Assembly (NCBI GenBank): GCA_002356515.1
Contig: AP017605.1
Location: forward strand, 62,001-126,000
DNA length: 64,000 nt
Direction: 5' to 3'
Source: Mesorhizobium loti
GTDB lineage: Bacteria > Pseudomonadota > Alphaproteobacteria > Rhizobiales > Rhizobiaceae
Under the pieces are notes generated by a model. It saw only the letters and a list, made by a program, of their open reading frames with translations. It had not been told where the DNA came from and made no database searches. Shown in pieces: positions 1 to 64,000 of the stretch. The translations under genes were made by a program, and so were the position numbers. Position 1 is the stretch's first letter, and each line of letters begins with the position of its first letter.

Positions 1-1
1 G

Positions 2-517
2 GTTTTCCTGATCGACGAACTCGACCGCACCGACGAAGCCTTCGAAGCCTTCCTGCTCGAAATCCTGTCCGACTACCAGGTGACGGTGCCCGAACTCGGC
101 ACCATCAAGGCCGAAGAGCCGCCGATCGTCATCATCACCACCAACCGTACCCGCGAGATTCACGACGCGCTGAAGCGGCGATGCCTTTACCACTGGGTCG
201 ATTATCCCAATGCCGAGCGCGAATTGGAGATCGTGCGCCGCAAGGTGCCGCGAGCCAACCAGCGGCTTTCGGCGGAGGTGGTCTCCTTCATCCAGAAGCT
301 GCGCCAGATCGAGCTGTTCAAGGTGCCGGGCGTCGCCGAAACCATTGACTGGGCCGGCGCGCTGACCGAACTCGACAAGGTGGCGCTCGACCCGGAGACG
401 GTGTCCGACACGATCGGCGTGCTGTTGAAATACCAGGACGACATTGCCCGCATCGGCGCGGGCGAGGGCCGGCGCATCCTCGACGAGGTCAAGGCCGAGC
501 TCGCGGCGGCGGAGTAG
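2..517 (+). CDS. MoxR-type AAA+ ATPase, CoxD-like (5' end outside window)
   Basis: Only the C-terminal 171 residues are present; the frame is open from base 2. The fragment opens on a Walker B motif (VFLIDELDR), followed by a sensor-1 region (IVIITTNRTRE) and an arginine-rich segment (ALKRRCLYHWVDYP) typical of MoxR ATPases. In carboxydotrophic cox clusters the CoxD ATPase works with the VWA protein CoxE to mature the molybdenum/copper site of CO dehydrogenase. The next gene is CoxE-like and begins 4 bp after this stop, so the two are almost certainly co-transcribed and act together. The Walker A half lies upstream of the window. A generic MoxR chaperone for another molybdo-enzyme is the alternative. 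Confidence 0.88.
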   Translation, partial: VFLIDELDRTDEAFEAFLLEILSDYQVTVPELGTIKAEEPPIVIITTNRTREIHDALKRRCLYHWVDYPNAERELEIVRRKVPRANQRLSAEVVSFIQKLRQIELFKVPGVAETIDWAGALTELDKVALDPETVSDTIGVLLKYQDDIARIGAGEGRRILDEVKAELAAAE

Positions 518-521
518 CGCG

Positions 522-1772
522 ATGACGGCATCGCGTCCCGACCCCAGAGAGGCGACGGCGGACGGACGCATCGCTGACAACATCGTCTATTTCGCCCGCA
601 CCTTGCGCAAGGCAGGCATGCGGGTCGGGCCGGCCTCCGTCAAGGATGCCATCGAGGCGGTGCTGGCCGCCGGCATCGGCTCGCGCGATGATTTCTACTG
701 GACGCTGCATGCGGTGCTGGTGTCCAGGCACGAGGATCACCCGGTCTTCGACGAAGCCTTTAGACTCTTCTGGAAATCGCGCGAACTGATCGAGAAACTG
801 CTGGCGATGTTTTCGCCGGTGGCGCCTGATGTCCGGGAGAAGCAGAAGCCGCGCGCGGCCGAGAACCGCGTCAGCCGGGCGATGTTCGAAGGCCATCAGA
901 AGAATCAGCCGCCGCAGGAAGTCCCCGAGATCGAAGTCGATGCCCGCTTCACCTTCTCCGGCAACGAGGTGTTGCGCGGCAAGGACTTTGCCCAGATGAA
1001 TGCAACCGAAATGGCGGACGCGAAGAAAGCTATCGCCGAGCTGCGGCTGCCTTTCGACATGGTGCGGACCCGGCGCTTCAAGGCCGATGCGCATGGCCGC
1101 CGCATCGACCCGCGCGCCATGATGCGCTCTGCCGCGCGCACTGGCGGCGAATTGATCCTGCCGAAATTCCGCTCGGCCCGCGAAGTCCATCCGCCGCTGG
1201 TGGTGCTGGCCGATATTTCCGGTTCGATGAGCCAGTACACCCGCATCTTCCTGCATTTCCTGCATGCGCTGACGGAAAAACGCCGCCGCGTCCACACCTT
1301 CGTCTTCGGCACGCGGCTGACCAATCTGACCCGGCAGATGCGCCACCGCGATCCCGATGCGGCCCTGGCCGACTGCTCGGCGGCGGTCAAGGACTGGTCG
1401 GGCGGCACGCGCATCGGCGATACGCTGGCCGAGTTCAACCTGATCTGGTCGCGGCGTGTGTTGGGGCAGGGCGCGGTCGTGCTTCTGATCACCGACGGGC
1501 TGGAGCGCGACGATGTCGCCGGCCTCTCGCAGGAGATGGAGCGCCTGCACAAATCCTGCCGGCGGCTGATCTGGCTCAATCCGCTGCTGCGCTTCGACGG
1601 TTTTCAGGCGCGCGCCCGCGGCGTCAAGGCGATGCTGCCGCATGTCGACGAATTCCGTTCAGTGCACAATCTCGATGCGCTCGCTGACCTCTGCGCCTCG
1701 CTCGACAAGAAGTCGGCACAGTCCGTCGACCCGCGGCGATGGATGGATGCTGGCGCGAAGCACGCCGCGTAG
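522..1772 (+). CDS. coxE: VWA-domain protein, CoxE family
   Basis: A 416-residue protein. The C-terminal half is a von Willebrand A domain with a metal-ion-dependent adhesion motif (LADISGSMS, DxSxS) and a later WSGGTRIGDTL plus LLITDGLERDD segment. The N-terminal half is the charged helical region of CoxE-like proteins. I start it at ATG 522, just after the ATPase stop; an earlier in-frame start at 444 would overlap that gene deeply. CoxE-type proteins pair with a MoxR/CoxD ATPase in metal insertion into molybdenum hydroxylases. The downstream XdhC and MobA-like genes fit a cofactor-maturation operon. Family assignment is firm; the actual client enzyme lies outside the window. Confidence 0.88.
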   Translation: MTASRPDPREATADGRIADNIVYFARTLRKAGMRVGPASVKDAIEAVLAAGIGSRDDFYWTLHAVLVSRHEDHPVFDEAFRLFWKSRELIEKLLAMFSPVAPDVREKQKPRAAENRVSRAMFEGHQKNQPPQEVPEIEVDARFTFSGNEVLRGKDFAQMNATEMADAKKAIAELRLPFDMVRTRRFKADAHGRRIDPRAMMRSAARTGGELILPKFRSAREVHPPLVVLADISGSMSQYTRIFLHFLHALTEKRRRVHTFVFGTRLTNLTRQMRHRDPDAALADCSAAVKDWSGGTRIGDTLAEFNLIWSRRVLGQGAVVLLITDGLERDDVAGLSQEMERLHKSCRRLIWLNPLLRFDGFQARARGVKAMLPHVDEFRSVHNLDALADLCASLDKKSAQSVDPRRWMDAGAKHAA

Positions 1773-1817
1773 CCATATGTTTAGCCACCGGAAAAACAGA
1801 CTCTGAGAGAAGCGATC

Positions 1818-2156
1818 ATGGACGACAGCATCTATCTCGATGAGGCCCGCGACCCGCTGATCATCGCGGAAGGCTGGATGAAGGACGGCAAGGATGTCGC
1901 CATTGCCACAGTGGTCGAGACCTGGGGTTCGGCGCCGAGGCCGGTCGGCAGCCATCTGGTCATCGATGCCGAAGGCAATTTCCACGGCTCGGTCTCGGGC
2001 GGCTGCGTCGAAGGTGCGGTGGTGAGCGAGGCGATCGACGTCATTGGCTCAGGGAAAGCCAAGATGCTCGAATTCGGCGTCGCCGATGAAACGGCCTGGC
2101 AGGTCGGCCTGTCCTGCGGCGGCCGTATCAAGGTTTATGTTGAGAGACTAGGCTGA
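1818..2156 (+). CDS. XdhC/CoxI family protein, N-terminal domain only
   Basis: A 112-residue protein matching the N-terminal XdhC_CoxI domain: VVETWGSAPRPVGSHLVI, then SVSGGCVEGAVVSEA and GLSCGGRIKVYVE, including the SGGCVE and SCGG cysteine motifs. XdhC binds the molybdenum cofactor and hands it, after sulfuration, to xanthine-dehydrogenase-type enzymes. In many bacteria this domain is fused to a Rossmann C-terminal domain; here the Rossmann part is a separate gene 4 bp downstream. An AGAGA-type ribosome site precedes ATG 1818. The split form is also seen in cox clusters. Confidence 0.88.
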   Translation: MDDSIYLDEARDPLIIAEGWMKDGKDVAIATVVETWGSAPRPVGSHLVIDAEGNFHGSVSGGCVEGAVVSEAIDVIGSGKAKMLEFGVADETAWQVGLSCGGRIKVYVERLG

Positions 2157-2160
2157 TCCA

Positions 2161-2865
2161 ATGGATCCTTATGCGCTGAAAACGCTCAACGCCGAACGAC
2201 GCGCCCGCCGTGCGGCGATCCTGGTCACCGATCTCGGTGATGGCCGCGACCGCATCGTGCGTGAGGGCGACCAGGTTGCCGGTGATCTCGGAGCCGCGAT
2301 CGCCAAGGCATTTCGGTCGGGCAATTCCGGTTCCGTCGAGGCGGAAGGGCGAACCTTCTTTCTCAACGCGCATCTGCCGCAGCCGCGCCTCGTGGTGATC
2401 GGCGCCGTCCATATCAGCCAGGCGCTGGCGCCGATGGCCAGGATATCAGGCTATCCCCTGGAAATCATCGATCCGCGCACCGCCTTTGCCACGCCGGACC
2501 GCTTTCCCGATGTCGCCTTGCATGCCGAATGGCCGGAAGATGTGCTGAAGCGCGAGCCGCTCGACAGCTACACCGCACTTGCGGCCGTCACCCATGACCC
2601 GAAGATCGACGATTTCGCGCTGAAGGCGGCCCTTGACGCCAACTGCTTTTATGTCGGTGCGCTCGGCAGCCGCAAGACGCATGCCAAGCGCGTCGAGCGC
2701 CTGCTGGCCTTGGGCGCCACCGCCGACCAGATCGCCCGCATCCACGCGCCGATCGGGCTCGACATCGGCGCCGCCAGCCCAGCTGAGATCGCCGTGGCGG
2801 TGCTGGCGCAGACCATCCACGCCTTCCGCTCGCGCGGCCTAGACGCCAAGGATGCCGTGGCGTGA
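2161..2865 (+). CDS. XdhC family protein, Rossmann (C-terminal) domain
   Basis: A 234-residue protein corresponding to the C-terminal Rossmann-like domain of XdhC. It carries VVIGAVHISQALAPMA at the nucleotide-binding turn, IIDPRTAFATPDRF, YTALAAVTHDPKIDD, YVGALGSRKTHAKR and the closing IGLDIGAASPAEIAVA motif that marks the family. It starts 4 bp after the N-domain gene and its stop overlaps the next GTG start (GTGA), so translation is probably coupled. Role: delivery of molybdenum cofactor to a molybdenum hydroxylase. The turn reads GAVHIS rather than the usual glycine-rich GxGHVG, which may weaken nucleotide binding. Confidence 0.88.
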   Translation: MDPYALKTLNAERRARRAAILVTDLGDGRDRIVREGDQVAGDLGAAIAKAFRSGNSGSVEAEGRTFFLNAHLPQPRLVVIGAVHISQALAPMARISGYPLEIIDPRTAFATPDRFPDVALHAEWPEDVLKREPLDSYTALAAVTHDPKIDDFALKAALDANCFYVGALGSRKTHAKRVERLLALGATADQIARIHAPIGLDIGAASPAEIAVAVLAQTIHAFRSRGLDAKDAVA

Positions 2866-4472
2866 AATTTGGTCCCGTTGCCATTGAAGAGGCCGAAGGC
2901 GCGGTGCTGGCGCATGCCACCACTGCTGGCGAAAAGCGCTTTCGCAAGGCGCACAGGCTGAGCGCCGAAGACGTCTCCATACTCAAGCGGGCAGGGGTCT
3001 CGCAAGTCGTTGCGGCCGTGCTGGCCCCGCATGATCTCGGCGAGGACGCCGCGGCGCAAAGAATTGCCGAGAGCATGAGGTTCAGCGGCATCGAAGTGAG
3101 GCCTGCCGCCACCGGCCGGGTCAATCTCCACGCCAAGGCATCAGGCATCTTCACGGTAGATGCTGCCATGATCGACGCCATCAATGCCGTCGATCCCGCC
3201 ATCACCATTGCGACGCTGGCGCAGCATGCTCCGGTCGAGAAGGGTCAGATGGTGGCGACGGTGAAGATCATTCCTTTCGCGGTCGCCTCCACCCTGGTCG
3301 ATACTGTTACGAAAATCTGTGCCGGCGGCGAGATCTTTGCCGTCAACGCCTATCAGCCGGTGCGCGTCGGTGTCATCCAGACGGTTCTGCCGGGCATCAA
3401 GCCCAGCGTGCTGGACAAGACATTGCGCGTCACCGAAGCGCGGCTGGCGCGCTCGGGCGGCAGGCTGACGGCGGAACGCCGCACGCCGCACGAGATCGCT
3501 CCGGTAGCACAAGCCGCCGCCTCGCTGGCGCGCGACAACGACATGGTGGTGATCTTCGGCGCCTCCGCCATGAGCGATTTCGCCGACGTCGTTCCGGCGG
3601 CGATCGAAATGGCGGGTGGAACAGTTATCCGCGCCGGCATGCCGGTCGATCCCGGCAATCTGCTTGTGCTCGGAACGCTTGCCGGCAAGCGGGTCATCGG
3701 TGCGCCCGGGTGCGCCCGCAGTCCCAAGGAAAACGGCTTCGACTGGGTGCTGGACCGTCTGGTTGCCGGCCTCGATGTCACCGCGAAGGACATCGCCGGC
3801 ATGGGGGTCGGTGGGCTGTTGATGGAAATCCCGACGCGGCCGCAGCCGCGCGAACCGCTGCCGGCCAGGAGCCGGCTCAAGGTCGCCATCGTGCTGCTGG
3901 CGGCTGGCCGGTCGAGCCGCATGGGCGGACCGAACAAGCTCATGGCGCTGTTCGACGGCAAGCCGCTGGTGCGCCGCACCGCCGAGCGCGCGCTCGGCTC
4001 GAAGGCGTCGGGCACGATCGTCGTCACCGGCCATCAGCGCGAACGGGTGCGCGCGGCGCTGGCGGGGCTGAATGTGACCTTCGCCGACAATCCCGATTTC
4101 GCCGATGGCCTCTCCACCTCGCTGAAGGCCGGCATTGCCTATCTGCCCGAAGACATCGCCGGCGCGATGATCGTTCTGGGCGACATGCCTGGCGTTGTGT
4201 CAGACGATCTCGACCGGCTAATCGATGCCTTCCGCAAGGCCGGAGGCAATTCCGTGGTCCGAGCCTCGCATCAGGGCAAACGTGGCAACCCGGTGCTTTT
4301 GCCACGCTCGCTGTTCCCGGCCATCGCCCATCTCGAAGGCGACACCGGTGCGCGCCACCTGGTCGAGGCCGAAGGGCTCGATGTCATCGATGTCGAAATC
4401 GGCGAGGGCGCGTCTGTCGATGTCGACACCCGCGAGGCGCTCGAAGGCGCCGGCGGCGTGCTGCAGGATTGA
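2862..4472 (+). CDS. Fusion of molybdopterin-binding (MoeA/MogA-like) and MobA/MocA-like nucleotidyltransferase domains
   Basis: A 536-residue protein beginning at a GTG that overlaps the previous stop. Residues 1 to about 330 resemble a molybdopterin-binding domain (MVVIFGASAMSDFADVVPAA; PGNLLVLGTL). Residues from about 345 form an NTP-transferase domain opening with IVLLAAGRSSRMGGPNKLM, the MobA/MocA signature, followed by VLGDMPGV. MocA-type enzymes attach CMP to molybdopterin to make the MCD form used by xanthine-oxidase/CO-dehydrogenase family enzymes. Fused to the XdhC genes, this completes an operon that makes and inserts the cofactor. Whether CTP or GTP is used cannot be read directly; the context favours CTP. 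Confidence 0.87.
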   Translation: MKFGPVAIEEAEGAVLAHATTAGEKRFRKAHRLSAEDVSILKRAGVSQVVAAVLAPHDLGEDAAAQRIAESMRFSGIEVRPAATGRVNLHAKASGIFTVDAAMIDAINAVDPAITIATLAQHAPVEKGQMVATVKIIPFAVASTLVDTVTKICAGGEIFAVNAYQPVRVGVIQTVLPGIKPSVLDKTLRVTEARLARSGGRLTAERRTPHEIAPVAQAAASLARDNDMVVIFGASAMSDFADVVPAAIEMAGGTVIRAGMPVDPGNLLVLGTLAGKRVIGAPGCARSPKENGFDWVLDRLVAGLDVTAKDIAGMGVGGLLMEIPTRPQPREPLPARSRLKVAIVLLAAGRSSRMGGPNKLMALFDGKPLVRRTAERALGSKASGTIVVTGHQRERVRAALAGLNVTFADNPDFADGLSTSLKAGIAYLPEDIAGAMIVLGDMPGVVSDDLDRLIDAFRKAGGNSVVRASHQGKRGNPVLLPRSLFPAIAHLEGDTGARHLVEAEGLDVIDVEIGEGASVDVDTREALEGAGGVLQD

Positions 4473-4537
4473 CAAACCCAGGCCGAATTACGCAAGCCTG
4501 CGATATGTTTTTCAATTCACCAGCGTTTGCGCCTCTA

Positions 4538-4691
4538 CCCCCCTCTGGCCTGCCGGCCATCTCCCCCTCAAGGGGGGAGATCCGCAGTTTCGATGGCGGT
4601 TCCCACCTTTCAGCCATGGAGGTTGGCGAAAGCCGAATGCGCATCCAATCTCCCCCCTTGAGGGGGAGATGGCCGGCAGGCCAGAGGGGGG
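4538..4691. repeat. Long inverted repeat (REP/RIME-like), 44-bp arms
   Basis: Arms 4538-4581 and 4648-4691 are exact reverse complements of each other, separated by 66 bp. Each arm holds its own small palindromes (a C-rich/G-rich hairpin and a GGCC-centred one), the build of intergenic REP-type elements. It lies between the MobA-like gene and a secreted hydrolase, and the right arm overlaps the likely N-terminal codons of that hydrolase. A transcript through it could fold into one large hairpin. I see no transposase nearby. Confidence 0.9.
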
Positions 4692-5575
4692 CGGCCACGC
4701 TCCAAGCCCTTCTGATTTCGCTGTTTTTCCTGTTTTCTGCCGGCCAAGCCAATGCGCTCGAGCTAAAGCCCTTCAAGGACGATCTCTTCGCCTACCCAGC
4801 CACGCTCTCGTCCGACAGCAACGGCGCCTACACGGTCATCGACTATCGCGAGATGCGCGACATCAACCAGCGCGACGAGGTGCCGGAGAAGCGCGTGCAC
4901 CCTCAATACACCGACACCAGCGTGCGCAAGGTGCAGCAGGATCTGATGCTGAAGACGGACGCCGGCGATGTCCGGCATGTCGCCGTCGGCAAGACGCAAG
5001 GGGCGGGCATCATCGTGCTTTACCTGCACGGGCAGGGCGGCAGCCGCAAACAGGGCGTCGACGACTTCACCTTCGGCGGCAATTTCAACCGCATCAAGAA
5101 TTTAATGGCCGGCAATAGCGGGCTCTATCTGTCTCCGGATTTTCCCGATTTCGGCGACAAGGGCGCCGCGCAGGTCGCGGCCTTGATCGATCACTACGCC
5201 GAACAGTCGCCGGGCGCGAAAATCTTCGTCGCCTGCGGCTCGATGGGCGGCGCGCTGTGCTGGAAGCTTGCCGCCCGCAACGACACCGGCCGGCGCATCA
5301 ACGGGCTGCTGCTGCTCGGATCTTTGTGGGACGATAGTTTTCTCGCCAGTCCCGCCTTCAGGCGTCATATCCCGGTCTTCTTCGGCCAGGGCAGCCATGA
5401 CGTGGTCTTTCCCATTGCGAACCAGGAAGCCTTCTTTCGTTCCATCATCGCCAGCTCGAAAGCCTATCCCTATCCGACCCGCTTCGTTCGCTTCGAGACC
5501 GGTACGCATGGCACGCCGATCCGCATGGTCGACTGGCGCGGCACGCTGAACTGGATGCTGTCGAAGGCGCCTTGA
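4637..5575 (+). CDS. Secreted alpha/beta-hydrolase-like protein
   Basis: About 312 residues from ATG 4637. A hydrophobic stretch (LLISLFFLFSAG, ending QANA) looks like a signal peptide. The mature part has an alpha/beta-hydrolase layout: VLYLHGQGG near the oxyanion region, a nucleophile elbow ACGSMGGAL (GxSxGG) and a late GTHGTP histidine. The start is uncertain: codons before the hydrophobic core run through the right arm of the inverted repeat and encode low-complexity sequence (SPPLRGRWPAGQRG). No ATG, GTG or TTG lies between the repeat and the hydrophobic core. In-frame ATGs at 4616 and 4505 are alternatives. Substrate unknown. Confidence 0.75.
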   Translation: MRIQSPPLRGRWPAGQRGAATLQALLISLFFLFSAGQANALELKPFKDDLFAYPATLSSDSNGAYTVIDYREMRDINQRDEVPEKRVHPQYTDTSVRKVQQDLMLKTDAGDVRHVAVGKTQGAGIIVLYLHGQGGSRKQGVDDFTFGGNFNRIKNLMAGNSGLYLSPDFPDFGDKGAAQVAALIDHYAEQSPGAKIFVACGSMGGALCWKLAARNDTGRRINGLLLLGSLWDDSFLASPAFRRHIPVFFGQGSHDVVFPIANQEAFFRSIIASSKAYPYPTRFVRFETGTHGTPIRMVDWRGTLNWMLSKAP

Positions 5576-5603
5576 TCGGACGCTGTCTGGAAGCCCTCAG
5601 CGC

Positions 5604-6656
5604 TCAAGGCGCGGTGTTGTAGTCGACGACCGTCTGCGGGTTTTCCTCGCCATCATAGGACGCATCGACGTCATACTGGACCAGCGAGAAATCGCCGTTG
5701 CGGAACAGATAGGTTCCCGAATCGGAGGCATCGCCAACGCCACGCCACTTGTTGAAGGTGGTGATCGTATGGGTGTCAGCATCATAGTCGGAATTGACCG
5801 CCCAGCCGGTCGTCTCGAAGCCGACGATGCTCATGCCCAGCAATTTGCCGTCACTGTCATTGTTCTCGTATCGGATGTCCATCTTGGGCTCGGCGAACTG
5901 CAATTGCCGCACGTCAGACAATTCGTCGGTCATATAGTAGATCGAACTTTCATTGTAGGCCGCGGCCGAGCAGGAAAAATGAAACAGCCGTGTTTCCTTG
6001 TCGGGGGCGCCGGGCTGCGCATCCTTGTCCTTGTATTTGATCGAAAACACCTCGGGCTCAGTGGCCAGAAGATCCTTGTCGCACTGGTTGCCATAGGTCG
6101 CCAGGAAGGCCTTCTTGGCCTGTTCCAGCGCCACGTCCTTCTTCGGCGGCGGCGGGCCGTCGCCGCAGCTTGGCGGCACAGCTTCCTCGAAATCGGCGGT
6201 GGAAGGTTTCAGCGCGCCTTTTTCGATATGGATCGGATCGAAGGGCGGCGCTGCCTGGGCCTGCGCATTCACCTGGCGCAGCGTATAGCAGCCCGCAAAG
6301 ACCTTTTCGCCGCCGCTCTTGTCGGTGGCACGGATGGCGACCGGAACATTGTAGAAGATGCTGCCGGCTGCACCCTCGTCTGAGATGGCGCCCGTCGCGA
6401 CATCGACCTTGTCTGTACCGTCATAGCCCTTGACGAAACTGTCGAAATCTTTAGCCGGCTTTGCATCGCCATAGTAACCCCAGGCCCGGGCGAATTCATG
6501 CCGATTGATGGCGCTGTAGAGCGAGCGGATGACCGCCTCGGCGCTCGAACGGTCATCGACATAGGGCGCTTCAGGCGTGTCGTCGGCGGCGACCGCCGCT
6601 TGGCCAGATATGGCAAGGGAGAAAAGGGCAGTCGCTGCGAGAAGGACGCGTCTCAT
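5604..6656 (-). CDS. Secreted DUF1176-like protein
   Basis: A 350-residue protein with a signal peptide (MRRVLLAATALFSLAISG, then AAVAA). I use the ATG at 6656 because a GGAG site lies just upstream; a longer frame to 6725 would place 23 residues before the signal peptide. The C-terminal half (HFSCSAAAYNESSIYYM, then NKWRGVGDASDSGTYLF) resembles the DUF1176 pattern of a short motif ending in an aromatic beta-rich region. The middle holds a proline-rich PPPPKK segment. Function unknown; probably periplasmic. It converges with the upstream hydrolase gene, 28 bp apart. Confidence 0.75.
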   Translation of the reverse strand: MRRVLLAATALFSLAISGQAAVAADDTPEAPYVDDRSSAEAVIRSLYSAINRHEFARAWGYYGDAKPAKDFDSFVKGYDGTDKVDVATGAISDEGAAGSIFYNVPVAIRATDKSGGEKVFAGCYTLRQVNAQAQAAPPFDPIHIEKGALKPSTADFEEAVPPSCGDGPPPPKKDVALEQAKKAFLATYGNQCDKDLLATEPEVFSIKYKDKDAQPGAPDKETRLFHFSCSAAAYNESSIYYMTDELSDVRQLQFAEPKMDIRYENNDSDGKLLGMSIVGFETTGWAVNSDYDADTHTITTFNKWRGVGDASDSGTYLFRNGDFSLVQYDVDASYDGEENPQTVVDYNTAP

Positions 6657-6797
6657 CGGGAATCTCCGCTCGATAACGGAAATTCTACCATAGCGATTGC
6701 GGCGCCGTGGTGACGCGGAGCCCACGGCGCTTGAAGAATCGTGTGGGGAGGCGCTACGTCCCCTGCGCCGGCGTTCCGACCGGACAGGAGATCTGAC

Positions 6798-7304
6798 GTG
6801 ACCATATCGATGTATGAGGCATCCGTGCCCGTGTTTTCAGCCAGGCTGAAAGCACTTTCCAGTGTACTGGCGGCCGCCGAACAAAATGCGCTTGACCGCA
6901 AGATCGACCCGCAGGTGTTTTTGACGGCGCGGCTTGCGCCGGACATGTTCGCCTTGACCCGGCAGGTGCAGATCGCAACCGACCACGCCAAGGGCACGCC
7001 CTCGCGGCTGGCCGGCCGCGAAGTGCCGAAATACGAGGACAATGAGGCAAGCTTTGCCGATCTGGAAGCACGGATCGCCAAGACGCTGGCGCTTCTGGCG
7101 ACGTTCTCGGTCGCCGATATCGACGGTTCCGACGACAAGGTGATCGAGTTGAAGCTCGGTGGGCGCGAAACGACGTTGGGTGGCATGCAGTATCTGCTGC
7201 ATGTGGCCATGCCCAATTTCTACTTCCACCTCACCACCGCTTACGACATCCTGCGCCACAATGGCGTGCCGCTGGGCAAGGCGACATTCCTGGGATCGCG
7301 TTGA
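6798..7304 (+). CDS. DUF1993 family protein
   Basis: A 168-residue protein from GTG 6798, chosen because AGGAG sits 7 bp upstream. It matches DUF1993: SMYEASVPVFSARLKAL at the start, RLAPDMFALTRQVQIATDHAKG, and LHVAMPNFYFHLTTAYDILRHNG near the end. These are predicted four-helix, DinB-like proteins with no established activity. It is divergent from the DUF1176-like gene and ends 14 bp before a perfect hairpin at 7318-7349. Confidence 0.9.
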   Translation: MTISMYEASVPVFSARLKALSSVLAAAEQNALDRKIDPQVFLTARLAPDMFALTRQVQIATDHAKGTPSRLAGREVPKYEDNEASFADLEARIAKTLALLATFSVADIDGSDDKVIELKLGGRETTLGGMQYLLHVAMPNFYFHLTTAYDILRHNGVPLGKATFLGSR

Positions 7305-7317
7305 GCGGCTGACGTTT

Positions 7318-7349
7318 CGAGATGTCCCGGATCGGTCCGGGACATCTCG
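7318..7349. terminator. Perfect hairpin between convergent genes
   Basis: Arms 7318-7331 and 7336-7349 (14 bp each, starting CGAGATGTCCCGGA) pair perfectly around a 4-base TCGG loop. It sits between the DUF1993 stop (7304) and the DUF1127 stop (7360), so it can serve both strands. Neither side has a run of T, so it is not a classical intrinsic terminator. A bidirectional attenuating hairpin or mRNA-stabilising structure is the likely role. Confidence 0.6.
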
Positions 7350-7359
7350 CGAGATGCAT

Positions 7360-7524
7360 TCAGCGAATGGACATTTCGCGGGCGATGCGCGGAAAATCGG
7401 CGGGCTTGATGCCGATATCGGCGCGATCGGCACTGCTCATCGAATGAAGCAGCGCGAGCGCCGCGCGGTATCTCAGATGTTCCTGCGGGCGCGGCCGGGC
7501 GAACATTTCCGTGAAGAAACCCAT
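7360..7524 (-). CDS. DUF1127-like small protein (54 aa)
   Basis: Short gene reading MGFFTEMFARPRPQEHLRYR... and ending ...FPRIAREMSIR. The core LALLHSMSSADRADIGIKPADFPRIA matches the YjiS/DUF1127 pattern: a leucine-rich helix, then ADIGI and a closing helix. AGGAG lies 8 bases before the ATG at 7524. DUF1127 miniproteins in rhizobia and agrobacteria have been linked to RNA turnover and phosphate or carbon metabolism; that is family knowledge, not shown here. A second member lies at 33017-33178. Confidence 0.85.
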   Translation of the reverse strand: MGFFTEMFARPRPQEHLRYRAALALLHSMSSADRADIGIKPADFPRIAREMSIR

Positions 7525-7695
7525 GATTCAGGCTCCTGGTTGGTCCTCCACGCCAGCCAATATAGGTGAATCGTGACAATTGTGCAGTGCAGCATTTGCA
7601 TGCCTGCTATGTCCGGATGATTTTCATAAAACTTTTTTGCGGCCCACTGAAACTTCCGCGCCGCACGGACCGTAGGCTTCGACGCTGGCACATGG

Positions 7696-7761
7696 CCAGT
7701 TTTTCCTCGCCACTCCTGGCGAATTTCCGGACTGCATGAAAATGCAGTCCGGCTTTTTGTT
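7696..7761 (+). ncRNA. Candidate small RNA with anti-SD-type loop
   Basis: No reading frame fits 7525-7875, yet it contains two consecutive hairpins followed by a U tract. The first (7707-7722) has a 5-bp stem and loop ACTCCT, which exposes a CUCCU sequence complementary to ribosome-binding sites. The second (7727-7752) is a perfect 11-bp terminator stem. A CUCCU loop followed by a Rho-independent terminator is the usual layout of rhizobial trans-acting sRNAs. The 5' end is a guess; I could not recognise a clear promoter, and I cannot assign it to a named family. Confidence 0.5.
7727..7761 (+). terminator. Rho-independent terminator
   Basis: Perfect 11-bp stem (CCGGACTGCAT paired with its complement), 4-base GAAA loop, then CTTTTTGTT. 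This is the strongest intrinsic terminator in the window. It reads on the plus strand with no protein gene ahead of it, so it probably ends a small RNA. Confidence 0.88.
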
Positions 7762-7875
7762 CGAGGCCGGACGCGATCCTTCGAAAACTAAATTCCTCAA
7801 GATCGATGGTATGTATTTTTAACGAGCCGGTTCTATGGTCTGGAAACCTGACAGTCAGGCAAGGGGGAGGCTGAC

Positions 7876-8370
7876 ATCGCTACCAGCGCCAAGCGTGATT
7901 TCGCTTCGCTGCTCGACGACCTCTTCGTCGCCTCCGACAAGGGCGACGGCATAGAGGGCGACGAGGCTGGCGCGCGTCCGTCCATTCCGTTCGACTATCT
8001 CTCGGTCGCCGATGAACTCCATTCCGGCCGCATCAAGGTATCCGCTGCCGAATACCGTGAGGCCGGTGCCGATCTGGCGAGCGAATTCGCTGCCTTGCTC
8101 GAACACGCCAAGCTGGCGCTGGCTGCCGAGGACCCGAAGCCAGAGGAAAAGCTGCCGCCGATCGATCCGGAATCGATCGCGGCCGAACTGGGACTGAACC
8201 AGCCCAAGAGTTCCGCCGATTTCAGCCGCATGCGCCGCAGCTTTGCTTTCAGCAACCATCCCGACCGCGTCGCTCCGCATCTGCGCCAGCGCGCCATGAT
8301 CCGCATGCAGGTCGCCAACATGCTGATTGACGAGGCCAAGCGCCGCGCCGTGGCCGGTGCTCGCCGCTAG
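7876..8370 (+). CDS. J-domain-like (HPD motif) conserved protein, apparent AUC start
   Basis: The open frame encodes about 164 residues. The C-terminal helical segment RRSFAFSNHPDRVAPHLRQR has the His-Pro-Asp motif of DnaJ J-domains, followed by ARMIR-like helix RAMIRMQVANMLIDEAKRR. The N-terminal part (ATSAKRDFASLLDDLF) looks like a normal start. Between the in-frame stop at 7849-7851 and that text there is no ATG, GTG, TTG or CTG. The best start is ATC 7876, with a very strong GGGGGAGG site 5 bases upstream. CTG 7906 or TTG 8095 would remove conserved-looking sequence. A single ATG-to-ATC sequencing error is the simple alternative. Confidence 0.72.
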   Translation: MATSAKRDFASLLDDLFVASDKGDGIEGDEAGARPSIPFDYLSVADELHSGRIKVSAAEYREAGADLASEFAALLEHAKLALAAEDPKPEEKLPPIDPESIAAELGLNQPKSSADFSRMRRSFAFSNHPDRVAPHLRQRAMIRMQVANMLIDEAKRRAVAGARR

Positions 8371-8480
8371 CCAACGCTGGTTCACGCAAAAGTCGGCCTG
8401 GCGAGGCTTGGAGAGCGCCGTAGCTTTCCCTATACATGCAGCCTCCCTCCCGCGCAGACTTCCCTCCGGAGCAGAATTCC

Positions 8481-9548
8481 ATGCACAAACGCCGTCTCGG
8501 TCGGACCGATCTTCTTGTTACCCAGATCTGCCTTGGTTCGATGACCTGGGGCCAGCAGAACACCGAGGCCGAAGGCCACGCGCAGATGGACCTGGCGTTT
8601 TCGCGCGGCGTCAATTTCATCGACACCGCCGAACTCTACCCGATCCCGCCCAAGGCGGAGACGCAGGGGCGGACGGAAAAGATCATCGGCGGCTGGATGA
8701 AGGCCAAGGGCAACCGCGACCAGGTGATCCTGGCCTCCAAGGTCGTCGGCCGCACGGCCAACGCCTGGTTTCGCGGCGACAGGCCGTCGCAACTGGTGCG
8801 CGCCGATATTTTTGACGCCGTCGACAAATCTCTGGCCAAGCTCGGCACGGACTATCTCGACCTCTATCAGATCCACTGGCCGGAGCGGGACATCCCCTGG
8901 GGGGCAAACCCGACGCGCGTCGGCGCGGTGGCGCGGCGCGCCGATGCAGACGGCGCACCGGCCAACGAGACGCCGATCGCCGAGACGCTTGGCGTCTTCG
9001 ACGAACTGGTGAAAGCGGGAAAGATCCGTCATTTCGGCCTGTCGAACGAGAGTTCCTGGGGCCTCATGCGTTACCTCTCAGAGGCCGAGAAAGGGATCGG
9101 CCCGCGGGTCGCATCGATTCAGAACGCCTACAATCTCGTCAACCGCACCTTCGAGGTGAACCTTGCGGAGGTCTGCGAGCGCGAAGAAGTGTCGTTGCTG
9201 CCTTATTCGCCGTTGGCGCAAGGCTATCTGACCGGCAAATACGACCATGGCGCCCGCCCGCAGGGCTCGCGCTCGCAACTGTTCAACCGCGGCCAGCGCT
9301 ACGAGACGCCGAATGCAGCTGAAGTGCTGCTTGAATATAATGAACTGGCGCGCTCCTTCGGCCTGGAGCCGGCGCTGTTTGCCAATGCCTATGTGTCGAG
9401 CCGGCCCTTCGTCACGTCGAACATCATCGGTGCGACGACCATTCCGCAGCTCGAGATGGCACTGTCTTCGGTGGATGTCGTCTGGACCGAAGAGATGCAG
9501 AAGGCGGTGGACGCGATCCACCAGCGGGTCGGCAATCCCTGTCCCTGA
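8481..9548 (+). CDS. Aldo/keto reductase, Tas-like
   Basis: A 355-residue NAD(P)H-dependent oxidoreductase. It opens with MHKRRLGRTDLLVTQICLGSMTWG and contains the aldo-keto reductase motifs NFIDTAELY (catalytic Asp and Tyr), ILASKVVG (catalytic Lys), LDLYQIHWPER (catalytic His) and SPLAQGYLTGKY. The PIPPKAETQGRTEKIIGGW segment is characteristic of the Tas/AKR11-12 branch. Start at ATG 8481 with GGAG upstream. The following aminotransferase lies 46 bp downstream on the same strand and may be co-transcribed. Physiological substrate unknown. Confidence 0.92.
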   Translation: MHKRRLGRTDLLVTQICLGSMTWGQQNTEAEGHAQMDLAFSRGVNFIDTAELYPIPPKAETQGRTEKIIGGWMKAKGNRDQVILASKVVGRTANAWFRGDRPSQLVRADIFDAVDKSLAKLGTDYLDLYQIHWPERDIPWGANPTRVGAVARRADADGAPANETPIAETLGVFDELVKAGKIRHFGLSNESSWGLMRYLSEAEKGIGPRVASIQNAYNLVNRTFEVNLAEVCEREEVSLLPYSPLAQGYLTGKYDHGARPQGSRSQLFNRGQRYETPNAAEVLLEYNELARSFGLEPALFANAYVSSRPFVTSNIIGATTIPQLEMALSSVDVVWTEEMQKAVDAIHQRVGNPCP

Positions 9549-9594
9549 TCGGTTGGGGATAGAATTACCAAGGAATAACAGAGGGGTGGAGACG

Positions 9595-10863
9595 ATGGTG
9601 GATTTTCCGATCGAGGTCGTGCGTGGACAATTTCCAGCGCTTTCCCTGACCGACAAGGGCCGCCGGCGCATCTATCTCGACAACCCCGCCGGCACGCAGG
9701 TGCCGCAGGCGGTGGCCGACGCGGTGTCGCGCTGCCTGCTGACGACCAATGCCAATCTCGGCGGCTATTTCGAAACGACGATCGCCGCTCAATCTGTCGT
9801 CGATGACGCGCATCAGGCGATAGCCGATTTCCTTGGTGCCGCGAACCCCGAGGAAATCATCATCGGCGCCAATATGACGACGCTGACCTACCACATGTCG
9901 CGCACGCTCGGCCGCACGCTGAAACCGGGCGACGAGCTCATCCTCACCCGCATGGACCATGAGGGCAATGTCTCGCCCTGGCTGCAACTGGCCGAGGATT
10001 TGGGCCTCGTCGTGCGCTGGCTGCCGTTCGATGAAAAGAGCTGGCAGGTCGAGGAGGCGACGCTGGCCGGGCTGCTGTCAGACAAGACACGGCTGGTCGC
10101 CGTGAACTATGCCTCGAACCTGACCGGCTCGATCAACCGGGTTAAGTCCCTGACTGCCATCGCAAAACAGGCCGGCGCCCTGGTCTATGTCGACGCCGTC
10201 CAGTTCGCGCCGCATGGCCTGATCGACGTGCAAGACCTCGGCTGTGATTTCCTGATCTGCTCGGCCTACAAATTCTTCGGCCCGCATATGGGCATTTTGT
10301 GGGGACGGCTAGATATTATCGAGGGCCTGAAACCTTACAAATGCCGCTGTTCGTCCAATGGCCTGCCGGAGCGGTTCGAGCTTGGCACGCCGCAGATCGA
10401 GTTGATGGCCGGTCTCACGGCAGCGGTCGATTATTTTGCCGAGCTGGGTACGGCGGCGGGCGAGGGTGGTTCGCGCAGGCAGAAGATCGCCAAGGCGTTC
10501 GAAGCCTGCATTGCTTATGAAAACCCGTTGGCGCAAAGGCTGATCGACGGCCTGTCCGACATTTCAGGCCTGACCATCCATGGTATCACCGATCGCAAAC
10601 GGCTCGGCGAGCGCGTGCCGACGGTCTCCTTCACCGTCGAGGGCATCGTGCCGGAGACGGTCGTCCGGCAGATGAACGCCGAGAACATCTTCCTGTGGTC
10701 CGGCCACAACTATGCCTGGGAGATCGTCCACCAACTCGGCATTCCGGCAGAACAAGGCGTCGTGCGCATCGGCATCGCGCACTACAACACGGCGGCCGAA
10801 ATCGACGAGACGCTGGAGAGCGTGCATAGGGTCATCGCCATGCTCCGGCAGCAGCGATCCTGA
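9595..10863 (+). CDS. Class V aminotransferase, cysteine-desulfurase-like (VC1184 type)
   Basis: A 422-residue PLP enzyme. The N-terminus has YLDNPAGTQVPQAV, the PLP-lysine motif is LICSAYKFFGPHMGILWG (Lys of AYKFF), and DAVQFAPHG supplies the Asp that holds the pyridine ring. It looks like the cysteine-desulfurase-like VC1184 subfamily. The catalytic cysteine expected near residue 350 of true desulfurases is absent: that region reads FLWSGHNYAWEIV. So sulfur mobilisation by the standard mechanism is unlikely. Start ATG 9595 is preceded by GAGGGGTGGAG. Confidence 0.88.
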   Translation: MVDFPIEVVRGQFPALSLTDKGRRRIYLDNPAGTQVPQAVADAVSRCLLTTNANLGGYFETTIAAQSVVDDAHQAIADFLGAANPEEIIIGANMTTLTYHMSRTLGRTLKPGDELILTRMDHEGNVSPWLQLAEDLGLVVRWLPFDEKSWQVEEATLAGLLSDKTRLVAVNYASNLTGSINRVKSLTAIAKQAGALVYVDAVQFAPHGLIDVQDLGCDFLICSAYKFFGPHMGILWGRLDIIEGLKPYKCRCSSNGLPERFELGTPQIELMAGLTAAVDYFAELGTAAGEGGSRRQKIAKAFEACIAYENPLAQRLIDGLSDISGLTIHGITDRKRLGERVPTVSFTVEGIVPETVVRQMNAENIFLWSGHNYAWEIVHQLGIPAEQGVVRIGIAHYNTAAEIDETLESVHRVIAMLRQQRS

Positions 10864-10878
10864 CGATAGCTTGAATCC

Positions 10879-11907
10879 TTACCGCGCCTTGCCGCCGAAC
10901 CCGCTGAGGAAGGCGGTGAGGTTGTCGCCAAGCGCGTCGCAGAGATAGCCGCCTTCCTGGACGATGACCGTCGGCAGGCCGAGCCCGGCGATGGCTTCGC
11001 CGATGCGCGAAAAGCCTGGCGTCGTCACCGAAAGTCCGCCGAACGGATCGCCCTCGAACGCGTCGAGGCCGAGCGCGACGACCAGCGCATCGGGCGAGAA
11101 GGCGCGGATACGCTGGAACGCCACTTCGAGCGCCTCCAGAAACGCCGCGTCCGCGGATTTGCGCGGCAAGGGCAGGTTGAAATTGTAGCCGAGGCCAGGG
11201 CCTTCGCCGCGCTCGTCGGCATGGCCCCAGAAGAACGGATAGAATCGCACCGGATCGGCATGCAGCGAAACGGTGAGCACGTCAGGCCGTGCATAGAAGA
11301 TGCCTTGGGTGCCGTTGCCATGATGCAGGTCGACATCGAGGATGGCCACGCGCGCCGCCTGCTTGCGCAGCACCTGCGCCGCAACAGCCGAATTGTTGAT
11401 GAAGCAGAAGCCGCCGGCGACATCGGCAAAGGCATGGTGGCCGGGCGGGCGGCACAGCGCATAGGCGGCCGTCGCGCCAGCCATCACCGTTTCAGCGGCT
11501 TCGACCGCGCTCCAGGCGCTCCACAGCGCGCTTTGCCAGGTTTCGCCCGAGATCGGGCAAGCCGTATCGGCCATATGGTAGCCAGCCTGGCCGACCGCCG
11601 ATGCCGGATAGGAGCCGCTGCGCGCGATCGGGTGGATGTTGGGGATCACTTCGGCCGAGGCGCCCTCGATGCGCTGCCAGCGCTCGAAAATGTGCTCGAG
11701 GAAGTCGAGATATTCGGGCGTGTGCACCGCCGAGACCGGGCCGAGCCCGTGATTGCGCGGCCGCTCGATCATGCAGCCGGCAGATTTTGCGCCGGCTAAC
11801 AATCTCTCGACGCGCTCGGGTTTTTCCGGATTGGGCTGGGCGGCGCCGCTGGAGAGAAAGGCCTTTGGATCGTGCCGCTTCTGCTCCTCGGCGTAAAAGG
11901 CTTTCAT
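10879..11907 (-). CDS. Histone-deacetylase-fold amidohydrolase (acetylpolyamine amidohydrolase-like)
   Basis: A 342-residue zinc hydrolase. Motifs: CRPPGHHAFADVAGGFCFINN (catalytic His pair), AILDVDLHHGNGTQGIFY (zinc Asp and His), ALGLDAFEGDPFGGLSVT (second zinc Asp) and VIVQEGGYLCDALG. Length and motifs fit bacterial acetylpolyamine amidohydrolases, which remove acetyl groups from amines. It is the last gene of the ten-gene minus-strand operon and overlaps the preceding acetyltransferase by 4 bp. In that context it could deacetylate an acetamido-acid intermediate such as 4-acetamidobutyrate; that is inference. Confidence 0.93.
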   Translation of the reverse strand: MKAFYAEEQKRHDPKAFLSSGAAQPNPEKPERVERLLAGAKSAGCMIERPRNHGLGPVSAVHTPEYLDFLEHIFERWQRIEGASAEVIPNIHPIARSGSYPASAVGQAGYHMADTACPISGETWQSALWSAWSAVEAAETVMAGATAAYALCRPPGHHAFADVAGGFCFINNSAVAAQVLRKQAARVAILDVDLHHGNGTQGIFYARPDVLTVSLHADPVRFYPFFWGHADERGEGPGLGYNFNLPLPRKSADAAFLEALEVAFQRIRAFSPDALVVALGLDAFEGDPFGGLSVTTPGFSRIGEAIAGLGLPTVIVQEGGYLCDALGDNLTAFLSGFGGKAR

Positions 11908-12425
11908 TCCTGCTCCTCCGGCGCGTCGGCGAAGGCAAAAAAGGCCTCGCCGAGGATCTTCTGCGTCTGCTCGTAGCTCGACCAGGCGATGCCCAGCTTT
12001 TCGTAGAAAGCTTTGGCACCCTCATTGTCGGTATCGACGGACAATCTGAGATAGACGCCGCCGTCCTTCCGACACTCTGCCGCGACACGCCGCAGCAGCC
12101 GCTCGCCGATCTTGCGGCCACGGAACCGGTCCTCGACATAGAGATCCTGCACATAGACGCCGGGCCGCCCCATCCAGGTCGAAAAGATCGGGAAATGCAG
12201 GCAAAGGCCGGCGAATTCGCCGCCCACCTCGGCAATCAGGGTCGAGAAGGCGGGCTTTTCGCCAAAGCCATAGCGGCGCAAGTCATCTGATGTGGACGTG
12301 ATCTCCTGATGCGCACCGATATGGGTGCCGAGTTTGAGAAGCGCGGCGTGGATGGTGTCGACGTCATCGACTGTGCCGGGGCGGATGAGGGTATCGCTTG
12401 TCGCGGTCTGGTTCTTGTCTGCCAT
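11904..12425 (-). CDS. GNAT N-acetyltransferase, SSAT/diamine-acetyltransferase-like
   Basis: A 173-residue GNAT protein. The core FPIFSTWMGRPGVYVQDLYV followed by RFRGRKIGERLLRRV closely follows the spermidine/thialysine acetyltransferase (SSAT) pattern, with R-G-R-K-I-G as the acetyl-CoA pyrophosphate loop. The C-terminal AKAFYEKLGIAWSSYEQ is the usual last GNAT motif. SSAT relatives acetylate terminal amines of polyamines or lysine analogues. It is encoded between DUF523 and the deacetylase in the operon; having both an acetyltransferase and a deacetylase suggests protect-then-deprotect chemistry. Confidence 0.9.
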   Translation of the reverse strand: MADKNQTATSDTLIRPGTVDDVDTIHAALLKLGTHIGAHQEITSTSDDLRRYGFGEKPAFSTLIAEVGGEFAGLCLHFPIFSTWMGRPGVYVQDLYVEDRFRGRKIGERLLRRVAAECRKDGGVYLRLSVDTDNEGAKAFYEKLGIAWSSYEQTQKILGEAFFAFADAPEEQE

Positions 12426-12428
12426 GGA

Positions 12429-12932
12429 TCAGGCCGTGGTCTCGGCTGAACCGGCCTTGTTCAGGAGATCGTCAAGCTCGCCGACATTATCTTCCGAAAA
12501 CACGCGAATGCCATTGGCCTCCAGCAGAGCAGTGGTCGTGCCACGACCCGTCACCCGTTTTCCTGCAAAATTGCCGTCATAGACGAAGCTGCTGCCACAG
12601 GAGGGACTGCCGTCGGTAAGAACCGCATAGCGGCATCCGGTTTCTTGGGCGAGTTCGAGCGCGAGCTGCCCGGCTTCGAGATAAAGTGCGGTCACATCGC
12701 TTCCCGTCTGCTCGACCACTCGACCTCGGCCGTGGAGCACGGCGTCGGCTGTGCCGTGAATTTCCGCGGCGGGACGCGGCGTGGAGAAGCCTGCGGCAAC
12801 CTCTGGGCAGATTTGCACGACCCGTCCTTCCGCCTGCCAGCGTGTCAGGACGGGATGGCCGTTCAGCCGATAGGAGCCGTTATAGCGGACATGGCTGCCG
12901 AGCAGGCAGGCGGAGACGAGAACCCTTTCCAT
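12429..12932 (-). CDS. DUF523 protein (2-thiouracil desulfurase-type)
   Basis: A 167-residue protein. It carries the three cysteine motifs of DUF523: VSACLLGSHVRYNG, VQICPEVAAGFSTPRP and DGSPSCGSSFVYDG. In the characterised member (thiouracil desulfurase TudS) these cysteines bind a [4Fe-4S] cluster. Start at 12932 is favoured by GGGAGGAG upstream; an earlier in-frame start adds only 14 poor residues. It sits within the catabolic operon between the BKACE and GNAT genes. Its role there is not evident; perhaps removal of sulfur from a thio-compound, or an unrelated cluster enzyme. Confidence 0.88.
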   Translation of the reverse strand: MERVLVSACLLGSHVRYNGSYRLNGHPVLTRWQAEGRVVQICPEVAAGFSTPRPAAEIHGTADAVLHGRGRVVEQTGSDVTALYLEAGQLALELAQETGCRYAVLTDGSPSCGSSFVYDGNFAGKRVTGRGTTTALLEANGIRVFSEDNVGELDDLLNKAGSAETTA

Positions 12933-12951
12933 ATCAGCTCCTCCCTCGCTT

Positions 12952-13881
12952 CTAGAAAGCCACCCTGTCGCCACCCTTCAGGCCCAGCATCTGACGCGCC
13001 TCGGCCGGCGTGGCAACCTCCAGTGACAGGCCATCGAGAATGCCACGGATACGGCGCACCTGGTCGGCATTGGATTTCGCCAGCTGGCGGCCATCATAGA
13101 GGCTGTCCTCCAGCCCGACACGGACATTGCCGCCCATCGCCGCGGCGATCGAGATCAGCGGCATCTGCTGGCGGCCGGCAGCGAGCACCGAGAACTGGTA
13201 GCTGTCGCCGAACAGTTTGTCGGCGATGCGCTTCATGTGGATGAGATTGTCTGGATCGGCGCCGATGCCGCCCAGAATGCCGAGCACGAACTGGATGAAA
13301 AGCGGCCCTGACACCAGCCCGCGGTCGCGGAAATGCGCCAGAGAATAGAGATGGCCGACATCGTAGCATTCAAATTCGAAGCGCGTGCCGCACCCCTTGC
13401 CCAGCCTTTTAAGCACGCCTTCCATATCGGCGAAAGTGTTCTTGAAGATGGTATCGCGCGTGGCTTCGAGCAGCTTCGGCTCCCACTCGTGCTGCCATTC
13501 GCGTGGCTTGTCGAGCATCGGAAACAGCGCGAAATTCATCGAGCCCATGTTGAGCGAGCACATTTCGGGCTCCGCCCGCAAGGGGGCTGCCAATCGCTGG
13601 TCCAGCGTCATCAAGGAAGAGCCGCCGGTGGTGATGTTGATCACCGCATCGCTCGCTTGCTTGATACGCGGCAGGAACTGCATGAAGACGTCGGGATCGG
13701 CGGTCGGCCGGCCATCCTTGGGATCCCGTGCATGCAGATGCAGGATCGAGGCGCCGGCTTCGGCCGCGGCGATGGCATCCGAAGCGATCTGGTCCGGCGT
13801 CACCGGCAGGTAGGGCGACATAGACGGCGTGTGCACCGAGCCGGTGACGGCGCAGGTGATGATGACTTTGCGCGGCGCCAT
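12952..13881 (-). CDS. Beta-keto acid cleavage enzyme (BKACE, DUF849)
   Basis: A 309-residue protein. Family motifs: VIITCAVTGSVHTPSMSP at the N-terminus, SILHLHARDPKDGRP (zinc-binding His-x-His), INITTGGSS, and NVRVGLEDSLYD with the third zinc ligand Glu. BKACE enzymes condense a beta-keto acid with acetyl-CoA to give acetoacetate and a new acyl-CoA. Known substrates in the family include 3-keto-5-aminohexanoate and dehydrocarnitine. The aminotransferase gene lies 3 bp upstream, which suggests that transamination of a beta-amino acid supplies the keto acid. Confidence 0.95.
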   Translation of the reverse strand: MAPRKVIITCAVTGSVHTPSMSPYLPVTPDQIASDAIAAAEAGASILHLHARDPKDGRPTADPDVFMQFLPRIKQASDAVINITTGGSSLMTLDQRLAAPLRAEPEMCSLNMGSMNFALFPMLDKPREWQHEWEPKLLEATRDTIFKNTFADMEGVLKRLGKGCGTRFEFECYDVGHLYSLAHFRDRGLVSGPLFIQFVLGILGGIGADPDNLIHMKRIADKLFGDSYQFSVLAAGRQQMPLISIAAAMGGNVRVGLEDSLYDGRQLAKSNADQVRRIRGILDGLSLEVATPAEARQMLGLKGGDRVAF

Positions 13882-13884
13882 TCC

Positions 13885-15270
13885 TTAACCCCGGCCTTCG
13901 ACCGGCAGGTCGAGTTCGGCGGCCAGGACCTCCAGGGAGTCGCCGATGATGGAAATGATCTCACCGATCTGTTCAGCCGTGACGATCATCGGCGGCGCGA
14001 CCATGAAATTGTCGCCGTCGATGCCGCCCTTGACCCTGCGGCCATAGATGATCAGCCCGCGCTCATAGGCGAGGTCGAGCAGCCGCTGCGTGGCTTTCTT
14101 GCCCTGGTCGATCGGCCGCAGCGTCTCGGGATCGGCAACCATCTCGGCGCCGGTCAACAGGCCCTTGCCACGCACATCGGCGATGAAGGGAAAGCGCTTC
14201 GCCAGCCCTTTCAGCCCGTCCATCAGCACGTCGCCCATGGCGGCGGCGTTGGCGATCAGGTCGAGCCGGTCCATTTCGCCGAGCACGGCAAGCCCCGCGG
14301 CGCAAGCCAGCGGGTTGCCGGCATAGGTGTGGCCATGCTGGAAGCCGCCGGAGGCGAGCAGCGGCTGCACCAGCCGCATCGGTGCGGCCAGCGCGCCGAG
14401 CGGCGCATAGCCCGAGCCTAGCCCCTTCGACAGAGCGACGATATCCGGCTTGCAGTTCCAGTGGTCGCCGCCGAGGAATCTGCCGGTGCGGCCGGCGCCG
14501 CTCATCACTTCGTCATGGATAAGCAGGATGCCGTAGCGGTCACAGATCTCGCGGATGCGGGCATAGTAGCTGTCAGGCGCTACAAGCGCCGCCGTGGCAG
14601 CACCGCCGATCGGCTCCATGATGAAGGCGACGACGCTTTCCGGGCCTTCGGCAAGGATCTTGTCCTCCAGCATGTCGGCATAGCGGACGCCACGCTGCTC
14701 CATGGAGAGGTTGTCGCGGTCGCGCCAGGCGGTCGGTGCCGGCACGGTCGGCATCACCCGCATCATCGGCTCGAAAGTCTCTGACAGCGCGTCGTCGCCG
14801 GTGATCGAAAGCGAACCCAGCGTGCCGCCATGATAGGAGGGGAAGCGCGTGATCACCTTCCAGCGGCTGGCCTGGCCGGTGGCAACAGCCCATTGCCGGG
14901 CGAGCTTGATGCAGGATTCCGTCGCCTCCGAGCCGCCCGAGACGAAGAAGATGCGGTCCATGCCTTCCGGCAACTTGCCCGCAAGCTCGCGTGCCAGTTC
15001 CTCCGCCGGTTCGTTCTCGAAATGCAGCCGGTAGGCGAAGGTGGCGCGATCCATCTGCCGCTTCATGGCATCAAGCACATTGCGGTTCGAATGGCCGATA
15101 TTGGCCACCATCGGCCCGCTCGACCCATCGATGAAACGGCGGCCGTCCTGCGTCCACATATAGATGCCCTCGGCGCGGTCGATCAGCGGCCGGCGCAGGC
15201 TGGACAGATAGAACAGATGCGATTCTCGCCGGGCCTCGGTTGCTTGAACGGCGGTCTGGGTCTTCGACAT
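13885..15270 (-). CDS. Class III (omega) aminotransferase
   Basis: A 461-residue fold-type I PLP enzyme. It has YMWTQDGRRFIDGSSGPMV, FVSGGSEATESCIKLARQW, LIHDEVMSGAGRTGRF and the PLP-lysine segment VALSKGLGSGYAPLGA. Class III members act on omega- or beta-amino groups. I use the start MSKTQTAVQ at 15270, 2 bp after the stop of the upstream amidase-like gene; an alternative ATG at 15303 overlaps that gene. It is followed 3 bp later by the BKACE gene. Proposed role: converting a beta-amino acid to the beta-keto acid used by BKACE. Confidence 0.94.
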   Translation of the reverse strand: MSKTQTAVQATEARRESHLFYLSSLRRPLIDRAEGIYMWTQDGRRFIDGSSGPMVANIGHSNRNVLDAMKRQMDRATFAYRLHFENEPAEELARELAGKLPEGMDRIFFVSGGSEATESCIKLARQWAVATGQASRWKVITRFPSYHGGTLGSLSITGDDALSETFEPMMRVMPTVPAPTAWRDRDNLSMEQRGVRYADMLEDKILAEGPESVVAFIMEPIGGAATAALVAPDSYYARIREICDRYGILLIHDEVMSGAGRTGRFLGGDHWNCKPDIVALSKGLGSGYAPLGALAAPMRLVQPLLASGGFQHGHTYAGNPLACAAGLAVLGEMDRLDLIANAAAMGDVLMDGLKGLAKRFPFIADVRGKGLLTGAEMVADPETLRPIDQGKKATQRLLDLAYERGLIIYGRRVKGGIDGDNFMVAPPMIVTAEQIGEIISIIGDSLEVLAAELDLPVEGRG

Positions 15271-15271
15271 G

Positions 15272-16918
15272 TCAGGACTTTCCAAGGTAGCGATCAAGGA
15301 CATTGCGGGTGACGCGTTCGACCATCGGGTCTTGTCTTAGCAGGCCGGCCACCCATTCGCAGCTTCCGGCGTGGAACACCTCGCCCTTGCCGCGCGGAAA
15401 ATTGACGATCATGCCGTTGCCGCGTTTGACCTTTTCCAAATTGGCGTCGCTTGCCTCGCCGAACAAAGTCTCGGCGGTGAAGCGGCCGTCCTCGTCGGTG
15501 AGGAACTGGTCCTCGATCGGAATGTCCGCGCTTTCCTCGACCTGGCTGGCCATGCCGACGGCGAGAACCTGCAGGCCGTCAGGCGCCCCGCTGTCCGACG
15601 TGGGATAGGGCAGGCCGCCGCGGATCTCGAAGTCGAGCCCGTCGACCTCATAGCCATAGACATGGCTGTCGACACCCAACAGGTCGCCATAATAGATGCC
15701 GGTGCCGGCAAAGGCCCAGTGTTCCGGCCGGTAGACCGGAAAGCCGCGCACACCGCGCGGCGCGCAGCCGCCCCAGCCGGCATAGACGCCGCGTGTTGCG
15801 TTGAGCCCGAAAGTCGCCGAACCCGGCCGGCCGATTTCCGGCGCTTCCCAGGAATTGGTGGCGCGGGTCACGTCGCCGCCCTGGAGATAGGCCGGGTCTT
15901 CGGCGCGGGCGCGGTATTTGTAGCAGACCTGCCGGCGGCCCTCGTCTTCCAGCCTGGTCTGCCACATGAAATTGCCGGCAAAGCGCGCCGCATGGCCGCC
16001 GCGCTCGACGTAGCTGTCGACGGCGTCGCGCATTTCCCAGGTCCAGTATTCGTCATGGCCGACGAAGACGGCGCAGTCGTAGCCGTCGAGAATGTCGGGC
16101 GAAAAATGCAGGTCGTGCTGGCTGGCGAGATCGACGGCATAGCCGGCCCGTTCGGCGAAGCGGAAGAAGTGGCTGTCATAGCTCGCCCAGCCCGACGAGG
16201 CGTATTTCTTCGAATGGCCGGTGGCCAACGCCCATTCCATGTGGGGATAGCGCGGCACCGTCTTTGGCGGCACGGCGACCTCCAGCGGCACTCGCGGCGC
16301 ATTCTTGGGCAGCACGACGAAGCCACGACACCAGGGGCGTTGCGTCGACACGATGGGCGAATACTGATTGCGGTCGGGACCGGTGATGCCCTGATAGTGG
16401 TTGGAGCCGCCCCAGGTGTTGTAGGCAAGCCAGGTGCCCGTCGCCGCCACCTGCAGCACGCGGCCTGGCTTCTTGCCCGGCTGAGGCGAGACGATGAACA
16501 GGTGATTGCCATGGATAGGCCTGCCGTCATGGCCAACGGCAGTCAGCATTGCTCGATAGGCACCAGACGGCCAGTCGCTGCCGACACGGAATTCGAACGA
16601 CGCTTCCCAACCGCAGCCCTCGGCCGAGCACTGGTCCGGACTGTCCTGCCAGCGCGACGCAATGCCCGATTTCTCCAACACCTTGGTCTCGGCGCCTCCG
16701 TCGCGGATAATCGTCATGCCGAAGGACGGAGCCGTCGAACTGACATGCAGTGTCACTGTCTCGCCGGCGCGATAGGAAAACCGGTCGCTGTAGCACCAGA
16801 TCTCGCCGCGCTCGCCGTCCATGCCTGGCCACTCGTAGTAGTGGCCGCGCACCGCGTGGCGGCGCTGCTCGGCCGTCAGTCCGAAATCGGGGAATTCCGT
16901 AGGCAATCTGGTCATCAT
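15272..16918 (-). CDS. N,N-dimethylformamidase large-subunit-like amidase
   Basis: A 548-residue protein. The N-terminal about 130 residues are beta-sandwich-like (FSYRAGETVTLHVSSTAP, WPSGAYRAMLTA). The rest resembles the catalytic domain of DMFase beta subunits: LAYNTWGGSNHYQG, VFVGHDEYWTWEMRDAV, HAARFAGNFMWQTR and VYGYEVDGLDFE. The studied enzyme uses a mononuclear iron held by two Tyr and one Glu; HDEYW and GYEVDG are the likely places for ligands here, by inference. No gene for a small subunit is seen. It lies between the ABC transporter and the aminotransferase in the operon, so it could hydrolyse an amide of the imported compound. Confidence 0.85.
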   Translation of the reverse strand: MMTRLPTEFPDFGLTAEQRRHAVRGHYYEWPGMDGERGEIWCYSDRFSYRAGETVTLHVSSTAPSFGMTIIRDGGAETKVLEKSGIASRWQDSPDQCSAEGCGWEASFEFRVGSDWPSGAYRAMLTAVGHDGRPIHGNHLFIVSPQPGKKPGRVLQVAATGTWLAYNTWGGSNHYQGITGPDRNQYSPIVSTQRPWCRGFVVLPKNAPRVPLEVAVPPKTVPRYPHMEWALATGHSKKYASSGWASYDSHFFRFAERAGYAVDLASQHDLHFSPDILDGYDCAVFVGHDEYWTWEMRDAVDSYVERGGHAARFAGNFMWQTRLEDEGRRQVCYKYRARAEDPAYLQGGDVTRATNSWEAPEIGRPGSATFGLNATRGVYAGWGGCAPRGVRGFPVYRPEHWAFAGTGIYYGDLLGVDSHVYGYEVDGLDFEIRGGLPYPTSDSGAPDGLQVLAVGMASQVEESADIPIEDQFLTDEDGRFTAETLFGEASDANLEKVKRGNGMIVNFPRGKGEVFHAGSCEWVAGLLRQDPMVERVTRNVLDRYLGKS

Positions 16919-16923
16919 CGTAC

Positions 16924-17688
16924 TCAGGCGGAAAGATATTTCTTGAGAAAGCCGCGGGTGCGCTCCTTCTGCGGCGCGCGGAAAATGTCGGCCGGCGGGC
17001 CTTCCTCGACGACCACGCCGCCATCCATGAACAGCACCCTGTCGGCCACCTCACCGGCAAAGCGCATTTCATGCGTTACGATGAGCATGGTCATGTGTTC
17101 GGCGGCAAGCTGTTTCATCACCGCGTTGACTTCGTCGACCAGTTCCGGGTCGAGCGCCGAGGTGGCCTCGTCGAACAGCATCACCTTGGGCTGCATGGCC
17201 AGCGCACGCGCAATTGCCACGCGCTGCTTTTGGCCACCCGAAAGCCGCGAGGGATAAGCGTCGATCTTGTCGGCAAGCCCGACCTTGGACAAGAGGCCAT
17301 GCGCCAAGGCCCGGGCTTCGGCTTTCGCCATGCCTTTCAGGATCACCGGCCCCATCGTAATGTTCTCGATCACGGTCAGATGCGGGAACAGGTTGAAGTG
17401 TTGGAACACCATGCCCATCTGCTGGCGCACCTTGTTGATGTGCCGCTCGAAGGCCTGGCCGTGCAGCTTCTGGTTGACCTGCACGCCGTCGAGCCAGACG
17501 TCGCCGCCGTTCAACGTCTCGAGGTGGTTGATGGAGCGCAACAGCGTGCTCTTGCCGGAGCCGCTCGGCCCGATGATCGCCACGATCTGCCCACGCTCGA
17601 CCGACAGGTCGATGCCTCTGAGAACCTCGACGGCGCCGAAGGATTTGCGTGCGCCGCGGACCTCGACCATTGGCCGCTGCGTGCTCAT
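16924..17688 (-). CDS. Amino-acid ABC transporter ATP-binding protein
   Basis: A 254-residue ATPase with Walker [13 protein letters not shown]-loop [15 protein letters not shown], signature [16 protein letters not shown], Walker [17 protein letters not shown] and switch His in [10 protein letters not shown]. The ALDPELV and EMRFA forms are typical of the polar amino-acid (GlnQ/HisP) group. It overlaps the upstream permease gene by 4 bp and lies 5 bp before the amidase-like gene. It energises the importer made of the two permeases and the binding protein. Confidence 0.96.
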
Positions 17689-18344
17689 CGGGAAACCTCC
17701 ACATGTCGTTCAAACCGATGCAAGGCCGCTTCGAGCACGAGGTTCAAGAGGTAATAGAGCGCGGCGGCCGTGATATAGAATTCGAAGGGGCGGAAGGTTT
17801 CGCTGATCGCCAGCTGCGCCGAATGAACCAGCTCGGCGATGCCGATGACCGAGACGATGGACGATTCCTTCAACAGCGCGATCAGGTTGCTGCCGATCGG
17901 CGGTGCGGTGTTGCGGATAGCCTGCGGTATCACGACGTAGCGCAGCGTCTGCCATTTGCCGAAACCGATACTGCGCGCGCCTTCCGTCTGGCCGGCATCG
18001 ACCGCCACGATGCCCGCACGGATGACATCGGCATTGTAGACGGCAAAGTGCAGGCCAAGCCCGATGATGCCGGCGGCAAGGGCTGGGATGTCGATGCCGA
18101 TCTGCACCAGGCCGAAATAGATCAGGAACAGCTGCAGCAAGAGCGGCGTGCCCATGAACAGCCACATGAAGGCGCGCACGGGATAGGCGAGGATCGCCGG
18201 CGCATAGAGCACGATGACGGCAAACAGGATGCCGCCGGCGAAGCTGAGTGCTCCTGCCGAGACGGTCAAGACGGTGGTCCACCAGGCGCCGGTCAACAGC
18301 AGATCCCAATAGGGCGCGATGACGGTGAAATCCAAACCTTGCAT
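17685..18344 (-). CDS. Amino-acid ABC transporter permease (HisM/GlnP type), first
   Basis: A 219-residue inner-membrane protein with several hydrophobic segments and the cytoplasmic coupling loop [28 protein letters not shown] typical of polar amino-acid permeases (split here for description: the EGARSIGF...VVIPQA pattern). [19 protein letters not shown] is also characteristic. It forms a heterodimer with the second permease encoded 12 bp upstream. Confidence 0.95.
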
Positions 18345-18356
18345 CGTGCTCTCCCG

Positions 18357-19004
18357 TCAGACGATGGCGAAGCGCTGGTCGAGCAGGTCGACGAGGCGGG
18401 CGACGGCGTAGACCATGACCATGTAGAGCAGGGCCGCGACGCCGAAGATCTCGAACGGCTTGTAGGTGGAGCCGATGAAGCGCTGGGCGGTATAGGTCAG
18501 CTCCACGACCGAAATGGTCGACACCAGTGCCGAGCCTTTCAGCAAGGCAACCGTGTTGACGCCGAGCGGGCGGATCATCAGCCTGGCGGCTTGCGGCAAC
18601 ACGACCTTTCGAAGGGTCTGGAAACGGCTGAAGCCGATGGTGCGGGCGGCCTCTGTCTGGCCCCGGTCGACCGCCACCACGGCGCCTCGGATCGACTCTG
18701 CCATATAGGCGCCGATGTTGAGACCGAGGCCGATCACACCAGCCGCGAAGGGATCGAGATTGATGCCGATCTGCGGGCCGCCGAAATAAAGCACGAAGAG
18801 CTGGATCAGGCAGGGCGTGCCGCGAAACAGGCTGACATAGGCCGTGCCGATAGCGCGCAGGATCGCGGATCTCGACATCCGTGCGCCTGCAGCCAGCGCT
18901 GCCGCGACCAGCCCCAGAACCAGGGCCAGCGCTGTCAGTTCCAGCGTCACCAGTGCGGCTTCCACGAAGAAGGGGAAGACGCGGCTCATCAAGGAGAAAT
19001 CCAT
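18357..19004 (-). CDS. Amino-acid ABC transporter permease (HisQ/GlnP type), second
   Basis: A 215-residue permease. Landmarks are YVSLFRGTPCLIQLFVLYFG, the VDRGQTEAARTIGFSRFQ coupling loop and KVVLPQAARLMIRPLG. It is paralogous to the next permease in the operon, as expected for a heterodimeric importer. It lies 66 bp downstream of the binding-protein gene. Confidence 0.95.
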   Translation of the reverse strand: MDFSLMSRVFPFFVEAALVTLELTALALVLGLVAAALAAGARMSRSAILRAIGTAYVSLFRGTPCLIQLFVLYFGGPQIGINLDPFAAGVIGLGLNIGAYMAESIRGAVVAVDRGQTEAARTIGFSRFQTLRKVVLPQAARLMIRPLGVNTVALLKGSALVSTISVVELTYTAQRFIGSTYKPFEIFGVAALLYMVMVYAVARLVDLLDQRFAIV

Positions 19005-19070
19005 GGGGATAGCCCGGCAGAAATGGCGTTTGGACTCAGGCGAATTTGCGTCGCCCGAGGCCTCAGGAAA

Positions 19071-19853
19071 TTAGCGGATGTCGCTGCCGACCCACTGCTT
19101 GGAGATCTTCTCGTAGGTGCCGTCGGCCATCATGCCGTCCAGTGCCTTCTGCATGGCCGCCTTGAGCTCCGGATTGTCCTTGCGGATGGCGATGCCGATG
19201 GCGACGCTGCCGCCCTCGATGTCGGGTGTGTCGAGCTTGCGCACCTTCTCGCCGGTTTCCTTGACGGCGACCATGACCGGAATGTTGTCGACGACGATGG
19301 CGTCGACACGGCCGGCTTTCAGCTCCAGCAGCAGTTCCGGCAGGCCCTTGTAGGTGCGGACATCCCAGCCACCCTGTTCGCGCGCCCATTTCTCATGCGT
19401 CTCGCCGAGCGTCACGCCGAGCGTCTTGCCCTTGAGCTCGTCGAGGCTCTGCACTTTGGAATCCTGGTTCACGAACACCGCACGGCCGGCATGGTAGTAG
19501 GGGCCGACGAAATCGACCACTTTCTCGCGCTCGGGGGTGATCGTCATCGAGCCGACCACGGTGTCGTATTTGTTGGCCAGCAGCCCGGCGATGATGCCGT
19601 CCCAGGCTGTGGTGATGATGGTGCCCTTGACGCCGATGCGTTCGGCAATGGCCTTGCCGATGTCGGCGTCGAAGCCGACGACTTCGTTCTGGTCGTTGAC
19701 GAAGTTGAACGGCGGATACTGCCCGCTCATGGAAATCTTCAGTTCGCCCGCCGCCTTGATCTTCTCGAGATCGTCGGCCTGCGCCGAAACGGCGGTGAAG
19801 GCCGACGCGAGCAACAGCGCCGCGACCGCAATGCTGGAAAATAGTTTGTTCAT
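19071..19853 (-). CDS. Periplasmic amino-acid-binding protein of the ABC transporter
   Basis: A 260-residue protein with a signal peptide (MNKLFSSIAVAALLLASAF, cleavage near VSAQADD). The mature part is a type II periplasmic binding domain: GELKISMSGQYPPFNFVND, GFDADIGKAIAERIG, AWDGIIAGLLANKYD and GVTLGETHEKWAR. This is the polar amino-acid-binding family. Start at ATG 19853 fits the signal peptide and an AGGA site. It is the first gene of the operon, so its 5' region (with a LysR-type inverted repeat) probably holds the operon promoter. The ligand is unknown; a cationic or zwitterionic amino acid is likely. Confidence 0.95.
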   Translation of the reverse strand: MNKLFSSIAVAALLLASAFTAVSAQADDLEKIKAAGELKISMSGQYPPFNFVNDQNEVVGFDADIGKAIAERIGVKGTIITTAWDGIIAGLLANKYDTVVGSMTITPEREKVVDFVGPYYHAGRAVFVNQDSKVQSLDELKGKTLGVTLGETHEKWAREQGGWDVRTYKGLPELLLELKAGRVDAIVVDNIPVMVAVKETGEKVRKLDTPDIEGGSVAIGIAIRKDNPELKAAMQKALDGMMADGTYEKISKQWVGSDIR

Positions 19854-19935
19854 CTGAATTCCTGGTCCTCTGGATGGAGCGCGAAGGCTTGTTCTTGGGA
19901 GGCGTTGGGGCGCTCTCCTGAGGTCAAGGATTGCC

Positions 19936-19956
19936 TTTGCGATAGCATTGCGCAAA
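19936..19956. promoter_or_regulatory. Candidate LysR operator between divergent genes
   Basis: TTTGCG at 19936-19941 and CGCAAA at 19951-19956 form an inverted repeat with a 9-base centre, in the 137-bp gap between the binding-protein gene (minus) and the LysR gene (plus). LysR regulators usually bind a T-N11-A palindrome in such divergent promoters. Position and symmetry fit; binding is unproven. Confidence 0.5.
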
Positions 19957-19990
19957 TAGATAATGGAAATAGGGAGCATAGATTTCAGGA

Positions 19991-20950
19991 ATGGCCTTGC
20001 CACGCCCCGAACGCCTGGTCTGGGACCTCGACTGGAACCTTCTGCGGACATTCGTTGTCATCGCGGAAGTGAAGAGCATCACCCGGGCCGCCGAGCGCCT
20101 CAACCTCAAGCAGCCCAGCGTCAGCAATGCCTTGCGGCGCCTGGAGGACCGGGTTGGCCGGCGGCTGGTCGAACGCGACGCGACACGCTTCGAGCTCACC
20201 GAGGTCGGGCGGCTGATCTATGAGCAGAGTGTCGAAGTCTTCGGCTCGATATCGCAGCTGCCGCTCTTGATGCGGGGGATCAGCGACGACATCACCGGCC
20301 ACGTCATGATCGCCACCGCCAGCCATGTCGTCTCGCCGCTTTTCGACCGGGCGCTGGCGGAGTTTCATCGCAAATACCCGCGCGCCAGCATCACCATTTC
20401 GGTTTCGGCAAGCACCGAAGTCGCCAAGCAGGTGCGGGAACGCCGCGCATCCTTCGGTATCTGCCTCGTCAGCCAGCGCGACCAGGCGCTGGACTATGCG
20501 ATGGTCTACCGCGAATTCTTCGGCTTCTTTTGCGGCCCACAGCACAGGCTCTATGGGAAAACCGGACTGACGCTTGCCGATCTCAGGGGCGAGCCTTCGG
20601 TATCCTTCCAGACCGACCACATTTCGGACGCGTTGCGCCCAGTGGCGTTGCTGCGCAGCGAGGCCCGGCTGAATGCCGATGTCGTCGGTGTGTCCTCCAG
20701 CCTGGAGGAGGTGCGGCGCATGATCGTCGCCGGGCTCGGCATCGGCCCGCTGCCGCTGCATGTGGCGCAACGCGACGTGGCTGACGGCACGCTGTGGCGG
20801 CTGCCGCCCTACGACGCGCCGCCGGCAATCGATATCTTCCTGCTCACCAATCCCGACAAGGCGATGAATCGTGCCGAGAAGGCGCTGCTGTCTGGGCTGC
20901 AGGCGCTGATCGCCGAGACGCCGTTTGAGGAGCGCATTTACAATGGCTGA
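19991..20950 (+). CDS. LysR-family transcriptional regulator
   Basis: A 319-residue LTTR. The N-terminal winged helix is clear: DWNLLRTFVVIAEVKSITRA, AERLNLKQPSVSNALRRLED and GRRLVERDATRFELTEVG. The remainder is the effector-binding domain. It is divergent from the transporter/catabolic operon and shares its promoter region, so it is the obvious candidate regulator of that operon. Its inducer would probably be the operon's substrate or an intermediate. The thioesterase gene converges on it 15 bp downstream. Confidence 0.95.
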   Translation: MALPRPERLVWDLDWNLLRTFVVIAEVKSITRAAERLNLKQPSVSNALRRLEDRVGRRLVERDATRFELTEVGRLIYEQSVEVFGSISQLPLLMRGISDDITGHVMIATASHVVSPLFDRALAEFHRKYPRASITISVSASTEVAKQVRERRASFGICLVSQRDQALDYAMVYREFFGFFCGPQHRLYGKTGLTLADLRGEPSVSFQTDHISDALRPVALLRSEARLNADVVGVSSSLEEVRRMIVAGLGIGPLPLHVAQRDVADGTLWRLPPYDAPPAIDIFLLTNPDKAMNRAEKALLSGLQALIAETPFEERIYNG

Positions 20951-20965
20951 ACAGCGGAAGCCGAC

Positions 20966-21382
20966 CTATTCGGCGAGGTAGGCCGCCGCACGGTTGCGCA
21001 TCGGTTCGTCCAGCGCCACCGAGGCCCGCGCGGCAAGGTCGAAGCGCACGCTGGTCGTGCGGCTCGACGCATGGACGATGCCGTCGAGCGACCCCGACAT
21101 CACCTGTTCGAGGGTGATGGAGGTGCGGCCGATCTTCACCACATGCGAGCGGATGGTCAGCAGCGAGCCGGCTTTCGTTTCATGGCGATAGTCGATTTCG
21201 GTGCGTACATCGGCCCATCCGGTTGCCGAGGCCTGGCTGCTGTCCTGCCCGGCGATATGGCCAAGAAGCTGGAAACTGGCGTCGTCGAACATCGCAGCGT
21301 AGTGGCGCACATTCATGTGACCCATCACGTCGCACATCCAGGGATGCGCGACACCGACAAAGGTGACGAGGGATTTGTTCAT
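20966..21382 (-). CDS. Acyl-CoA thioesterase, hotdog (4HBT) family
   Basis: A 138-residue hotdog-fold protein. HPWMCDVMGHMNVRHYAAMF carries the Asp and the HMN motif typical of 4-hydroxybenzoyl-CoA-type thioesterases, followed by TEIDYRHETKAGSLLTIRS. Similar small thioesterases accompany BKACE genes in carnitine catabolism (betainyl-CoA hydrolysis in Pseudomonas). Here it lies just beyond the LysR gene of the BKACE operon, on the same strand as that operon but separate from it. Proposed role: hydrolysis of the acyl-CoA released by BKACE. Confidence 0.88.
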   Translation of the reverse strand: MNKSLVTFVGVAHPWMCDVMGHMNVRHYAAMFDDASFQLLGHIAGQDSSQASATGWADVRTEIDYRHETKAGSLLTIRSHVVKIGRTSITLEQVMSGSLDGIVHASSRTTSVRFDLAARASVALDEPMRNRAAAYLAE

Positions 21383-21541
21383 GGGGATTGCTCCGTCCGC
21401 GATCGCGGACAGGGAATAACGAAATGCGCGGCGGCAGGCAAACCGGCTACCTAGGCCTGGTATTCGTTAGCCGCGCCCTTGGCCGCCTTCAGCAAAGCGA
21501 CTATCTCAGGCGAGGCGGTATTTTCCGCCTGGGGAGCCAAT

Positions 21542-21790
21542 ATGCTCAGAGTGCAGAAGGTCAAGGTCGGCGACATCTACGTGCCGACGGCGCGCAAGAA
21601 GACATTGCATCCCGAGACCGTCCGCCATCTCGCCGAGGACATTCTGGAGAACGGCCTGAAGACGCCGATCCAGGTCCGCCACGACGGCAAGCGTCATATC
21701 CTCGTCGAAGGTCTGCACCGGCTGGAAGCGGCCAAGTGGCTCGGCGAGACCGAGATTGACGCCTATCTGGTGCAAGCCAAGCGCCACTGA
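21542..21790 (+). CDS. ParB/sulfiredoxin-like nuclease-fold small protein
   Basis: An 82-residue protein consisting only of a ParB N-terminal-like domain: VGDIYVPTARKKTLHPETVR, LAEDILENGLKTPIQVRHDG and ILVEGLHRLEAAKWLGETEI. The GLHRLEAAK segment stands where ParB has its GERRxRA nucleotide-binding box. ATG 21542 is preceded by GGGGAG. There is no HTH domain, so it is not a chromosome-partition ParB. Such stand-alone domains are widespread in rhizobia; function unknown. Confidence 0.85.
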   Translation: MLRVQKVKVGDIYVPTARKKTLHPETVRHLAEDILENGLKTPIQVRHDGKRHILVEGLHRLEAAKWLGETEIDAYLVQAKRH

Positions 21791-21912
21791 CGCGGGCTCG
21801 GCTCGCGGTCCTCCCCGCACATGGTCTCCAGATTTTTTCGCCGGCGGTGTCGGGTTGCGTTCTGTCGGCTCGTCCTTGGGACGGAAGCCAGATCAAACCC
21901 GAGGAGACCGCC

Positions 21913-22397
21913 TTGACCGCCAAGCTCGACATCGCCCCCGCCAACGACCGCGAACTGGTTGTCGCCGCATCATCGATGCGCCGCGCGAGAAGGTCTATCG
22001 CTGCTGGACCGACACCAGGCTTTTGACGCAGTGGTTCGCTCCGAAACCGTGGACGACGCCGCGCGCCGAAATGGATGTCCGCACTGGCGGGTCGAGCCTT
22101 GTGATCATGGCCGGCCCCGACGGCAATGAATTCCCCAACCCGGGCGTCTTCCTGGAAGTCATTCCCGGCAAGAAGATCGTCTTCACCGATGCCTATACAA
22201 AGGCTTGGGAGCCATCGGAAAAGCCGTTCATGACCGGCGTGCTGACCTTTGAGGACGAGGGCGAGGGCCAGACCCGCTACATCGCGCGCGTCCGGCACTG
22301 GAGTGTCGCCGACCGCGAACAGCACGAGGCGATGGGTTTTCACGCGGGCTGGGGCCAGTGCACCGACCAGCTCGAAGATCTCGCCAAGACGCTTTGA
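21913..22397 (+). pseudogene. SRPBCC/AHSA1-domain gene with a one-base frameshift
   Basis: The 5' part starts at TTG 21913 behind GAGGAGA and reads LTAKLDIAPANDRELVV. The rest of the domain (RRIIDAPREKVYRCWTDTRL through VRHWSVADREQHEAMGFHAG) is in another frame that has no start of its own. The two halves join perfectly if one C is restored near 21962-21965, where the sequence passes from ELVV into RRIIDAP. AHSA1/SRPBCC proteins bind hydrophobic ligands or act as stress factors; RIIDAPREKVY and WFAPKPWTTP are typical. It is either a recent pseudogene or a sequencing error. Confidence 0.8.
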
Positions 22398-22430
22398 AAT
22401 CGGACCGCCCTGACGACGACCGCGCCAGGT

Positions 22431-23459
22431 TCAGGAGGCCTTGGCGCGGCGTGGCTCACGCAAATGCTTGATGCCGCTCATCTCGACGAAATTCGTCGCT
22501 GCCTCCCAGAGATAATCGCCATAAAGAAACGGTTCGAAAGTCTCGGCGCCGCTCAGCGGCAAGGGCGCGATCTCGGCATCGACCCGCGGTTCATAGAAAA
22601 ACGGGATCGAAAACCGCGCCGTCTTCGGCGCAATCACCCGGTGCCGTGTCGCCCGCACGCGTCCGCCGGTCCAGCGCTCCAGCAACTGGCCGAAATTGAC
22701 CGCCAGCGTGCCGTTGGCGGGCGGCACGTCGATCCATTCGCCGGCGAGGTTTTTTGCCTGCAAGCCTTCGACGCCGTCCTGCGCCAGCAAGGTGACGAAA
22801 CCGGAATCGGCGTGTTCGCGGCCGATGATGGTGCGTGTCTCACCCTTGTGGACCACCGAGAAGTCAGGCCCGCTGGTGTCGATGCCGGCATTGGCATCGC
22901 GCAGGGGGTAGCGGATCAGGCGCAGCGTCGAGATGCCATTGTCGAAATGGGGATCGAAGATCGTCTCCGGCAGGCCAAGCCCGCGCGCGATCGACTGCAT
23001 CAGCGCCTTGCCGACCGTCTCCATCGCGCGGTAATAATCCGCCGCAGCCGCGCGCCAGCCGGGCAGGGTGTCTTCGGCCGGCAAGGGCGTCGGCTCGCAT
23101 AGCGGATCGTCGGATACCGAACGGCCAGCTGCACCAGCGATATCCGGCCCCATGTCGATGCCTTCCTTGTAGGAGACGGCAGTCGGCTGCAGCGGGAACC
23201 ATCCGCGATAGACGTTCTTTTTTGTCTGGTCGAAATTCCAGCGCAGCAATTTCTGCTTCTCTGTGTCGGGAAGGGCGAAGATGCGCAGCAATTGCGCTCT
23301 TCTGTCCGGCATCAGCCAGTCGTCGCCGGGAAAATCGCGGACCGCCATGAAACCTATTCCCGAGGCAGCGGCCATGATGCTGGCGTCGGCGCGGTCGCGG
23401 GCGGCCGAGGGCGGCCCGAACAGATCCGCGATGCCGATGGTTTCGATGTCTTGCGTCAT
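22431..23459 (-). CDS. 2-oxoglutarate/Fe(II) dioxygenase, isopenicillin-N-synthase-like
   Basis: A 342-residue protein. The iron-binding HxD...H triad is visible in REHADSGFVTLLAQDG and RATRHRVIAP, followed by the RFSIPFFYEP motif whose Arg binds 2-oxoglutarate. The N-terminus (IGIADLFG, GIGFMAVRDF) is the usual non-haem dioxygenase opening. Related rhizobial proteins oxidise small metabolites; the substrate here cannot be inferred. It converges with the frameshifted SRPBCC gene 33 bp away and is divergent from the GFA-family gene. Confidence 0.9.
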   Translation of the reverse strand: MTQDIETIGIADLFGPPSAARDRADASIMAAASGIGFMAVRDFPGDDWLMPDRRAQLLRIFALPDTEKQKLLRWNFDQTKKNVYRGWFPLQPTAVSYKEGIDMGPDIAGAAGRSVSDDPLCEPTPLPAEDTLPGWRAAAADYYRAMETVGKALMQSIARGLGLPETIFDPHFDNGISTLRLIRYPLRDANAGIDTSGPDFSVVHKGETRTIIGREHADSGFVTLLAQDGVEGLQAKNLAGEWIDVPPANGTLAVNFGQLLERWTGGRVRATRHRVIAPKTARFSIPFFYEPRVDAEIAPLPLSGAETFEPFLYGDYLWEAATNFVEMSGIKHLREPRRAKAS

Positions 23460-23573
23460 GATCAGAATCCCACCGCATCACGGTAATCGATGGCTTTGTA
23501 TCAAAGCTTTTCAATTGACCCAATCGGTCTTGCCATTTACCTCGGCCGCACACTCTCGTCAGGGATCACGGTG

Positions 23574-23972
23574 ATGGCTAAATATCAGGGCGGGTGCCTC
23601 TGCGGAGCGGTGCGCTACAGCGCCGACGCAGCGCCCATCAACGAACGCATCTGCCATTGCCGGCTTTGCCAGAAGGCGATCGGCGCCGCCTTCAACGCAC
23701 GCGTGTTGTTTCGCATCGACGATGTGACGATCGAGGGGCCGTTGGCGATGGTGAACACCTCGCCCGATCTCAAGCGCGGGTTTTGCCCAAGCTGCGGCAC
23801 GACGATGTTTTCGCGTCGCGACTCCGCCGGCATCATCGGTATCACCACCGGTTCACTCGACGACCCCACTTTCTTCAGGCCGCAGATGCATATTTTCACC
23901 GCCTCGAAGCAGCCCTGGGTGGTGCTGGATGACGGCCTGCCGCAACATGAAGGCGCTCCGCCGCCAGGCTAG
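23574..23972 (+). CDS. GFA-family (glutathione-dependent formaldehyde-activating-like) protein
   Basis: A 132-residue zinc protein. It shows the family's cysteine sets GGCLCGAVRY, CHCRLCQKAIG and GFCPSCGTTMFSRR. Named after Gfa, which binds S-hydroxymethylglutathione, but most members are uncharacterised. Start at ATG 23574 gives the canonical MAKYQGGCLCG N-terminus. It is transcribed away from the dioxygenase gene. Confidence 0.92.
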   Translation: MAKYQGGCLCGAVRYSADAAPINERICHCRLCQKAIGAAFNARVLFRIDDVTIEGPLAMVNTSPDLKRGFCPSCGTTMFSRRDSAGIIGITTGSLDDPTFFRPQMHIFTASKQPWVVLDDGLPQHEGAPPPG

Positions 23973-23980
23973 GTCTTTCG

Positions 23981-23998
23981 TTCTCCCTTGTGGGAGAA
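23981..23998. repeat. Short palindrome, CTTCTCCC/GGGAGAAG type
   Basis: TTCTCCC (23981-23987) and GGGAGAA (23992-23998) pair around TTGT, just after the GFA gene stop. A variant of the same element occurs at 33837-33862, after the methyltransferase gene. Both could act as 3'-end hairpins. The shared sequence suggests a dispersed repeat family. Confidence 0.6.
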
Positions 23999-24123
23999 GG
24001 GAAGGTGAAACCATGACCAAAATTTAATCCAAAACAACACGCGATAGCCGGCAAAACGTCATTGGCGGGCCATTATTGTCTTCCTATCTATGCTGCGCGG
24101 GCCGGCATTCGAGGAGACGACGG

Positions 24124-24336
24124 ATGAACGACAGCATCAGCACCCTGGACGAGCTTTTGAGCGATCCGATGGTCTTGCTTGTCATGGAGCGCGACCGAGT
24201 GCGCCCGGAACAGGTGCGCATGTTGCTCGAACGGGTCCGTAGCAGGGTGCCCGATGGTGCCCGTGCCGACGAGCCGGTCGTTCCGCCGGCCCATATAGTG
24301 GCCAAAAGTTGTTTCCAGCAATGGCTGCGCAGTTAG
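24124..24336 (+). CDS. Small conserved-looking protein, 70 aa, function unknown
   Basis: MNDSISTLDELLSDPMVLLV..., then MERDRVRPEQVRMLLERVRS and a C-terminal HIVAKSCFQQWLRS. The first half looks like two amphipathic helices. GAGGAGAC precedes ATG 24124. I recognise no domain name. Its stop is 6 bp before the stop of the convergent acetyltransferase. Confidence 0.7.
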   Translation: MNDSISTLDELLSDPMVLLVMERDRVRPEQVRMLLERVRSRVPDGARADEPVVPPAHIVAKSCFQQWLRS

Positions 24337-24342
24337 GCGCGG

Positions 24343-25248
24343 TCAGTTGGAACTAGCCGGCAAATAGCTGTAATGACTGCGGAAATAGGCGATTTTGAAG
24401 CCCAGCCGCGCATAGTTGCGATAGGCTGGGCCGTCGCGGTCGTCGTACGGCGCCTCGATATCGGCGGCGAACAGTTTCGCGCCGGCCGCAATCCCGTCGC
24501 GCACCAGCGCTTCTGCAAGCACCGCGTCGAGATCGAAGCTCGGCGCCATGATGCCCGGCACCGGCGCTTCGATGCCGCTCCAGGCCGTGCCGTCGGCGCC
24601 GATGAACAGCGAGCGCACCGCCACCACCGCGCCATCCCACCTAGCGATGTAGTGATGCCAGCCCTGCCGGCCGACCAGAGCCAGCAGCCAGGGTGAGGTG
24701 GGCAGCCGGTAGCTTTTGTCGATGAAGCCGGCCCACTCGCTTGCCGATGCCTTCGTCACGCGTTCGACTGAAACCCCGTCAATAATGAAGAGCGGCTCGG
24801 ATGACAGCGGTTCGGCCTCGCGATAAATCCGCTCCCAACCGCCTTGGCGCTGCAGGCCGCGCGCCTCGAGCCAGCATCTGAGGCGTGATGGTTCGGTGTG
24901 CGGATTGACGTAGAACCAGGGCCGCGAAATGCCGGCGGCGCGGTAGTGCGCCAGCAGCGTGTCGAGCTGGCTTTCGGAGGCCGGGCTGTCGACGCCGAAA
25001 TTCTTCACGCAGTTGAAATGGACGAACGGGATCGTCGTGCAGGTGGTCCAGGTGAGGTCGCCTTCTCCCGCTATCGAAAGCCCTTGCCTTGCCGCGAAAT
25101 CGGCCGGCGCGGCGGCATAGAGGTCGAGCCAGGCGTTCACCTCGGCGCGCTCGATAATACGGCTGAGGTCGCGCGAGACATCCTCGATCGCGATGCCAGG
25201 CGGGTGTGGTTCCGGCAGGGGCTGTAATTCCGACAGGGCGGTCGGCAT
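24343..25248 (-). CDS. GNAT-like acetyltransferase, two-domain
   Basis: A 301-residue protein, long enough for two GNAT-like domains. The C-terminal half has RWDGAVVAVRSLFIGADGTAWSG and LFAADIEAPYDDRDGPAYRN, then YARLGFKIAYFRSHYSY, the usual last strand-helix of the fold. The N-terminal part (LLAHYRAAGISRPWFYVNPH) resembles the degenerate first domain of such proteins. GGAGAG precedes the start. A palindrome lies 20-33 bp upstream of the start codon. Substrate unknown. Confidence 0.8.
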   Translation of the reverse strand: MPTALSELQPLPEPHPPGIAIEDVSRDLSRIIERAEVNAWLDLYAAAPADFAARQGLSIAGEGDLTWTTCTTIPFVHFNCVKNFGVDSPASESQLDTLLAHYRAAGISRPWFYVNPHTEPSRLRCWLEARGLQRQGGWERIYREAEPLSSEPLFIIDGVSVERVTKASASEWAGFIDKSYRLPTSPWLLALVGRQGWHHYIARWDGAVVAVRSLFIGADGTAWSGIEAPVPGIMAPSFDLDAVLAEALVRDGIAAGAKLFAADIEAPYDDRDGPAYRNYARLGFKIAYFRSHYSYLPASSN

Positions 25249-25268
25249 GGCTCTCCTCCGTCATTTAA

Positions 25269-25281
25269 CTTACAGTGTAAG
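25269..25281. promoter_or_regulatory. Perfect 13-bp palindrome, TetR-operator-like
   Basis: CTTACAGTGTAAG, symmetrical around one G, in the divergent gap between the acetyltransferase (minus, start 25248) and uppP (plus, start 25415). TTACA/TGTAA half-sites are common in operators of TetR/AcrR regulators. It is 20 bp from the acetyltransferase start, so it would overlap that promoter or leader. No regulator gene is adjacent. Confidence 0.45.
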
Positions 25282-25414
25282 ATTAGCGGAGAATAATATG
25301 AACAGCCGGCTTGTCAAGCGGCGCCTTACAAATCCGTAAATAGGATTCCGGGGATCGCCAGACTATTGCTCGGCGGGGATCGCCCCTCATGGTTGTTCGA
25401 CAGAAAGGCTCGAT

Positions 25415-26287
25415 ATGGCTGACATCTGCACTCAAGGCGTAGACACCGGCTTCGTCGGCCTGGGATTTGCCAAAGTCGCCTTTCTCGGCCTGGTGCAGGG
25501 CATCACCGAATTGCTGCCGATTTCCTCGACCGCCCACATGCGCATCGTGCCGGCGGTACTCGGCTGGCAGGATCCGGGGTCCGCCTTCTCCGCCGCCATG
25601 CAGCTTGCCGCCCTTGCCGCCGTGATCAGCTATTTCTGGGGCGATGTGAGGGATATTCTGTTCGGTTCGCTCGACGCTCTCACGCGGCGCGATTTCGCCG
25701 ACCGGCATTTCCGGCTGGCTTCCTGGATCGTGCTGGCGACGATCCCGATCGTCATTGCCGGCGTCGCGCTATCGGGCGTTCTCAACGCCTGCAATTCGCC
25801 GCTGCGCAGCCTGAGCGTGATCGGATGGTCCTGTATCGCCATGGCGATCCTGCTGGCTCTCGCCGAGATTTTCGCCCGCCACAAACGCACCATCGGCGAA
25901 GCCTCGCTCACCGATGCGCTGCTTGTCGGCGTGGCGCAGATTGGCGCGCTGATACCCGGCGTCTCGCGTTCTGGCTCGACCTTGACGGCGGCGCTGGGGC
26001 TCGGCTTCAAGCGGGCCGAGGCGGCGCGCTTCTCGTTCCTGCTCGGACTGCCAGCGATCGCGCTTGCCGGCCTCAAGGAGCTGTGGGAACTGCATAAGGT
26101 TCACCTCGACGCCCATGGCTGGTCGGTTCTTGCCACCGGGCTGGTCGTCGCCTCGATCTCCGCCTTCTTCGCCATCTGGGGCCTGATGCGCGTGCTGGAA
26201 CGCTTCTCCGCCTGGCCTTTCGTCATCTACCGCGGCCTGCTCGGCGTCGTCCTGTTGCTCGGCTTGGCGATGGGGTGGCTGGCTTAG
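25415..26287 (+). CDS. uppP: Undecaprenyl-diphosphate phosphatase
   Basis: A 290-residue multi-spanning membrane protein. The two catalytic motifs are plain: GLVQGITELLPISSTAHM (E-rich region) and IPGVSRSGSTLTAALGLG (PGxSRSxxT). It recycles undecaprenyl diphosphate to the monophosphate lipid carrier needed for peptidoglycan and polysaccharide export; the family was first known as BacA, bacitracin resistance. The N-terminus is longer than in many homologues. ATG 25415 is preceded by AGAAAGG. Monocistronic as far as can be seen. Confidence 0.95.
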   Translation: MADICTQGVDTGFVGLGFAKVAFLGLVQGITELLPISSTAHMRIVPAVLGWQDPGSAFSAAMQLAALAAVISYFWGDVRDILFGSLDALTRRDFADRHFRLASWIVLATIPIVIAGVALSGVLNACNSPLRSLSVIGWSCIAMAILLALAEIFARHKRTIGEASLTDALLVGVAQIGALIPGVSRSGSTLTAALGLGFKRAEAARFSFLLGLPAIALAGLKELWELHKVHLDAHGWSVLATGLVVASISAFFAIWGLMRVLERFSAWPFVIYRGLLGVVLLLGLAMGWLA

Positions 26288-26422
26288 CAGGCCCAGTGTT
26301 GCGTGACGGCAACCAGTTGGGCGCGTGAGTCGATCCCCCGGAGATGTGATCGCCAGGGCTGATTGACTTCGGAATATAACCGCCCTTAACATTCTGTTAA
26401 CAAAACAGATGGGTGGGGCCGG

Positions 26423-27043
26423 ATGGCATCCTCGACGGGTTGGCGCCGCAAGGCGAAGGGGCTGGCGGTTGCCGTGGCCGTTTTCTATTCGGTGGCGGGT
26501 TCGGCCTATGCTGCGCCTGCTTCCATGGTTATCGGCGGCTCGACCTCCCAGCCCATCGGCCACTATGATTTTTGCAAGATCCATGTCGCCGAATGCTCGA
26601 TCCGCTCGCCCGACAGCGTGCCGGAACACCTGAACAGCAAGCTGCTGCACGATATCTCGGCCGTGAATCTCTCGGTCAACACGCGCGTCAAGCCGATGAG
26701 CGACATGGACAATTACGGCAAGGACGAGTGGTGGGCCTATCCGGACAATGGTTTTGGCGATTGTGAGGATTACGCGCTGGAAAAGCGACGTGAGCTCAAC
26801 AGCCTGGGCATTGCCATAGCCAATCTTTTGATGACAGTGGTTCGCAAGCCTGACGGCGAGGGTCACGCCGTGCTGACGGTGCGCACCGACAAGGGCGACT
26901 TCATCCTCGACAATCTGACCGACAAGGTCCGCCTCTGGAACCAGACCAGCTATCGCTACCTGAAACGGCAGGCGAGCGACAATACGGGGCACTGGGTCTC
27001 CATCCTGGGTGGCGACGAACAGCTGGTCAGCGCCGTCAAATAG
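26423..27043 (+). CDS. Periplasmic transglutaminase-like cysteine peptidase (BTLCP)
   Basis: A 206-residue secreted protein. A signal peptide (GLAVAVAVFYSVAGSAYAA) precedes a domain with the BTLCP catalytic motifs GFGDCEDYALEKRRELNSLG (Cys), GEGHAVLTVRTDKGD (His) and FILDNLTDKV (Asp). In other bacteria members of this family (LapG-like) cleave cell-surface adhesins or act on envelope proteins. No LapD-type partner is seen nearby. Confidence 0.92.
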   Translation: MASSTGWRRKAKGLAVAVAVFYSVAGSAYAAPASMVIGGSTSQPIGHYDFCKIHVAECSIRSPDSVPEHLNSKLLHDISAVNLSVNTRVKPMSDMDNYGKDEWWAYPDNGFGDCEDYALEKRRELNSLGIAIANLLMTVVRKPDGEGHAVLTVRTDKGDFILDNLTDKVRLWNQTSYRYLKRQASDNTGHWVSILGGDEQLVSAVK

Positions 27044-27226
27044 TCGAGATCTTTGTATTGACGCAATTCCGGACGGAAAACCGCTTCACACTTTTCCTGG
27101 AATTGCTCAGTTGGCCCCGCCGCGGCCGAGCTTGAAACCCGACCCGACCCTTTCGTGCCGGCCTTCCATGGTGCCAGCAAGTGGTGATAACCACGAGAGC
27201 TGATTGAATCTGGCATCCGCAGGCGC

Positions 27227-28018
27227 ATGGACTTTCTGACACTTCTCAACTCCGCGCCCCTGCTTTTGGGGTTGGTCAAGGCAGCACTGCCGCAGGCGGT
27301 CGCCACGACGATGGCTTTCAGCCAATGGTTTGTGTCGCTGCCGCCGTGCCGCGACTTCGCCTTCGAGGCGACCAGCTATCTCATCTGCGAGGTCGATCCG
27401 AAGCTGTATTCGATCGAACTGTTCTGGAAGGATACGGCCGGCAAGCCATTTCAGTCGCTGCACAATCTCGACGCTGCCCAGCGCGCGGCCGGCCGCACCA
27501 TGCTGTTTGCCGTCAACGCCGGCATGTATCATCCAGACCTCAGGCCAGTTGGCCTCTATGTCGAGCGCGGCCAGGAAATGGCCGGCGTGAAGACGGGATC
27601 GGGAAGCGGCAACTTTTCGCTCCAGCCGAATGGCATCTTCTACATCACCGGCGGCAAGGCCGCGGTCCGGGCGACCAGGGACTTCGTTAGGAAGCGGCCG
27701 TCCACCGACTATGCGACGCAATCCGGGCCGATGCTGGTGATCGACGGCCAGCTTCATCCGAAATTCCAGTCCGACGGCACCTCGCGAAAAACCCGCGACG
27801 GCGTCGGGGTGCGCAAGGATGGTGTCGCGGTCTTTGCCATTTCGAACGGCACGGTGAATTTCCATGCATTCGCCCGGCTGTTTCGGGATGCGCTCGGCTG
27901 CGACAATGCGCTGTTTCTCGATGGCACGATATCGAGCCTGTTCGCGCCCGCGATCGGCCGCAACGACGATTACTGGAATCTGGGGCCGATGATCGGGGTG
28001 TTCAGGAAAAGGGGCTAG
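27227..28018 (+). CDS. Phosphodiester glycosidase-domain (NAGPA/DUF2233) protein
   Basis: A 263-residue protein. It has AVNAGMYHPDLRPVGLYVERG, NFSLQPNGIFYI, DYATQSGPMLVIDGQLHP, DGVGVRKDG and NALFLDGTISSLFAP, the motif order of the phosphodiester glycosidase fold found in the human uncovering enzyme and bacterial sporulation proteins. The N-terminal hydrophobic segment (LLNSAPLLLGLVKAALPQAV) may be a signal anchor. A later start at 27311 is possible. Overlaps the convergent DedA gene by 4 bp. Confidence 0.88.
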   Translation: MDFLTLLNSAPLLLGLVKAALPQAVATTMAFSQWFVSLPPCRDFAFEATSYLICEVDPKLYSIELFWKDTAGKPFQSLHNLDAAQRAAGRTMLFAVNAGMYHPDLRPVGLYVERGQEMAGVKTGSGSGNFSLQPNGIFYITGGKAAVRATRDFVRKRPSTDYATQSGPMLVIDGQLHPKFQSDGTSRKTRDGVGVRKDGVAVFAISNGTVNFHAFARLFRDALGCDNALFLDGTISSLFAPAIGRNDDYWNLGPMIGVFRKRG

Positions 28019-28644
28019 GCTCGCGCCGTTCGCTTGCCCCGAAACTTGAAAACAATCACCGCTACGACGATCAGGGCAGCGACGGCGATCCCCGCCAACC
28101 CGAACCGGCTGGTCACATCGAGCTCGGGAATGCTGCCGGCGCCCTTGGCCACCAGCCATCCCGGCGACAGCACGACGGGAGCCCAGATGATCGCCGACAG
28201 GATGTTGGCGATCTGGAAGCGGCGCCGGTGCATGCCCATCATGCCCGCGACCAGCGGCACGGTGGCGCGGACCGGGCCGAAGAAGCGGCCGACGAAAACC
28301 GCTGCAAAACCATAACGATGGAAGAATAGCCGCGCCCTGGCGACCTCGCGGCGGTGGCGATTGAGCGGCCATTTGTGGACGACACCGCGCCCCAGCCATC
28401 TGCCGAGGAAGTAGGAGATGGTATCGCCGAGCGCCGCCCCGATCATCGCAGCCAGAAGAACGGGCAGAGGCTGGACGATGCCGGCTCCCACCAGGCCGCC
28501 GACAATGATGAGCACCGTCGTGCCGGGCAAGAGGATGCCGACCAGCACCAGCGACTCACCAAAGGCCAGCAGCCCGACCACGAGGCCTGCCCAGGCCTGA
28601 TGGTTCTCGATGAAACAAACGCTCTGGTCGATGAACGACTGCAC
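28015..28644 (-). CDS. DedA-family membrane protein
   Basis: A 209-residue inner-membrane protein. It contains FGESLVLVGILLPGTTVL, GAALGDTISYFLGRWLG and FHRYGFAAVFVGRFFGPVRATVPLVAG, the DedA/SNARE-associated motif with the R-x-x-P-x-R-like element. DedA proteins are thought to flip polyprenyl-phosphate or phospholipids and affect membrane homeostasis. This complements UppP, 2 kb away, although no operon links them. Paired with the DUF1402 gene upstream on the same strand. Confidence 0.93.
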   Translation of the reverse strand: MQSFIDQSVCFIENHQAWAGLVVGLLAFGESLVLVGILLPGTTVLIIVGGLVGAGIVQPLPVLLAAMIGAALGDTISYFLGRWLGRGVVHKWPLNRHRREVARARLFFHRYGFAAVFVGRFFGPVRATVPLVAGMMGMHRRRFQIANILSAIIWAPVVLSPGWLVAKGAGSIPELDVTSRFGLAGIAVAALIVVAVIVFKFRGKRTARA

Positions 28645-28669
28645 GCAGGCTCCCTGTTAAAAGCGTTTC

Positions 28670-29653
28670 TCAGCTGCCGCTGTCGAGCAGGCTTCTGAGT
28701 TCGCCGAGCTTGTCGTTGACGAGCCAGCCGTAATAATTCTCGACCGGCAGCTTGCGGCCCTTGCCGCCGGCAACCGCCGCGCGCAGGTCGGCCGCGCGCT
28801 GCCGGGGCTGGCCGACATTGTAGAGCGTGGCGGTGATGCCCGGGTTGCCTGATATGTCGAAGCCCTGTTCCTTGTAGGCGTCGATGGCGTCGCGCACGAT
28901 CGCGGCGATGTAGACGATGCTGCGGTCGGGATCCATGACATCGCGATAGATCGCCTGCGGATGATCCGGCGTCAGCCTGTCGTAGCCGGTGATCTTGTTG
29001 ACCAGATCAGTCACCTCGAGCGCGGTCAGCGGGCTGATCTGGCCAAGGCCGAAGGTCTGGCCGGCGAAGAAGGGCTGGAAGAAGGCCTGTTGGAAGGTCT
29101 GGGCCTCATAGGTGACGCCGTCGACCGTCTTGCCGCGGAAATGCTCGACCCACACCCTGTCGCGGCAGCTCCACAGGGTGGCGCTGTCCTTGGCCTCGGC
29201 GCAGGCGGCGAATTCCGGCCGCTGGATAAAGGTCTGCACCGGCACGCCCTTGTAGCGGAAGGCAAAGTCGAGGCCGGAATAGGACAGCGCCTTCACATAG
29301 TAGGACTGGACCGAACCGACAGCGGTCACATTGTAGGTATGTTCGCCGACCAGCGCTCCGACAATATGGATGGGATCGATATCGTAGGCCGCCGCCACCT
29401 GCTTGATGTGCGCCACCAGTTTCTTCTCTCGCTTCAGCAGCGCGACGATCTTCTGGTATTTTTCCGCATAGGTGGTCTTGAAGGCGCGGGTTCGCGTTGC
29501 CGATGCGTCCGGGATAGGCGGTTGCGTCTGCGAGCGATTGCCAGGGGGAACAACGACGAGCCCGCTGGCATGAGCTGTGCCGGCCAGCAGCGTTCCGCCG
29601 CAGGAGAGGGCCACGAGCAGGGGGACCAGGAGAAGCCGCTGCAACGCAATCAT
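28670..29653 (-). CDS. DUF1402 family secreted protein
   Basis: A 327-residue protein with a signal peptide (LLLVPLLVALSCGGTLLAG, then TAHA). The mature part contains PIHIVGALVGEHTYNVTAVG, FGLGQISPLTALEVTDLVNK and GNPGITATLYNVGQPRQRAA, which resembles the lysozyme-like (lytic transglycosylase) layout with a Glu in the GEHTYN region. DUF1402 is common in rhizobia. I use ATG 29653 because it starts the signal peptide; an upstream frame to 29803 is unlikely. A role in cell-wall turnover is inference. Confidence 0.85.
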   Translation of the reverse strand: MIALQRLLLVPLLVALSCGGTLLAGTAHASGLVVVPPGNRSQTQPPIPDASATRTRAFKTTYAEKYQKIVALLKREKKLVAHIKQVAAAYDIDPIHIVGALVGEHTYNVTAVGSVQSYYVKALSYSGLDFAFRYKGVPVQTFIQRPEFAACAEAKDSATLWSCRDRVWVEHFRGKTVDGVTYEAQTFQQAFFQPFFAGQTFGLGQISPLTALEVTDLVNKITGYDRLTPDHPQAIYRDVMDPDRSIVYIAAIVRDAIDAYKEQGFDISGNPGITATLYNVGQPRQRAADLRAAVAGGKGRKLPVENYYGWLVNDKLGELRSLLDSGS

Positions 29654-29890
29654 CGGGCGCCTTTTGGGGAATCGTGGGAAATGCCTGCGGCAAACGCCGC
29701 ATGCTCGTCTCAACAGCCACATAATGGCACTGTCAAGGCTCAGCCGGCCGGCGACGGCGAATGTCTGAAACGGGTCACAGTCATGGTAAAAAACTTGATT
29801 CAAACTTTATTGGTAATTTCTCGTTCATAACTAGGCTGGTTGTCCGTCGGCCGTTGCCTTCGGTCTGTTGTGTTTCGAGTACAGGTCCAG

Positions 29891-30964
29891 ATGCGGTTAT
29901 CAGGCGCCATCAGTTTCGTGATCGCATCGCTGTGCCTCGCCGGCTGTTCGTCGACATCGGGCATGGACGCGCTCGACATGCAGAAGCCGTCGAATGAAAC
30001 CACCAGTTCGGTGCTGCGGCCAAGCGCACCGATCGCATCCGTTCCCGTGACCAAGGCCAGCAATGCGCGCAAGCTGGCCGAGGCCGCGCCAGCTGACGAC
30101 AATGCTCCGCCTTTCGGCCTGGCGGAGGAAGAGACGGTGGCGTTTCCCGCGCCGGAATTGCCCGACAGCGTGGATCCGCCGGTCGAACCAGCAGCCCTGG
30201 TCTCGCCGCCAAAACTCTTGTCGCGGGCAGCCCCTCCGATGCTTGCCGGGCCGGTCACGCGTTACGGCTTTCGCGATGCCAAGCCGATCAATTTCGGCCG
30301 CTCCTCGCCCCGCCACCTTGCCGTGCATGGCGTCGACGTCTCGCGCTGGCAAGGTAACGTCAACTGGGAGAAGCTGCGCGCCCAGGGCGCCAACTTCGCC
30401 TACATCAAGGCGACAGACGGCGGCGACCATCTCGATCCGATGTTCATGAGGAACTGGCGCAATGCCGATGCCGCCGGTCTGAAGCGCGGCGCCTATCATT
30501 TCTTCTACTGGTGCCGCACCGCCGGCGAGCAGGCCGACTGGTTCATCCGCAACGTGCCGAAGATGGATGGCGCCTTGCCGCCGGTGATCGACGTCGAGTG
30601 GAATGGCGACTCCTCCTGCCAGCGGCGCCCGTCGCGCGAAAAGGTGCTGGAGAAGATGCAGGTGTTCATGGACAAGCTGGAGCGTCACTACGGCCAGCGT
30701 CCGATCATCTACACCTCGCCCGATTTCTATCGCGACAATCTCCAGGGCGCTTTTCTCGACTACCCCTTCTGGCTGCGCGCGGTGGCGCGGCATCCGTCAA
30801 AGGTCTATCCCGGCCGCAAATGGCTGTTCTGGCAGTATTCCGGCTCCGGTCTGTCGCACGGTGTGACCGGCCGCATCGACCTCAACGTCTTCCATGGCGA
30901 CGAGCGGCAATGGCGCGCCTGGGCTGGCGGCGGTGGCCGTCAGATGATGGCCGACGCGGATTAG
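29891..30964 (+). CDS. Lipoprotein with GH25 (lysozyme) domain
   Basis: A 357-residue protein. A lipoprotein signal ends at LCLAGC, so Cys would be lipidated. A proline/alanine-rich linker (about residues 30-130) leads to a glycoside hydrolase 25 domain: HGVDVSRWQGNVNWEKLR with the first catalytic Asp, AYIKATDGGDHLD, and PPVIDVEWNG with the second Asp-x-Glu. GH25 enzymes cleave the MurNAc-GlcNAc bond of peptidoglycan. ATG 29891 is chosen because it starts the lipoprotein signal. It is divergent from the DUF1402 gene, about 240 bp apart. Confidence 0.92.
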   Translation: MRLSGAISFVIASLCLAGCSSTSGMDALDMQKPSNETTSSVLRPSAPIASVPVTKASNARKLAEAAPADDNAPPFGLAEEETVAFPAPELPDSVDPPVEPAALVSPPKLLSRAAPPMLAGPVTRYGFRDAKPINFGRSSPRHLAVHGVDVSRWQGNVNWEKLRAQGANFAYIKATDGGDHLDPMFMRNWRNADAAGLKRGAYHFFYWCRTAGEQADWFIRNVPKMDGALPPVIDVEWNGDSSCQRRPSREKVLEKMQVFMDKLERHYGQRPIIYTSPDFYRDNLQGAFLDYPFWLRAVARHPSKVYPGRKWLFWQYSGSGLSHGVTGRIDLNVFHGDERQWRAWAGGGGRQMMADAD

Positions 30965-30997
30965 GCTTCGCGTCGCCCTTCGCTCTGGTTCTGCCGC

Positions 30998-31186
30998 CTA
31001 TTGGAGCTGGTTGCTCCCGCCATTCCTCTCCTCGCTCAGCCGCAGCTTTCTCCTCAATGCCATGATCTCGGCAATCGCGGCATCGATCATGGTGAGGAGC
31101 GTAATCGTATCGTGCTGGGTGGGGTCGGCCCTGACATAGGCGAGCTGGTTGACGATGTCGGTGTCGTCCTCGGTTTCGTCGCTCAT
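30998..31186 (-). CDS. Small acidic-to-basic protein, 62 aa, unknown
   Basis: MSDETEDDTDIVNQLAYVRA..., then TITLLTMIDAAIAEIMALRRKLRL. The middle predicts as one long helix, and the N-terminus is acidic. A GGAAG site lies before the ATG at 31186. No family recognised. It is convergent with the GH25 gene, 34 bp from its stop. Confidence 0.6.
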   Translation of the reverse strand: MSDETEDDTDIVNQLAYVRADPTQHDTITLLTMIDAAIAEIMALRRKLRLSEERNGGSNQLQ

Positions 31187-31300
31187 GGCATCTTCCGGTT
31201 GTTATCTTCCAGACGTTGTCATTCCATCCGATCCGCCGTCAAATTGTACCTATATCACTTCGTCGTGTGGATGGTCGCCCATTCAACCGGTCCGATCGGC

Positions 31301-31414
31301 TTATCTTGGACGACGGCGTCGCGATTCGTCGAAGGTGGCAAAAGCCAGAACCGCGGAAAATGACGCGAAGCTGAGCAGCACTGCGGCGATAACCATGAGG
31401 TCGTAAGTCGACAT
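31301..31414 (-). CDS. Tiny single-span membrane protein, 37 aa
   Basis: Reads MSTYDLMVIAAVLLSFASFS then AVLAFATFDESRRRRPR: one hydrophobic span followed by a positively charged tail, as in many bacterial small membrane proteins. AAGGAG sits 8 bases before the ATG at 31414, a very good site. It lies alone in a region otherwise without a gene. Function unknown. Confidence 0.6.
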   Translation of the reverse strand: MSTYDLMVIAAVLLSFASFSAVLAFATFDESRRRRPR

Positions 31415-31585
31415 GTTCGTTCTCCTTGGGATGATGGCCGAGGAGACAGCACGGGCGATGCGTCCGCGTTGATCTGGATCAACCGATCGGCCGATGCAGG
31501 GGCCGTGCGCAACGCGGGGTGGCTGGCCGAGGGCGGAAAGAGGCGAGATTTATATCGCTCTTCATCCTCGGCTCTTATTGGCGCC

Positions 31586-31969
31586 CTAGGATGAAGCCGA
31601 GGGCTCGTCGATCATCGCCTCGATGTTGTAGCCGTCGGGGTCGAGCACGAAGCAGGCGTAGTAGCTCACCGCATAGTTGGGACGCGGGCCCGGTGCGCCA
31701 TTGTCTTTGGCGCCGGCTGCCAGCGCCGACTGGTGGAACGCATCGACCTCTGCCTTGCTGCCGACGCGGAAGGCAACATGCAGATGGGTGAGCGGCGGCG
31801 CCTCGCCGGTTCGCTGGATTTCGAACAGGCAGCCATTGCCGACGTCGAAGGCCCAGAACACGCCTTCCTTGCCGAAGGACAGGCGATATCCCAGGGGCGC
31901 GAAAGCGGTTTCGTAGAAGAGCCTGCTCTTCTCCAAGTCACCCACTTCGATGGTTATGTGATCGATCAT
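31586..31969 (-). CDS. Glyoxalase/VOC-superfamily protein
   Basis: A 127-residue protein: MIDHITIEVGDLEKSRLFYE at the start, THLHVAFRVGSKAEVDAFH in the middle and SYYACFVLDPDGYNIEAMID at the end, the paired beta-alpha-beta-beta-beta pattern of VOC proteins with His and Glu metal ligands. Start at 31969 follows AGAGGACCAG. Downstream of a LysR gene on the same strand, 31 bp away. Substrate unknown. Confidence 0.9.
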   Translation of the reverse strand: MIDHITIEVGDLEKSRLFYETAFAPLGYRLSFGKEGVFWAFDVGNGCLFEIQRTGEAPPLTHLHVAFRVGSKAEVDAFHQSALAAGAKDNGAPGPRPNYAVSYYACFVLDPDGYNIEAMIDEPSASS

Positions 31970-32000
31970 CTGGTCCTCTGTGGGGGTGAACCTTGCAAGC

Positions 32001-32912
32001 CTATGTCTGGCGCGCTTCCTGCATCCGAATCTCCGCAGTCTGGGCCAGCACCCAATCCCGGAACACTTTGATCTTCGGTGTGTTGCGGCGGCTTTCCAGA
32101 TGCACCAGCCAATAGCCGTCGCCGTCGGATCCAAGGACGTCGAACGGCTGTATCAACTGACCGTTCGCCAGCAGGGCGCTGTAGATATTGCGGGTGAGGA
32201 TGGCCGCGCCCCGATCGGTCAGCGCCGCCATTGCATCATAGGCCTGCGAACCCAGCATCGGGCCCGCAATGACACGATCGGGCTCGAAGGGTACGCCGGC
32301 CGCTTCGAACCAGATTTTCCACCAGGGATCGTCGGCACAGCACAGCGGCACCTTGTAGAGATCCTCGGGGCGGCGGATGCCTCCCACGCTCTCGGCCAGT
32401 TTTGGGCTGAGCATGGGCGTATAGTCGGCCTTGAAAAGATAGTGCGCCGTCAGACCGGGCCAATTTCCGGTGCCGGTCCGGATGCCGATGTCCATGTCCT
32501 CGCGTGTGAAATCGACCAGCCGGGGCGATGTATTGACCTTCACGGCAAGATCGGCATGCATCAGCTGGAATGTTCCAAGCCACACGGCCAGCCAGTTCGT
32601 CGCGAAGGTTTCCATGGTCGTCACCGACAGCACGCCGGTCGCTCCACCCTTGGTCGCGACCCACGCATCCGCCAGCGCCGAGAAAGCGCCGGATGCATGC
32701 GGCGCCAGCTGCTGCCCGGCCTCGGTCAAGGCAATTTGCCTTGTTTTTCTTATGAAAAGCGGTGTTCCGGCGCGTTCTTCCAGCACCTTGATCTGATAGC
32801 TGGCCGCCGACTGTGTCATGCCGAGTTCTTCGGCCGCCTTGGTAAAACTGCCCAGTCTGGCTGCGGCTTCAAAGACCCTGATAGCCCCTAGTGGAGGCAA
32901 CTCCCAACTCAT
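32001..32912 (-). CDS. LysR-family regulator, GcvA-like
   Basis: A 303-residue LTTR opening with ELPPLGAIRVFEAAARLGSF and TKAAEELGMTQSAASYQIKV, then LFIRKTRQIALTEAGQQLAP. The PPL..IRVFEAAARLGSF form is typical of the GcvA/AmpR branch. It is divergent from a DUF1127 gene and followed by the VOC gene, which might be its target. Confidence 0.93.
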   Translation of the reverse strand: MSWELPPLGAIRVFEAAARLGSFTKAAEELGMTQSAASYQIKVLEERAGTPLFIRKTRQIALTEAGQQLAPHASGAFSALADAWVATKGGATGVLSVTTMETFATNWLAVWLGTFQLMHADLAVKVNTSPRLVDFTREDMDIGIRTGTGNWPGLTAHYLFKADYTPMLSPKLAESVGGIRRPEDLYKVPLCCADDPWWKIWFEAAGVPFEPDRVIAGPMLGSQAYDAMAALTDRGAAILTRNIYSALLANGQLIQPFDVLGSDGDGYWLVHLESRRNTPKIKVFRDWVLAQTAEIRMQEARQT

Positions 32913-33016
32913 GACGCATCAATCCTCCTGATGCATGGTACGCGAGGTTCGATTGGAAACCAAGACCGGAAAACGGCATGCTCGGTCATCAACTCGAACC
33001 CGAAAGGACCACGGCA

Positions 33017-33178
33017 ATGACCCTCTACAACACGCTTCGCCGCCCGGTGCTCGACCTCTTTACCGCACCGTTCAGACCCCGCAGGCGCGGGCTGCTCGAC
33101 CAGCGTTGCCTGTCGGATCATTTCCTGCGCGATATCGGCGTGCTCGACGGACACGTGTCTCCCGGCACCGTTCGCTGA
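33017..33178 (+). CDS. DUF1127 family small protein (53 aa)
   Basis: MTLYNTLRRPVLDLFTAPFR, RRRGLLDQRCLSDHFLRDIG and VLDGHVSPGTVR. The SDHFLRDIGVLDG core matches DUF1127 (L..RLLRDIGL.R). ATG 33017 is preceded by AAAGGACC; an earlier in-frame ATG at 32978 adds 13 residues of poor sequence. It is divergent from the LysR gene. Compare the second member at 7360-7524. Confidence 0.85.
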   Translation: MTLYNTLRRPVLDLFTAPFRPRRRGLLDQRCLSDHFLRDIGVLDGHVSPGTVR

Positions 33179-33215
33179 AGAGCTTTTGACTCACATGGAC
33201 GCTGGGGAGGGAAAG

Positions 33216-33824
33216 ATGGATGTGTTGTCGCAGGCTCTGGCGAAGAGCCGTCAAACGATCAGTGCTTATGAGGACTATGCGGATCGCTACGATACCATCG
33301 TGCGGCATGTTCCCAACCCAAGAGAGCAGGCATCGCTGAAGCGCCTCGTGGCGATCGCCGGCACAGCCGGCCGGATTCTGGAAGTCGGGTCGGGAGCCGG
33401 ATATGACGCGGACTTTCTGGAGGGCCTGGGCGTCAAGGTTCGCCGCACTGACGCAACCAAGCGGTTTCTCGAGCTGCAGGCCGCGCGCGGCAAGCATGGT
33501 GAGCTTCTCGACCTCCTCACCGATGATCTCGGCGGGCCCTATGATGCCGTCCTGGCGCTCGCCGTCCTGATCCATGTGCCGCGCGACCAGATTGACCAGG
33601 TGCTGGCCAAGATAACCGGCTCGCTGCGGCCAGGCGGCGCCTTCCTTGTATCGATGCGCAATGGCGATGGCGAGACGGACAGCAACTATCACACGGTCTT
33701 GTGGCGCAGGGACGACTTCGCGGCCCGTCTCGAAGCCGCCGGGCTGGTGCTTCTCAGGGACGATTTCAACATTGGCCGCAACAGCGAGGAATGGAACACC
33801 TTCCTGGCTGTAAGGCCGGCATGA
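33216..33824 (+). CDS. SAM-dependent class I methyltransferase
   Basis: A 202-residue Rossmann methyltransferase. Motif I is RILEVGSGAGYDADFLEGLG, followed by RTDATKRFLELQ (acidic loop position) and DAVLALAVLIHVPRDQID (motif IV area), then LRPGGAFLVSMRNGDGE. Start ATG 33216 is chosen for GGGGAGGGAAAG upstream; an in-frame ATG at 33195 is possible. It lies 37 bp after the DUF1127 gene. Substrate unknown. Confidence 0.9.
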   Translation: MDVLSQALAKSRQTISAYEDYADRYDTIVRHVPNPREQASLKRLVAIAGTAGRILEVGSGAGYDADFLEGLGVKVRRTDATKRFLELQAARGKHGELLDLLTDDLGGPYDAVLALAVLIHVPRDQIDQVLAKITGSLRPGGAFLVSMRNGDGETDSNYHTVLWRRDDFAARLEAAGLVLLRDDFNIGRNSEEWNTFLAVRPA

Positions 33825-33836
33825 AGGGATCTTCTC

Positions 33837-33862
33837 CCTTCTCCCACAACAACGGGAGAAGG
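33837..33862. repeat. Short palindrome, CCTTCTCCC/GGGAGAAGG type
   Basis: CCTTCTCCC (33837-33845) and GGGAGAAGG (33854-33862) flank ACAACAAC, 13 bp after the methyltransferase stop. Same family as 23981-23998. It could serve as a 3'-end hairpin; there is no U tract. Confidence 0.6.
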
Positions 33863-33939
33863 AGAGGGCGCGCGTGACGTCCGGCCGCTCATCTCTCGGC
33901 TTTGCGAATAGGCGAGACATTGCCGCCGCAGTGCTGTCT

Positions 33940-33957
33940 AGTACCGGTTCCTGTACT
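33940..33957. promoter_or_regulatory. Imperfect 18-bp palindrome upstream of DUF3592 gene
   Basis: AGTACCGG at 33940-33947 and CCTGTACT at 33950-33957 are nearly reverse complements (one mismatch) around TT. It ends 14 bp before the GTG start at 33972, a place for a repressor operator or a leader hairpin. No adjacent regulator gene points to a protein. Confidence 0.3.
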
Positions 33958-33971
33958 CCGGGGGGATCAGG

Positions 33972-34943
33972 GTGGAACTGGAACTCAAATTTCTGCTGGT
34001 CGGATTTGCCTGCGCGGTCGCCGGCATGTTGTCGCTTATCACCTTCGTGAAATGGCGCGAGGTTCGGGCGCTCAGCCACTGGTTGCCGACGCCGGGAAAG
34101 ATCATCTCCTCGCGCGTCGAGGCACGTGAGGTGCGAAGCTCGGGCGCTGGCTCGGACAGCAGCGATACCACCGAGATGCGCAATTTTCCGGCGATCACCT
34201 TCGAATACAAGGTGGGCGGCAAGAAATTTCAAAGCTCGCGCTACAGCGTGAAGGAGAATTTGGGGAATTTCGAAGTCCCCGAAACCCTTGCGCAGTTCCC
34301 CCGCGGCGCGGAGGTGACCGTCTTCTACAATCCCGCCGATCCCAGCAAGGCCGTGATCGAGCGCACCATGCCGGACGGCGCCTTCAAGTTCATGTTCCAG
34401 CTCTCGGCAGGGCTGGTGATCGGCGCAGCGGTGCTGGTGTTTTCCGTCGGCGGCGTGCTGGAGGCGATCCGGCCGCATTTGCCCAAGCCGCAGAATCTCG
34501 GCGCGGCGGCACTGCTGCTGTTCATGGGCCTGTTCGCCCTGCGCATGGGTTTTGCCCAGAAGTCGCTTGCCGAGCAGGCGGCAAAATGGCCGATGGCCGC
34601 CGGCCGCATTGAGTCCTCGGGTCTGCAGGCGCTGCGAAACTATAGCGGCTATCGACGCTGGCGCACCGTGTTCAAATCCCGCATCGTCTACAGCTATGGC
34701 GTCGCCGGCCAGCGCTACACCTCCGACCGCGTCACCTTCGGCGCCACGGTGACGGCTTCGCTGCCCGGCCTCGTCAACGGTCAGGCACGAAGCTATGCCG
34801 AGGGCAGCAAGGTCGACGTGCACTATGACCCCGCCAACCCGGCCTCGGCGGTGCTCGAATGCCGGGTGCGCGGGCTCTGGCTGCTATGGGTCTGTTCGGC
34901 AGGATTTCTCGGCGGCGCTGCCTTTCTGGTCGGGCTGGTGTGA
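33972..34943 (+). CDS. Membrane protein with two DUF3592-like repeats
   Basis: A 323-residue protein starting at GTG 33972 behind GGGGGG. Two copies of the same unit are visible: the first has SHWLPTPGKIISSRVEAREV, ITFEYKVGGKKFQSSRYSV and VTVFYNPADPSKAVIE; the second has KWPMAAGRIESSGLQ, IVYSYGVAGQRYTSDRVTFG and DVHYDPANPASAVLE. Each is preceded by a hydrophobic segment, and a last span closes the protein. DUF3592 function is unknown. The next gene begins 42 bp downstream. Confidence 0.88.
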   Translation: MELELKFLLVGFACAVAGMLSLITFVKWREVRALSHWLPTPGKIISSRVEAREVRSSGAGSDSSDTTEMRNFPAITFEYKVGGKKFQSSRYSVKENLGNFEVPETLAQFPRGAEVTVFYNPADPSKAVIERTMPDGAFKFMFQLSAGLVIGAAVLVFSVGGVLEAIRPHLPKPQNLGAAALLLFMGLFALRMGFAQKSLAEQAAKWPMAAGRIESSGLQALRNYSGYRRWRTVFKSRIVYSYGVAGQRYTSDRVTFGATVTASLPGLVNGQARSYAEGSKVDVHYDPANPASAVLECRVRGLWLLWVCSAGFLGGAAFLVGLV

Positions 34944-34984
34944 GGACAGGTTTTGGCTCCAAAACGCTTTCCCGGAGATATCCG

Positions 34985-35506
34985 GTGATCCTTCGCAAAT
35001 TGGCCTTTGTTTTCCTGGGCCTGCTCGGCCCGATGCAGGCGGCGAGCGCCAAGGAATGTCTGCTAAGCCACGCCACCTACCGCGAGCCGCGTTCGGGCGC
35101 CGTTCTGCAATTCCGGCCGCTCGACAATGAGCCGGCGGCGCTGACGGCGCAGGTGTTTTCGCTGCGCGTGCCTAACACCGACAAAAACCTGCCGGCCGAC
35201 ATCACCTGGACCAACGGCAAGAATTCGTTTCCGCTCGGCACCATCCGCCACGCCTGCACCGACGACGACCGCGAAGCGGGCCTGCAGGATGGCAGCGGGC
35301 TGTGCAGGATATGGGACGGCCAGGTCTACGCCTTGACCGGCGGCGGCGCCGAGCAGTTGAATTCGCGCGAAGCGACACCGGCGCCGAAAGGGCTGCTGCT
35401 GCCCGATTTCGGTGTGGCTTTCACTGAATGGGCCGATTTCGCCAACGCCAATCCGGATGGCTCGGCCTGGGATGCTTTTACTCTGACAGGATGCAGCGAT
35501 GACTAG
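34985..35506 (+). CDS. Secreted protein, 173 aa, unknown
   Basis: Starts at GTG 34985 behind CGGAG and begins with a signal peptide (VILRKLAFVFLGLLGPMQAA, cleavage near ASAKE). The mature part has four or more cysteines (KECLLSHAT, RHACTDDD, GLCRIW, LTGCSDD), perhaps two disulfides. No family recognised. Its last 8 bases overlap the next gene, so the two are probably co-translated. Confidence 0.72.
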   Translation: MILRKLAFVFLGLLGPMQAASAKECLLSHATYREPRSGAVLQFRPLDNEPAALTAQVFSLRVPNTDKNLPADITWTNGKNSFPLGTIRHACTDDDREAGLQDGSGLCRIWDGQVYALTGGGAEQLNSREATPAPKGLLLPDFGVAFTEWADFANANPDGSAWDAFTLTGCSDD

Positions 35507-36125
35507 CGCCATGAGATCGATCGCTTGGACCAGCATCCTGTTTGCGTCTGTGACGATATCCGCCGCGGCACGCGCGGACGAGCCCGCGCCGTCACGCCCG
35601 CCGATCGACAAATGCGTCTGGGAAAAAATGGCCGACAAGACGATCGGCCTTGCCGCCTGGGCGCAGCGCTGCGACTTCGGCTTCCGCCAGATCCATTTCG
35701 AATTCGCCAGCAACGCGCTCGCCATCAAATACAGCGATGGCGGTGACGCCAATCCTTTGGTCGAGGTGTTCGACATCAAATCAGGCGAGACCGCCGAGGC
35801 TGCCGTGCACCGGCTGTTCCTGGAAAAGACCGACAAGGCCATCAGCGCGCGCTGCATGCTGGCGCCTTACACGGAGGGCACCGTGCCCGCCGGCGTCAAG
35901 CGCTACACATTCAGCCCCGACGCCGCCTATGCGAAAGAACCGAAAGCGCTTGCCAACCCCGACGAGGTTCCCGAACCGCCCTGCGGCGACTGGGGCGAAA
36001 TGCCTGACGGCATCCAGTATTTCGAGGTGCCGGCAGGTGAGGGGCGGAAGGTGCTGTTCGTCCGGGTGGGGCAGGACGAGCCGTTGTTTGACGAGCAGAC
36101 GCTGCGGGTGTTGCCGCCAAATTGA
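35499..36125 (+). CDS. Secreted protein, 208 aa, unknown; 3' end duplicated nearby
   Basis: Signal peptide SIAWTSILFASVTISAAARA, then a mature domain with cysteines in DKCVWEKM, AQRCDFGF, SARCMLAP and PPCGDWGEMPDG. The C-terminal EVPAGEGRKVLFVRVGQDEP is repeated in a decayed copy at 36795-37009. Overlaps the upstream secreted-protein gene by 8 bp. Both are probably periplasmic partners. I do not recognise the family. Confidence 0.75.
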   Translation: MTSAMRSIAWTSILFASVTISAAARADEPAPSRPPIDKCVWEKMADKTIGLAAWAQRCDFGFRQIHFEFASNALAIKYSDGGDANPLVEVFDIKSGETAEAAVHRLFLEKTDKAISARCMLAPYTEGTVPAGVKRYTFSPDAAYAKEPKALANPDEVPEPPCGDWGEMPDGIQYFEVPAGEGRKVLFVRVGQDEPLFDEQTLRVLPPN

Positions 36126-36197
36126 ATGACCTTTCCAGCCAAAGGGGACGTTGCGAAAACGCCGTCATCATAACCGACCTTGATCGAGAGCAGGCGC

Positions 36198-36650
36198 TCA
36201 AAAGGTCACGAGATCCGTGTGGCCGAAACCCTTCGAGTAGTCGAGCACGGAGATGACTGAAGGCACCACACGGAAGATGCGCACCTGCTCCGGCGTCGGC
36301 ATCGCGAATGGCATCGAGGCTTGTGGCGGATATTTCATCGGCATCATCCTCAGAACCTTCTCGGCCTCGGCCCTGTCTGTGACCGGCTGTGCCCGTGCCG
36401 CCATGGAAAGGCCAGTGATCTCCATTACCTGAGGCGTGTCGTGATCGATGGTCAGCGACAGGCGATCGTCCCGCGCCAGATTCGCCGCCTTCTGGCTGTC
36501 TAGCCCGCAAAGAAAATAGAGGGAAAGGCCGTCATTGACGTAACCCACGGTGGTCGCCTGGGGCCAGCCGTCCGCCCTCAGTGTTGCGACCGTCATGATG
36601 CGGTGCTGATCAAGGAGCGTCTGAATCTTGTCTCTGATCTCTGCGTCCAT
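36198..36650 (-). CDS. Pyridoxamine-5'-phosphate-oxidase-fold flavoprotein
   Basis: A 150-residue split-barrel protein: TLLDQHRIMTVATLRADGWP, QATTVGYVNDGLSLYFLCGL, SQKAANLARDDRLSLTIDHD. This is the general-stress/PNPOx-like pattern that binds FMN or F420-like cofactors. Start at 36650 gives MDAEIRDKIQTLL behind GGAGACGA. It lies between a gene and a decayed copy of that gene's 3' end, on the opposite strand. Confidence 0.88.
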   Translation of the reverse strand: MDAEIRDKIQTLLDQHRIMTVATLRADGWPQATTVGYVNDGLSLYFLCGLDSQKAANLARDDRLSLTIDHDTPQVMEITGLSMAARAQPVTDRAEAEKVLRMMPMKYPPQASMPFAMPTPEQVRIFRVVPSVISVLDYSKGFGHTDLVTF

Positions 36651-36794
36651 CGCTCGTCTCCAAGGTCGTTCTTGACGGTGACGATAGTGAGGCGTGGATC
36701 GCCTGGCCTTGACGGACATCAAACGTATGGAGGAAAGACGCCGCTCTGCCCGGCGGACTGAGCCTCGCATTATGCCAACCGGCGTCAATCGTTA

Positions 36795-37009
36795 ATGTTC
36801 AGCCCCAAGGCTGCCTACGCGAAAGAACTGAAAGCGCTCGCCAGCCCCAACGAGGTTCCCGAACCGCCGGCGACTGGTGCGAAATGCCTGATGGCATCCA
36901 GTATTTCGAGGTCCCGGCGGGTGAGGGGCGGAAAGTCCTGTTTGTGCGTGTGGGCCAGGACGAGCCGTTGTTTGACGAGCAGACGCTGTGGGTGTTGCCG
37001 GCGGGCTAG
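36795..37009 (+). pseudogene. Decayed duplicate of the 3' end of the gene at 35499-36125
   Basis: From 36798 the DNA aligns with about 35910-36125, differing at scattered positions (I judge roughly 85 percent identity by eye). Relative to the parent, 4 bases (CTGC) are missing after CCCGAACCGCC, which shifts the frame. Before the shift it reads FSPKAAYAKELKALASPNEV, and after it (other frame) PDGIQYFEVPAGEGRKVLF. There is no signal peptide or 5' half. It is a non-functional fragment in the same orientation as the parent. Confidence 0.85.
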
Positions 37010-37039
37010 GTGCTGATAATCATATAAATTCCGATAGAA

Positions 37040-37597
37040 TTATATGTAATACTTGTTGGCGTCTTTTATTGCTATCTTCGCTGCAGTTATCGAAATTCCC
37101 GCCTCAGAAGCTAGTTTCTTTGGGTCTGAGTAGTTTTTAGATATAGATTTTGGCGCCAAAATATATGCTGCAAATCTTTTCGCTTGATATTCCGAACTGT
37201 GCATTCCTTTGGCTTGCATAACGCGCTTTTCTGAATGCTCAGATCTGTGCATGTTGAACTTGGAATTGAAGAAATCAGAATGGAGTAGAACGTGACCAAG
37301 CTCATGCGCTATCGTCATACGCGAGCGGTCATCACCTTCACATGCTGCAATATAAACACTTTCTGATACAACTATACTTATGGGATCATAGCCTGTGTAA
37401 GCCGGAGTGGTCATCTCTCTATCCGGCCTTACAACAAACCTGTATCCTTTTATGATTTTGGGCAGCTCAAGTTCGACGATATCTATGACGTCAACCCATG
37501 TTTTATCTGCCACTCCAAATTTGGCCCGCACCGCATCTGCTATGCGGGCCAAAGCTGAGGCACTCAGGGCTCTTCCGATGTAGAATTCGTCAGCCAT
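37040..37597 (-). CDS. ImmA/IrrE-family metallopeptidase
   Basis: A 185-residue protein. The zinc motif is SRMTIAHELGHVLLHS (HExxH), followed by EYQAKRFAAYILAP, the second-helix Glu position of the ImmA/IrrE family. Such peptidases cleave partner XRE repressors to switch on genes (ImmA/ImmR of ICEBs1; IrrE/DdrO of Deinococcus). The XRE gene just upstream overlaps it by 34 bp. The DNA is clearly more AT-rich than the surroundings, which suggests recent transfer. Confidence 0.9.
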   Translation of the reverse strand: MADEFYIGRALSASALARIADAVRAKFGVADKTWVDVIDIVELELPKIIKGYRFVVRPDREMTTPAYTGYDPISIVVSESVYIAACEGDDRSRMTIAHELGHVLLHSDFFNSKFNMHRSEHSEKRVMQAKGMHSSEYQAKRFAAYILAPKSISKNYSDPKKLASEAGISITAAKIAIKDANKYYI

Positions 37598-37914
37598 CTG
37601 CGATCCTTGTATCGCGTGAGAAAGACGACATTCGTCAAATCGGCTGCCGAAGAGTTCGATATCGAACCAGCAGCAGGCGGCTCGACTCGTTTGCGTCTGT
37701 CCCGCTCATCTTCCTCATACCAATGCATGAGGAAGTCGAGGTTGCTACCAAAAAACTGTGCCATGGCTTCAATCTGGGGAATTGTGGCCACACTCTCCCC
37801 GCTTTCCACACTGCAGAGTTCGGATGGCGACATTCCAAGCTTGTATGCTGCTTCATACAGCCTCAGCCCTGCTTCGGCGCGACAGTCTCTGCAAAATTTG
37901 GCAATTCGACTCAT
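37564..37914 (-). CDS. XRE-family HTH regulator paired with ImmA
   Basis: A 116-residue protein. The HTH reads AGLRLYEAAYKLGMSPSELC SVESG when split around the turn (residues about 14-40), followed by IPQIEAMAQFFGSNLDFLMH. The C-terminal tail (SSAADLTNVVFLTRYKDRRW) could be the protease-sensitive segment. Start at 37914, 28 bp after the nrdJ stop on the same strand. It overlaps the ImmA gene start. Expected to repress its own promoter and be cleaved by the ImmA partner. Confidence 0.87.
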   Translation of the reverse strand: MSRIAKFCRDCRAEAGLRLYEAAYKLGMSPSELCSVESGESVATIPQIEAMAQFFGSNLDFLMHWYEEDERDRRKRVEPPAAGSISNSSAADLTNVVFLTRYKDRRWLTNSTSEEP

Positions 37915-37942
37915 CAGGGCAGCCCTCGACACGCCTTCAGCC

Positions 37943-40900
37943 TCAGCTGCACCCGCTCGTCGCGCCGCACGTGTCGCACTTTTCACACGTCCCGTTCCGC
38001 ACCATCGTAAAGTTCTGGCACTCGGAGCAGGAATTGCCGGTGTAGCCTTGCAGCAGCGACTTGGCGCGGCGGTCGGCGGCGAGTTTCTTCGCCTCGGCGG
38101 CTTCATTGGCCGCGGCGTCGGTGAACAGCGCTGCCGTGGTGTCGGAAGCAGAGCCGGCCACTTCCTCGAAGGCGATGTCCTCGGCCAATTCCTTGGCCCG
38201 CTCCTCATAGTCTCGCTTGTAGGCGATCGCCTCGTCGCTGGCCGGCTTCAGGGCCAGCACGTTGGAGCCGGAGAAAGCAGTCGGCGCCGAGCGGGCAGGG
38301 GCGCCGGCGCCGGCAAAGCCCTTCGGCTCGTTGCCGATTGCCCTCGACACCAGCTTCACCGGCGAACCGCGGGTCAGCCCCTTGGAGACGGCGTCGGTCT
38401 TGCCTTCGCTGATACCACGGCCGAGTGCGGTGTTGGAGAAGTCCGACTGGTCGACATGGGCAAGGTCGTTGCGGCCGAGATAGGAGATGGCCAGTTCGCG
38501 GAACACGTAGTCGAGGATCGACGTCGCGCTCTTGATGGCATCGTTGCCGATGACCATGCCGGCCGGCTCGAACTTGGTGAAGGTGAAGGCGTGCACGTAT
38601 TCGTCGAGCGGCACGCCGTACTGCAGGCCGAGCGAAATCGCGATGGCGAAGTTGTTGAGAAGGCCACGCAGCGTGGCGCCTTCCTTGTTCATGTCGATGA
38701 AGATCTCGCCGAGGCGGCCATCATCATATTCGCCGGTGCGCAGGAAGATGGTGTTGCCACCGATCTTGGCCTTCTGCGTATAACCCTTGCGGCGGCCGGG
38801 CAGCTTTTCCTGCTCGCGCGACACGCGTTCGATGATGCGCTCGACGATCCGCTCGGTGATCTGCGCCGCGCGCGCCGCGGCCGGGGCCGCGATCAGCTGT
38901 TCGACCGCATCGTCCTCATCCTCCTCGCCATCGGCGAGCAGCGAGGCATTGAGCGGCTGCGACAGTTTCGAGCCGTCGCGGTAAAGCGCATTGGCCTTCA
39001 GCGCCAGCTTCCACGACAGCATGTAGGCGCCCTTGGCGTCCTCCACCGTCGCATCGTTGGGCATGTTGATGGTCTTGGAGATGGCGCCGGAGATGAAGGG
39101 CTGCGCCGCCGCCATCATCTGGATGTGGCTGTTGATCGAAAGCGAACGCTTGCCGATCTTGCCGCAAGGGCTGGCGCAGTCGAACACGGCGAGGTGTTCG
39201 GCCTTGAGGAAGGGCGCGCCTTCCAGCGTCATCGCTCCGCAGACATGGATGTTGGCGGCCTCGATGTCCTTCCTGGAAAAGCCCATCGCCGGCAGCATCT
39301 CGAACGAGAAGTCGTTGAGCTGCTCGTCGGTGAAGCCAAAGGTCTCCTTCACCCAGTCGGCGCCGAGCGTCCACTGGTTGAAGACGAACTTGATGTCGAA
39401 GGCCGACTTCAGCGCGGCGTTGAGCGCCGCGATCTTGTCGTCGCTGAAACCCTTGGCCTTGAGCGAGCCGGGGTTGATGCCGGGCGCTTGGTTGAGGTTG
39501 CCGTGGCCGACCGCATAGGCCTCGATCTCGGCGATCTGGCTCTCGGAATAGCCGAGCGTGCGCAGCGCTTCCGGCACGGCGCGGTTGATGATCTTGAAAT
39601 AGCCGCCGCCGGCGAGCTTCTTGAACTTCACCAGCGCGAAGTCAGGCTCGATGCCGGTGGTGTCGCAATCCATGACCAGACCGATCGTGCCGGTCGGCGC
39701 GATGACGGTTGCCTGCGCATTGCGGTAGCCGTGTTCCTCGCCAAGCTCGATGGCGCGGTCCCAGGCGGCTTTCGCATGCTCGGCCAGCGCCTGCTGCTTG
39801 AGGTCGGAGGCGACCAGCGGCACCGGGTTGACGGCGAGCTTCTCATAGCCGTCCTTGTCGCCATAGGCGGCGCGGCGATGATTGCGCATGACGCGCAGCA
39901 TGTTCTGGGCGTTGCGGTCATAGTCCGGGAAGGCGCCGAGTTCGGAGGCCATTTCCGCCGAAGTGGCGTAGGCGACGCCCGTCATGATGGCGGTGAGCGC
40001 GGCGCAGATGGCGCGGCCCTCGTCGGAATCGTAGGGAATGCCCGAGGTCATCAGCAGGCCGCCAATGTTGGCGTAGCCGAGGCCGAGCGTGCGGTATTCG
40101 TAGGAGAGTTTGGCGATCTCCTTCGACGGGAACTGCGCCATCATCACAGAGATTTCGAGAACGATGGTCCACAGCCGCACGGTGTGCTCGTAGGCGGCGA
40201 TGTCGATCGTGCCGTCGGCATTGCGGTAGGGCAGCAGGTTGATCGAGGCGAGGTTGCAGGCCGTGTCGTCGAGGAACATGTATTCCGAGCACGGGTTGGA
40301 GGCCCGGATCGCACCGGCCGAAGCGCAAGTGTGCCAGTCGTTCATCGTCGTGTTGAAATGCAGGCCCGGATCCGCCGACGCCCAGGCGGCGTAGCCGATC
40401 TTTTCCCAGAGATCCCTGGCCTTCAGCGTCTTCAGCACCTTGCCGTCCTTGCGGGCGGTCAGGTGCCAGTCGGCGTCGTCCTCGACTGCGCGCAGGAAAT
40501 TGTCCTTCAGCGACACCGAATTGTTGGAGTTCTGGCCCGAAACCGTCAGATAGGCATCCGAATCCCAGTCGGTGTCGTAGGTCTTGAACGACATCGAGGT
40601 GTAGCCTTGCTTGGCGAACTGGATGACGCGATAGATGTAGTTCTCCGGCACGGCCGACTTCTTGGCCGCCTTGATCTCGCGCTTCAGCGCCGTGTTGATG
40701 GCCGGATCGAAGCAGTCGTCGTCATGGCCTTCGCAATTAACGCAGGCCTTCATGATGGCTTCGAGATGCTTCTTGACGATCTTGGAGCCGGTCACCAGCG
40801 AGGCGACCTTCTGCTCTTCATTGACCTTCCAGTCGATGAATTCCTCGATATCGGGGTGGTCGGCGTCGACGATGACCATTTTCGCCGCACGGCGAGTCGT

Positions 40901-41716
40901 GCCGCCCGACTTGATGGCGCCCGCCGCACGGTCGCCGATCTTGAGGAAGCTCATCAGGCCGGACGAACGGCCGCCGCCAGACAGCTTTTCGCCTTCGCCG
41001 CGCAGCAGCGAGAAGTTCGAGCCGGTGCCGGAGCCGTATTTGAACAGGCGCGCTTCACGCACCCACAGATCCATGATGCCGCCCTCGTTGACGAGGTCGT
41101 CCTGCACGCCCTGGATGAAGCAGGCATGCGGTTGCGGATGCTCGTAGGAGGATTTCGACTTGGTCAGCTTGCCGGTGAAGGGGTCGACATAGAAGTGGCC
41201 CTGGCTCGGACCGTCGATGCCGTAGGCCCAGTGCAGGCCGGTGTTGAACCATTGCGGCGAGTTCGGCGCGACGCGCTGCGTGGCCAGCATATAGGCGAGC
41301 TCGTCGCGGAAGGTGCGCGCGTCTTCCTCCGACTTGAAGTAGCCGCCCTTGTAGCCCCAATAGGTCCAGGTGCCGGCGAGACGGTCAAAAACCTGGCGGG
41401 CGTCGATCTCGGAGCCGTAGCGCTCGGCTTCCGGCAGCTTGGCAAGTTCGGCTTCATCGGCAACGGAGCGCCACAGGAAGGAGGGGACGTCGTTCTCCTC
41501 GACCTTCTTCAGCCGCGCGGGGACACCGGCCTTGCGGAAATACTTCTGCGCCAGAATGTCGGCGGCGACCTGGGAGAACTGCGCCGGCACATCGATATTG
41601 TCCAAGCGGAACACCACCGAGCCATCCGGATTCTTGATCTCGGAAAGTGCCTTGCGGAATTCGATCTCCGCATAAGCAGATTGCCCTGGCTTGGTGAAGC
41701 GACGCTCGATGCGCAT
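37943..41716 (-). CDS. nrdJ: Vitamin B12-dependent (class II) ribonucleoside-diphosphate reductase
   Basis: A 1257-residue enzyme converting ribonucleotides to deoxyribonucleotides with adenosylcobalamin as radical source; the oxygen-independent enzyme for DNA precursors in most rhizobia. Visible blocks include [40 protein letters not shown] (active-site NPCSE), [33 protein letters not shown] and a C-terminal cysteine cluster ([15 protein letters not shown], then [14 protein letters not shown]). The last cysteines probably re-reduce the active site. NrdR-like boxes lie upstream. I saw no cobalamin-riboswitch B12 box. Confidence 0.97.
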
Positions 41717-41734
41717 TGGTCCGGTCCCTTTTGT

Positions 41735-41744
41735 CTATATATAG
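41735..41744. promoter_or_regulatory. CTATATATAG palindrome before nrdJ (NrdR-box-like)
   Basis: Ten-base perfect palindrome 19 bp upstream of the nrdJ start codon. NrdR boxes have the consensus ACACWATATATWGTGT; this has the central core only. It may be part of the promoter (TATA-like) rather than an operator. Confidence 0.35.
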
Positions 41745-41951
41745 CGCTTTCGTCAGGGGATTTCTGCCCCCTAATGCGAAACACGCATGTCCGCCGTCCG
41801 CCGGCGTTCGAAAACGGCCGGCTCTCCATTTCGCGGTTCCCGCCGGCCTCTGTTGGTCGAGCTCCTTGCGAAGCTTTTGCCCAACGCGCCAACGAACCCC
41901 GCGGGTCCCTCAAATCTGAATTTTTTCGAGTCCCTCACCTGAGGGAAATTC

Positions 41952-41996
41952 ACACTATCTAGCGTCGAACCTACCTGCAAACACTAAATATAGTAT
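41952..41996. promoter_or_regulatory. Tandem NrdR-box candidates upstream of nrdJ
   Basis: ACACTATCTAGCGT (41952-41965) and ACACTAAATATAGTAT (41981-41996) both resemble the NrdR box (ACACWATATATWGTGT); the second matches 14 of 16 positions. Their centres are about 30 bp apart, near three helical turns, which is the usual spacing of paired NrdR sites. NrdR represses ribonucleotide-reductase genes when dATP is high. Confidence 0.55.
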
Positions 41997-42252
41997 TAAC
42001 AGACAATTTATTCCAGTCCGACAATTCTCCCTTTCGTCGCCCCACCACCCCACAATCCCAACGCTTCCGCCGGCCTCGTAAACAGGCGGAAATGCGGGAA
42101 AAAACGCACATAATCCGGGAAAAAGACCGGGCTCAGAACTTTCCGGTCGCACTCTCAACAGGAGCGCATGGCCTATAAAAGGCGACTCGTTTTGCGCCGT
42201 CAAGGATTCGTTTGCGTAGCTTTTGTGACCCCAACATCTTGTGTGTCACACA

Positions 42253-42261
42253 TGTGGATAA
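42253..42261 (-). promoter_or_regulatory. Perfect DnaA box (TTATCCACA on the minus strand)
   Basis: TGTGGATAA on the plus strand is the exact complement of the DnaA consensus. It lies in the region upstream of nrdJ. DnaA controls ribonucleotide-reductase genes in some bacteria. A single 9-mer can occur by chance. Confidence 0.4.
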
Positions 42262-42391
42262 CGGGGATAGAAATGCGCCGCTGCGATTGCCAATTGCAGC
42301 GGCGGGTTCGCGCGCCGTTGACGCTTCAGCAGGCGCCTGTCCGAGGTCAATCTGGGTGGCAGCGAAGCTTGTCAGGCCGATTAGCCAGATA

Positions 42392-42703
42392 TCAGCCGTA
42401 ATGCAGCTTCGGCTTCGGCTCGGTGCCGGTGAACTGCACACCGACCCGATCGTTGCGGCGCCAGCGGACCTCGCAGCGATAGGCGACGCCGTCGAGCGGC
42501 ACATAAAGCAGGAAACGATCGGGAACCCGCGCCTCGAGCGGTACTTTCAATTCGGCGCCCCCGGCATGCTGGTTGCGTAGCGTAACGGCGATTTCCGAGT
42601 TCTGAATCCCGGTAATAACGGAACCGCCCTTGAGCACGCGCGGACGGTGCTCTCGCTTGGAGGCGTCGGTATCTTGCTTAAGTGGGTCTACGGAGTTCGC
42701 CAT
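42392..42703 (-). CDS. PilZ-domain protein
   Basis: A 103-residue protein: SKREHRPRVLKGGSVI carries the RxxxR c-di-GMP switch (REHRPR), followed by beta strands ending in VPLDGVAYRCEVRWRRNDRVGVQF, where W-R-R-N-D-R-V-G-V-Q-F is the usual PilZ end. Expected to bind cyclic di-GMP, although the second motif (D/NxSxxG) is replaced by NQHAGG. Possible roles in motility or polysaccharide control. Confidence 0.88.
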   Translation of the reverse strand: MANSVDPLKQDTDASKREHRPRVLKGGSVITGIQNSEIAVTLRNQHAGGAELKVPLEARVPDRFLLYVPLDGVAYRCEVRWRRNDRVGVQFTGTEPKPKLHYG

Positions 42704-42802
42704 CGATCAATCGCTAGATTGACCGATTCTTAGCGAAGAAAAATTAGCAAACCATTCATGCGGCACATCACATGGTTGTGAATCCGCGCTGCAAGATGTC
42801 GC

Positions 42803-43291
42803 TTAGGAGAATCTGCGTGGGTCGGCACAGAAATAGGCGATGATCTGGCAAAGATCCGGTTCATTGACCATGCGCACCGCTTCGCTGGAACTGACCCATT
42901 TGCGGGTGCGGGAGTGCTTTTCCTTCCAGCGGTCGGCGATCTTGTCGACGTGCAGCGGAAACACCAGCACCTCGCAAGGCACTTCTTCGCCGGAAGCCAG
43001 CACCTTGGCGTAGAAGTAACGGCCGGCTTCGAGATGGGAGACGCTTCCGCGCAATCCGGCTTCCTCGCCGGCTTCGCGCGCCGCCGCCTCGCAGAGCGGC
43101 TCCTTGGCTTCCGGCCAACCCTTCGGCAACACCCAGCGACCGGTATCACGGCTGGTGATCAGCATGATCTCGACACCATTCCCGGTATCGCGCCAGGGCA
43201 GGGCGGCAACCTGCAGACGGCACGGCGCGGTGCCGAAGAGTCGCCGGACCCTTTCGGCCAGATGGTTGTGCGTCGTTGGCCTTGTCAACAT
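42803..43291 (-). CDS. Nudix hydrolase (diphosphoinositol-polyphosphate-phosphohydrolase-like)
   Basis: A 162-residue protein. The Nudix box GWPEAKEPLCEAAAREAGEE (then AGL) fits GX5EX7REUXEEXGU. The opening RLQVAALPWRDTGNGVEIML and GRWVLPKGW are typical of the DIPP-like group in alphaproteobacteria. Likely substrates are (di)nucleoside polyphosphates or related diphosphates. Independent of neighbours as far as visible. Confidence 0.92.
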   Translation of the reverse strand: MLTRPTTHNHLAERVRRLFGTAPCRLQVAALPWRDTGNGVEIMLITSRDTGRWVLPKGWPEAKEPLCEAAAREAGEEAGLRGSVSHLEAGRYFYAKVLASGEEVPCEVLVFPLHVDKIADRWKEKHSRTRKWVSSSEAVRMVNEPDLCQIIAYFCADPRRFS

Positions 43292-43501
43292 CGGAGAAGC
43301 TAGCCCCAGCCTCCAGAATCGTTTGCCGCCTTACGAATCTTACGGCTAATTGTGACCAATAAAAGTAAAAACTTTGATCAGGCTGGCCGATTTCCGCCAA
43401 CAAGGGTCGATTTCACATGATATCCTGCCCCGCGAGCCCGCCCGCGGAAGCAAATATTGTCATCGGTGACGGCTTAACTGGAAAAAACGGCGTGTTGCGA
43501 A

Positions 43502-44002
43502 TCAGCCGGCGTGGTCGTCGGCGATCGGCTTCTGATAGGTGAAGCCCATGTCCCAGGGGAAATAGATCCAGGTGTCCTGGCTGACCTCGGTGACGAAAGT
43601 GTCGACCAGCGGGCGGCCCTTCGGCTTGGCGTAGACGGTGGCGAAATGCGCCTTGGGCATCATCGCGCGCACGATGCCGGCGGTCTTGCCGGTGTCGGTC
43701 AGGTCGTCGATGATCAGCACGCCGGCGCCGTCGTCGGCGAGCAGCGCGGGCGTGATTTCCTTCAGCACCTGCAACTGCCCCTGGCTGGTGTAGTCGTGGT
43801 AGGAGGCGACGCAGACCGTCTCGATGACACGGATGCCGAGCTCGCGCGCGATGATCGCCGCCGGAACCAGTCCGCCGCGGGTGATGCAGACGATCGCTCT
43901 CCATTGACCCTTGTTGGCGCCCGAAAGCCGCCAGGAAAGCGCGCGGGCGTCACGATGAAACTGGTCCCAGGAGACCGGGAAGGCTTTTTCGGGAAGGGAC
44001 AT
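43502..44002 (-). CDS. gpt: Xanthine phosphoribosyltransferase
   Basis: A 166-residue purine salvage enzyme. [19 protein letters not shown] and the PRPP-binding loop [15 protein letters not shown] are clear, followed by [13 protein letters not shown] and [13 protein letters not shown], typical of Gpt. It converts xanthine or guanine plus PRPP into the nucleotide. Start at 44002 ([15 protein letters not shown]) is preferred over 44023 because GGGAAGG is close upstream. Confidence 0.95.
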
Positions 44003-44118
44003 TTTTCGCGCACTCCGCAGCACGCGAAGGCCGCGTGCAAGAAAACAGGGGAATGCGCGCGGAATTAACTGGAAAACCTTGGGCTTGGCAAGGGTGGCCG
44101 GCCGCGATGGCTGTGGAC

Positions 44119-44952
44119 TTATCGCGACAGGAAGGCCGCCACCTGTGCCGTGCGCAGCACCGTGCGCGTCACCCCGCCGAACAGCAGCTGGCGCAGCCAG
44201 GAATGGCTGTAGGCACCAAGCACCAGGAGATCGGCGCCGCTCTCGGCGACCCGGTTCTGGATCATGTCGTCGACCGAGGTGCCGCCAGATTGCTGCACCG
44301 AGACGCTGACATTGGCGCCGTGGCGCGACAGCGCCGCTGCGATTTCGGCGCCGGCGGCTTCCGGGCTTTCCTCGAGCGTGTCGGGCGGATCGATGACCAA
44401 TATGTCGGTTTTCTCGGCCTCGATGATGAAGGGCAGGGCGTCGAAGGCGGCACGCGCGGCCTCCTTGCTGCCGTTCCAGGCGAGCAGCACACGCTTGAAA
44501 GTGGTGACCAGCGGACCCGCGCTCGGCACCACCAGCACCGGGCGGCCGGCATCATAGACCAGCGTGTCGACATCGGCGCTCGGGTCGCCGCCGGTCTCAC
44601 GCTGGGCGGCGATGATCAGATCGGCGGCACGCACGTTCGAAATCCCGGTCAGCGCGCTGTCGCCGGAAAAGCTCTCCAGGCTGCGCCACTCGAAGGAGAG
44701 GCCGGAATCCTCGATGCGCCGGAGAAAGACGGCCTGCAGCTTGTCGGCCCGCTCCCGGTTCATGTCGGCCGACACCTGCAGGAACTCGGTGTCCGGGAAA
44801 CCGGTCGCCGAAGTGTAGGGCACCGGAAGCGCCTCGGCATGGATGCCGATCAGATGGCTCTCGAAGCGGCTGGCGAGTGGAATGGCGCAGTCGAGCACGC
44901 GCTCGGCGTCCTGCTCGTTCTGCAGAATGGCAACGATGGTCTTGAAGCGCAT
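44119..44952 (-). CDS. Universal stress protein with two USP domains
   Basis: A 277-residue tandem USP. First domain starts [20 protein letters not shown]; second starts [20 protein letters not shown] and ends with the ATP-binding motif [18 protein letters not shown] (GxxGx9GS/T-like; here VTRTVL closes it). Cytoplasmic stress-adaptation protein that may bind ATP. Separated from the gpt gene by about 115 bp on the same strand. Confidence 0.93.
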
Positions 44953-45035
44953 GGTGATCCCTCAATCTGGTGAGCCTTGGAGCTCACGTGCAGGAAAACG
45001 CCGCGGCGCCGTGCTTGGTTCCGGCCTGAACCGGC

Positions 45036-45779
45036 TCAACTCGCCTTGGCGGCGAAACCCGCCACCATCGCCTCGACATCGGCGCGCGCGGCGTCAAGCG
45101 CCTCCTGGCTGCGGGCGCGAACGACCAGTTCGGTCCAGAACTTGCCGTCGCCATATTTCGGATAGGAGCCGATGATCGTGTCCGGATGCGCCTTCTGGAT
45201 CTCGCCCAATGGTCCGCCGACTAGGCCTTCGCCGAACGGACAGTGCACCGTCGCCGACAGCATCTTCGTGCCGGTCTTCAGCGTCGGCACGACATTGTCG
45301 AGCATGGCCTGGAAAATCGAGGGCACGCCGGCCATGACATGGACGTTGCCGATGCGAAAACCGGGCGCCACGGATACCGGGTTGTCGATATGGTCGGCGC
45401 CGCGCGGCATCCGCGCCATGCGCTTGCGCGCCTCGGTGTATTCGATGCCGCGCGCCGCATAGCTTGCCTCCAGCAGCGCATAGGCCTTGGCGTCGTATTC
45501 GCAGGGCACGCCGAACGCCTTGGCAATCGAATCGGCGGTGATGTCGTCATGGGTCGGGCCGATGCCGCCGGTGGTGAACACATAGCTGTAGCGCGCACGC
45601 ACCGCATTCACCGCAGCTATGATCTCGTCTTCCTCGTCGGGAACGATGCGCACTTCCTTCAGGTCGATGCCGACGGCGGTCATGATGTCGGCGAGGTGGC
45701 CGATGTTCTTGTCCTTGGTGCGGCCGGACAGAATCTCATCGCCGATGACAAGCATGGCGGCGGTAACGATTTCAGGCAT
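45036..45779 (-). CDS. CinA-like molybdopterin-binding-fold protein
   Basis: A 247-residue protein. ITAAMLVIGDEILSGRTKDK, then FTTGGIGPTHDDITADSIAK is the CinA N-terminal (MoCF_BD) signature, and VHVMAGVPSIFQAMLDNV follows. The C-terminal nicotinamide-nucleotide amidase domain of full-length CinA is absent, as in many alphaproteobacterial stand-alone versions. Some CinA N-terminal domains are ADP-ribose pyrophosphatases; a role here is not established. Confidence 0.92.
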   Translation of the reverse strand: MPEIVTAAMLVIGDEILSGRTKDKNIGHLADIMTAVGIDLKEVRIVPDEEDEIIAAVNAVRARYSYVFTTGGIGPTHDDITADSIAKAFGVPCEYDAKAYALLEASYAARGIEYTEARKRMARMPRGADHIDNPVSVAPGFRIGNVHVMAGVPSIFQAMLDNVVPTLKTGTKMLSATVHCPFGEGLVGGPLGEIQKAHPDTIIGSYPKYGDGKFWTELVVRARSQEALDAARADVEAMVAGFAAKAS

Positions 45780-45940
45780 GGAAGGCTCCGGCAGGACGGG
45801 GTCGCCTCAGATAGCGCGGCGCGTGGCTGTCGGCAATGCCGCGCGGGCGGCGAACGTTCCGTGCCTGGATACGCCCGTTTGCGAGGTTGCAGCGCAACCG
45901 GATGCGGGTAAGCTCGAACCGGTTCTGGTCCGGGTGAACA

Positions 45941-46945
45941 ATGCTGATATCGATCCTGTCGTGGCTGCTGGCCCTGTTGTTGCTGCTGGCGGTCCTGGGG
46001 ATCGCCTCTCTGATGCTGGCGACATTGTGGATCGCGGCCAAGGCGCAGAGACTGGTGCCGCCGGTCGGAAAATTCGTCGAGATCGACGGCAACCGCATCC
46101 ACTATGTCGACGTGGGCGAGGGCAGGCCGATCGTCTTCCTGCACGGGCTTGGTGCGCAACTCCATCACTTCCGGCACACTTTGTTCGGGCATTTCGGCCC
46201 GGGCTACCGGCTGATCGCGCTCGATCGTCCGGGATCGGGCTATTCGGTGCGGGCGAACGGTGCTACCGGCCGGTTGCCCGAACAGGCGGAATTGGTGCGC
46301 CGCTTCATCGAAAAACTGGGGCTGGAAAGGCCGCTGGTGGTGGGCCACTCGCTGGGTGGCGCCATCACGCTGACCCTCGCCGTGGAGCATCCCGAGGCGA
46401 TTTCGGGCGTCGCCTTGCTGGCGCCGTTGACGCATCTGGAAACCAGGACACGCCTGCGGTTTGACCTACTCTACATTCCCTCACGCCTGCAGCGCTGGAT
46501 CATGGCCTACACCGTGGCGATACCCCTGAGCCTGCGCTATGCGCGGCCGACAATGGAATTCATCTTCACGCCGCAGGCTTTTCCGACGGACTACATGGTT
46601 GACGGCGGCGGCTGGCTTGGGCTGCGGCCTGCCCATTTCCAGGCGACATCGGCCGACGTCGTGGCCGTGGAACAAGATCTCGGCCGCATCGAGCTGCGCT
46701 ATGGCGAGATTGCCATGCCGGTCGGCATCCTGTTTGGAACCGCCGACCGCGTCATCGACATCCGCACCCATGGCGAGCCGATGCAAGACAAGATCGCGGG
46801 ACTCGATTTCGAGCCCGTCGACGGCGTCGGCCATATGCCGCAGTTCGTCGAGCCCAGGTGGGTGATCGATTTCATCGAGCGGATTGCCGCCCGCGCGTTT
46901 GCATCACCACAGCCTCACGACAATTTCAATGAACCAACCGGCTGA
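45941..46945 (+). CDS. Membrane-anchored alpha/beta hydrolase
   Basis: A 334-residue protein with an N-terminal anchor (WLLALLLLLAVLGIASLMLA). The hydrolase core has IVFLHGLGAQLHHFRHTLFG (oxyanion loop), LIALDRPGSGYSV, VVGHSLGGAITLTLA (nucleophile GHSLGG) and ILFGTADRVIDI plus GVGHMPQFVEP (Asp and His). Typical fold order, substrate unknown. It starts 161 bp after the divergent CinA-like gene start. Confidence 0.9.
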   Translation: MLISILSWLLALLLLLAVLGIASLMLATLWIAAKAQRLVPPVGKFVEIDGNRIHYVDVGEGRPIVFLHGLGAQLHHFRHTLFGHFGPGYRLIALDRPGSGYSVRANGATGRLPEQAELVRRFIEKLGLERPLVVGHSLGGAITLTLAVEHPEAISGVALLAPLTHLETRTRLRFDLLYIPSRLQRWIMAYTVAIPLSLRYARPTMEFIFTPQAFPTDYMVDGGGWLGLRPAHFQATSADVVAVEQDLGRIELRYGEIAMPVGILFGTADRVIDIRTHGEPMQDKIAGLDFEPVDGVGHMPQFVEPRWVIDFIERIAARAFASPQPHDNFNEPTG

Positions 46946-46999
46946 CTGCCGGGTTTACCCCGTGTCGCACCCAAGGCGACCAAGACACGGAGCAATTCA

Positions 47000-47284
47000 A
47001 TGTACAGGAAACTTCTCGCAGCATCGGTTCTGACAATCGGTCTCGCCACATCGGCGATGGCACAATCGTCGGACGGTACCTATTCCAATCATCAAGATTG
47101 GCTTCATCACAACTGGCTCTGGGGCAACGAGGATTCCTCGGGCGTTGACCAGAACACGACGGGCAGCATCAAAGGCGACACCGTTGGCGGTCCCGGTGGC
47201 CCGGCAGGACCTTGTGCCTATAACTCAGCCGGTCCTGATGCGAACCATCAGGGAAATGTCAACGACCAGTATTGCGGTAAATAG
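47000..47284 (+). CDS. Small secreted protein, 94 aa, unknown
   Basis: Signal peptide KLLAASVLTIGLATSAMA, then QSSDGTYSNHQDWLHHNWLW and a glycine-rich GGPGGPAGP segment with two late cysteines (PCAYNS, QYCGK). ATG 47000 follows an ACGGAG site. It looks like other small rhizobial periplasmic proteins of unknown role. Confidence 0.75.
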   Translation: MYRKLLAASVLTIGLATSAMAQSSDGTYSNHQDWLHHNWLWGNEDSSGVDQNTTGSIKGDTVGGPGGPAGPCAYNSAGPDANHQGNVNDQYCGK

Positions 47285-47354
47285 TCGACCGCGAGGGCTC
47301 GCAACCGGCCACGAGACGTCTCTCTCTCCAGACGTCCGTGGCCTGCGGCCTTCT

Positions 47355-47487
47355 TAGAGCAATTCCAAGAAAAAGTGTGTGCGGTTTTCCCAAGGGCAAA
47401 GCGCATAGCGCTTTGCCCTTGGGAATTGCGTTAAAACAAAGAGTTAGAGCAGTTCGCCGTTTCCGTGAAACGGTGAAAATGATCTAG
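47355..47487. repeat. Intergenic palindromic repeat (RIME-like), with 18-bp hairpin
   Basis: Contains a perfect inverted repeat 47387-47404 and 47408-47425 (TTCCCAAGGGCAAAGCGC, 3-base loop), then a second imperfect one around TTCGCCGTTTC and GAAACGGTGAA (about 47453-47478), with AGAGCA-type ends. From memory, near-identical elements are frequent between genes in Mesorhizobium genomes. It lies between the small secreted-protein gene and a convergent DUF2188 gene. Confidence 0.75.
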
Positions 47488-47495
47488 CGGTAAAA

Positions 47496-47735
47496 TTAGT
47501 CGGAGACCTCGGTCTGCGGCCGGTCCCTGCCATCGGCCAGTTCCTCGTGCCACTTGCCGTCGGCATCCTCATACTGGATACCGTCCGTCGCGCCTGCCAC
47601 CTGCTGCTCGGCCGACGCGATCTCGGCGGCGCGCAACGCGTCCTGATGGGTGGGAAACGTTTCCGAGAAGGTCGTACCGACCTTGTAGGCCCAGCCGCCG
47701 TCATGCTCGACGATCTTGTAAGTCAGCTTCGCCAT
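47496..47735 (-). CDS. DUF2188-family small protein (79 aa)
   Basis: MAKLTYKIVEHDGGWAYKVG, TFSETFPTHQDALRAAEIAS, then IQYEDADGKWHEELADGRDR. The pattern (a beta hairpin, a helix with HxDA, and a DADGKWH ending) fits DUF2188. GGAGG lies just before the ATG at 47735. Function unknown. The gene ends beside the RIME-like repeat. Confidence 0.85.
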   Translation of the reverse strand: MAKLTYKIVEHDGGWAYKVGTTFSETFPTHQDALRAAEIASAEQQVAGATDGIQYEDADGKWHEELADGRDRPQTEVSD

Positions 47736-47764
47736 AAAAACCTCCGGTTGAAAGGTCCGCCTGC

Positions 47765-48043
47765 TCAATGCAGCCGGTCGTCGGAAAGCTTGTCGTCTGG
47801 CACCAGTACTTCCGATTCCCTGGCGGCCTCGATCAATGCCCGTCGCGCTTCCGCTGTCGAACGATAACCTTCCAGCACTTTGAGGCAAGTGTCGAGGGCA
47901 TCACGATGGCGCGGGCCGCGATTGAGCGGCCACACCGTCATCAGACACTCCGCCGCTTCCTGGGCGCTGCGGATATGGCGATATTTACCGACATGGCCGA
48001 GTTCGACCACCACCGGCGCTTCAAAGGGTTTGTTGTCCATCAT
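47765..48043 (-). CDS. DUF982-family protein
   Basis: About 92 residues. FEAPVVVELGHVGKYRHIRS, AQEAAECLMTVWPLNRGPRH and LDTCLKVLEGYRSTAEARRA, then LIEAARESEVLV, follow the DUF982 pattern common in rhizobia. The start is uncertain: MMDNKPF (48043) or MDNKPF (48040), with no strong ribosome site; the gene begins next to the repeat at 48100-48190. Paired with the DUF2188 gene, 29 bp apart. Confidence 0.82.
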   Translation of the reverse strand: MMDNKPFEAPVVVELGHVGKYRHIRSAQEAAECLMTVWPLNRGPRHRDALDTCLKVLEGYRSTAEARRALIEAARESEVLVPDDKLSDDRLH

Positions 48044-48099
48044 GGCCGCAACGCAAAACAGCCAATTTGGTTGCAAAAGTGGCGCGGAACCTGCGCCCA

Positions 48100-48190
48100 A
48101 AAGTCGCGTCGCGTTTGCGACGCGCTCTAGGTCTTTGTTTGATGCATGTCGTCGTCTCAAAACCGGGACCCGCTTTTGGGTGACATGCAT
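48100..48190. repeat. Second intergenic palindromic repeat (RIME-like)
   Basis: Holds CGCGTCGC/GCGACGCG (48105-48112 and 48117-48124) with a GTTT loop, then ATGCATGTC at 48142-48150 matched by GACATGCAT at 48182-48190, enclosing TCTCAAAA and TTTTGGG. From memory this ATGCATGTC...GACATGCAT element is widespread in Mesorhizobium. It sits between the DUF982 and SH3-domain genes, both on the minus strand. Confidence 0.75.
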
Positions 48191-48197
48191 CGGTGTC

Positions 48198-48515
48198 TCA
48201 GTAGTCGCAATCGTTGCGCAGCCAGCGTGCGTTCGCCCAGCCGGTCGTGCCGCCGATTTCGACCTGGTACCAGTTGCCGCGCCGGTCGAAGATTTCGACG
48301 TGATCGCCGTTGAACAACTGGCCGATCATCCGCGATGACGAATTCGGCCGTGTCCGCACGGCGAGAAAGCCGCTGCCGGTGGCCAGATTGTAGCGGCCGG
48401 ACAGGCCGTGCACCGTCCCCTCGCAATATTGCGCGACGCTCGGCGTCGACGTACCGAGCCAAAACCCGGCCACGGCCACAATAGCTGCAGCCGGCAAGAA
48501 TGCCCTGAACGACAT
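48198..48515 (-). CDS. Secreted SH3-domain (SH3_3) protein, 105 aa
   Basis: Signal peptide (AFLPAAAIVAVAGFWLG, then TSTPSVA) followed by a bacterial SH3 domain: GSGFLAVRTRPNSSSRMIGQ, LFNGDHVEIFDRRGNWYQVE and GTTGWANARWL. Cysteines at both ends (QYCEGT, NDCDY) may pair. Such proteins often bind cell-wall peptides. GGGAGG precedes ATG 48515. Confidence 0.9.
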   Translation of the reverse strand: MSFRAFLPAAAIVAVAGFWLGTSTPSVAQYCEGTVHGLSGRYNLATGSGFLAVRTRPNSSSRMIGQLFNGDHVEIFDRRGNWYQVEIGGTTGWANARWLRNDCDY

Positions 48516-48646
48516 GATTTCCTCCCAAGCCCGGCCGCGCCCGCCGCAGCCTCACCCAAGGTAACAGTTTGCGGCCGGAATTGAAGCGGGCGTCTGCAAA
48601 TCGGCTAGGCTGCATCGGGAGGCCCCGATATCAAGAGAATGGCCGA

Positions 48647-49750
48647 TCAGCCGGCCGCCTTCATCCAGTGCTCCATCGTCGTCACCGAGCGGGCGAGCTG
48701 TGGCGCCGGATGGATCTTTTCGCTGAATGTGGCGGCTGCGCGCCAGCCCCAGCGGGGATCGGCAAGGAAGGCACGCGCCAGCGCCACCATGTCGGCGCGG
48801 CCTTCCGCGATAACAGCCTCGGCCTGCTTGGGATCGTCGATCAGGCCGACCGCGCGGGTCGGGATGCCGGCGCCCTTGCGCACGGCTTCCGCCAGATGCA
48901 CCTGATAGCCGGGGCCGGTGGGCAGTTTCTGCAAAGGCGAATTGCCGCCGCTGGAGCAGCAGAGATAGGCGACGCCTTCGGCCTTCAAAGCTTTCGCCAC
49001 CTCGATCGCGTCCTCGACGTCGAAGCCGCCGTCGACCCAGTCCTTCACCGACAGCCGCGTGCCGAGCATCAGCTTCGGCACCGCTTTCTTCACCGCTTTG
49101 GCGATTTCGACGACAAGACGCATCCGGTTTTCCAGCGAGCCGCCCCAGCGGTCCGTACGCTGGTTGGACAGTGGCGACAGGAACTGGAAGATCAGGTAGC
49201 CGTGCGCTGCGTGCAGTTCGATGAAATCGAAGCCGGCGCGTTCGGCCCGCCTTGCGGCTTCGGCGAACCGTTCGATAACCTGCAGGATTTCTTCCTCATT
49301 GAGCGCGCGCGGCACGTTCCAGCCGGTGTCGTAGGCGACGGCCGAGGCCGAGACGGTCTGCCAGGGGTCTTCGTTTGGCTGCAATGGCCCGCCGCCCTCC
49401 CAAGGCTTGCGGTTCGAGGCCTTGCGGCCGGCATGCGCCAGCTGCGTGCCGAATTTCGTGTCCGGCGCGGCGACGCGTCGTGCCGCGTCCAGTGTGCGGC
49501 GTGCAGCGGCTTCGTTGTCGTCGGAGTAAAGCCCGAGGCAGCCATGGGTGATGCGCCCGCGCCGCTCGACATCGGTCATCTCCACCGTGACCATGCCGGC
49601 GCCGGACATGGCCAGGTTCATCCAGTGGTAAAGATGCCAGTCGCTGGCGCAGCCGTCCTCGGCGGAATACTGGCACATCGGCGCCACGGCGATGCGGTTG
49701 GGGAAGGTGAGGCCGTCGAGGGTGATCGGCTGGAAAAGCGATGCGGTCAT
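48647..49750 (-). CDS. Old-yellow-enzyme-type NADH:flavin oxidoreductase, YqjM-like
   Basis: A 367-residue FMN enzyme. FPNRIAVAPMCQYSAEDG has the Cys and Tyr of the YqjM class; GFDFIELHAAHGYLIFQFL and RTDRWGGSLENRMRLVVEI are family motifs, and ADMVALARAFLADPRWGWRA closes the barrel. These enzymes reduce activated C=C bonds with NAD(P)H. Start at 49750 gives MTASLFQPITLDGLTFP. Independent of neighbours. Confidence 0.94.
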   Translation of the reverse strand: MTASLFQPITLDGLTFPNRIAVAPMCQYSAEDGCASDWHLYHWMNLAMSGAGMVTVEMTDVERRGRITHGCLGLYSDDNEAAARRTLDAARRVAAPDTKFGTQLAHAGRKASNRKPWEGGGPLQPNEDPWQTVSASAVAYDTGWNVPRALNEEEILQVIERFAEAARRAERAGFDFIELHAAHGYLIFQFLSPLSNQRTDRWGGSLENRMRLVVEIAKAVKKAVPKLMLGTRLSVKDWVDGGFDVEDAIEVAKALKAEGVAYLCCSSGGNSPLQKLPTGPGYQVHLAEAVRKGAGIPTRAVGLIDDPKQAEAVIAEGRADMVALARAFLADPRWGWRAAATFSEKIHPAPQLARSVTTMEHWMKAAG

Positions 49751-49911
49751 GAACAGGGCTCCGGGGAGAGGGAACGCGTTATCTAGGTGATGGATATCTT
49801 GCATACCACACACGAGAGAGTGAAACGCTTGCTGGACCAATCGCTGCCCCAATTGCGCCGGCGCCGGTTCGCGGCTACGCCTGCGCCCGGCGGCAAATAT
49901 CGAGGTGCCCA

Positions 49912-50490
49912 ATGGAAGATCGTATTCGTATCCGTTCGGAAGAGGTTCTTTCAGACGACTGGGCGGTGCTGAAAAAGACCGTGCTCGACTATCGCCGGCG
50001 CGACGGGCAGTGGGAGACGCAGATCCGCCAGACCTATGATCGGGGCGACGGCGCGGTGATCCTGCCCTACGACCCCCAGCGTTCGACGGTGCTCCTGGTG
50101 CGCCAGTTCCGCTATCCTGCCTACGTCACGGGCCACCGCGAACCGCTGATCGAGGCTTGTGCCGGGCTGCTCGACGAAAACGATCCCGAGACCGCCATCC
50201 GCAAGGAAGCCGAGGAAGAACTCGGCTACCGGTTGAAGGATATTGAGCGGCTGTTTTCGCCTTACATGAGCCCGGGCAGCGTCACCGAGCGGCTGTGGTT
50301 CTTCGTTGCCCGCTATTCGCCCGCCGACCGCATCTCGGCCGGCGGCGGCGCGCCGGAAGAGGGCGAGGACATCGAGGTCCTGGAAATGCCGCTCGACGAA
50401 GCGCTGGCCGGCATCGCCGCCGGCCGCATCGTCGATGCGAAGACCATCATTTTGATCCAGCATCTGAAATTGCACCCGATGAAGGCCTAA
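49912..50490 (+). CDS. NudK-like Nudix hydrolase (GDP-mannose pyrophosphatase type)
   Basis: A 192-residue protein. VRQFRYPAYVTGHREPLIEA and the Nudix box region CAGLLDENDPETAIRKEAEE (then ELGY) fit NudK, as do FSPYMSPGSVTERLWFFVAR and GEDIEVLEMPLDEAL. NudK hydrolyses GDP-mannose and similar nucleotide sugars. It begins 162 bp from the divergent OYE start. RBS GAGGTG. Confidence 0.9.
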   Translation: MEDRIRIRSEEVLSDDWAVLKKTVLDYRRRDGQWETQIRQTYDRGDGAVILPYDPQRSTVLLVRQFRYPAYVTGHREPLIEACAGLLDENDPETAIRKEAEEELGYRLKDIERLFSPYMSPGSVTERLWFFVARYSPADRISAGGGAPEEGEDIEVLEMPLDEALAGIAAGRIVDAKTIILIQHLKLHPMKA

Positions 50491-50517
50491 TCTCTCGAGG
50501 CTCGCCGGGCATTTGCC

Positions 50518-52017
50518 TTACGGCTGCGGACAGGCCGGCACGTCCATTTCGCGGATGAAGTTGCGCAAGGCCTCCATGTCTCGGGACAGAGGCCGATCAT
50601 CGGAATAGTGCGCGATTTTCTCCCGCACCCTTTGGTAGATGGCATCGGTACCGGGCGCGCGTGCACCTCGCGCAGCCAGAAAATCATGGGCCTGCGCGGC
50701 TGCCATGAGTTCGATCGCCAGAATGTATTCGGCGTTGTCGATAACCGCCAGCAGCTTGTTGGCGGCGACGGTTGGATGAGCCAGAAAATCCTCTTGCAGG
50801 CCGGATGTGACGCCGCCGTCGGTCGCCGCCGGCGCGGCCAAACGCCGATTGACGTTACTGAGCGATGTGGCTGTGTATTGGGCGATCATGAAGCCGGAAT
50901 TGGCGCCGTCCTCATCGGCAAGGAAGGCCGGCAAATTGTTGACAAGTGGATTGACGAGACGATCGATCCGACGCTCGCTCATTCCAGCCACCTGCGCCAA
51001 AGCGATGGTCAGGCCGTCGGCGGCCTGACCGAGGGCGGGCGCTACCGCATGCGCCTCTGAAACAACCTGAGGATCGTTCAAGGACCCGAATACCGCCGGA
51101 TTGTCGGTGACGGCAGCCAATTCGCGGTCGACCAGCTCGGCGGACCGGTCCAGCACTTCCCGGGCGGCGCCATGAACATGCGGCACGGCTCGAAGACTGA
51201 GTGCGTCCTGCGTGCGGCTGCCGTGGGCGAGCGCAATAAGTTCGCTGCCATGAAGCCAGCCACGCAGCGATTTGCCCACCTCCTGAATGCCGGGTGAGGG
51301 CCTCATCGCCAGGATTTGTTCGCCAAAGGCCGGCATTTGCGCGCCGGCGGCTTCAAGAGTCAAAGCCGCCGCGGCGTCAGCCCATCCCAGCAAACGCTCC
51401 GCGCGCAGCACGGCGATGCTTGTCAGTCCGGTTGCGCAGGCTGTGCCATTGACGAGGCTCAAGCCTTCCTTGGCGCCAAGCTCCAAGGGCTCCAGACCCA
51501 TTTCAGCCAGGGCCTCGAGCCCGCTCATCGAGCGGCCTGCCACGGTTGCGCTGCCTTCGCCGATCAGGACCAGTGCTACATGCGCGTTGTGTGTCAAATA
51601 CCCGGCCGATCCCCGGGACGGCACATCGGGAACGCAATCGCGCTCGATAAAGGTGAGCAAATTACGAACGATCGCAGGGCTGACGCCCGAATGGCCATGC
51701 GCGAAATTCGCCACTTGAGCGGCAATGATGGCGCGCACGCCGCGTCTCGGCACGAGGTCACCGACGCCGCACGCGTGACTGCGAATGATATTGCGCGACA
51801 GTTTCTTTTGCAGGGCAGGCGCCACGACCTTGCTTGCCAAGGCGCCGACCCCGGTGTTGACGCCATAGGCGCGAATGCCTTTTTCGACGATCGCCGCCAC
51901 GATCTGATGCGCAAAAGCGATCTTCTCCCACGCCGCCTGGCTAAGCGCCAAGGGCTCGCCTTCGCTTACGCGCGCTATATCGCGCCAGCTGGCGTTTCTA
52001 TCTATCGTTATTGTCAT
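50518..52017 (-). CDS. Aromatic amino-acid/histidine ammonia-lyase homologue lacking the MIO triad
   Basis: A 499-residue HutH-family protein. It has YGVNTGVGALASKVV (catalytic Tyr loop), DCVPDVPSRGSAGYLTHNAH, LVNGTACATGLTS, RTQDALSLRAVPHVHG, GMSERRIDRLVNPLV and NSGFMIAQYTATSLS. In active enzymes the third block reads SRGSVGASGDLAPLAH, whose Ala-Ser-Gly cyclises to the MIO electrophile. Here three residues are missing and no ASG remains. The downstream FHG motif is AHA, and the PY of DPYSLR is a Leu. It probably does not act by the usual lyase mechanism. No other hut genes are nearby. Confidence 0.88.
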   Translation of the reverse strand: MTITIDRNASWRDIARVSEGEPLALSQAAWEKIAFAHQIVAAIVEKGIRAYGVNTGVGALASKVVAPALQKKLSRNIIRSHACGVGDLVPRRGVRAIIAAQVANFAHGHSGVSPAIVRNLLTFIERDCVPDVPSRGSAGYLTHNAHVALVLIGEGSATVAGRSMSGLEALAEMGLEPLELGAKEGLSLVNGTACATGLTSIAVLRAERLLGWADAAAALTLEAAGAQMPAFGEQILAMRPSPGIQEVGKSLRGWLHGSELIALAHGSRTQDALSLRAVPHVHGAAREVLDRSAELVDRELAAVTDNPAVFGSLNDPQVVSEAHAVAPALGQAADGLTIALAQVAGMSERRIDRLVNPLVNNLPAFLADEDGANSGFMIAQYTATSLSNVNRRLAAPAATDGGVTSGLQEDFLAHPTVAANKLLAVIDNAEYILAIELMAAAQAHDFLAARGARAPGTDAIYQRVREKIAHYSDDRPLSRDMEALRNFIREMDVPACPQP

Positions 52018-52488
52018 TGCCCGTTCCGAAATAGCTTTGCGAATGCGCGGGCGCTGTTGGCTCGCCCGAAAGGCGGCGTGAGACCCTGCTTCGGCTCCTT
52101 ACCGCACAATCGCGGGCATAATGGCGATGGAATTGCCGACTGATGCGACTGCAGCGACGTCCTCGGCAATAAAAGACATGCCGCCTGCGATCCGACGCTG
52201 GAAATCCGGCGCCCCGTTTGAAGTTACTTTCGAGGGTGATCTCGAAGACCTATGGGACTGGCAGCCCACGGCATATGCGGCTATCCCGTGCGGGCAGTTT
52301 GACGGAGAGACCTGGCGCCGAGGGTCGCTACGATCCCATGGAGGCCAAAGACGCTTCTGTATATTAGCAATAAACAATATATTAATAGCTATAATGCAGC
52401 CTTGGCACAGGGACGGAAATACCGCCCATCGACGTTCCGACAAGCGCCCTGGAGCGCCGGAACGTTTGACCAATGCGGAGCAAAACGC
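52018..52488. other. 471-bp gap, partly AT-rich, possible gene remains
   Basis: No gene with a good start and codon pattern. On the minus strand at about 52100-52190 a frame reads GGMSFIAEDVAAVASVGNSI then AIMPAIVR, which resembles the end of a LysR-type effector domain, but it has no partner upstream. The stretch 52355-52395 is AT-rich and could hold a promoter for the small gene at 52489. Confidence 0.4.
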
Positions 52489-52800
52489 ATGAGTGTCGGA
52501 GCCGCTCTCGAGCAATTGCTGCGGCTGATTTATCGCCGAGCCATGAAATTGGCGATGCTGCCGGAGGATGAAAGGGATTCCCACTACGATCACATCCGCC
52601 TGTCATGTTGCGCGGCCGCCGAGCACATCGGGCAAGATCCCGACAGGGCAGCCATCACGGCAAACGATATGGTCGAGTTTATTCGCGCGCTGGTCGGAAT
52701 CATTGAGATGGGCTCTGCACCAGACCATGAGCCAGGTGCCGATCAGCGGCCGCCGGTACCACATTTAGGCGGCCAAGGGACTGGGACGACGCGCATCTAG
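52489..52800 (+). CDS. Hypothetical protein, 103 aa
   Basis: MSVGAALEQLLRLIYRRAMKLA, split here by length: the first about 70 residues (EDERDSHYDHIRLSCCAAAE, ITANDMVEFIRALVGIIEMG) look helical and protein-like; the last 25 (HEPGADQRPPVPHLGGQG) look unstructured. GGAG lies 8 bases before ATG 52489. No family recognised; converges with the small gene at 52844. Confidence 0.6.
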   Translation: MSVGAALEQLLRLIYRRAMKLAMLPEDERDSHYDHIRLSCCAAAEHIGQDPDRAAITANDMVEFIRALVGIIEMGSAPDHEPGADQRPPVPHLGGQGTGTTRI

Positions 52801-52843
52801 CAGACAGGGAAGAACGCCACCGTTGGCAGTGGCAACGAGGCGG

Positions 52844-53137
52844 CTATCGCTGGCGCTGTACGATGTAGCTGCTGGTGCTGGCATCGGCGCCGAGGCCGCG
52901 AGTAACCAAAACCGTTGTGTAACCGATCGGCAGGGAGCCCGTGTTGGTCGCATCGACCGGACGGCATCGCCCGATGGTTTCGCCGTTTGGGGAGCTTGCG
53001 AGCTTGTCTTTCAGCGAAGCCATGCACAGATCGAGCGACGCGTAGATTGCGGGCTCCATCTCGACGGGTTTGCAGACGGAGGCCTCGCCAGGGGTGCACG
53101 AGAGCAAAACCATCATCGCCGCGGTTGCCGGATCCAT
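52844..53137 (-). CDS. Small cysteine-containing protein, 97 aa, unknown
   Basis: MDPATAAMMVLLSCTPGEAS, VCKPVEMEPAIYASLDLCMA, then GETIGRCRPVDATNTGSLPI and GYTTVLVTRG. Four cysteines at regular spacing suggest two disulfides, and the opening may act as a short signal or anchor. The pattern (VCKPVE, then C in the helix, then GRCRPVD) is one I have seen in other rhizobial small proteins, but I cannot name the family. Confidence 0.7.
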   Translation of the reverse strand: MDPATAAMMVLLSCTPGEASVCKPVEMEPAIYASLDLCMASLKDKLASSPNGETIGRCRPVDATNTGSLPIGYTTVLVTRGLGADASTSSYIVQRQR

Positions 53138-53303
53138 TCTGAAATCTCCGTCGTTTCGACGGACCTCAACGTGGAAATGCCGCCTTTGTTTCGCTTCCGC
53201 TAAGAAATCAATTCGGATGGCCGTTTGCGGGACGGCTATCCAGCCAGGCTTCTGCAAGGTGGTGGCCAGCGCCAGTCAGCCAAACTCTGCTTTGATTTCA
53301 ATC

Positions 53304-53390
53304 TGGTGCGGACGACGGGAATCGAACCCGTACGATCAGAGATCGAGGGATTTTAAGTCCCTTGCGTCTACCAATTCCGCCACGTCCGCA
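53304..53390 (-). tRNA. tRNA-Leu (anticodon TAA)
   Basis: The minus strand reads TGCGGACGTGGCGGAATTGG at the 5' end and closes with GTTCGATTCCCG (T arm), CGTCCGCA (acceptor) and an encoded CCA at 53306-53304. The anticodon loop reads CTTAAAA, giving UAA, which decodes UUA (and UUG). A long variable arm (TCGATCTCTGATCGTA region) is the class II feature of tRNA-Leu. No flanking integrase is visible. Confidence 0.95.
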
Positions 53391-53669
53391 GATCAGCCCT
53401 TTTCAGATGCCTGACACAGCCCGTCAAGTCGTGTTCTTGAGCTATCCGAACGCACCCCAGAGGACGGCACTTGGCGATACTGGCGTGATCGCGGAATTCA
53501 GTGCGCCGCGCGCAATGCGTAGGGTGTTTGCACGGCGGACTTGATCCGCCGAGGCCGGCGTCTACCAGGCCCAACCCATTCCCCCGCCCACTGGGGGCGC
53601 CGGCCGCCCCTCTCATCGAAATTGTTGGTCACGTCACATCAGTCGCTCGCCGATCGCTGTCGGTGGCGC

Positions 53670-54338
53670 TCAGAACTTGTAGCTGAGATTGATGCCGACG
53701 GTGTTCAGCTTCGCATCCTGGTCGCGGCCGACGAAATCGGTGGACCCGTCATAGTGCTCGGAGCCGAAATCGTAATAGCGATACTGCGCGCCGACGACGA
53801 ACTTGTCGGTCAGCGCATAGTCGACGCCGGCGCCCACCGTCCAGCCGACATTCGTTCGTGTCTCGGAGAAGGCGGAACCCGCCGATTGCGAGGTCTCGAT
53901 ACCGGCGAAGGCGACGCCGCCCATGCCGTAGACCAGCACACGATCCATCGCATATCCGGCCTTGGCATTGATAGACCCGAACCATTTGATGTCGGTGCCA
54001 ACGACATTTCCGGGCCCGCCGAGTTCCGCCGTGCCGCTGATCGAGGAATAGTTGAGGTCGGCCTCTGCGCCGATCACCGCCTGGTCGAACTGCCACAGCC
54101 CCGCCACGTGCCCGCCGACGAAACCGCCGTCTATGTCGGGCGAGACGGAAAACGGTTCGCCTTCCGTTCCTGAGATGTCGGACTGGCCCCAGCCATATCC
54201 TGCCTGCAGGCCGGCATAGTATCCTGTCCAGTCGAAGCCGGGCGCGGTCATCGGAACATCGACCGTCGGGTCGGCTGCCAAAGCCGGCACGGACAGGACG
54301 GCAAGAAGACCGGCACTTGCGACCACAAGCCGATACAT
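53670..54338 (-). CDS. Outer-membrane beta-barrel porin-like protein (Omp25/Omp31 type)
   Basis: A 222-residue protein. Signal peptide (LVVASAGLLAVLSVPALA), then alternating beta strands with aromatic ends: FDWTGYYAGLQAGYGWGQSD, GGHVAGLWQFDQAVIGAEAD, WFGSINAKAGYAMDRVLVYG, FVVGAQYRYYDFGSEHYD, and a C-terminal Phe (NLSYKF). This is the Omp25/31-like eight-stranded barrel of Brucella and rhizobia. GGGGAG precedes ATG 54338. Monocistronic. Confidence 0.94.
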   Translation of the reverse strand: MYRLVVASAGLLAVLSVPALAADPTVDVPMTAPGFDWTGYYAGLQAGYGWGQSDISGTEGEPFSVSPDIDGGFVGGHVAGLWQFDQAVIGAEADLNYSSISGTAELGGPGNVVGTDIKWFGSINAKAGYAMDRVLVYGMGGVAFAGIETSQSAGSAFSETRTNVGWTVGAGVDYALTDKFVVGAQYRYYDFGSEHYDGSTDFVGRDQDAKLNTVGINLSYKF

Positions 54339-54525
54339 CGAACTCCCCGAGCGAAGAGTCGGAAAATCTTGGGAGCCAAGGTAGACCGTTTTGCGACGAA
54401 ACGGAAACCTGTTTCTGGCTGCGGCCGTGCGCCGCTCGCCGAACGGCGGCCTGCAAGGCGACGACAGCTGACATTGCCGGGCTCATGCCAGCGTGCAAGA
54501 TGAGCGTCTTGCAGGGAAAATCGTG

Positions 54526-54912
54526 ATGAACAGCCCGGCTCGTCTCATCGCTGCAATAGCCGTCATGCTGCTCGCCTGCGGCCTCGCCATGGCCGAGCCA
54601 TTGACGCTCGCCATCGCCAAGGCCGCGGTTGTTTCCGATCAAGCGTCCGGGCAGATGGTGCTCAGCCTCAAGATGACAGCGGACAGCGCAAAGGCGTTCG
54701 CCGACTTCACCAAGGCGAATGTCGGCAAGGTGGTCGATCTCAGCGTCGAAGGTGCCGTGGTGGCCTCGCCGCGCCTGGTTGAGCCCATTCTCGGCGGCGA
54801 GGTGATGCTCAACGGCGCCTTCGCCCCAGGCGAACTTCGGCACTTTGCGGAACGGATTTCAGCCGGCGGTGCGAAAGTCACGGTCGAGGTCAAGGCTGAA
54901 CAGCCTTCGTGA
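54526..54912 (+). CDS. Secreted small protein resembling the SecD periplasmic head
   Basis: A 128-residue protein: signal peptide (LIAAIAVMLLACGLAMA), then LTLAIAKAAVVSDQASGQMV, KMTADSAKAFADFTKANVGK and a C-terminal GGEVMLNGAFAPGELRHFAE. That last part resembles the SecD P1-head motif (IxGxFxxEEAxxLAxxL). It has no SecD membrane domain, so it cannot be a translocase subunit by itself. Start ATG 54526 behind AGGGAAA. Function unknown. The adenine deaminase gene starts 81 bp downstream. Confidence 0.78.
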   Translation: MNSPARLIAAIAVMLLACGLAMAEPLTLAIAKAAVVSDQASGQMVLSLKMTADSAKAFADFTKANVGKVVDLSVEGAVVASPRLVEPILGGEVMLNGAFAPGELRHFAERISAGGAKVTVEVKAEQPS

Positions 54913-54993
54913 CGGCTGGCTAGGCCTCACCGTTGTTTGGCGCTGGTCAAAACCAGGCAGGCTTGGCACAGTCGCGCAAACAGGAGTCTCTTC

Positions 54994-56811
54994 ATGGCAA
55001 AGAAGCCGGCGGCGCATGCGACGAAACCAAAACCCTGGACCGAGATGGCGACGCATCTGGTCGACGTCGCCATGGGCCGCAAGCCAGCCGATCTCGTCAT
55101 CCGCAACGGCCGCTGGGTGAACGTTCACTCCGGCGAGATCATCGCCGGCACCGATATCGCCATTGCCGGCGGCCGCTTCGCCTATTGCGGACCGAATGCC
55201 AGTCACGCCATCGGCCAGGGCACCAAGGTGGTCGACGCCGGCGGGCGCTACCTGGTGCCCGGCCTCTGCGACGCGCATATGCATGTCGAGAGCGGCATGG
55301 TGACGGTGACCGAATTCTGCCGCGCCGTCATTCCGCACGGCACCACGTCGATGTTCATCGATCCGCACGAGATCGCCAATGTGCTGGGCCTGCCGGGCGT
55401 GCGGCTGATGCATGACGAGGCGGTCGCGATGCCCATCAATGTGCATGTGCAGATGCCGTCCTGCGTGCCTTCGGCGCCCGGGCTGGAGCACGCGGGCGCC
55501 GAACTGACGGTTGCCGATGTCGAGGAAGCGATGACATGGGAAAACATCATCGGGCTCGGCGAAGTCATGAATTTCCCGGGCGTCGCCGCCAACGATCCGG
55601 TGATGTCGGGCGAGATCGCGGCGACGGTTCGTGCCGGTAAGACGGTTGGCGGGCACTATGCCTCGCGCGATCTTGGCCTGCCGTTCCACGGCTATGTTGC
55701 CGGTGGACCCGAGGACGACCATGAAGGCACACGCGCCGAGGACGCCATCGCCCGCGTGCGCCAGGGCATGAAGGCGATGCTGCGGCTGGGCTCGGCCTGG
55801 TACGATGTCGCCTCGCAGATCAAGGCGGTGACCGAGGGCGGCATCGATCCGCGCAACTTCATCCTGTGCACCGACGACAGCCATTCCGGCACGCTTGTGC
55901 ATGAAGGCCACATGGACCGGGTGGTGCGCCATGCTATCCAACAGGGGCTGAAGCCGGTAACCGCGATCCAGATGGCGACGATCAACACCGCCCAGCATTT
56001 TCGGCTGGAACGCGAGATCGGTTCGATCGCGCCGGGGCGGCTGGGCGACCTGCTGATTGTCTCCGACCTCGCCGCAATGACCATTGACGAGGTCTATGCG
56101 CGCGGCGTCAGGCTGGCCAAGGGCGGCAAGCTCGACATCGACATTCCGGCCTATGACTATCCAAAGACGGCGAAGAACACCGTCAAGCTAGGCAAGAAGC
56201 TCAGGGCTGGCGATTTCGACATCACGGCTCCCAAGGGCGCCAACGAAGTGCGGGTGCGCGTCATCGGCGTCATCGAGAACCAGGCGCCGACACGGGCGCT
56301 GGAGGCCGACCTTCCGGTCGAGGACGGGCTGGTCGCCATGGATCGCCGCAACGACGTCTGCCAGATCGCGCTGGTCGAGCGGCACCGGGGCACGGGCGGC
56401 GTCACCAACGCCTTCGTTTCCGGTTTCGGCTACATGGGCGATTGCGCCATGGCGTCGAGCGTGGCGCATGACGCCCACCACATCATCTGCGTCGGCACCA
56501 ACAAGCAAGACATGGCGCTGGCGGTCAACCGCCTGGGCGAAGTCGGCGGTGGCGTCGTGCTGTTCTCCAAGGGCAAGGAACTGGCCCTAGTCGAAATGCC
56601 GATCGCCGGGCTGATGTCGGACGAGCGCGCCGAGATCGTCGCCGCCAAGGCCGAGAAACTGACCGAAGCGATGCGCAAGATGGGCTGTTCCCTGAACAAC
56701 GCCTACATGCAGCACTCGCTGCTGGCGCTGGTGGTCATTCCGGAACTGAGAATTTCCGATGTCGGGCTGATCGACGTGACGACGTTCCAGAAAGTCGATC
56801 TGTTCGTCTAG
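54994..56811 (+). CDS. ade: Adenine deaminase
   Basis: A 605-residue amidohydrolase converting adenine to hypoxanthine in purine salvage. Visible motifs: YLVPGLCDAHMHVESGMVTV (metal His-x-His), GTTSMFIDPHEIANVLG, IIGLGEVMNFPGVAAND, FILCTDDSHSGTLVHEGHMD and a C-terminal NNAYMQHSLLALVVIPELR. Length is slightly more than the E. coli enzyme. ATG 54994 follows ACAGGAG. The TetR gene follows 53 bp downstream on the same strand. Confidence 0.96.
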   Translation: MAKKPAAHATKPKPWTEMATHLVDVAMGRKPADLVIRNGRWVNVHSGEIIAGTDIAIAGGRFAYCGPNASHAIGQGTKVVDAGGRYLVPGLCDAHMHVESGMVTVTEFCRAVIPHGTTSMFIDPHEIANVLGLPGVRLMHDEAVAMPINVHVQMPSCVPSAPGLEHAGAELTVADVEEAMTWENIIGLGEVMNFPGVAANDPVMSGEIAATVRAGKTVGGHYASRDLGLPFHGYVAGGPEDDHEGTRAEDAIARVRQGMKAMLRLGSAWYDVASQIKAVTEGGIDPRNFILCTDDSHSGTLVHEGHMDRVVRHAIQQGLKPVTAIQMATINTAQHFRLEREIGSIAPGRLGDLLIVSDLAAMTIDEVYARGVRLAKGGKLDIDIPAYDYPKTAKNTVKLGKKLRAGDFDITAPKGANEVRVRVIGVIENQAPTRALEADLPVEDGLVAMDRRNDVCQIALVERHRGTGGVTNAFVSGFGYMGDCAMASSVAHDAHHIICVGTNKQDMALAVNRLGEVGGGVVLFSKGKELALVEMPIAGLMSDERAEIVAAKAEKLTEAMRKMGCSLNNAYMQHSLLALVVIPELRISDVGLIDVTTFQKVDLFV

Positions 56812-56864
56812 GGTTATCGATATTCGGATGATGTCGGCCTGCGAACGACATACGGCGAGGCAGC

Positions 56865-57470
56865 ATGACCACGGCCAAAGGAACCTTTACGCGGCGCGAG
56901 CCGAAGCAGCAACGCTCGCGGCAGACCGTGGACTGCGTGCTCGATGCGGTCCAACTTGTGGTGAAGCGTCATGGGACCCGGGCCATCACCACCAATCGTA
57001 TCGCGGAGGCCGCCGGCGTCAGCGTTGGGTCGCTTTATCAGTACTTCGCCGACAAGCGCGCGATCTTCAGCGCCCTTCATGACCGGCACGTCGACGATGT
57101 ACGGCAGGTCATCGGGCAGACGACGGCTGCCTACGCCTCGGCTCCGCTGCAGGAATTCACGGGCGAACTCGTCCGAGGTCTGGTGAACGTGCACGTGGAT
57201 GCTGCGGAACTGCACGACATTGTTTCGTCCGCCGTTCCGGATGGCGCTCTTGGCTTCAGGAACGCGCTGCATCACACGTTTGGGCGCGTGCTGTCACGCG
57301 CCGACCAAAAGCGGTACAGCCTCGACGAGACCGAGCGAATGCTTTTTGTCCTTCCGCGCATGGTGGAATCCCTCGTGCACGGGGCTGTCCATCAGGTGCG
57401 CACCCTCTCGCGCGATGTCGTTAGGAGCGAGGCGATCCGTACCGTACAGGTCTACGTGAATTCTTTTTAG
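56865..57470 (+). CDS. TetR-family transcriptional regulator
   Basis: A 201-residue regulator. The HTH is QVVKRHGTRAITTNRIAEAA then GVSVGSLYQYFADKRAIFSA, with the YQYF recognition-helix end of TetR. C-terminal sequence is the variable ligand/dimer domain. It is convergent with the NmrA-like remnant, which may have been its target, and follows ade, with which it may be transcribed. Confidence 0.94.
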   Translation: MTTAKGTFTRREPKQQRSRQTVDCVLDAVQLVVKRHGTRAITTNRIAEAAGVSVGSLYQYFADKRAIFSALHDRHVDDVRQVIGQTTAAYASAPLQEFTGELVRGLVNVHVDAAELHDIVSSAVPDGALGFRNALHHTFGRVLSRADQKRYSLDETERMLFVLPRMVESLVHGAVHQVRTLSRDVVRSEAIRTVQVYVNSF

Positions 57471-57487
57471 GGCACTGCACCGAAACA

Positions 57488-57627
57488 CTACTGAAACGAC
57501 GCGGCGTTCTCGGCGGCCCAGTGAGCGAACGGGATTGGTTCCCGCCCAGACGCGCTCCAGAATCAACGAGGCGCTGGGTTACCCGAGAGCCGATGTTTCC
57601 CGTCGCGCCGATGATGAGATGTCTCAC
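57488..57627 (-). pseudogene. NmrA-family NAD(P)-binding gene with a large internal deletion
   Basis: The 5' end survives (MRHLIIGATGNIGSRVTQRL, then VDSGA) with the GATGNIG Rossmann turn. After a join near 57545, another frame reads EPIPFAHWAAENAASFQ and a stop, the usual C-terminus of NmrA/atypical SDR proteins. Nearly all of the roughly 280-residue middle is missing and the halves are out of frame. Its start overlaps the stop of the SGNH gene. Confidence 0.75.
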
Positions 57628-58466
57628 TGGAGCTTGCTCCAGCCACGGATCACCTCGAATGCCATTCGCTTCTGGCCCGCCGGAGTGAAATGGAGACCGT
57701 CGTCCATGAGCAGGGCGGAAGGAGGAGGACTCCCTAGCGTTGAGAAGGCGTCGATAACCGGCCCGTCGCCCTCGCCGACGATGTTGGCTACTCGTGCTAA
57801 GTCTTCGTTGCGGAACCGAACCCCGAACCTGGCCAGGCCCCGATGGGCCGCTACCTGCGCTTCATTGACCGCAGGCGGCGTAATCCAAACGCAGTTCGCC
57901 GTGGTCTCTTTGGAAATGCGCTCCCGCAGTTCGGCAATGTTGCGCGCGGTCTCCTCATGATGGACGAGCGTCTTCGTGGGGTGCAGGCCCTGAGTGCGGG
58001 CGTCATTCGTGCCGACGAGGAAAAGTATCCAGTCGGGCCGGGAATTGATGACACCTGCGATCCGCACGAGACCGTGCGTGGTCGTCTCGCCTGCGACCGC
58101 GCTGATGGTCAACGAAATCCCGTCGGGACTGCGGCGCCTCGCCAGCATTTCCCCAAGAACGACCGCCCATGATTGAGGATCGGACGTTAAGCTGTCGCCG
58201 AACGCCACTACCTTGGCTCCTTTCCGCAGGGGAAGACGATCGACCATCGATGCCACGGCTGGGTCGGCAAGCAACGCGACGGCTGCTTCCGAAGCCTCCT
58301 TTTGCATGCGGCCGAGTTCGGTCGCGTAGACCTCAACGGGTAGGCCGAGGAGCCCGGCATGAGCTTCCCGGTTTAGGCTGGCGCCTCCGGGGAGGGAGGC
58401 CAAGGTCCTCTCGGGCTGGATGACCTTCAAAAGCCAGCGCACTTGCTCGTCCGACATGGGTTTCAT
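57624..58466 (-). CDS. SGNH/GDSL hydrolase
   Basis: A 280-residue protein. Block I KVVAFGDSLTSDPQSWAVVL (Ser), block III ILFLVGTNDARTQGLH (GTND), block V MDDGLHFTPAGQKRMAFEV (Asp and His). These are esterases or acylhydrolases acting on small or carbohydrate esters. The N-terminal 85 residues are an extra helical region (MSDEQVRWLLKVIQPERT) of unknown role. The start may be 58466 or 58457. Its end meets the NmrA remnant. Confidence 0.9.
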   Translation of the reverse strand: MKPMSDEQVRWLLKVIQPERTLASLPGGASLNREAHAGLLGLPVEVYATELGRMQKEASEAAVALLADPAVASMVDRLPLRKGAKVVAFGDSLTSDPQSWAVVLGEMLARRRSPDGISLTISAVAGETTTHGLVRIAGVINSRPDWILFLVGTNDARTQGLHPTKTLVHHEETARNIAELRERISKETTANCVWITPPAVNEAQVAAHRGLARFGVRFRNEDLARVANIVGEGDGPVIDAFSTLGSPPPSALLMDDGLHFTPAGQKRMAFEVIRGWSKLQ

Positions 58467-58829
58467 CTCGCAGTTGGATCTGTTTGCAGAACGCGAAAAG
58501 TAGTCGCACGTCGGGGACGTCGCTACTCGCGTTTGCTGATCATTAAATTATTGTAATTGCTTCGAAATCTTGCGAGCCCCTGAGCCCTCATCAGGTTCAA
58601 GGACCGTCTGAGAAGACGTTCGGCACCGAGAGTCGGCATCCTCGTTCGCGCCGAATTGAGGAAGGGGGTTACGCCCAAAGCCGCCATTCAAAACAAGCCG
58701 AAATTCCTGCAAAGCAAATACTCGCGGAGCGGCTCAATTGCTCGGAAGACAAAGCCGTCAGGATATTTCACGGGCGACTAAGTATGTTCTGTTCCGGTTC
58801 TCGGAAGCGGCCCTCGCACGCGTTGGCGC
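58467..58829. other. 363-bp gap, nothing recognisable
   Basis: No protein with a good start, and no tRNA-like or terminator structure that I can see. An AT-rich stretch at 58540-58560 (ATTAAATTATTGTAATTG) could hold the promoter of the SGNH gene. A short minus-strand frame through 58570-58690 has no start. Nothing else supported. Confidence 0.5.
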
Positions 58830-59993
58830 TCACCCGCCGGTGACGATGGTCAGCACCTTGAACGGCGTGGTGATGACGACCTCGGCGACCGAACCGACGG
58901 CCTTGCCGAGCCCCTGGCCAAGATTGTTGAGCTGCGCCGGATCGGGTTCGTCCGAAGCCAGTCCGGCAGGGGTGCGCAGGCGGTCGCCGAGCAGCTGCAC
59001 CAGGATCGGATTGTCGGCGAATTTCGCGTGGTTGAGGCCACCGTCGCCGCCCTTGGCCTTGGTCAGGTCGACCACGGACACGCCGTAGCTGGCGAGATCG
59101 GCCGCATTGCCATAGTCGCCGACACGCGGCTTGTCGCCGGAGATAAGTGAAGACAATTTTAGGGCTCGGTCATCGCCTGAAAGCAGCACGGCAAACGGCT
59201 TGTCCGGCTTGCCGTAACGCATCATCTGCTTCTTGAACACGTCGACATCGATGTCGGGCGAAGCCAGGACGACATAGCCGAGCTTGCCGCCGAGATCGCG
59301 GTCGCCGGTGATGGCGAGCTGGCGCAGCGCCTCCATGGTCAGCCAGGTTCCCATCGAATGGGCGATGATGTCGATGCTCTTGACCCGCGTCTTGGCGAGC
59401 ATTCTGAGCGTCGCCTCGAGATCGTCGCGGGCGGCGTTGGCACTGTCCTTGTCGTAGATATAGCCCGTCGTCTTGGCGCTCGACGCCCAGGAAAACAGCA
59501 CTGGTGTGCCCGGATATTTCGTGTCGTGGGCGATCTGCGTCAGCCGGTAGATGCCGTCGTCGAAGCCATTGTTGAAGCCATGCACGAAGACCAGCGCGCG
59601 GTCGCCGCGCATGGCGATGTCGGCGCCGACAGCCTTGGCGAATTGCGAGGCGTCGCCATAGTGGACGACATTGGTGGCGGTGAATTGCTTGGCCGGATTC
59701 GAGTTGGCCGGACCCTTGGCCCGCTCGATGGCGCCGACCTGGTGGACCTTCGGCACGGTGACGTCGACACGGGCGTAGCTGGTGGTCAACGAGCGATCGC
59801 CGTCAAATACCTGACGCGGATCCTTGGTCGCCAGCTGGCGGGTGGTGGCGACGAAAATTTCGTGCGTGGCCGCGATGTCGGAAGCCGGTACTGAGACCGT
59901 CGTCTTGTTGAGCAGATCATGCGTACTCTGGCCGGCGCAGCCAGCAACAGCGAGCGCCAACGCGACGACGAAACTCTTCAAACGCACGGTCAC
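58830..59993 (-). CDS. DUF900-type alpha/beta hydrolase lipoprotein (copy 1)
   Basis: About 387 residues starting at GTG 59993 behind GGGAG. Lipoprotein signal VVALALAVAGC gives a lipidated Cys. DUF900 motifs: LVFVHGFNNGFDDGIYRLTQ, PVLFSWASSAKTTGYIYDKD, IDIIAHSMGTWLTMEALRQL (nucleophile Ser) and YVVLASPDIDVDVFKKQM. Probably an outer-membrane or inner-membrane-anchored esterase. The next gene upstream is a paralogue with the same layout; the pair is a tandem duplication. Confidence 0.9.
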   Translation of the reverse strand: MTVRLKSFVVALALAVAGCAGQSTHDLLNKTTVSVPASDIAATHEIFVATTRQLATKDPRQVFDGDRSLTTSYARVDVTVPKVHQVGAIERAKGPANSNPAKQFTATNVVHYGDASQFAKAVGADIAMRGDRALVFVHGFNNGFDDGIYRLTQIAHDTKYPGTPVLFSWASSAKTTGYIYDKDSANAARDDLEATLRMLAKTRVKSIDIIAHSMGTWLTMEALRQLAITGDRDLGGKLGYVVLASPDIDVDVFKKQMMRYGKPDKPFAVLLSGDDRALKLSSLISGDKPRVGDYGNAADLASYGVSVVDLTKAKGGDGGLNHAKFADNPILVQLLGDRLRTPAGLASDEPDPAQLNNLGQGLGKAVGSVAEVVITTPFKVLTIVTGG

Positions 59994-60134
59994 GCGTCGG
60001 CTCCCGTAAAGGGGGACGTCAAAGCATGACGTCACCAGTCATTCCGATAAGGCCAGAGACGGGCTCGGTCCAGTTCAAAGTGGGCCAAGGCCTCCGCAAG
60101 GCTTGATTGACATGGCAAACCCGCGGCGCTGCAC

Positions 60135-61208
60135 TTACTGTCCGAGCAGGCTGATGCGGTCGGTCACGTCCCGGTCGCTGGCAAAGCCGTCATCCTCGCG
60201 CAGCCGCTGGCCGATCATCTTAACCAAGGCCGGATTGTCGGCGAATTTTGTGTGATTGAAGCTGTCGCTGCCTTTGACCTTGGAGAGATCGACCACCGTC
60301 ACGCCATAGGAGGCAAGATCGGCGGCGTCCTTGTAATCGCCGACACGCGGCCGAGAGCCGGCGATCAGGCCGGAAAGCCTCAGCGCGCGGTCGTCGTCGG
60401 ACAACAGCAGGATGAACGGTTTGTCGGGCTTGCCGTAGCGGCGCATCTGGCTCTTGAACACGTCGACATCGATGTCGGGCGAGGCCAGCACCACGTCGCC
60501 CAGCTTGCCGCCCAGATCACGGTCGCCGCTGATGGCCATCTGACGCAGCGTTTCCATGGTCACCCAGGTTCCCATCGAATGCGCGACAATATCGATGCGC
60601 CGCGCGCCGGACTGCTGCAGCATGCGCAAGGTCACCTCAAGCTGGTCGCGTGCGGCGCTGGCACTTTCCTTGTCATAGACATAGTCCGTGGTCTTGGCGC
60701 CCGATGCCCAGGAAAACAGCACCGGAGTGCCCGGATAGCCGGAATCGTGGACGATCTGGGTCAGGCGATAGACCGCATCGTCGAAGCCGGTGTTGTAGCC
60801 ATGCACGAAGACCATGACGCGACCGCCGCGCGCCGCGATATCGGCGTTGAGCGCGCTGGAGAATTTCGGCTGCGTGTCGTAGCCGACAACCTCGGAAGCC
60901 ATGAAATATTTGGCCGGATCATCCGACTTGCCGCGCGAACGCCGTTCGATCTGACCAGTCTGATGGATGCCAGGCACGGTGACGTTGACGCGCGCATAGT
61001 TCAGCGTGGCCGAGCGCTCGCCGTCGAATACCTTGTTGGGATCGTCGGATTTCTTGCGCGTCGTGGCGATGAAGATCGAATGATTGCCGGCGATTTCCGT
61101 CACCGGCACGGACATGACCGCGCTTCCGAGCAGTTCCTGGGTTTGCGGGCCGGCGCAGCCGGCAACGAGCAGGGCAAGGACAACCGTAAGTATCTTCTTC
61201 AAAGGCAC
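60135..61208 (-). CDS. DUF900-type alpha/beta hydrolase lipoprotein (copy 2)
   Basis: About 357 residues from GTG 61208. Lipoprotein signal (TVVLALLVAGC), then the same motifs as copy 1: VMVFVHGYNTGFDDAVYRLT, PVLFSWASGAKTTDYVYDKE, IDIVAHSMGTWVTMETLRQM and VVLASPDIDVDVFKSQMRRY. The two proteins are collinear over most of their length, with a divergent C-terminus (copy 1 has an extra tail). Spaced 141 bp from copy 1. Confidence 0.9.
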   Translation of the reverse strand: MPLKKILTVVLALLVAGCAGPQTQELLGSAVMSVPVTEIAGNHSIFIATTRKKSDDPNKVFDGERSATLNYARVNVTVPGIHQTGQIERRSRGKSDDPAKYFMASEVVGYDTQPKFSSALNADIAARGGRVMVFVHGYNTGFDDAVYRLTQIVHDSGYPGTPVLFSWASGAKTTDYVYDKESASAARDQLEVTLRMLQQSGARRIDIVAHSMGTWVTMETLRQMAISGDRDLGGKLGDVVLASPDIDVDVFKSQMRRYGKPDKPFILLLSDDDRALRLSGLIAGSRPRVGDYKDAADLASYGVTVVDLSKVKGSDSFNHTKFADNPALVKMIGQRLREDDGFASDRDVTDRISLLGQ

Positions 61209-61308
61209 GTCTGAAATTCCACTCCGGCCAAAAGGCCCAACCACCCCCGCGACACCTCCCGGACAGGGAGAGTGCGGCAGAACTAAGTCGTGTCCAGTCG
61301 AAATGTGG

Positions 61309-62718
61309 TCAGCGACTGATTACAGCCATCGCACTGTTGCGCGAAAGCCAAAATGGCGGAAGGAAAGCCGGAATGTTGGAGAAGGGCAGCACCTCCGGTT
61401 TGGGGCGGATGCCGAGCACATCCGCCATGAAGGCGCGGCGCGCTTCGATGCGGCTCCAGGCTTCGGGGTAGCGCGCCGCGATCTCCTCGCGCAGTGCCTC
61501 GTCGGCGAGCGCGATGCCGTCCTCGATGTTGGTGGTGAAATAGTTGCTGCCGGTCGCCGGGATGATGTCGACCTGCAACGCCATGCCGGATCGCAATTTG
61601 ATGTCGGAGCCGGGAAACACCGGCGAATGCATCCATTCGTCGATATGGACGAGATGACCGGGATTGAGCGAGACACCAAAGAACGGGTCACCGATGCGGT
61701 CATGCACCGCTTTCCACAACGTGCCGCCCGTCGTGCCGATGCCGATCGCTTCGTACCAGTCGACAACCGCGGCGAAATAGGGCGCGACCAGCTTTTCGAC
61801 ATAGTCGCGGATGGCAGGAGGCAACTCTGAGGCATCCTCGGCCAGGAAGCCAGCGCGGGCGTTGAGCGCGCCCTGGATGCCATAGGCCATGGTGATCGGA
61901 TCACCACGCTGGATGATGTCCAGGCGGGGGCTGGGCAAGCCATAGGCGGCACGCTTTCCCGCCGACAGCATCGGATGACAGCAATGCGGCAGGCCGTTCA
62001 TGCCCATCAGCCGCGCCGCCTGCAGTTCGTTCATCCCGGGCTCGATGCCTTGCAGGACGTTGCGCAGCCCTTGCGAGGTTAAGGTCGCGGCAAACTCAAA
62101 GGCAGCCAACTGGTCTGCCTCGTTGATGGCGCGCAGGCCGTCGGTGGGGTTCATCAGCAGATTGGCGGCATTCACGACCGCGCCCTTGTCGCCGACAAGC
62201 GTGCGCAGCGTATCGGCAAGGAAGGACGGCAGGTCGAGCGTCATCTCATCGAACCCGGCATCGCCGGCGCCAAAAGGCTTCCAGCCGATGGCGCCGATCC
62301 TGTGGCCGGGCCTCAGGCCGCAACCGGCAAGGATGTCGGGCAGGGCGTCCGAGCGGTCGCGCGGCTGCGCCGGCAGCGAGAAGGTCTGGTAGAGCATGCG
62401 CTCATAGGGGCCATCGCAGATTTCGGCATAACCCCAGCCCTCATTGCCAACGAGAAGTCTTGGCTGCTTGCCGGGAACGATGACCAGCAACGTCTCCTCG
62501 AAGCGTGGATCGTAGCCTGAAAGATAGGCGACATTGGCGGCGTGTTCGCGGTCGCCATAGACGGCGAAGGCATCGAAGCCGGCCCTGGCGCCGCGCGCGA
62601 TCAGCGCTTCGATGCGCGCCTCATAGGTCCTTCGCGCAACCAGCGGCATAACCGTCGGCTCGCCGAATTCCGGCAGCGACATGGATTTCAGGCCGACCGA
62701 TGCGACAGGCATGAACAA
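61309..62718 (-). CDS. M24-family (aminopeptidase P/creatinase-fold) protein with missing metal ligands
   Basis: A 469-residue two-domain protein. N-terminal creatinase-like domain (VARRTYEARIEALIARGARA, VAYLSGYDPRFEETLLVIVP), then a pita-bread domain with VSLNPGHLVHIDEWMHSPVF and MALQVDIIPATG, NIEDGIALADEAL. The two Asp ligands expected in the first strand pair are absent (ITMAYGIQGALNARAGF), and one of the Glu ligands is Asp. His and the last Glu remain. Therefore it may be metal-free like creatinase. Substrate unknown. Confidence 0.85.
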   Translation of the reverse strand: MFMPVASVGLKSMSLPEFGEPTVMPLVARRTYEARIEALIARGARAGFDAFAVYGDREHAANVAYLSGYDPRFEETLLVIVPGKQPRLLVGNEGWGYAEICDGPYERMLYQTFSLPAQPRDRSDALPDILAGCGLRPGHRIGAIGWKPFGAGDAGFDEMTLDLPSFLADTLRTLVGDKGAVVNAANLLMNPTDGLRAINEADQLAAFEFAATLTSQGLRNVLQGIEPGMNELQAARLMGMNGLPHCCHPMLSAGKRAAYGLPSPRLDIIQRGDPITMAYGIQGALNARAGFLAEDASELPPAIRDYVEKLVAPYFAAVVDWYEAIGIGTTGGTLWKAVHDRIGDPFFGVSLNPGHLVHIDEWMHSPVFPGSDIKLRSGMALQVDIIPATGSNYFTTNIEDGIALADEALREEIAARYPEAWSRIEARRAFMADVLGIRPKPEVLPFSNIPAFLPPFWLSRNSAMAVISR

Positions 62719-62905
62719 ACGCCCTCAAGTGCTTGCAAGGATTTTGCGAATGCCCTTTGCGAAGGGGCATGAAGGGTCGAACAATGGCGTTGCCGGCCCG
62801 GATATGCAATAGGCAGGATCGGCTGCGTCGGATCACGATAGACGCTTTGCGGCCAGGTTGATGACAGGGGTCCGCGAAAAACATGCGGCACAAGGTGGCT
62901 TTCCG

Positions 62906-64000
62906 ATGACCAGTTTTTCCTCCCGCGTCGCTACCGCAGCCGCCGCGATCCGCCAGATCTTTCCGGAAACGCCGCTGCAGGAAAACGATTATCTGTCGAA
63001 GAAGACCGGCGCGCGGGTGCTGCTGAAGCGCGAGGATCTGAGCCCGGTACGCTCCTACAAGATCCGCGGCGCTTTCAACTTCTTCTGCAAAGCGCTTGCT
63101 GCCGGCAATCAGGCCGAACTGTTCGTCTGCGCGTCGGCCGGCAACCATGCGCAGGGCTTTGCCTTCGTCTGCCGTCACTTCGGCAAGAAGGGTGTGGTGT
63201 TCATGCCGGTGACGACGCCGCAGCAGAAGATCGACAAGACCAGGCTGTTCGGCGGTGAGTTCGTCGAGATCAGGCTGGTCGGCGACTTTTTCGACGACTG
63301 CTATCGCGCCGCCTTCGAATTCACCGAAAGCTCCGGCGCCCACATGGTGCCGCCCTTCGACCACAAGGACATCATCGAGGGGCAGGCGACGGTCGCCTAT
63401 GAGATCGCGGACCAGATGCCGGGCGCGCGCATGCCCGACATCATCATGCTGCCGGTCGGCGGCGGCGGGCTCGCTGCCGGCGTGACGCACTATTTCGCCG
63501 ATCAGGGCCGGGAGGCGCGTTTCGTTTTCTGCGAGCCGGCCGGCGCGCCGAGCCTGCATGACAGCCTCGCGGCCGGAAAACGCCTGAAGCTCGCCAAGGT
63601 CGACAACTTCGTCGATGGTGCTGCGGTCGCCGAGATCGGGCGCGAACCCTTGAGATACCTCAAGGAGTTCGCCGCTGACACCGTGCGGCTGATCCCGGAG
63701 AACCGACTCTGCGCGACCATGATCGAGATGCTCAACGTCGAAGGTGTCGTGCTCGAGCCGGCCGGCGCTTTGGCGATCGACGCGCTGAAGGATTTTTCCA
63801 GGAAGGAAATCCGCGGCAAGACCATTGTTGCCGTGGTTTCAGGTGGCAATTTCGATTTCGAGCGGCTGCCGGATGTCAAGGAGCGGGCGCTGCGCTACGA
63901 GGGCCTGAAGAAATACTTCATCATCCGCTTCCCGCAGCGGCCGGGCGCGCTGCGCGACTTCCTCGAAATGCTGGGTCCGGACGATGACATTGCGCGCTTT
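62906..64000 (+). CDS. ilvA: Threonine ammonia-lyase (3' end outside window)
   Basis: At least 365 residues, open to the window end. PLP-lysine motif PVRSYKIRGAFNF, GNHAQGFAFVCRHFGKKGVV (phosphate loop), MLPVGGGGLAAGVTHYFADQ and VAVVSGGNFDFERLPDV are typical. The last readable part (IRFPQRPGALRDFLEML) opens an ACT-like regulatory domain, as in the short biosynthetic form. It makes 2-oxobutanoate for isoleucine synthesis. AAGGTGG precedes ATG 62906. Divergent from the M24 gene. Confidence 0.95.
   Translation, partial: MTSFSSRVATAAAAIRQIFPETPLQENDYLSKKTGARVLLKREDLSPVRSYKIRGAFNFFCKALAAGNQAELFVCASAGNHAQGFAFVCRHFGKKGVVFMPVTTPQQKIDKTRLFGGEFVEIRLVGDFFDDCYRAAFEFTESSGAHMVPPFDHKDIIEGQATVAYEIADQMPGARMPDIIMLPVGGGGLAAGVTHYFADQGREARFVFCEPAGAPSLHDSLAAGKRLKLAKVDNFVDGAAVAEIGREPLRYLKEFAADTVRLIPENRLCATMIEMLNVEGVVLEPAGALAIDALKDFSRKEIRGKTIVAVVSGGNFDFERLPDVKERALRYEGLKKYFIIRFPQRPGALRDFLEMLGPDDDIARF

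What the first reader, a model, noticed from the sequence alone, without database searches (positions are those of the whole stretch)
10879..21382. Operon with the enzyme set for degrading an acetylated beta-amino acid (beta-lysine-like) to 4-aminobutyrate
Seen: ten minus-strand genes with gaps of 0-66 bp encode a polar amino-acid importer, a DMFase-like amidase, a class III aminotransferase, BKACE, DUF523, an SSAT-like GNAT and an HDAC-fold amidohydrolase; a divergent LysR gene and a hotdog thioesterase flank it. Known: beta-lysine breakdown in pseudomonads proceeds by N6-acetylation, transamination (N6-acetyl-beta-lysine transaminase, EC 2.6.1.65), cleavage of 3-keto-6-acetamidohexanoate with acetyl-CoA, and deacetylation of the acetamidobutyryl product; BKACE enzymes do this type of cleavage. 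Inference: GNAT, aminotransferase, BKACE, thioesterase and HDAC-like enzyme do these steps in order, giving acetoacetate and GABA. As far as I know genes for this route are poorly assigned. The amidase and DUF523 are unexplained and may prepare the substrate (for example an amide or thio-compound).
Basis: partly seen in the sequence, partly recalled or inferred. Interest (0 to 1): 0.88.

Follow-up and report, generated by a model that had tools for sequence, protein, structure and literature searches.

The report
Rhizobial beta-lysine-type amino-acid degradation operon
A soil bacterium, probably a Mesorhizobium, carries an operon that most likely imports an unusual diamino acid of the beta-lysine type, shields its spare amine with an acetyl group, breaks the carbon chain and then removes the shield, which would give candidate genes to a pathway known mainly from enzyme chemistry.

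Summary
The gene set is real and at the stated coordinates: ten minus-strand genes, spacing -4 to +66 bp, with a divergent LysR and a hotdog thioesterase gene. The genome is probably Mesorhizobium.

In 71 loci of GNAT relatives (110 bits or more) from other genera, HDAC is near in 53, aminotransferase in 50, BKACE in 36; 0 of 9 lower-scoring control loci have any partner. All 31 loci with the four core genes keep order and strand.

In other rhizobia a 3-oxoacid CoA-transferase (often with thiolase) stands in for BKACE and an ArgE/DapE deacylase for HDAC, in some with a beta-transaminase. BKACE and CoA-transferase never share a locus (0 of 71). Both versions imply: acetylate, transaminate a beta-amino acid, cleave the beta-keto acid, deacetylate.

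Correction: the amidase is homologous to N-acetyl-(R)-beta-phenylalanine acylase and probably frees the beta-amine. DUF523 is a 2-thiouracil-desulfurase-family accessory (3 of 20 genus relatives).

Beta-lysine itself is plausible but unproven: lysine 2,3-aminomutase does not track the cluster (22/76 against 65/221), and 18 of 71 loci have HDAC without a detected cleavage gene. New variant of a known kind.

The parts
10879..11907 (-). HDAC-fold deacetylase (acetylpolyamine amidohydrolase-like); proposed last step, removal of the shielding acetyl group
   Evidence: PF00850; best PDB match 3men, E 9.2e-104; RPPGHH and EGGY motifs present, Glu106 of MrApaH aligned with Val105
11904..12425 (-). GNAT N-acetyltransferase; proposed to acetylate the distal amine
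   Evidence: PF00583; best PDB match thialysine acetyltransferase 12jc, E 2.4e-17, then SSAT; conserved partner of HDAC, aminotransferase and BKACE
12429..12932 (-). DUF523 / 2-thiouracil desulfurase-like protein (TudS family); optional accessory
   Evidence: PF04463, E 1.7e-39; present in 3 of 20 other loci of the genus
12952..13881 (-). [quoted passage not shown] proposed beta-keto acid + acetyl-CoA to acetoacetate + acyl-CoA
   Evidence: PF05853, E 1.9e-107; NF053538 at 523 bits against cut-off 430; Glu171 and Arg254 of BKACE15 conserved
13885..15270 (-). class III aminotransferase; proposed transamination of the beta-amino group
   Evidence: PF00202; best PDB match 3i4j; best of 29 places of this genome for PRK06917, 415 bits against 302 for the next, below the cut-off of 535
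15272..16918 (-). PF20254 amidase; proposed N-acyl-beta-amino-acid acylase
   Evidence: PF20254, E 5.6e-67; profile match to N-acetyl-(R)-beta-phenylalanine acylase 8i5a, E 5.9e-17, and dimethylformamidase 6lvb, E 1.2e-14
16924..17688 (-). ABC transporter ATPase, polar amino acid type
   Evidence: PF00005
17685..18344 (-). ABC transporter permease
   Evidence: TIGR01726 permease domain over its cut-off; best full-length hits are cystine and ectoine permeases below their cut-offs
18357..19004 (-). ABC transporter permease
   Evidence: best hit EhuC 187.5 bits, below cut-off 196.95
19071..19853 (-). periplasmic substrate-binding protein, family 3
   Evidence: PF00497; solved relatives include glutamine, Lys/Arg/Orn and nopaline binding proteins
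19991..20950 (+). divergent LysR regulator
   Evidence: PF00126/PF03466; LysR homologs at 43-51% also flank the CoA-transferase version
20966..21382 (-). hotdog thioesterase; proposed release of free acid from the acyl-CoA made by BKACE
   Evidence: PF13279; homologs next to BKACE in L189 and L190 and beside the cluster in L118, L140, L147, L152

Best explanation
The operon imports and degrades an N-acylated beta-amino acid that also carries a distal amine, of the beta-lysine type. Proposed steps, all inferred from families and gene context: (1) the polar-amino-acid ABC transporter imports the compound; (2) the PF20254 acylase removes the acyl group from the beta-amine; (3) GNAT acetylates the distal amine, so that the later amino-ketone cannot cyclise; (4) the class III aminotransferase turns the beta-amine into a ketone; (5) BKACE cleaves the beta-keto acid with acetyl-CoA to acetoacetate and an acetamidoacyl-CoA; (6) the hotdog enzyme releases the free acid; (7) the HDAC-fold enzyme removes the acetyl group (GABA if the substrate is beta-lysine). 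Shown by tools: gene content, order, conservation, families, conserved catalytic residues. Inferred: substrate, step order, products. About 0.7 for the chemistry, about 0.4 for beta-lysine itself.
For: (a) Conservation: of 71 loci of GNAT relatives outside the genus (all hits of 110 bits or more), HDAC in 53, aminotransferase in 50, BKACE in 36; 61 of 71 have at least one partner; 31 of 31 complete sets keep order and strand; controls 0 of 9. (b) Replacement: CoA-transferase A/B stand with GNAT in 5 of the 71, all 5 with an ArgE/DapE deacylase and 2 with thiolase; also in S. medicae and as LysR-CoAA-CoAB-M20-thiolase-GNAT-beta-transaminase in R. leguminosarum pRLN3; BKACE and CoA-transferase together in 0 of 71; 4 of the 5 genomes with the CoA-transferase version have no BKACE at E <= 1e-60 anywhere, the fifth one at 61%. 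(c) The aminotransferase of the S. medicae version matches solved beta-transaminases 2yku (E 1.6e-129) and 4ao9, so the substrate there is plausibly a beta-amino acid. (d) The amidase profile matches N-acetyl-(R)-beta-phenylalanine acylase. (e) GNAT is nearest to thialysine acetyltransferase. (f) BKACE passes the cut-off of NF053538; BKACE15, whose known substrates include that model's 3,5-dioxohexanoate, also takes beta-ketohexanoate and 5-hydroxy-beta-ketohexanoate. (g) A relative (48-49%) of the beta-transaminase, BKACE and a hotdog gene lie together in L189 and L190. (h) Eight relatives use a PotD-like importer, fitting a cationic substrate.
Against: Lysine 2,3-aminomutase (TIGR00238) does not track the cluster: 22 of 76 genomes with it, 65 of 221 without (p = 1.0). 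Four more distant genomes keep transporter-amidase-aminotransferase-BKACE without GNAT or HDAC nearby; GNAT is not found in 3 of those 4 genomes and only weakly (84 bits) in the fourth. Ten of 71 GNAT loci have no partner near, and 18 of 71 have HDAC but neither BKACE nor CoA-transferase in the fetched stretch; of 24 genomes without linked BKACE that I searched, 19 have only BKACE of 58-69% identity as best hit elsewhere and 5 have none, so the cleavage step is open in many of them. The hotdog gene is near in only 4 of 36 BKACE loci. BKACE enzymes are promiscuous (PMC4922564 passages). No enzyme was assayed.
Confidence: 0.68

Rival explanations
1. Same acetyl-shield chemistry, but the substrate is not beta-lysine: for example 3,5-diaminopentanoate, 3,4-diaminobutanoate, 3,5-diaminohexanoate or a hydroxylated diamino acid, with beta-alanine, glycine or another amino acid instead of GABA as end product.
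For: Nothing in the sequence fixes chain length. BKACE15 takes C5 and C6 beta-keto acids and even malonate semialdehyde. Lysine 2,3-aminomutase is not associated with the cluster.
Confidence: 0.3
2. GNAT and HDAC are a protein-acetylation switch (like AcuA/AcuC of Bacillus) that regulates an enzyme of a simpler N-acyl-beta-amino-acid pathway made of acylase, aminotransferase and BKACE.
For: Transporter-amidase-aminotransferase-BKACE occurs without GNAT/HDAC nearby in L044-L047. One bacterial ApaH also deacetylates a protein (PMC11532494 section 16).
Against: GNAT resembles small-molecule acetyltransferases. HDAC matches acetylpolyamine amidohydrolases far better than the Acetoin utilization protein entry 5li3 (351 against 137 bits). 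In the alternative version the deacetylase is an ArgE/DapE enzyme, a small-molecule family.
Confidence: 0.1
3. The operon degrades an acetylated polyamine or polyamine-derived compound; HDAC is an ordinary acetylpolyamine amidohydrolase and BKACE has an unrelated keto acid.
For: Closest solved HDAC relatives are acetylpolyamine amidohydrolases; GNAT is related to SSAT; some relatives use a PotD-like importer.
Against: Glu106 of MrApaH, which binds the polyamine (PMC11532494 section 16), is aligned with Val105 here. I know of no polyamine-derived beta-amino acid that would feed BKACE (recalled). Beta-transaminase and CoA-transferase/thiolase partners in relatives point to a beta-amino acid.
Confidence: 0.08
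4. An ectoine-like solute is the substrate and the operon is an offshoot of ectoine degradation.
For: On four Rhizobium plasmids the amidase (70-73% identical, half-length in one) stands beside M24 and Lrp genes, with M20 further on; in three of the four with an importer and in two with an annotated EutB or EutC. The M24 of L095 scores 407 bits with DoeA, below its cut-off of 613. One window permease is close to EhuC.
Against: No EutB or EutC match in the 71 GNAT loci at E <= 1e-12. Ectoine breakdown makes no beta-keto acid, so BKACE or CoA-transferase would have no substrate (pathway knowledge, recalled).
Confidence: 0.05

Closest known systems
Beta-lysine degradation of Pseudomonas
   Same: Every enzyme class required is present: acetyltransferase, aminotransferase, beta-keto acid cleavage with acetyl-CoA, thioesterase, deacetylase.
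   Different: Adds an importer and a probable N-acyl-beta-amino-acid acylase; substrate not shown; no lysine 2,3-aminomutase linked.
Bacillus subtilis kamA-yodPQRST region (KamA makes beta-lysine and YodT is an uncharacterised class III aminotransferase nearest to 3i4j: passages of PMC6522883; [quoted passage not shown]
   Same: By recall the same logic as the rhizobial CoA-transferase version; the window aminotransferase also has 3i4j as best solved relative.
   Different: Window uses BKACE and an HDAC-fold enzyme instead of CoA-transferase and M20 deacylase, and has no KamA in the cluster. No Bacillus sequence could be compared here.
BKACE15 of Paracoccus denitrificans (PDB 8rio) and NCBIfam NF053538
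   Same: Window BKACE exceeds the NF053538 cut-off and keeps Glu171 and Arg254 of BKACE15. That BKACE15 belongs to NF053538 is inferred from the shared substrate, not tested.
   Different: Closest solved sequences are 3e49 and 3e02; BKACE15's context is said to suggest aromatic degradation, here it is amino-acid degradation.
N-acetyl-(R)-beta-phenylalanine acylase (8i5a, 8huy) and N,N-dimethylformamidase (6lvb)
   Same: Homologous by profile over the central domain, HxEY motif aligned with the acylase.
   Different: Shorter protein (548 against 772-776 aa); substrate unknown.
Acetylpolyamine amidohydrolase (3men, 9gkz, 6phr, 3q9b)
   Same: Best solved relatives; RPPGHH and EGGY motifs.
   Different: Polyamine-binding Glu106 of MrApaH replaced by Val; the PIS motif reads PFG.
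Beta-transaminases 2yku, 6iz9, 4ao9 (MesAT/VpAT, names recalled)
   Same: The aminotransferase of the S. medicae version belongs here by sequence.
   Different: The window aminotransferase is another class III subgroup.

Membership tests
BKACE (PF05853) | Match over the family cut-off | tested here: met
   359 bits against cut-off 24.8
BKACE (PF05853) | Catalytic Glu171 and Arg254 (BKACE15 numbering) | tested here: met
   Aligned with Glu171 and Arg254 of the window protein
BKACE subgroup NF053538 | Score above the curated cut-off | tested here: met
   523 against 430 bits
BKACE subgroup NF053538 | Activity on the keto acid proposed here | not testable with these tools
   No assay possible
Beta-lysine degradation pathway | Acetyltransferase, transaminase, cleavage enzyme and deacetylase genes together | tested here: met
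Beta-lysine degradation pathway | Lysine 2,3-aminomutase linked or co-occurring, if the source is the cell's own lysine | tested here: not met
   22 of 76 against 65 of 221 genomes, p = 1.0 (the two calls are taken to have drawn the same 297 genomes); no CxxxCR[YFHW]C motif in ORFs of 120 aa or more in the window and the 197 loci then held. The genome itself has one aminomutase-family gene elsewhere
Beta-lysine degradation pathway | Substrate is beta-lysine | not testable with these tools
   Needs assay or growth test
AblB/YodP beta-lysine acetyltransferase (NCBIfam model TIGR03827, number recalled) | Match to the model | tested here: not met
   Not among the 10 NCBIfam matches of the window GNAT at E up to 1e-3
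Acetylpolyamine amidohydrolase | RPPGHH and EGGY motifs | tested here: met
Acetylpolyamine amidohydrolase | Acidic residue at MrApaH Glu106 that binds the polyamine | tested here: not met
   Val105; role of Glu106 from PMC11532494 section 16. PsApaH has His there and is still a polyamine deacetylase, so this weakens but does not exclude
PF20254 amidase / N-acetyl-beta-amino-acid acylase | Homology and HxEY motif | tested here: met
PF20254 amidase / N-acetyl-beta-amino-acid acylase | Hydrolysis of an N-acyl-beta-amino acid | not testable with these tools
   No assay
PRK06917 aminotransferase (taken by recall to be YodT-type) | Score above the curated cut-off | tested here: not met
   415 bits against 535; still the best of 29 places in this genome
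2-thiouracil desulfurase (PF04463) | Match over cut-off | tested here: met
   135.5 against 34.7 bits
AcuA/AcuC protein acetylation switch | Deacetylase closer to AcuC than to ApaH | tested here: not met
   Five ApaH sequences match at 276-351 bits; the Acetoin utilization protein entry 5li3 at 137 bits

The most novel reading that the evidence does not exclude
Soil Rhizobiales carry a dedicated module for N-acyl-beta-lysine, possibly a left-over of streptothricin-type antibiotics or of N-acetyl-beta-lysine osmolytes: import, removal of the beta-N-acyl group, acetyl shielding of the distal amine, transamination, carbon-chain cleavage and unshielding. It exists in two versions built from largely non-homologous enzymes (BKACE with an HDAC-fold deacetylase, or CoA-transferase, often with thiolase, plus an ArgE/DapE deacylase), and would give genes to a long-known pathway.
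Probability: 0.3. Interest if true: 0.8.

Novelty: new variant of a known kind. Interest (0 to 1): 0.62.

Why it matters
If right, it gives testable genes to an acetyl-shield route for diamino beta-amino acids, assigns a physiological context to one subgroup of the promiscuous BKACE family and to an HDAC-fold deacetylase that lacks the acidic polyamine-binding residue, and proposes a function for a PF20254 amidase subgroup. The two largely non-homologous versions allow a cross-check: both should degrade the same compound.

Tried and rejected
Lysine 2,3-aminomutase as a tell-tale for beta-lysine: no association and no CxxxCR[YFHW]C motif in the loci. AlphaFold model of the amidase from 27 sequences: mean pLDDT 54, so no fold search was made on it. 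The control lines say that PRK06917 and PRK06915 exceed the cut-off in one of 14 control genomes each but do not say which; that it is B. subtilis is my guess and is not used as evidence. Caprolactam degradation (PMC6061476 passages) was considered and dropped: different chemistry. DUF523 as a core step was dropped: optional. CoA-transferase and thiolase as mere acetoacetate utilisation was considered; against it, they occur where BKACE is absent (0 of 71 loci with both; 4 of 5 such genomes without BKACE).

Literature: searches. In the listings (capped) I saw no paper that describes this operon or genes for this route; most papers were seen as listing only. Passages read: PMC6061476, PMC11961710 (also sections 8 and 9), PMC12421898, PMC4922564, PMC5454378, PMC11532494 (also section 16), PMC4619459, PMC6522883, PMC12776343. 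Many subscription papers are not in the library.

Full report
What is there. The window lies in an 8.45 Mb genome (G000); the best named homologs of its amidase are Mesorhizobium proteins, so the genome is probably Mesorhizobium (inference). Ten minus-strand genes at 10879-19853 encode, in transcription order, a substrate-binding protein, two permeases, an ATPase, a PF20254 amidase, a class III aminotransferase, BKACE, a DUF523/TudS-like protein, a GNAT and an HDAC-fold hydrolase; spacing is -4 to +66 bp. A divergent LysR gene and a hotdog thioesterase gene lie upstream.

Conservation inside the genus. In 20 loci from 20 genomes of the same genus, chosen by their amidase match (L063-L082), amidase, aminotransferase, GNAT and HDAC are present in 20 of 20, BKACE in 19 of 20, both permeases in 6 of 20, TudS in 3 of 20. 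The core is therefore amidase-aminotransferase-BKACE-GNAT-HDAC, and TudS is an accessory.

Conservation outside the genus. A GNAT profile gave 113 hits in 109 of 297 family genomes at E <= 1e-25. Scores run down without a sharp gap; I drew the cut at 110 bits and fetched all 71 hits above it outside the genus, and 9 of the 37 hits below it as controls. In the 71 fetched stretches (about 8 kb on each side where the contig allows), HDAC is present in 53, aminotransferase (50% identity or more) in 50, amidase in 37, BKACE in 36, CoA-transferase in 5; 10 of 71 have no partner. Controls: 0 of 9. All 31 loci with the four core genes keep strand and order.

Replacement. In Sinorhizobium medicae, R. 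leguminosarum pRLN3, Pseudochrobactrum and three loci of two further genera (L163-L165), the GNAT stands with CoA-transferase subunits A and B and an ArgE/DapE deacylase; in all of these but L163-L165 a thiolase gene is in the locus too. BKACE and CoA-transferase never share a locus (0 of 71), and 4 of the 5 genomes of the 71 with CoA-transferase have no BKACE at E <= 1e-60 anywhere (the fifth has one at 61%). LysR homologs at 43-51% identity stand beside the CoA-transferase version. In the Sinorhizobium version the aminotransferase is of the solved beta-transaminase family (2yku, 6iz9, 4ao9); a 48-49% relative of it stands near BKACE and a hotdog gene in L189 and L190. L163-L165 keep a class III aminotransferase of the window type (60-64%). 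Two largely unrelated enzyme sets thus do the same formal chemistry: acetylate, transaminate to a beta-keto acid, cleave it, deacetylate.

The amidase. A profile of seven sequences (the window protein and six relatives) matched N-acetyl-(R)-beta-phenylalanine acylase (8i5a, E 5.9e-17) slightly better than dimethylformamidase (6lvb, E 1.2e-14); an HxEY motif aligns. The acylase name comes from the PDB entry; a search for its paper found nothing. In the loci that carry both a window-type importer and the amidase in full, the amidase gene comes right after the ATPase gene, so I propose that the imported compound is an N-acyl-beta-amino acid. In L163 and L164 a creatininase-family gene lies inside the transporter genes and no amidase is in the stretch. 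In L140, L147, L152, L159-L161, L166 and L168-L170 the fetched stretch has no amidase, so it is not an obligatory part of the cluster.

GNAT, BKACE and HDAC specificity. GNAT is nearest to thialysine acetyltransferase (12jc, E 2.4e-17) and then SSAT. BKACE exceeds the cut-off of NF053538, named for 3,5-dioxohexanoate; [quoted passage not shown] That the window enzyme shares this range is inference. An acetamido side chain is uncharged, which fits a shielded amine. Glu171 and Arg254 are conserved. The HDAC-fold enzyme keeps RPPGHH and EGGY, linked to acetyl removal, but has Val in place of the Glu106 that binds polyamines in MrApaH; His stands there in a proven polyamine deacetylase, so this is only suggestive.

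Transporters. Besides the polar-amino-acid type, eight relatives (L105, L159, L160, L161, L166, L168, L169, L170) carry a PotD-like spermidine/putrescine-type binding protein (named from L105, the others are 57-60% identical to it). Both types fit a cationic amino compound.

Results against. Lysine 2,3-aminomutase is not associated with the cluster (22 of 76 against 65 of 221, Fisher p = 1.0), so if beta-lysine is the substrate it is probably taken up. Four more distant genomes (L044-L047, three of them probably Tistrella) have transporter-amidase-aminotransferase-BKACE without GNAT or HDAC nearby; GNAT is not found in 3 of the 4 genomes and is weak in the fourth, while HDAC homologs exist elsewhere (72% in one, 44-46% in three). 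So the acylase-aminotransferase-BKACE part may serve N-acyl-beta-amino acids in general, with GNAT and HDAC added for diamino acids. Of the 71 loci, 18 have HDAC but no BKACE or CoA-transferase in the fetched stretch, and 3 more (L107, L111 and, with BKACE, L144) lack HDAC but keep amidase and aminotransferase. In 24 genomes without linked BKACE the best BKACE elsewhere is only 58-69% identical (19 genomes) or absent (5). In two of them a separate BKACE-HDAC pair was found (L180, L181); for the others the cleavage step is open.

Comparison with the known. The chemistry works like the beta-lysine route of Pseudomonas (recalled). The CoA-transferase version resembles, by recall, the Bacillus kamA-yodPQRST region; PMC6522883 passages give KamA as a beta-lysine-forming enzyme and YodT as an uncharacterised class III aminotransferase nearest to 3i4j, the same best structure as for the window enzyme. 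Membership in that pathway cannot be claimed because the substrate is unknown. I rate it a new variant of a known kind.

Confidence: about 0.7 for the acetyl-shield beta-amino-acid chemistry, about 0.4 for beta-lysine itself.

Noticed in passing
L086, L095, L096, L098 (Rhizobium plasmids): A homolog of the amidase (70-73% identical, half-length in L098) stands beside class III aminotransferase, M24, Lrp and M20 genes, with an importer in L086, L095 and L096 and with EutB (L095), EutC (L098) or an ornithine-cyclodeaminase-family gene (L086) annotated: an ectoine-like degradation cluster with an extra amidase.
   Followed up: partly
L163 from 3625 and L164 3606-4487: Creatininase-family gene (PF02633) between substrate-binding protein and permease genes in the CoA-transferase version, where no PF20254 amidase is in the stretch.
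   Followed up: partly
L107, L111, L115, L122, L124, L131: An M24/creatinase-fold enzyme directly follows GNAT or HDAC in these clusters; role unknown.
   Followed up: partly
window 8436-9548 (+) and about 9430-10863 (+): An aldo/keto reductase-like gene and a class V aminotransferase/cysteine desulfurase-like gene (names from reading the sequence) lie convergent with the operon; the cluster of the latter occurs in 19 loci.
   Followed up: no
L072 about 10757-11110: Only two fragments of the ATPase gene remain between amidase and LysR: the transporter appears deleted in this relative.
   Followed up: no
L203: A record titled Bacillus subtilis SK6B4 carries the same gene arrangement, at nearly the same identities, as Pseudochrobactrum (L201, L202); probably a mislabelled assembly.
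   Followed up: no
L129, L133, L146: The GNAT gene or cluster stands next to genes that look like histidine degradation (hut-like by reading the sequence starts, recalled names).
   Followed up: no
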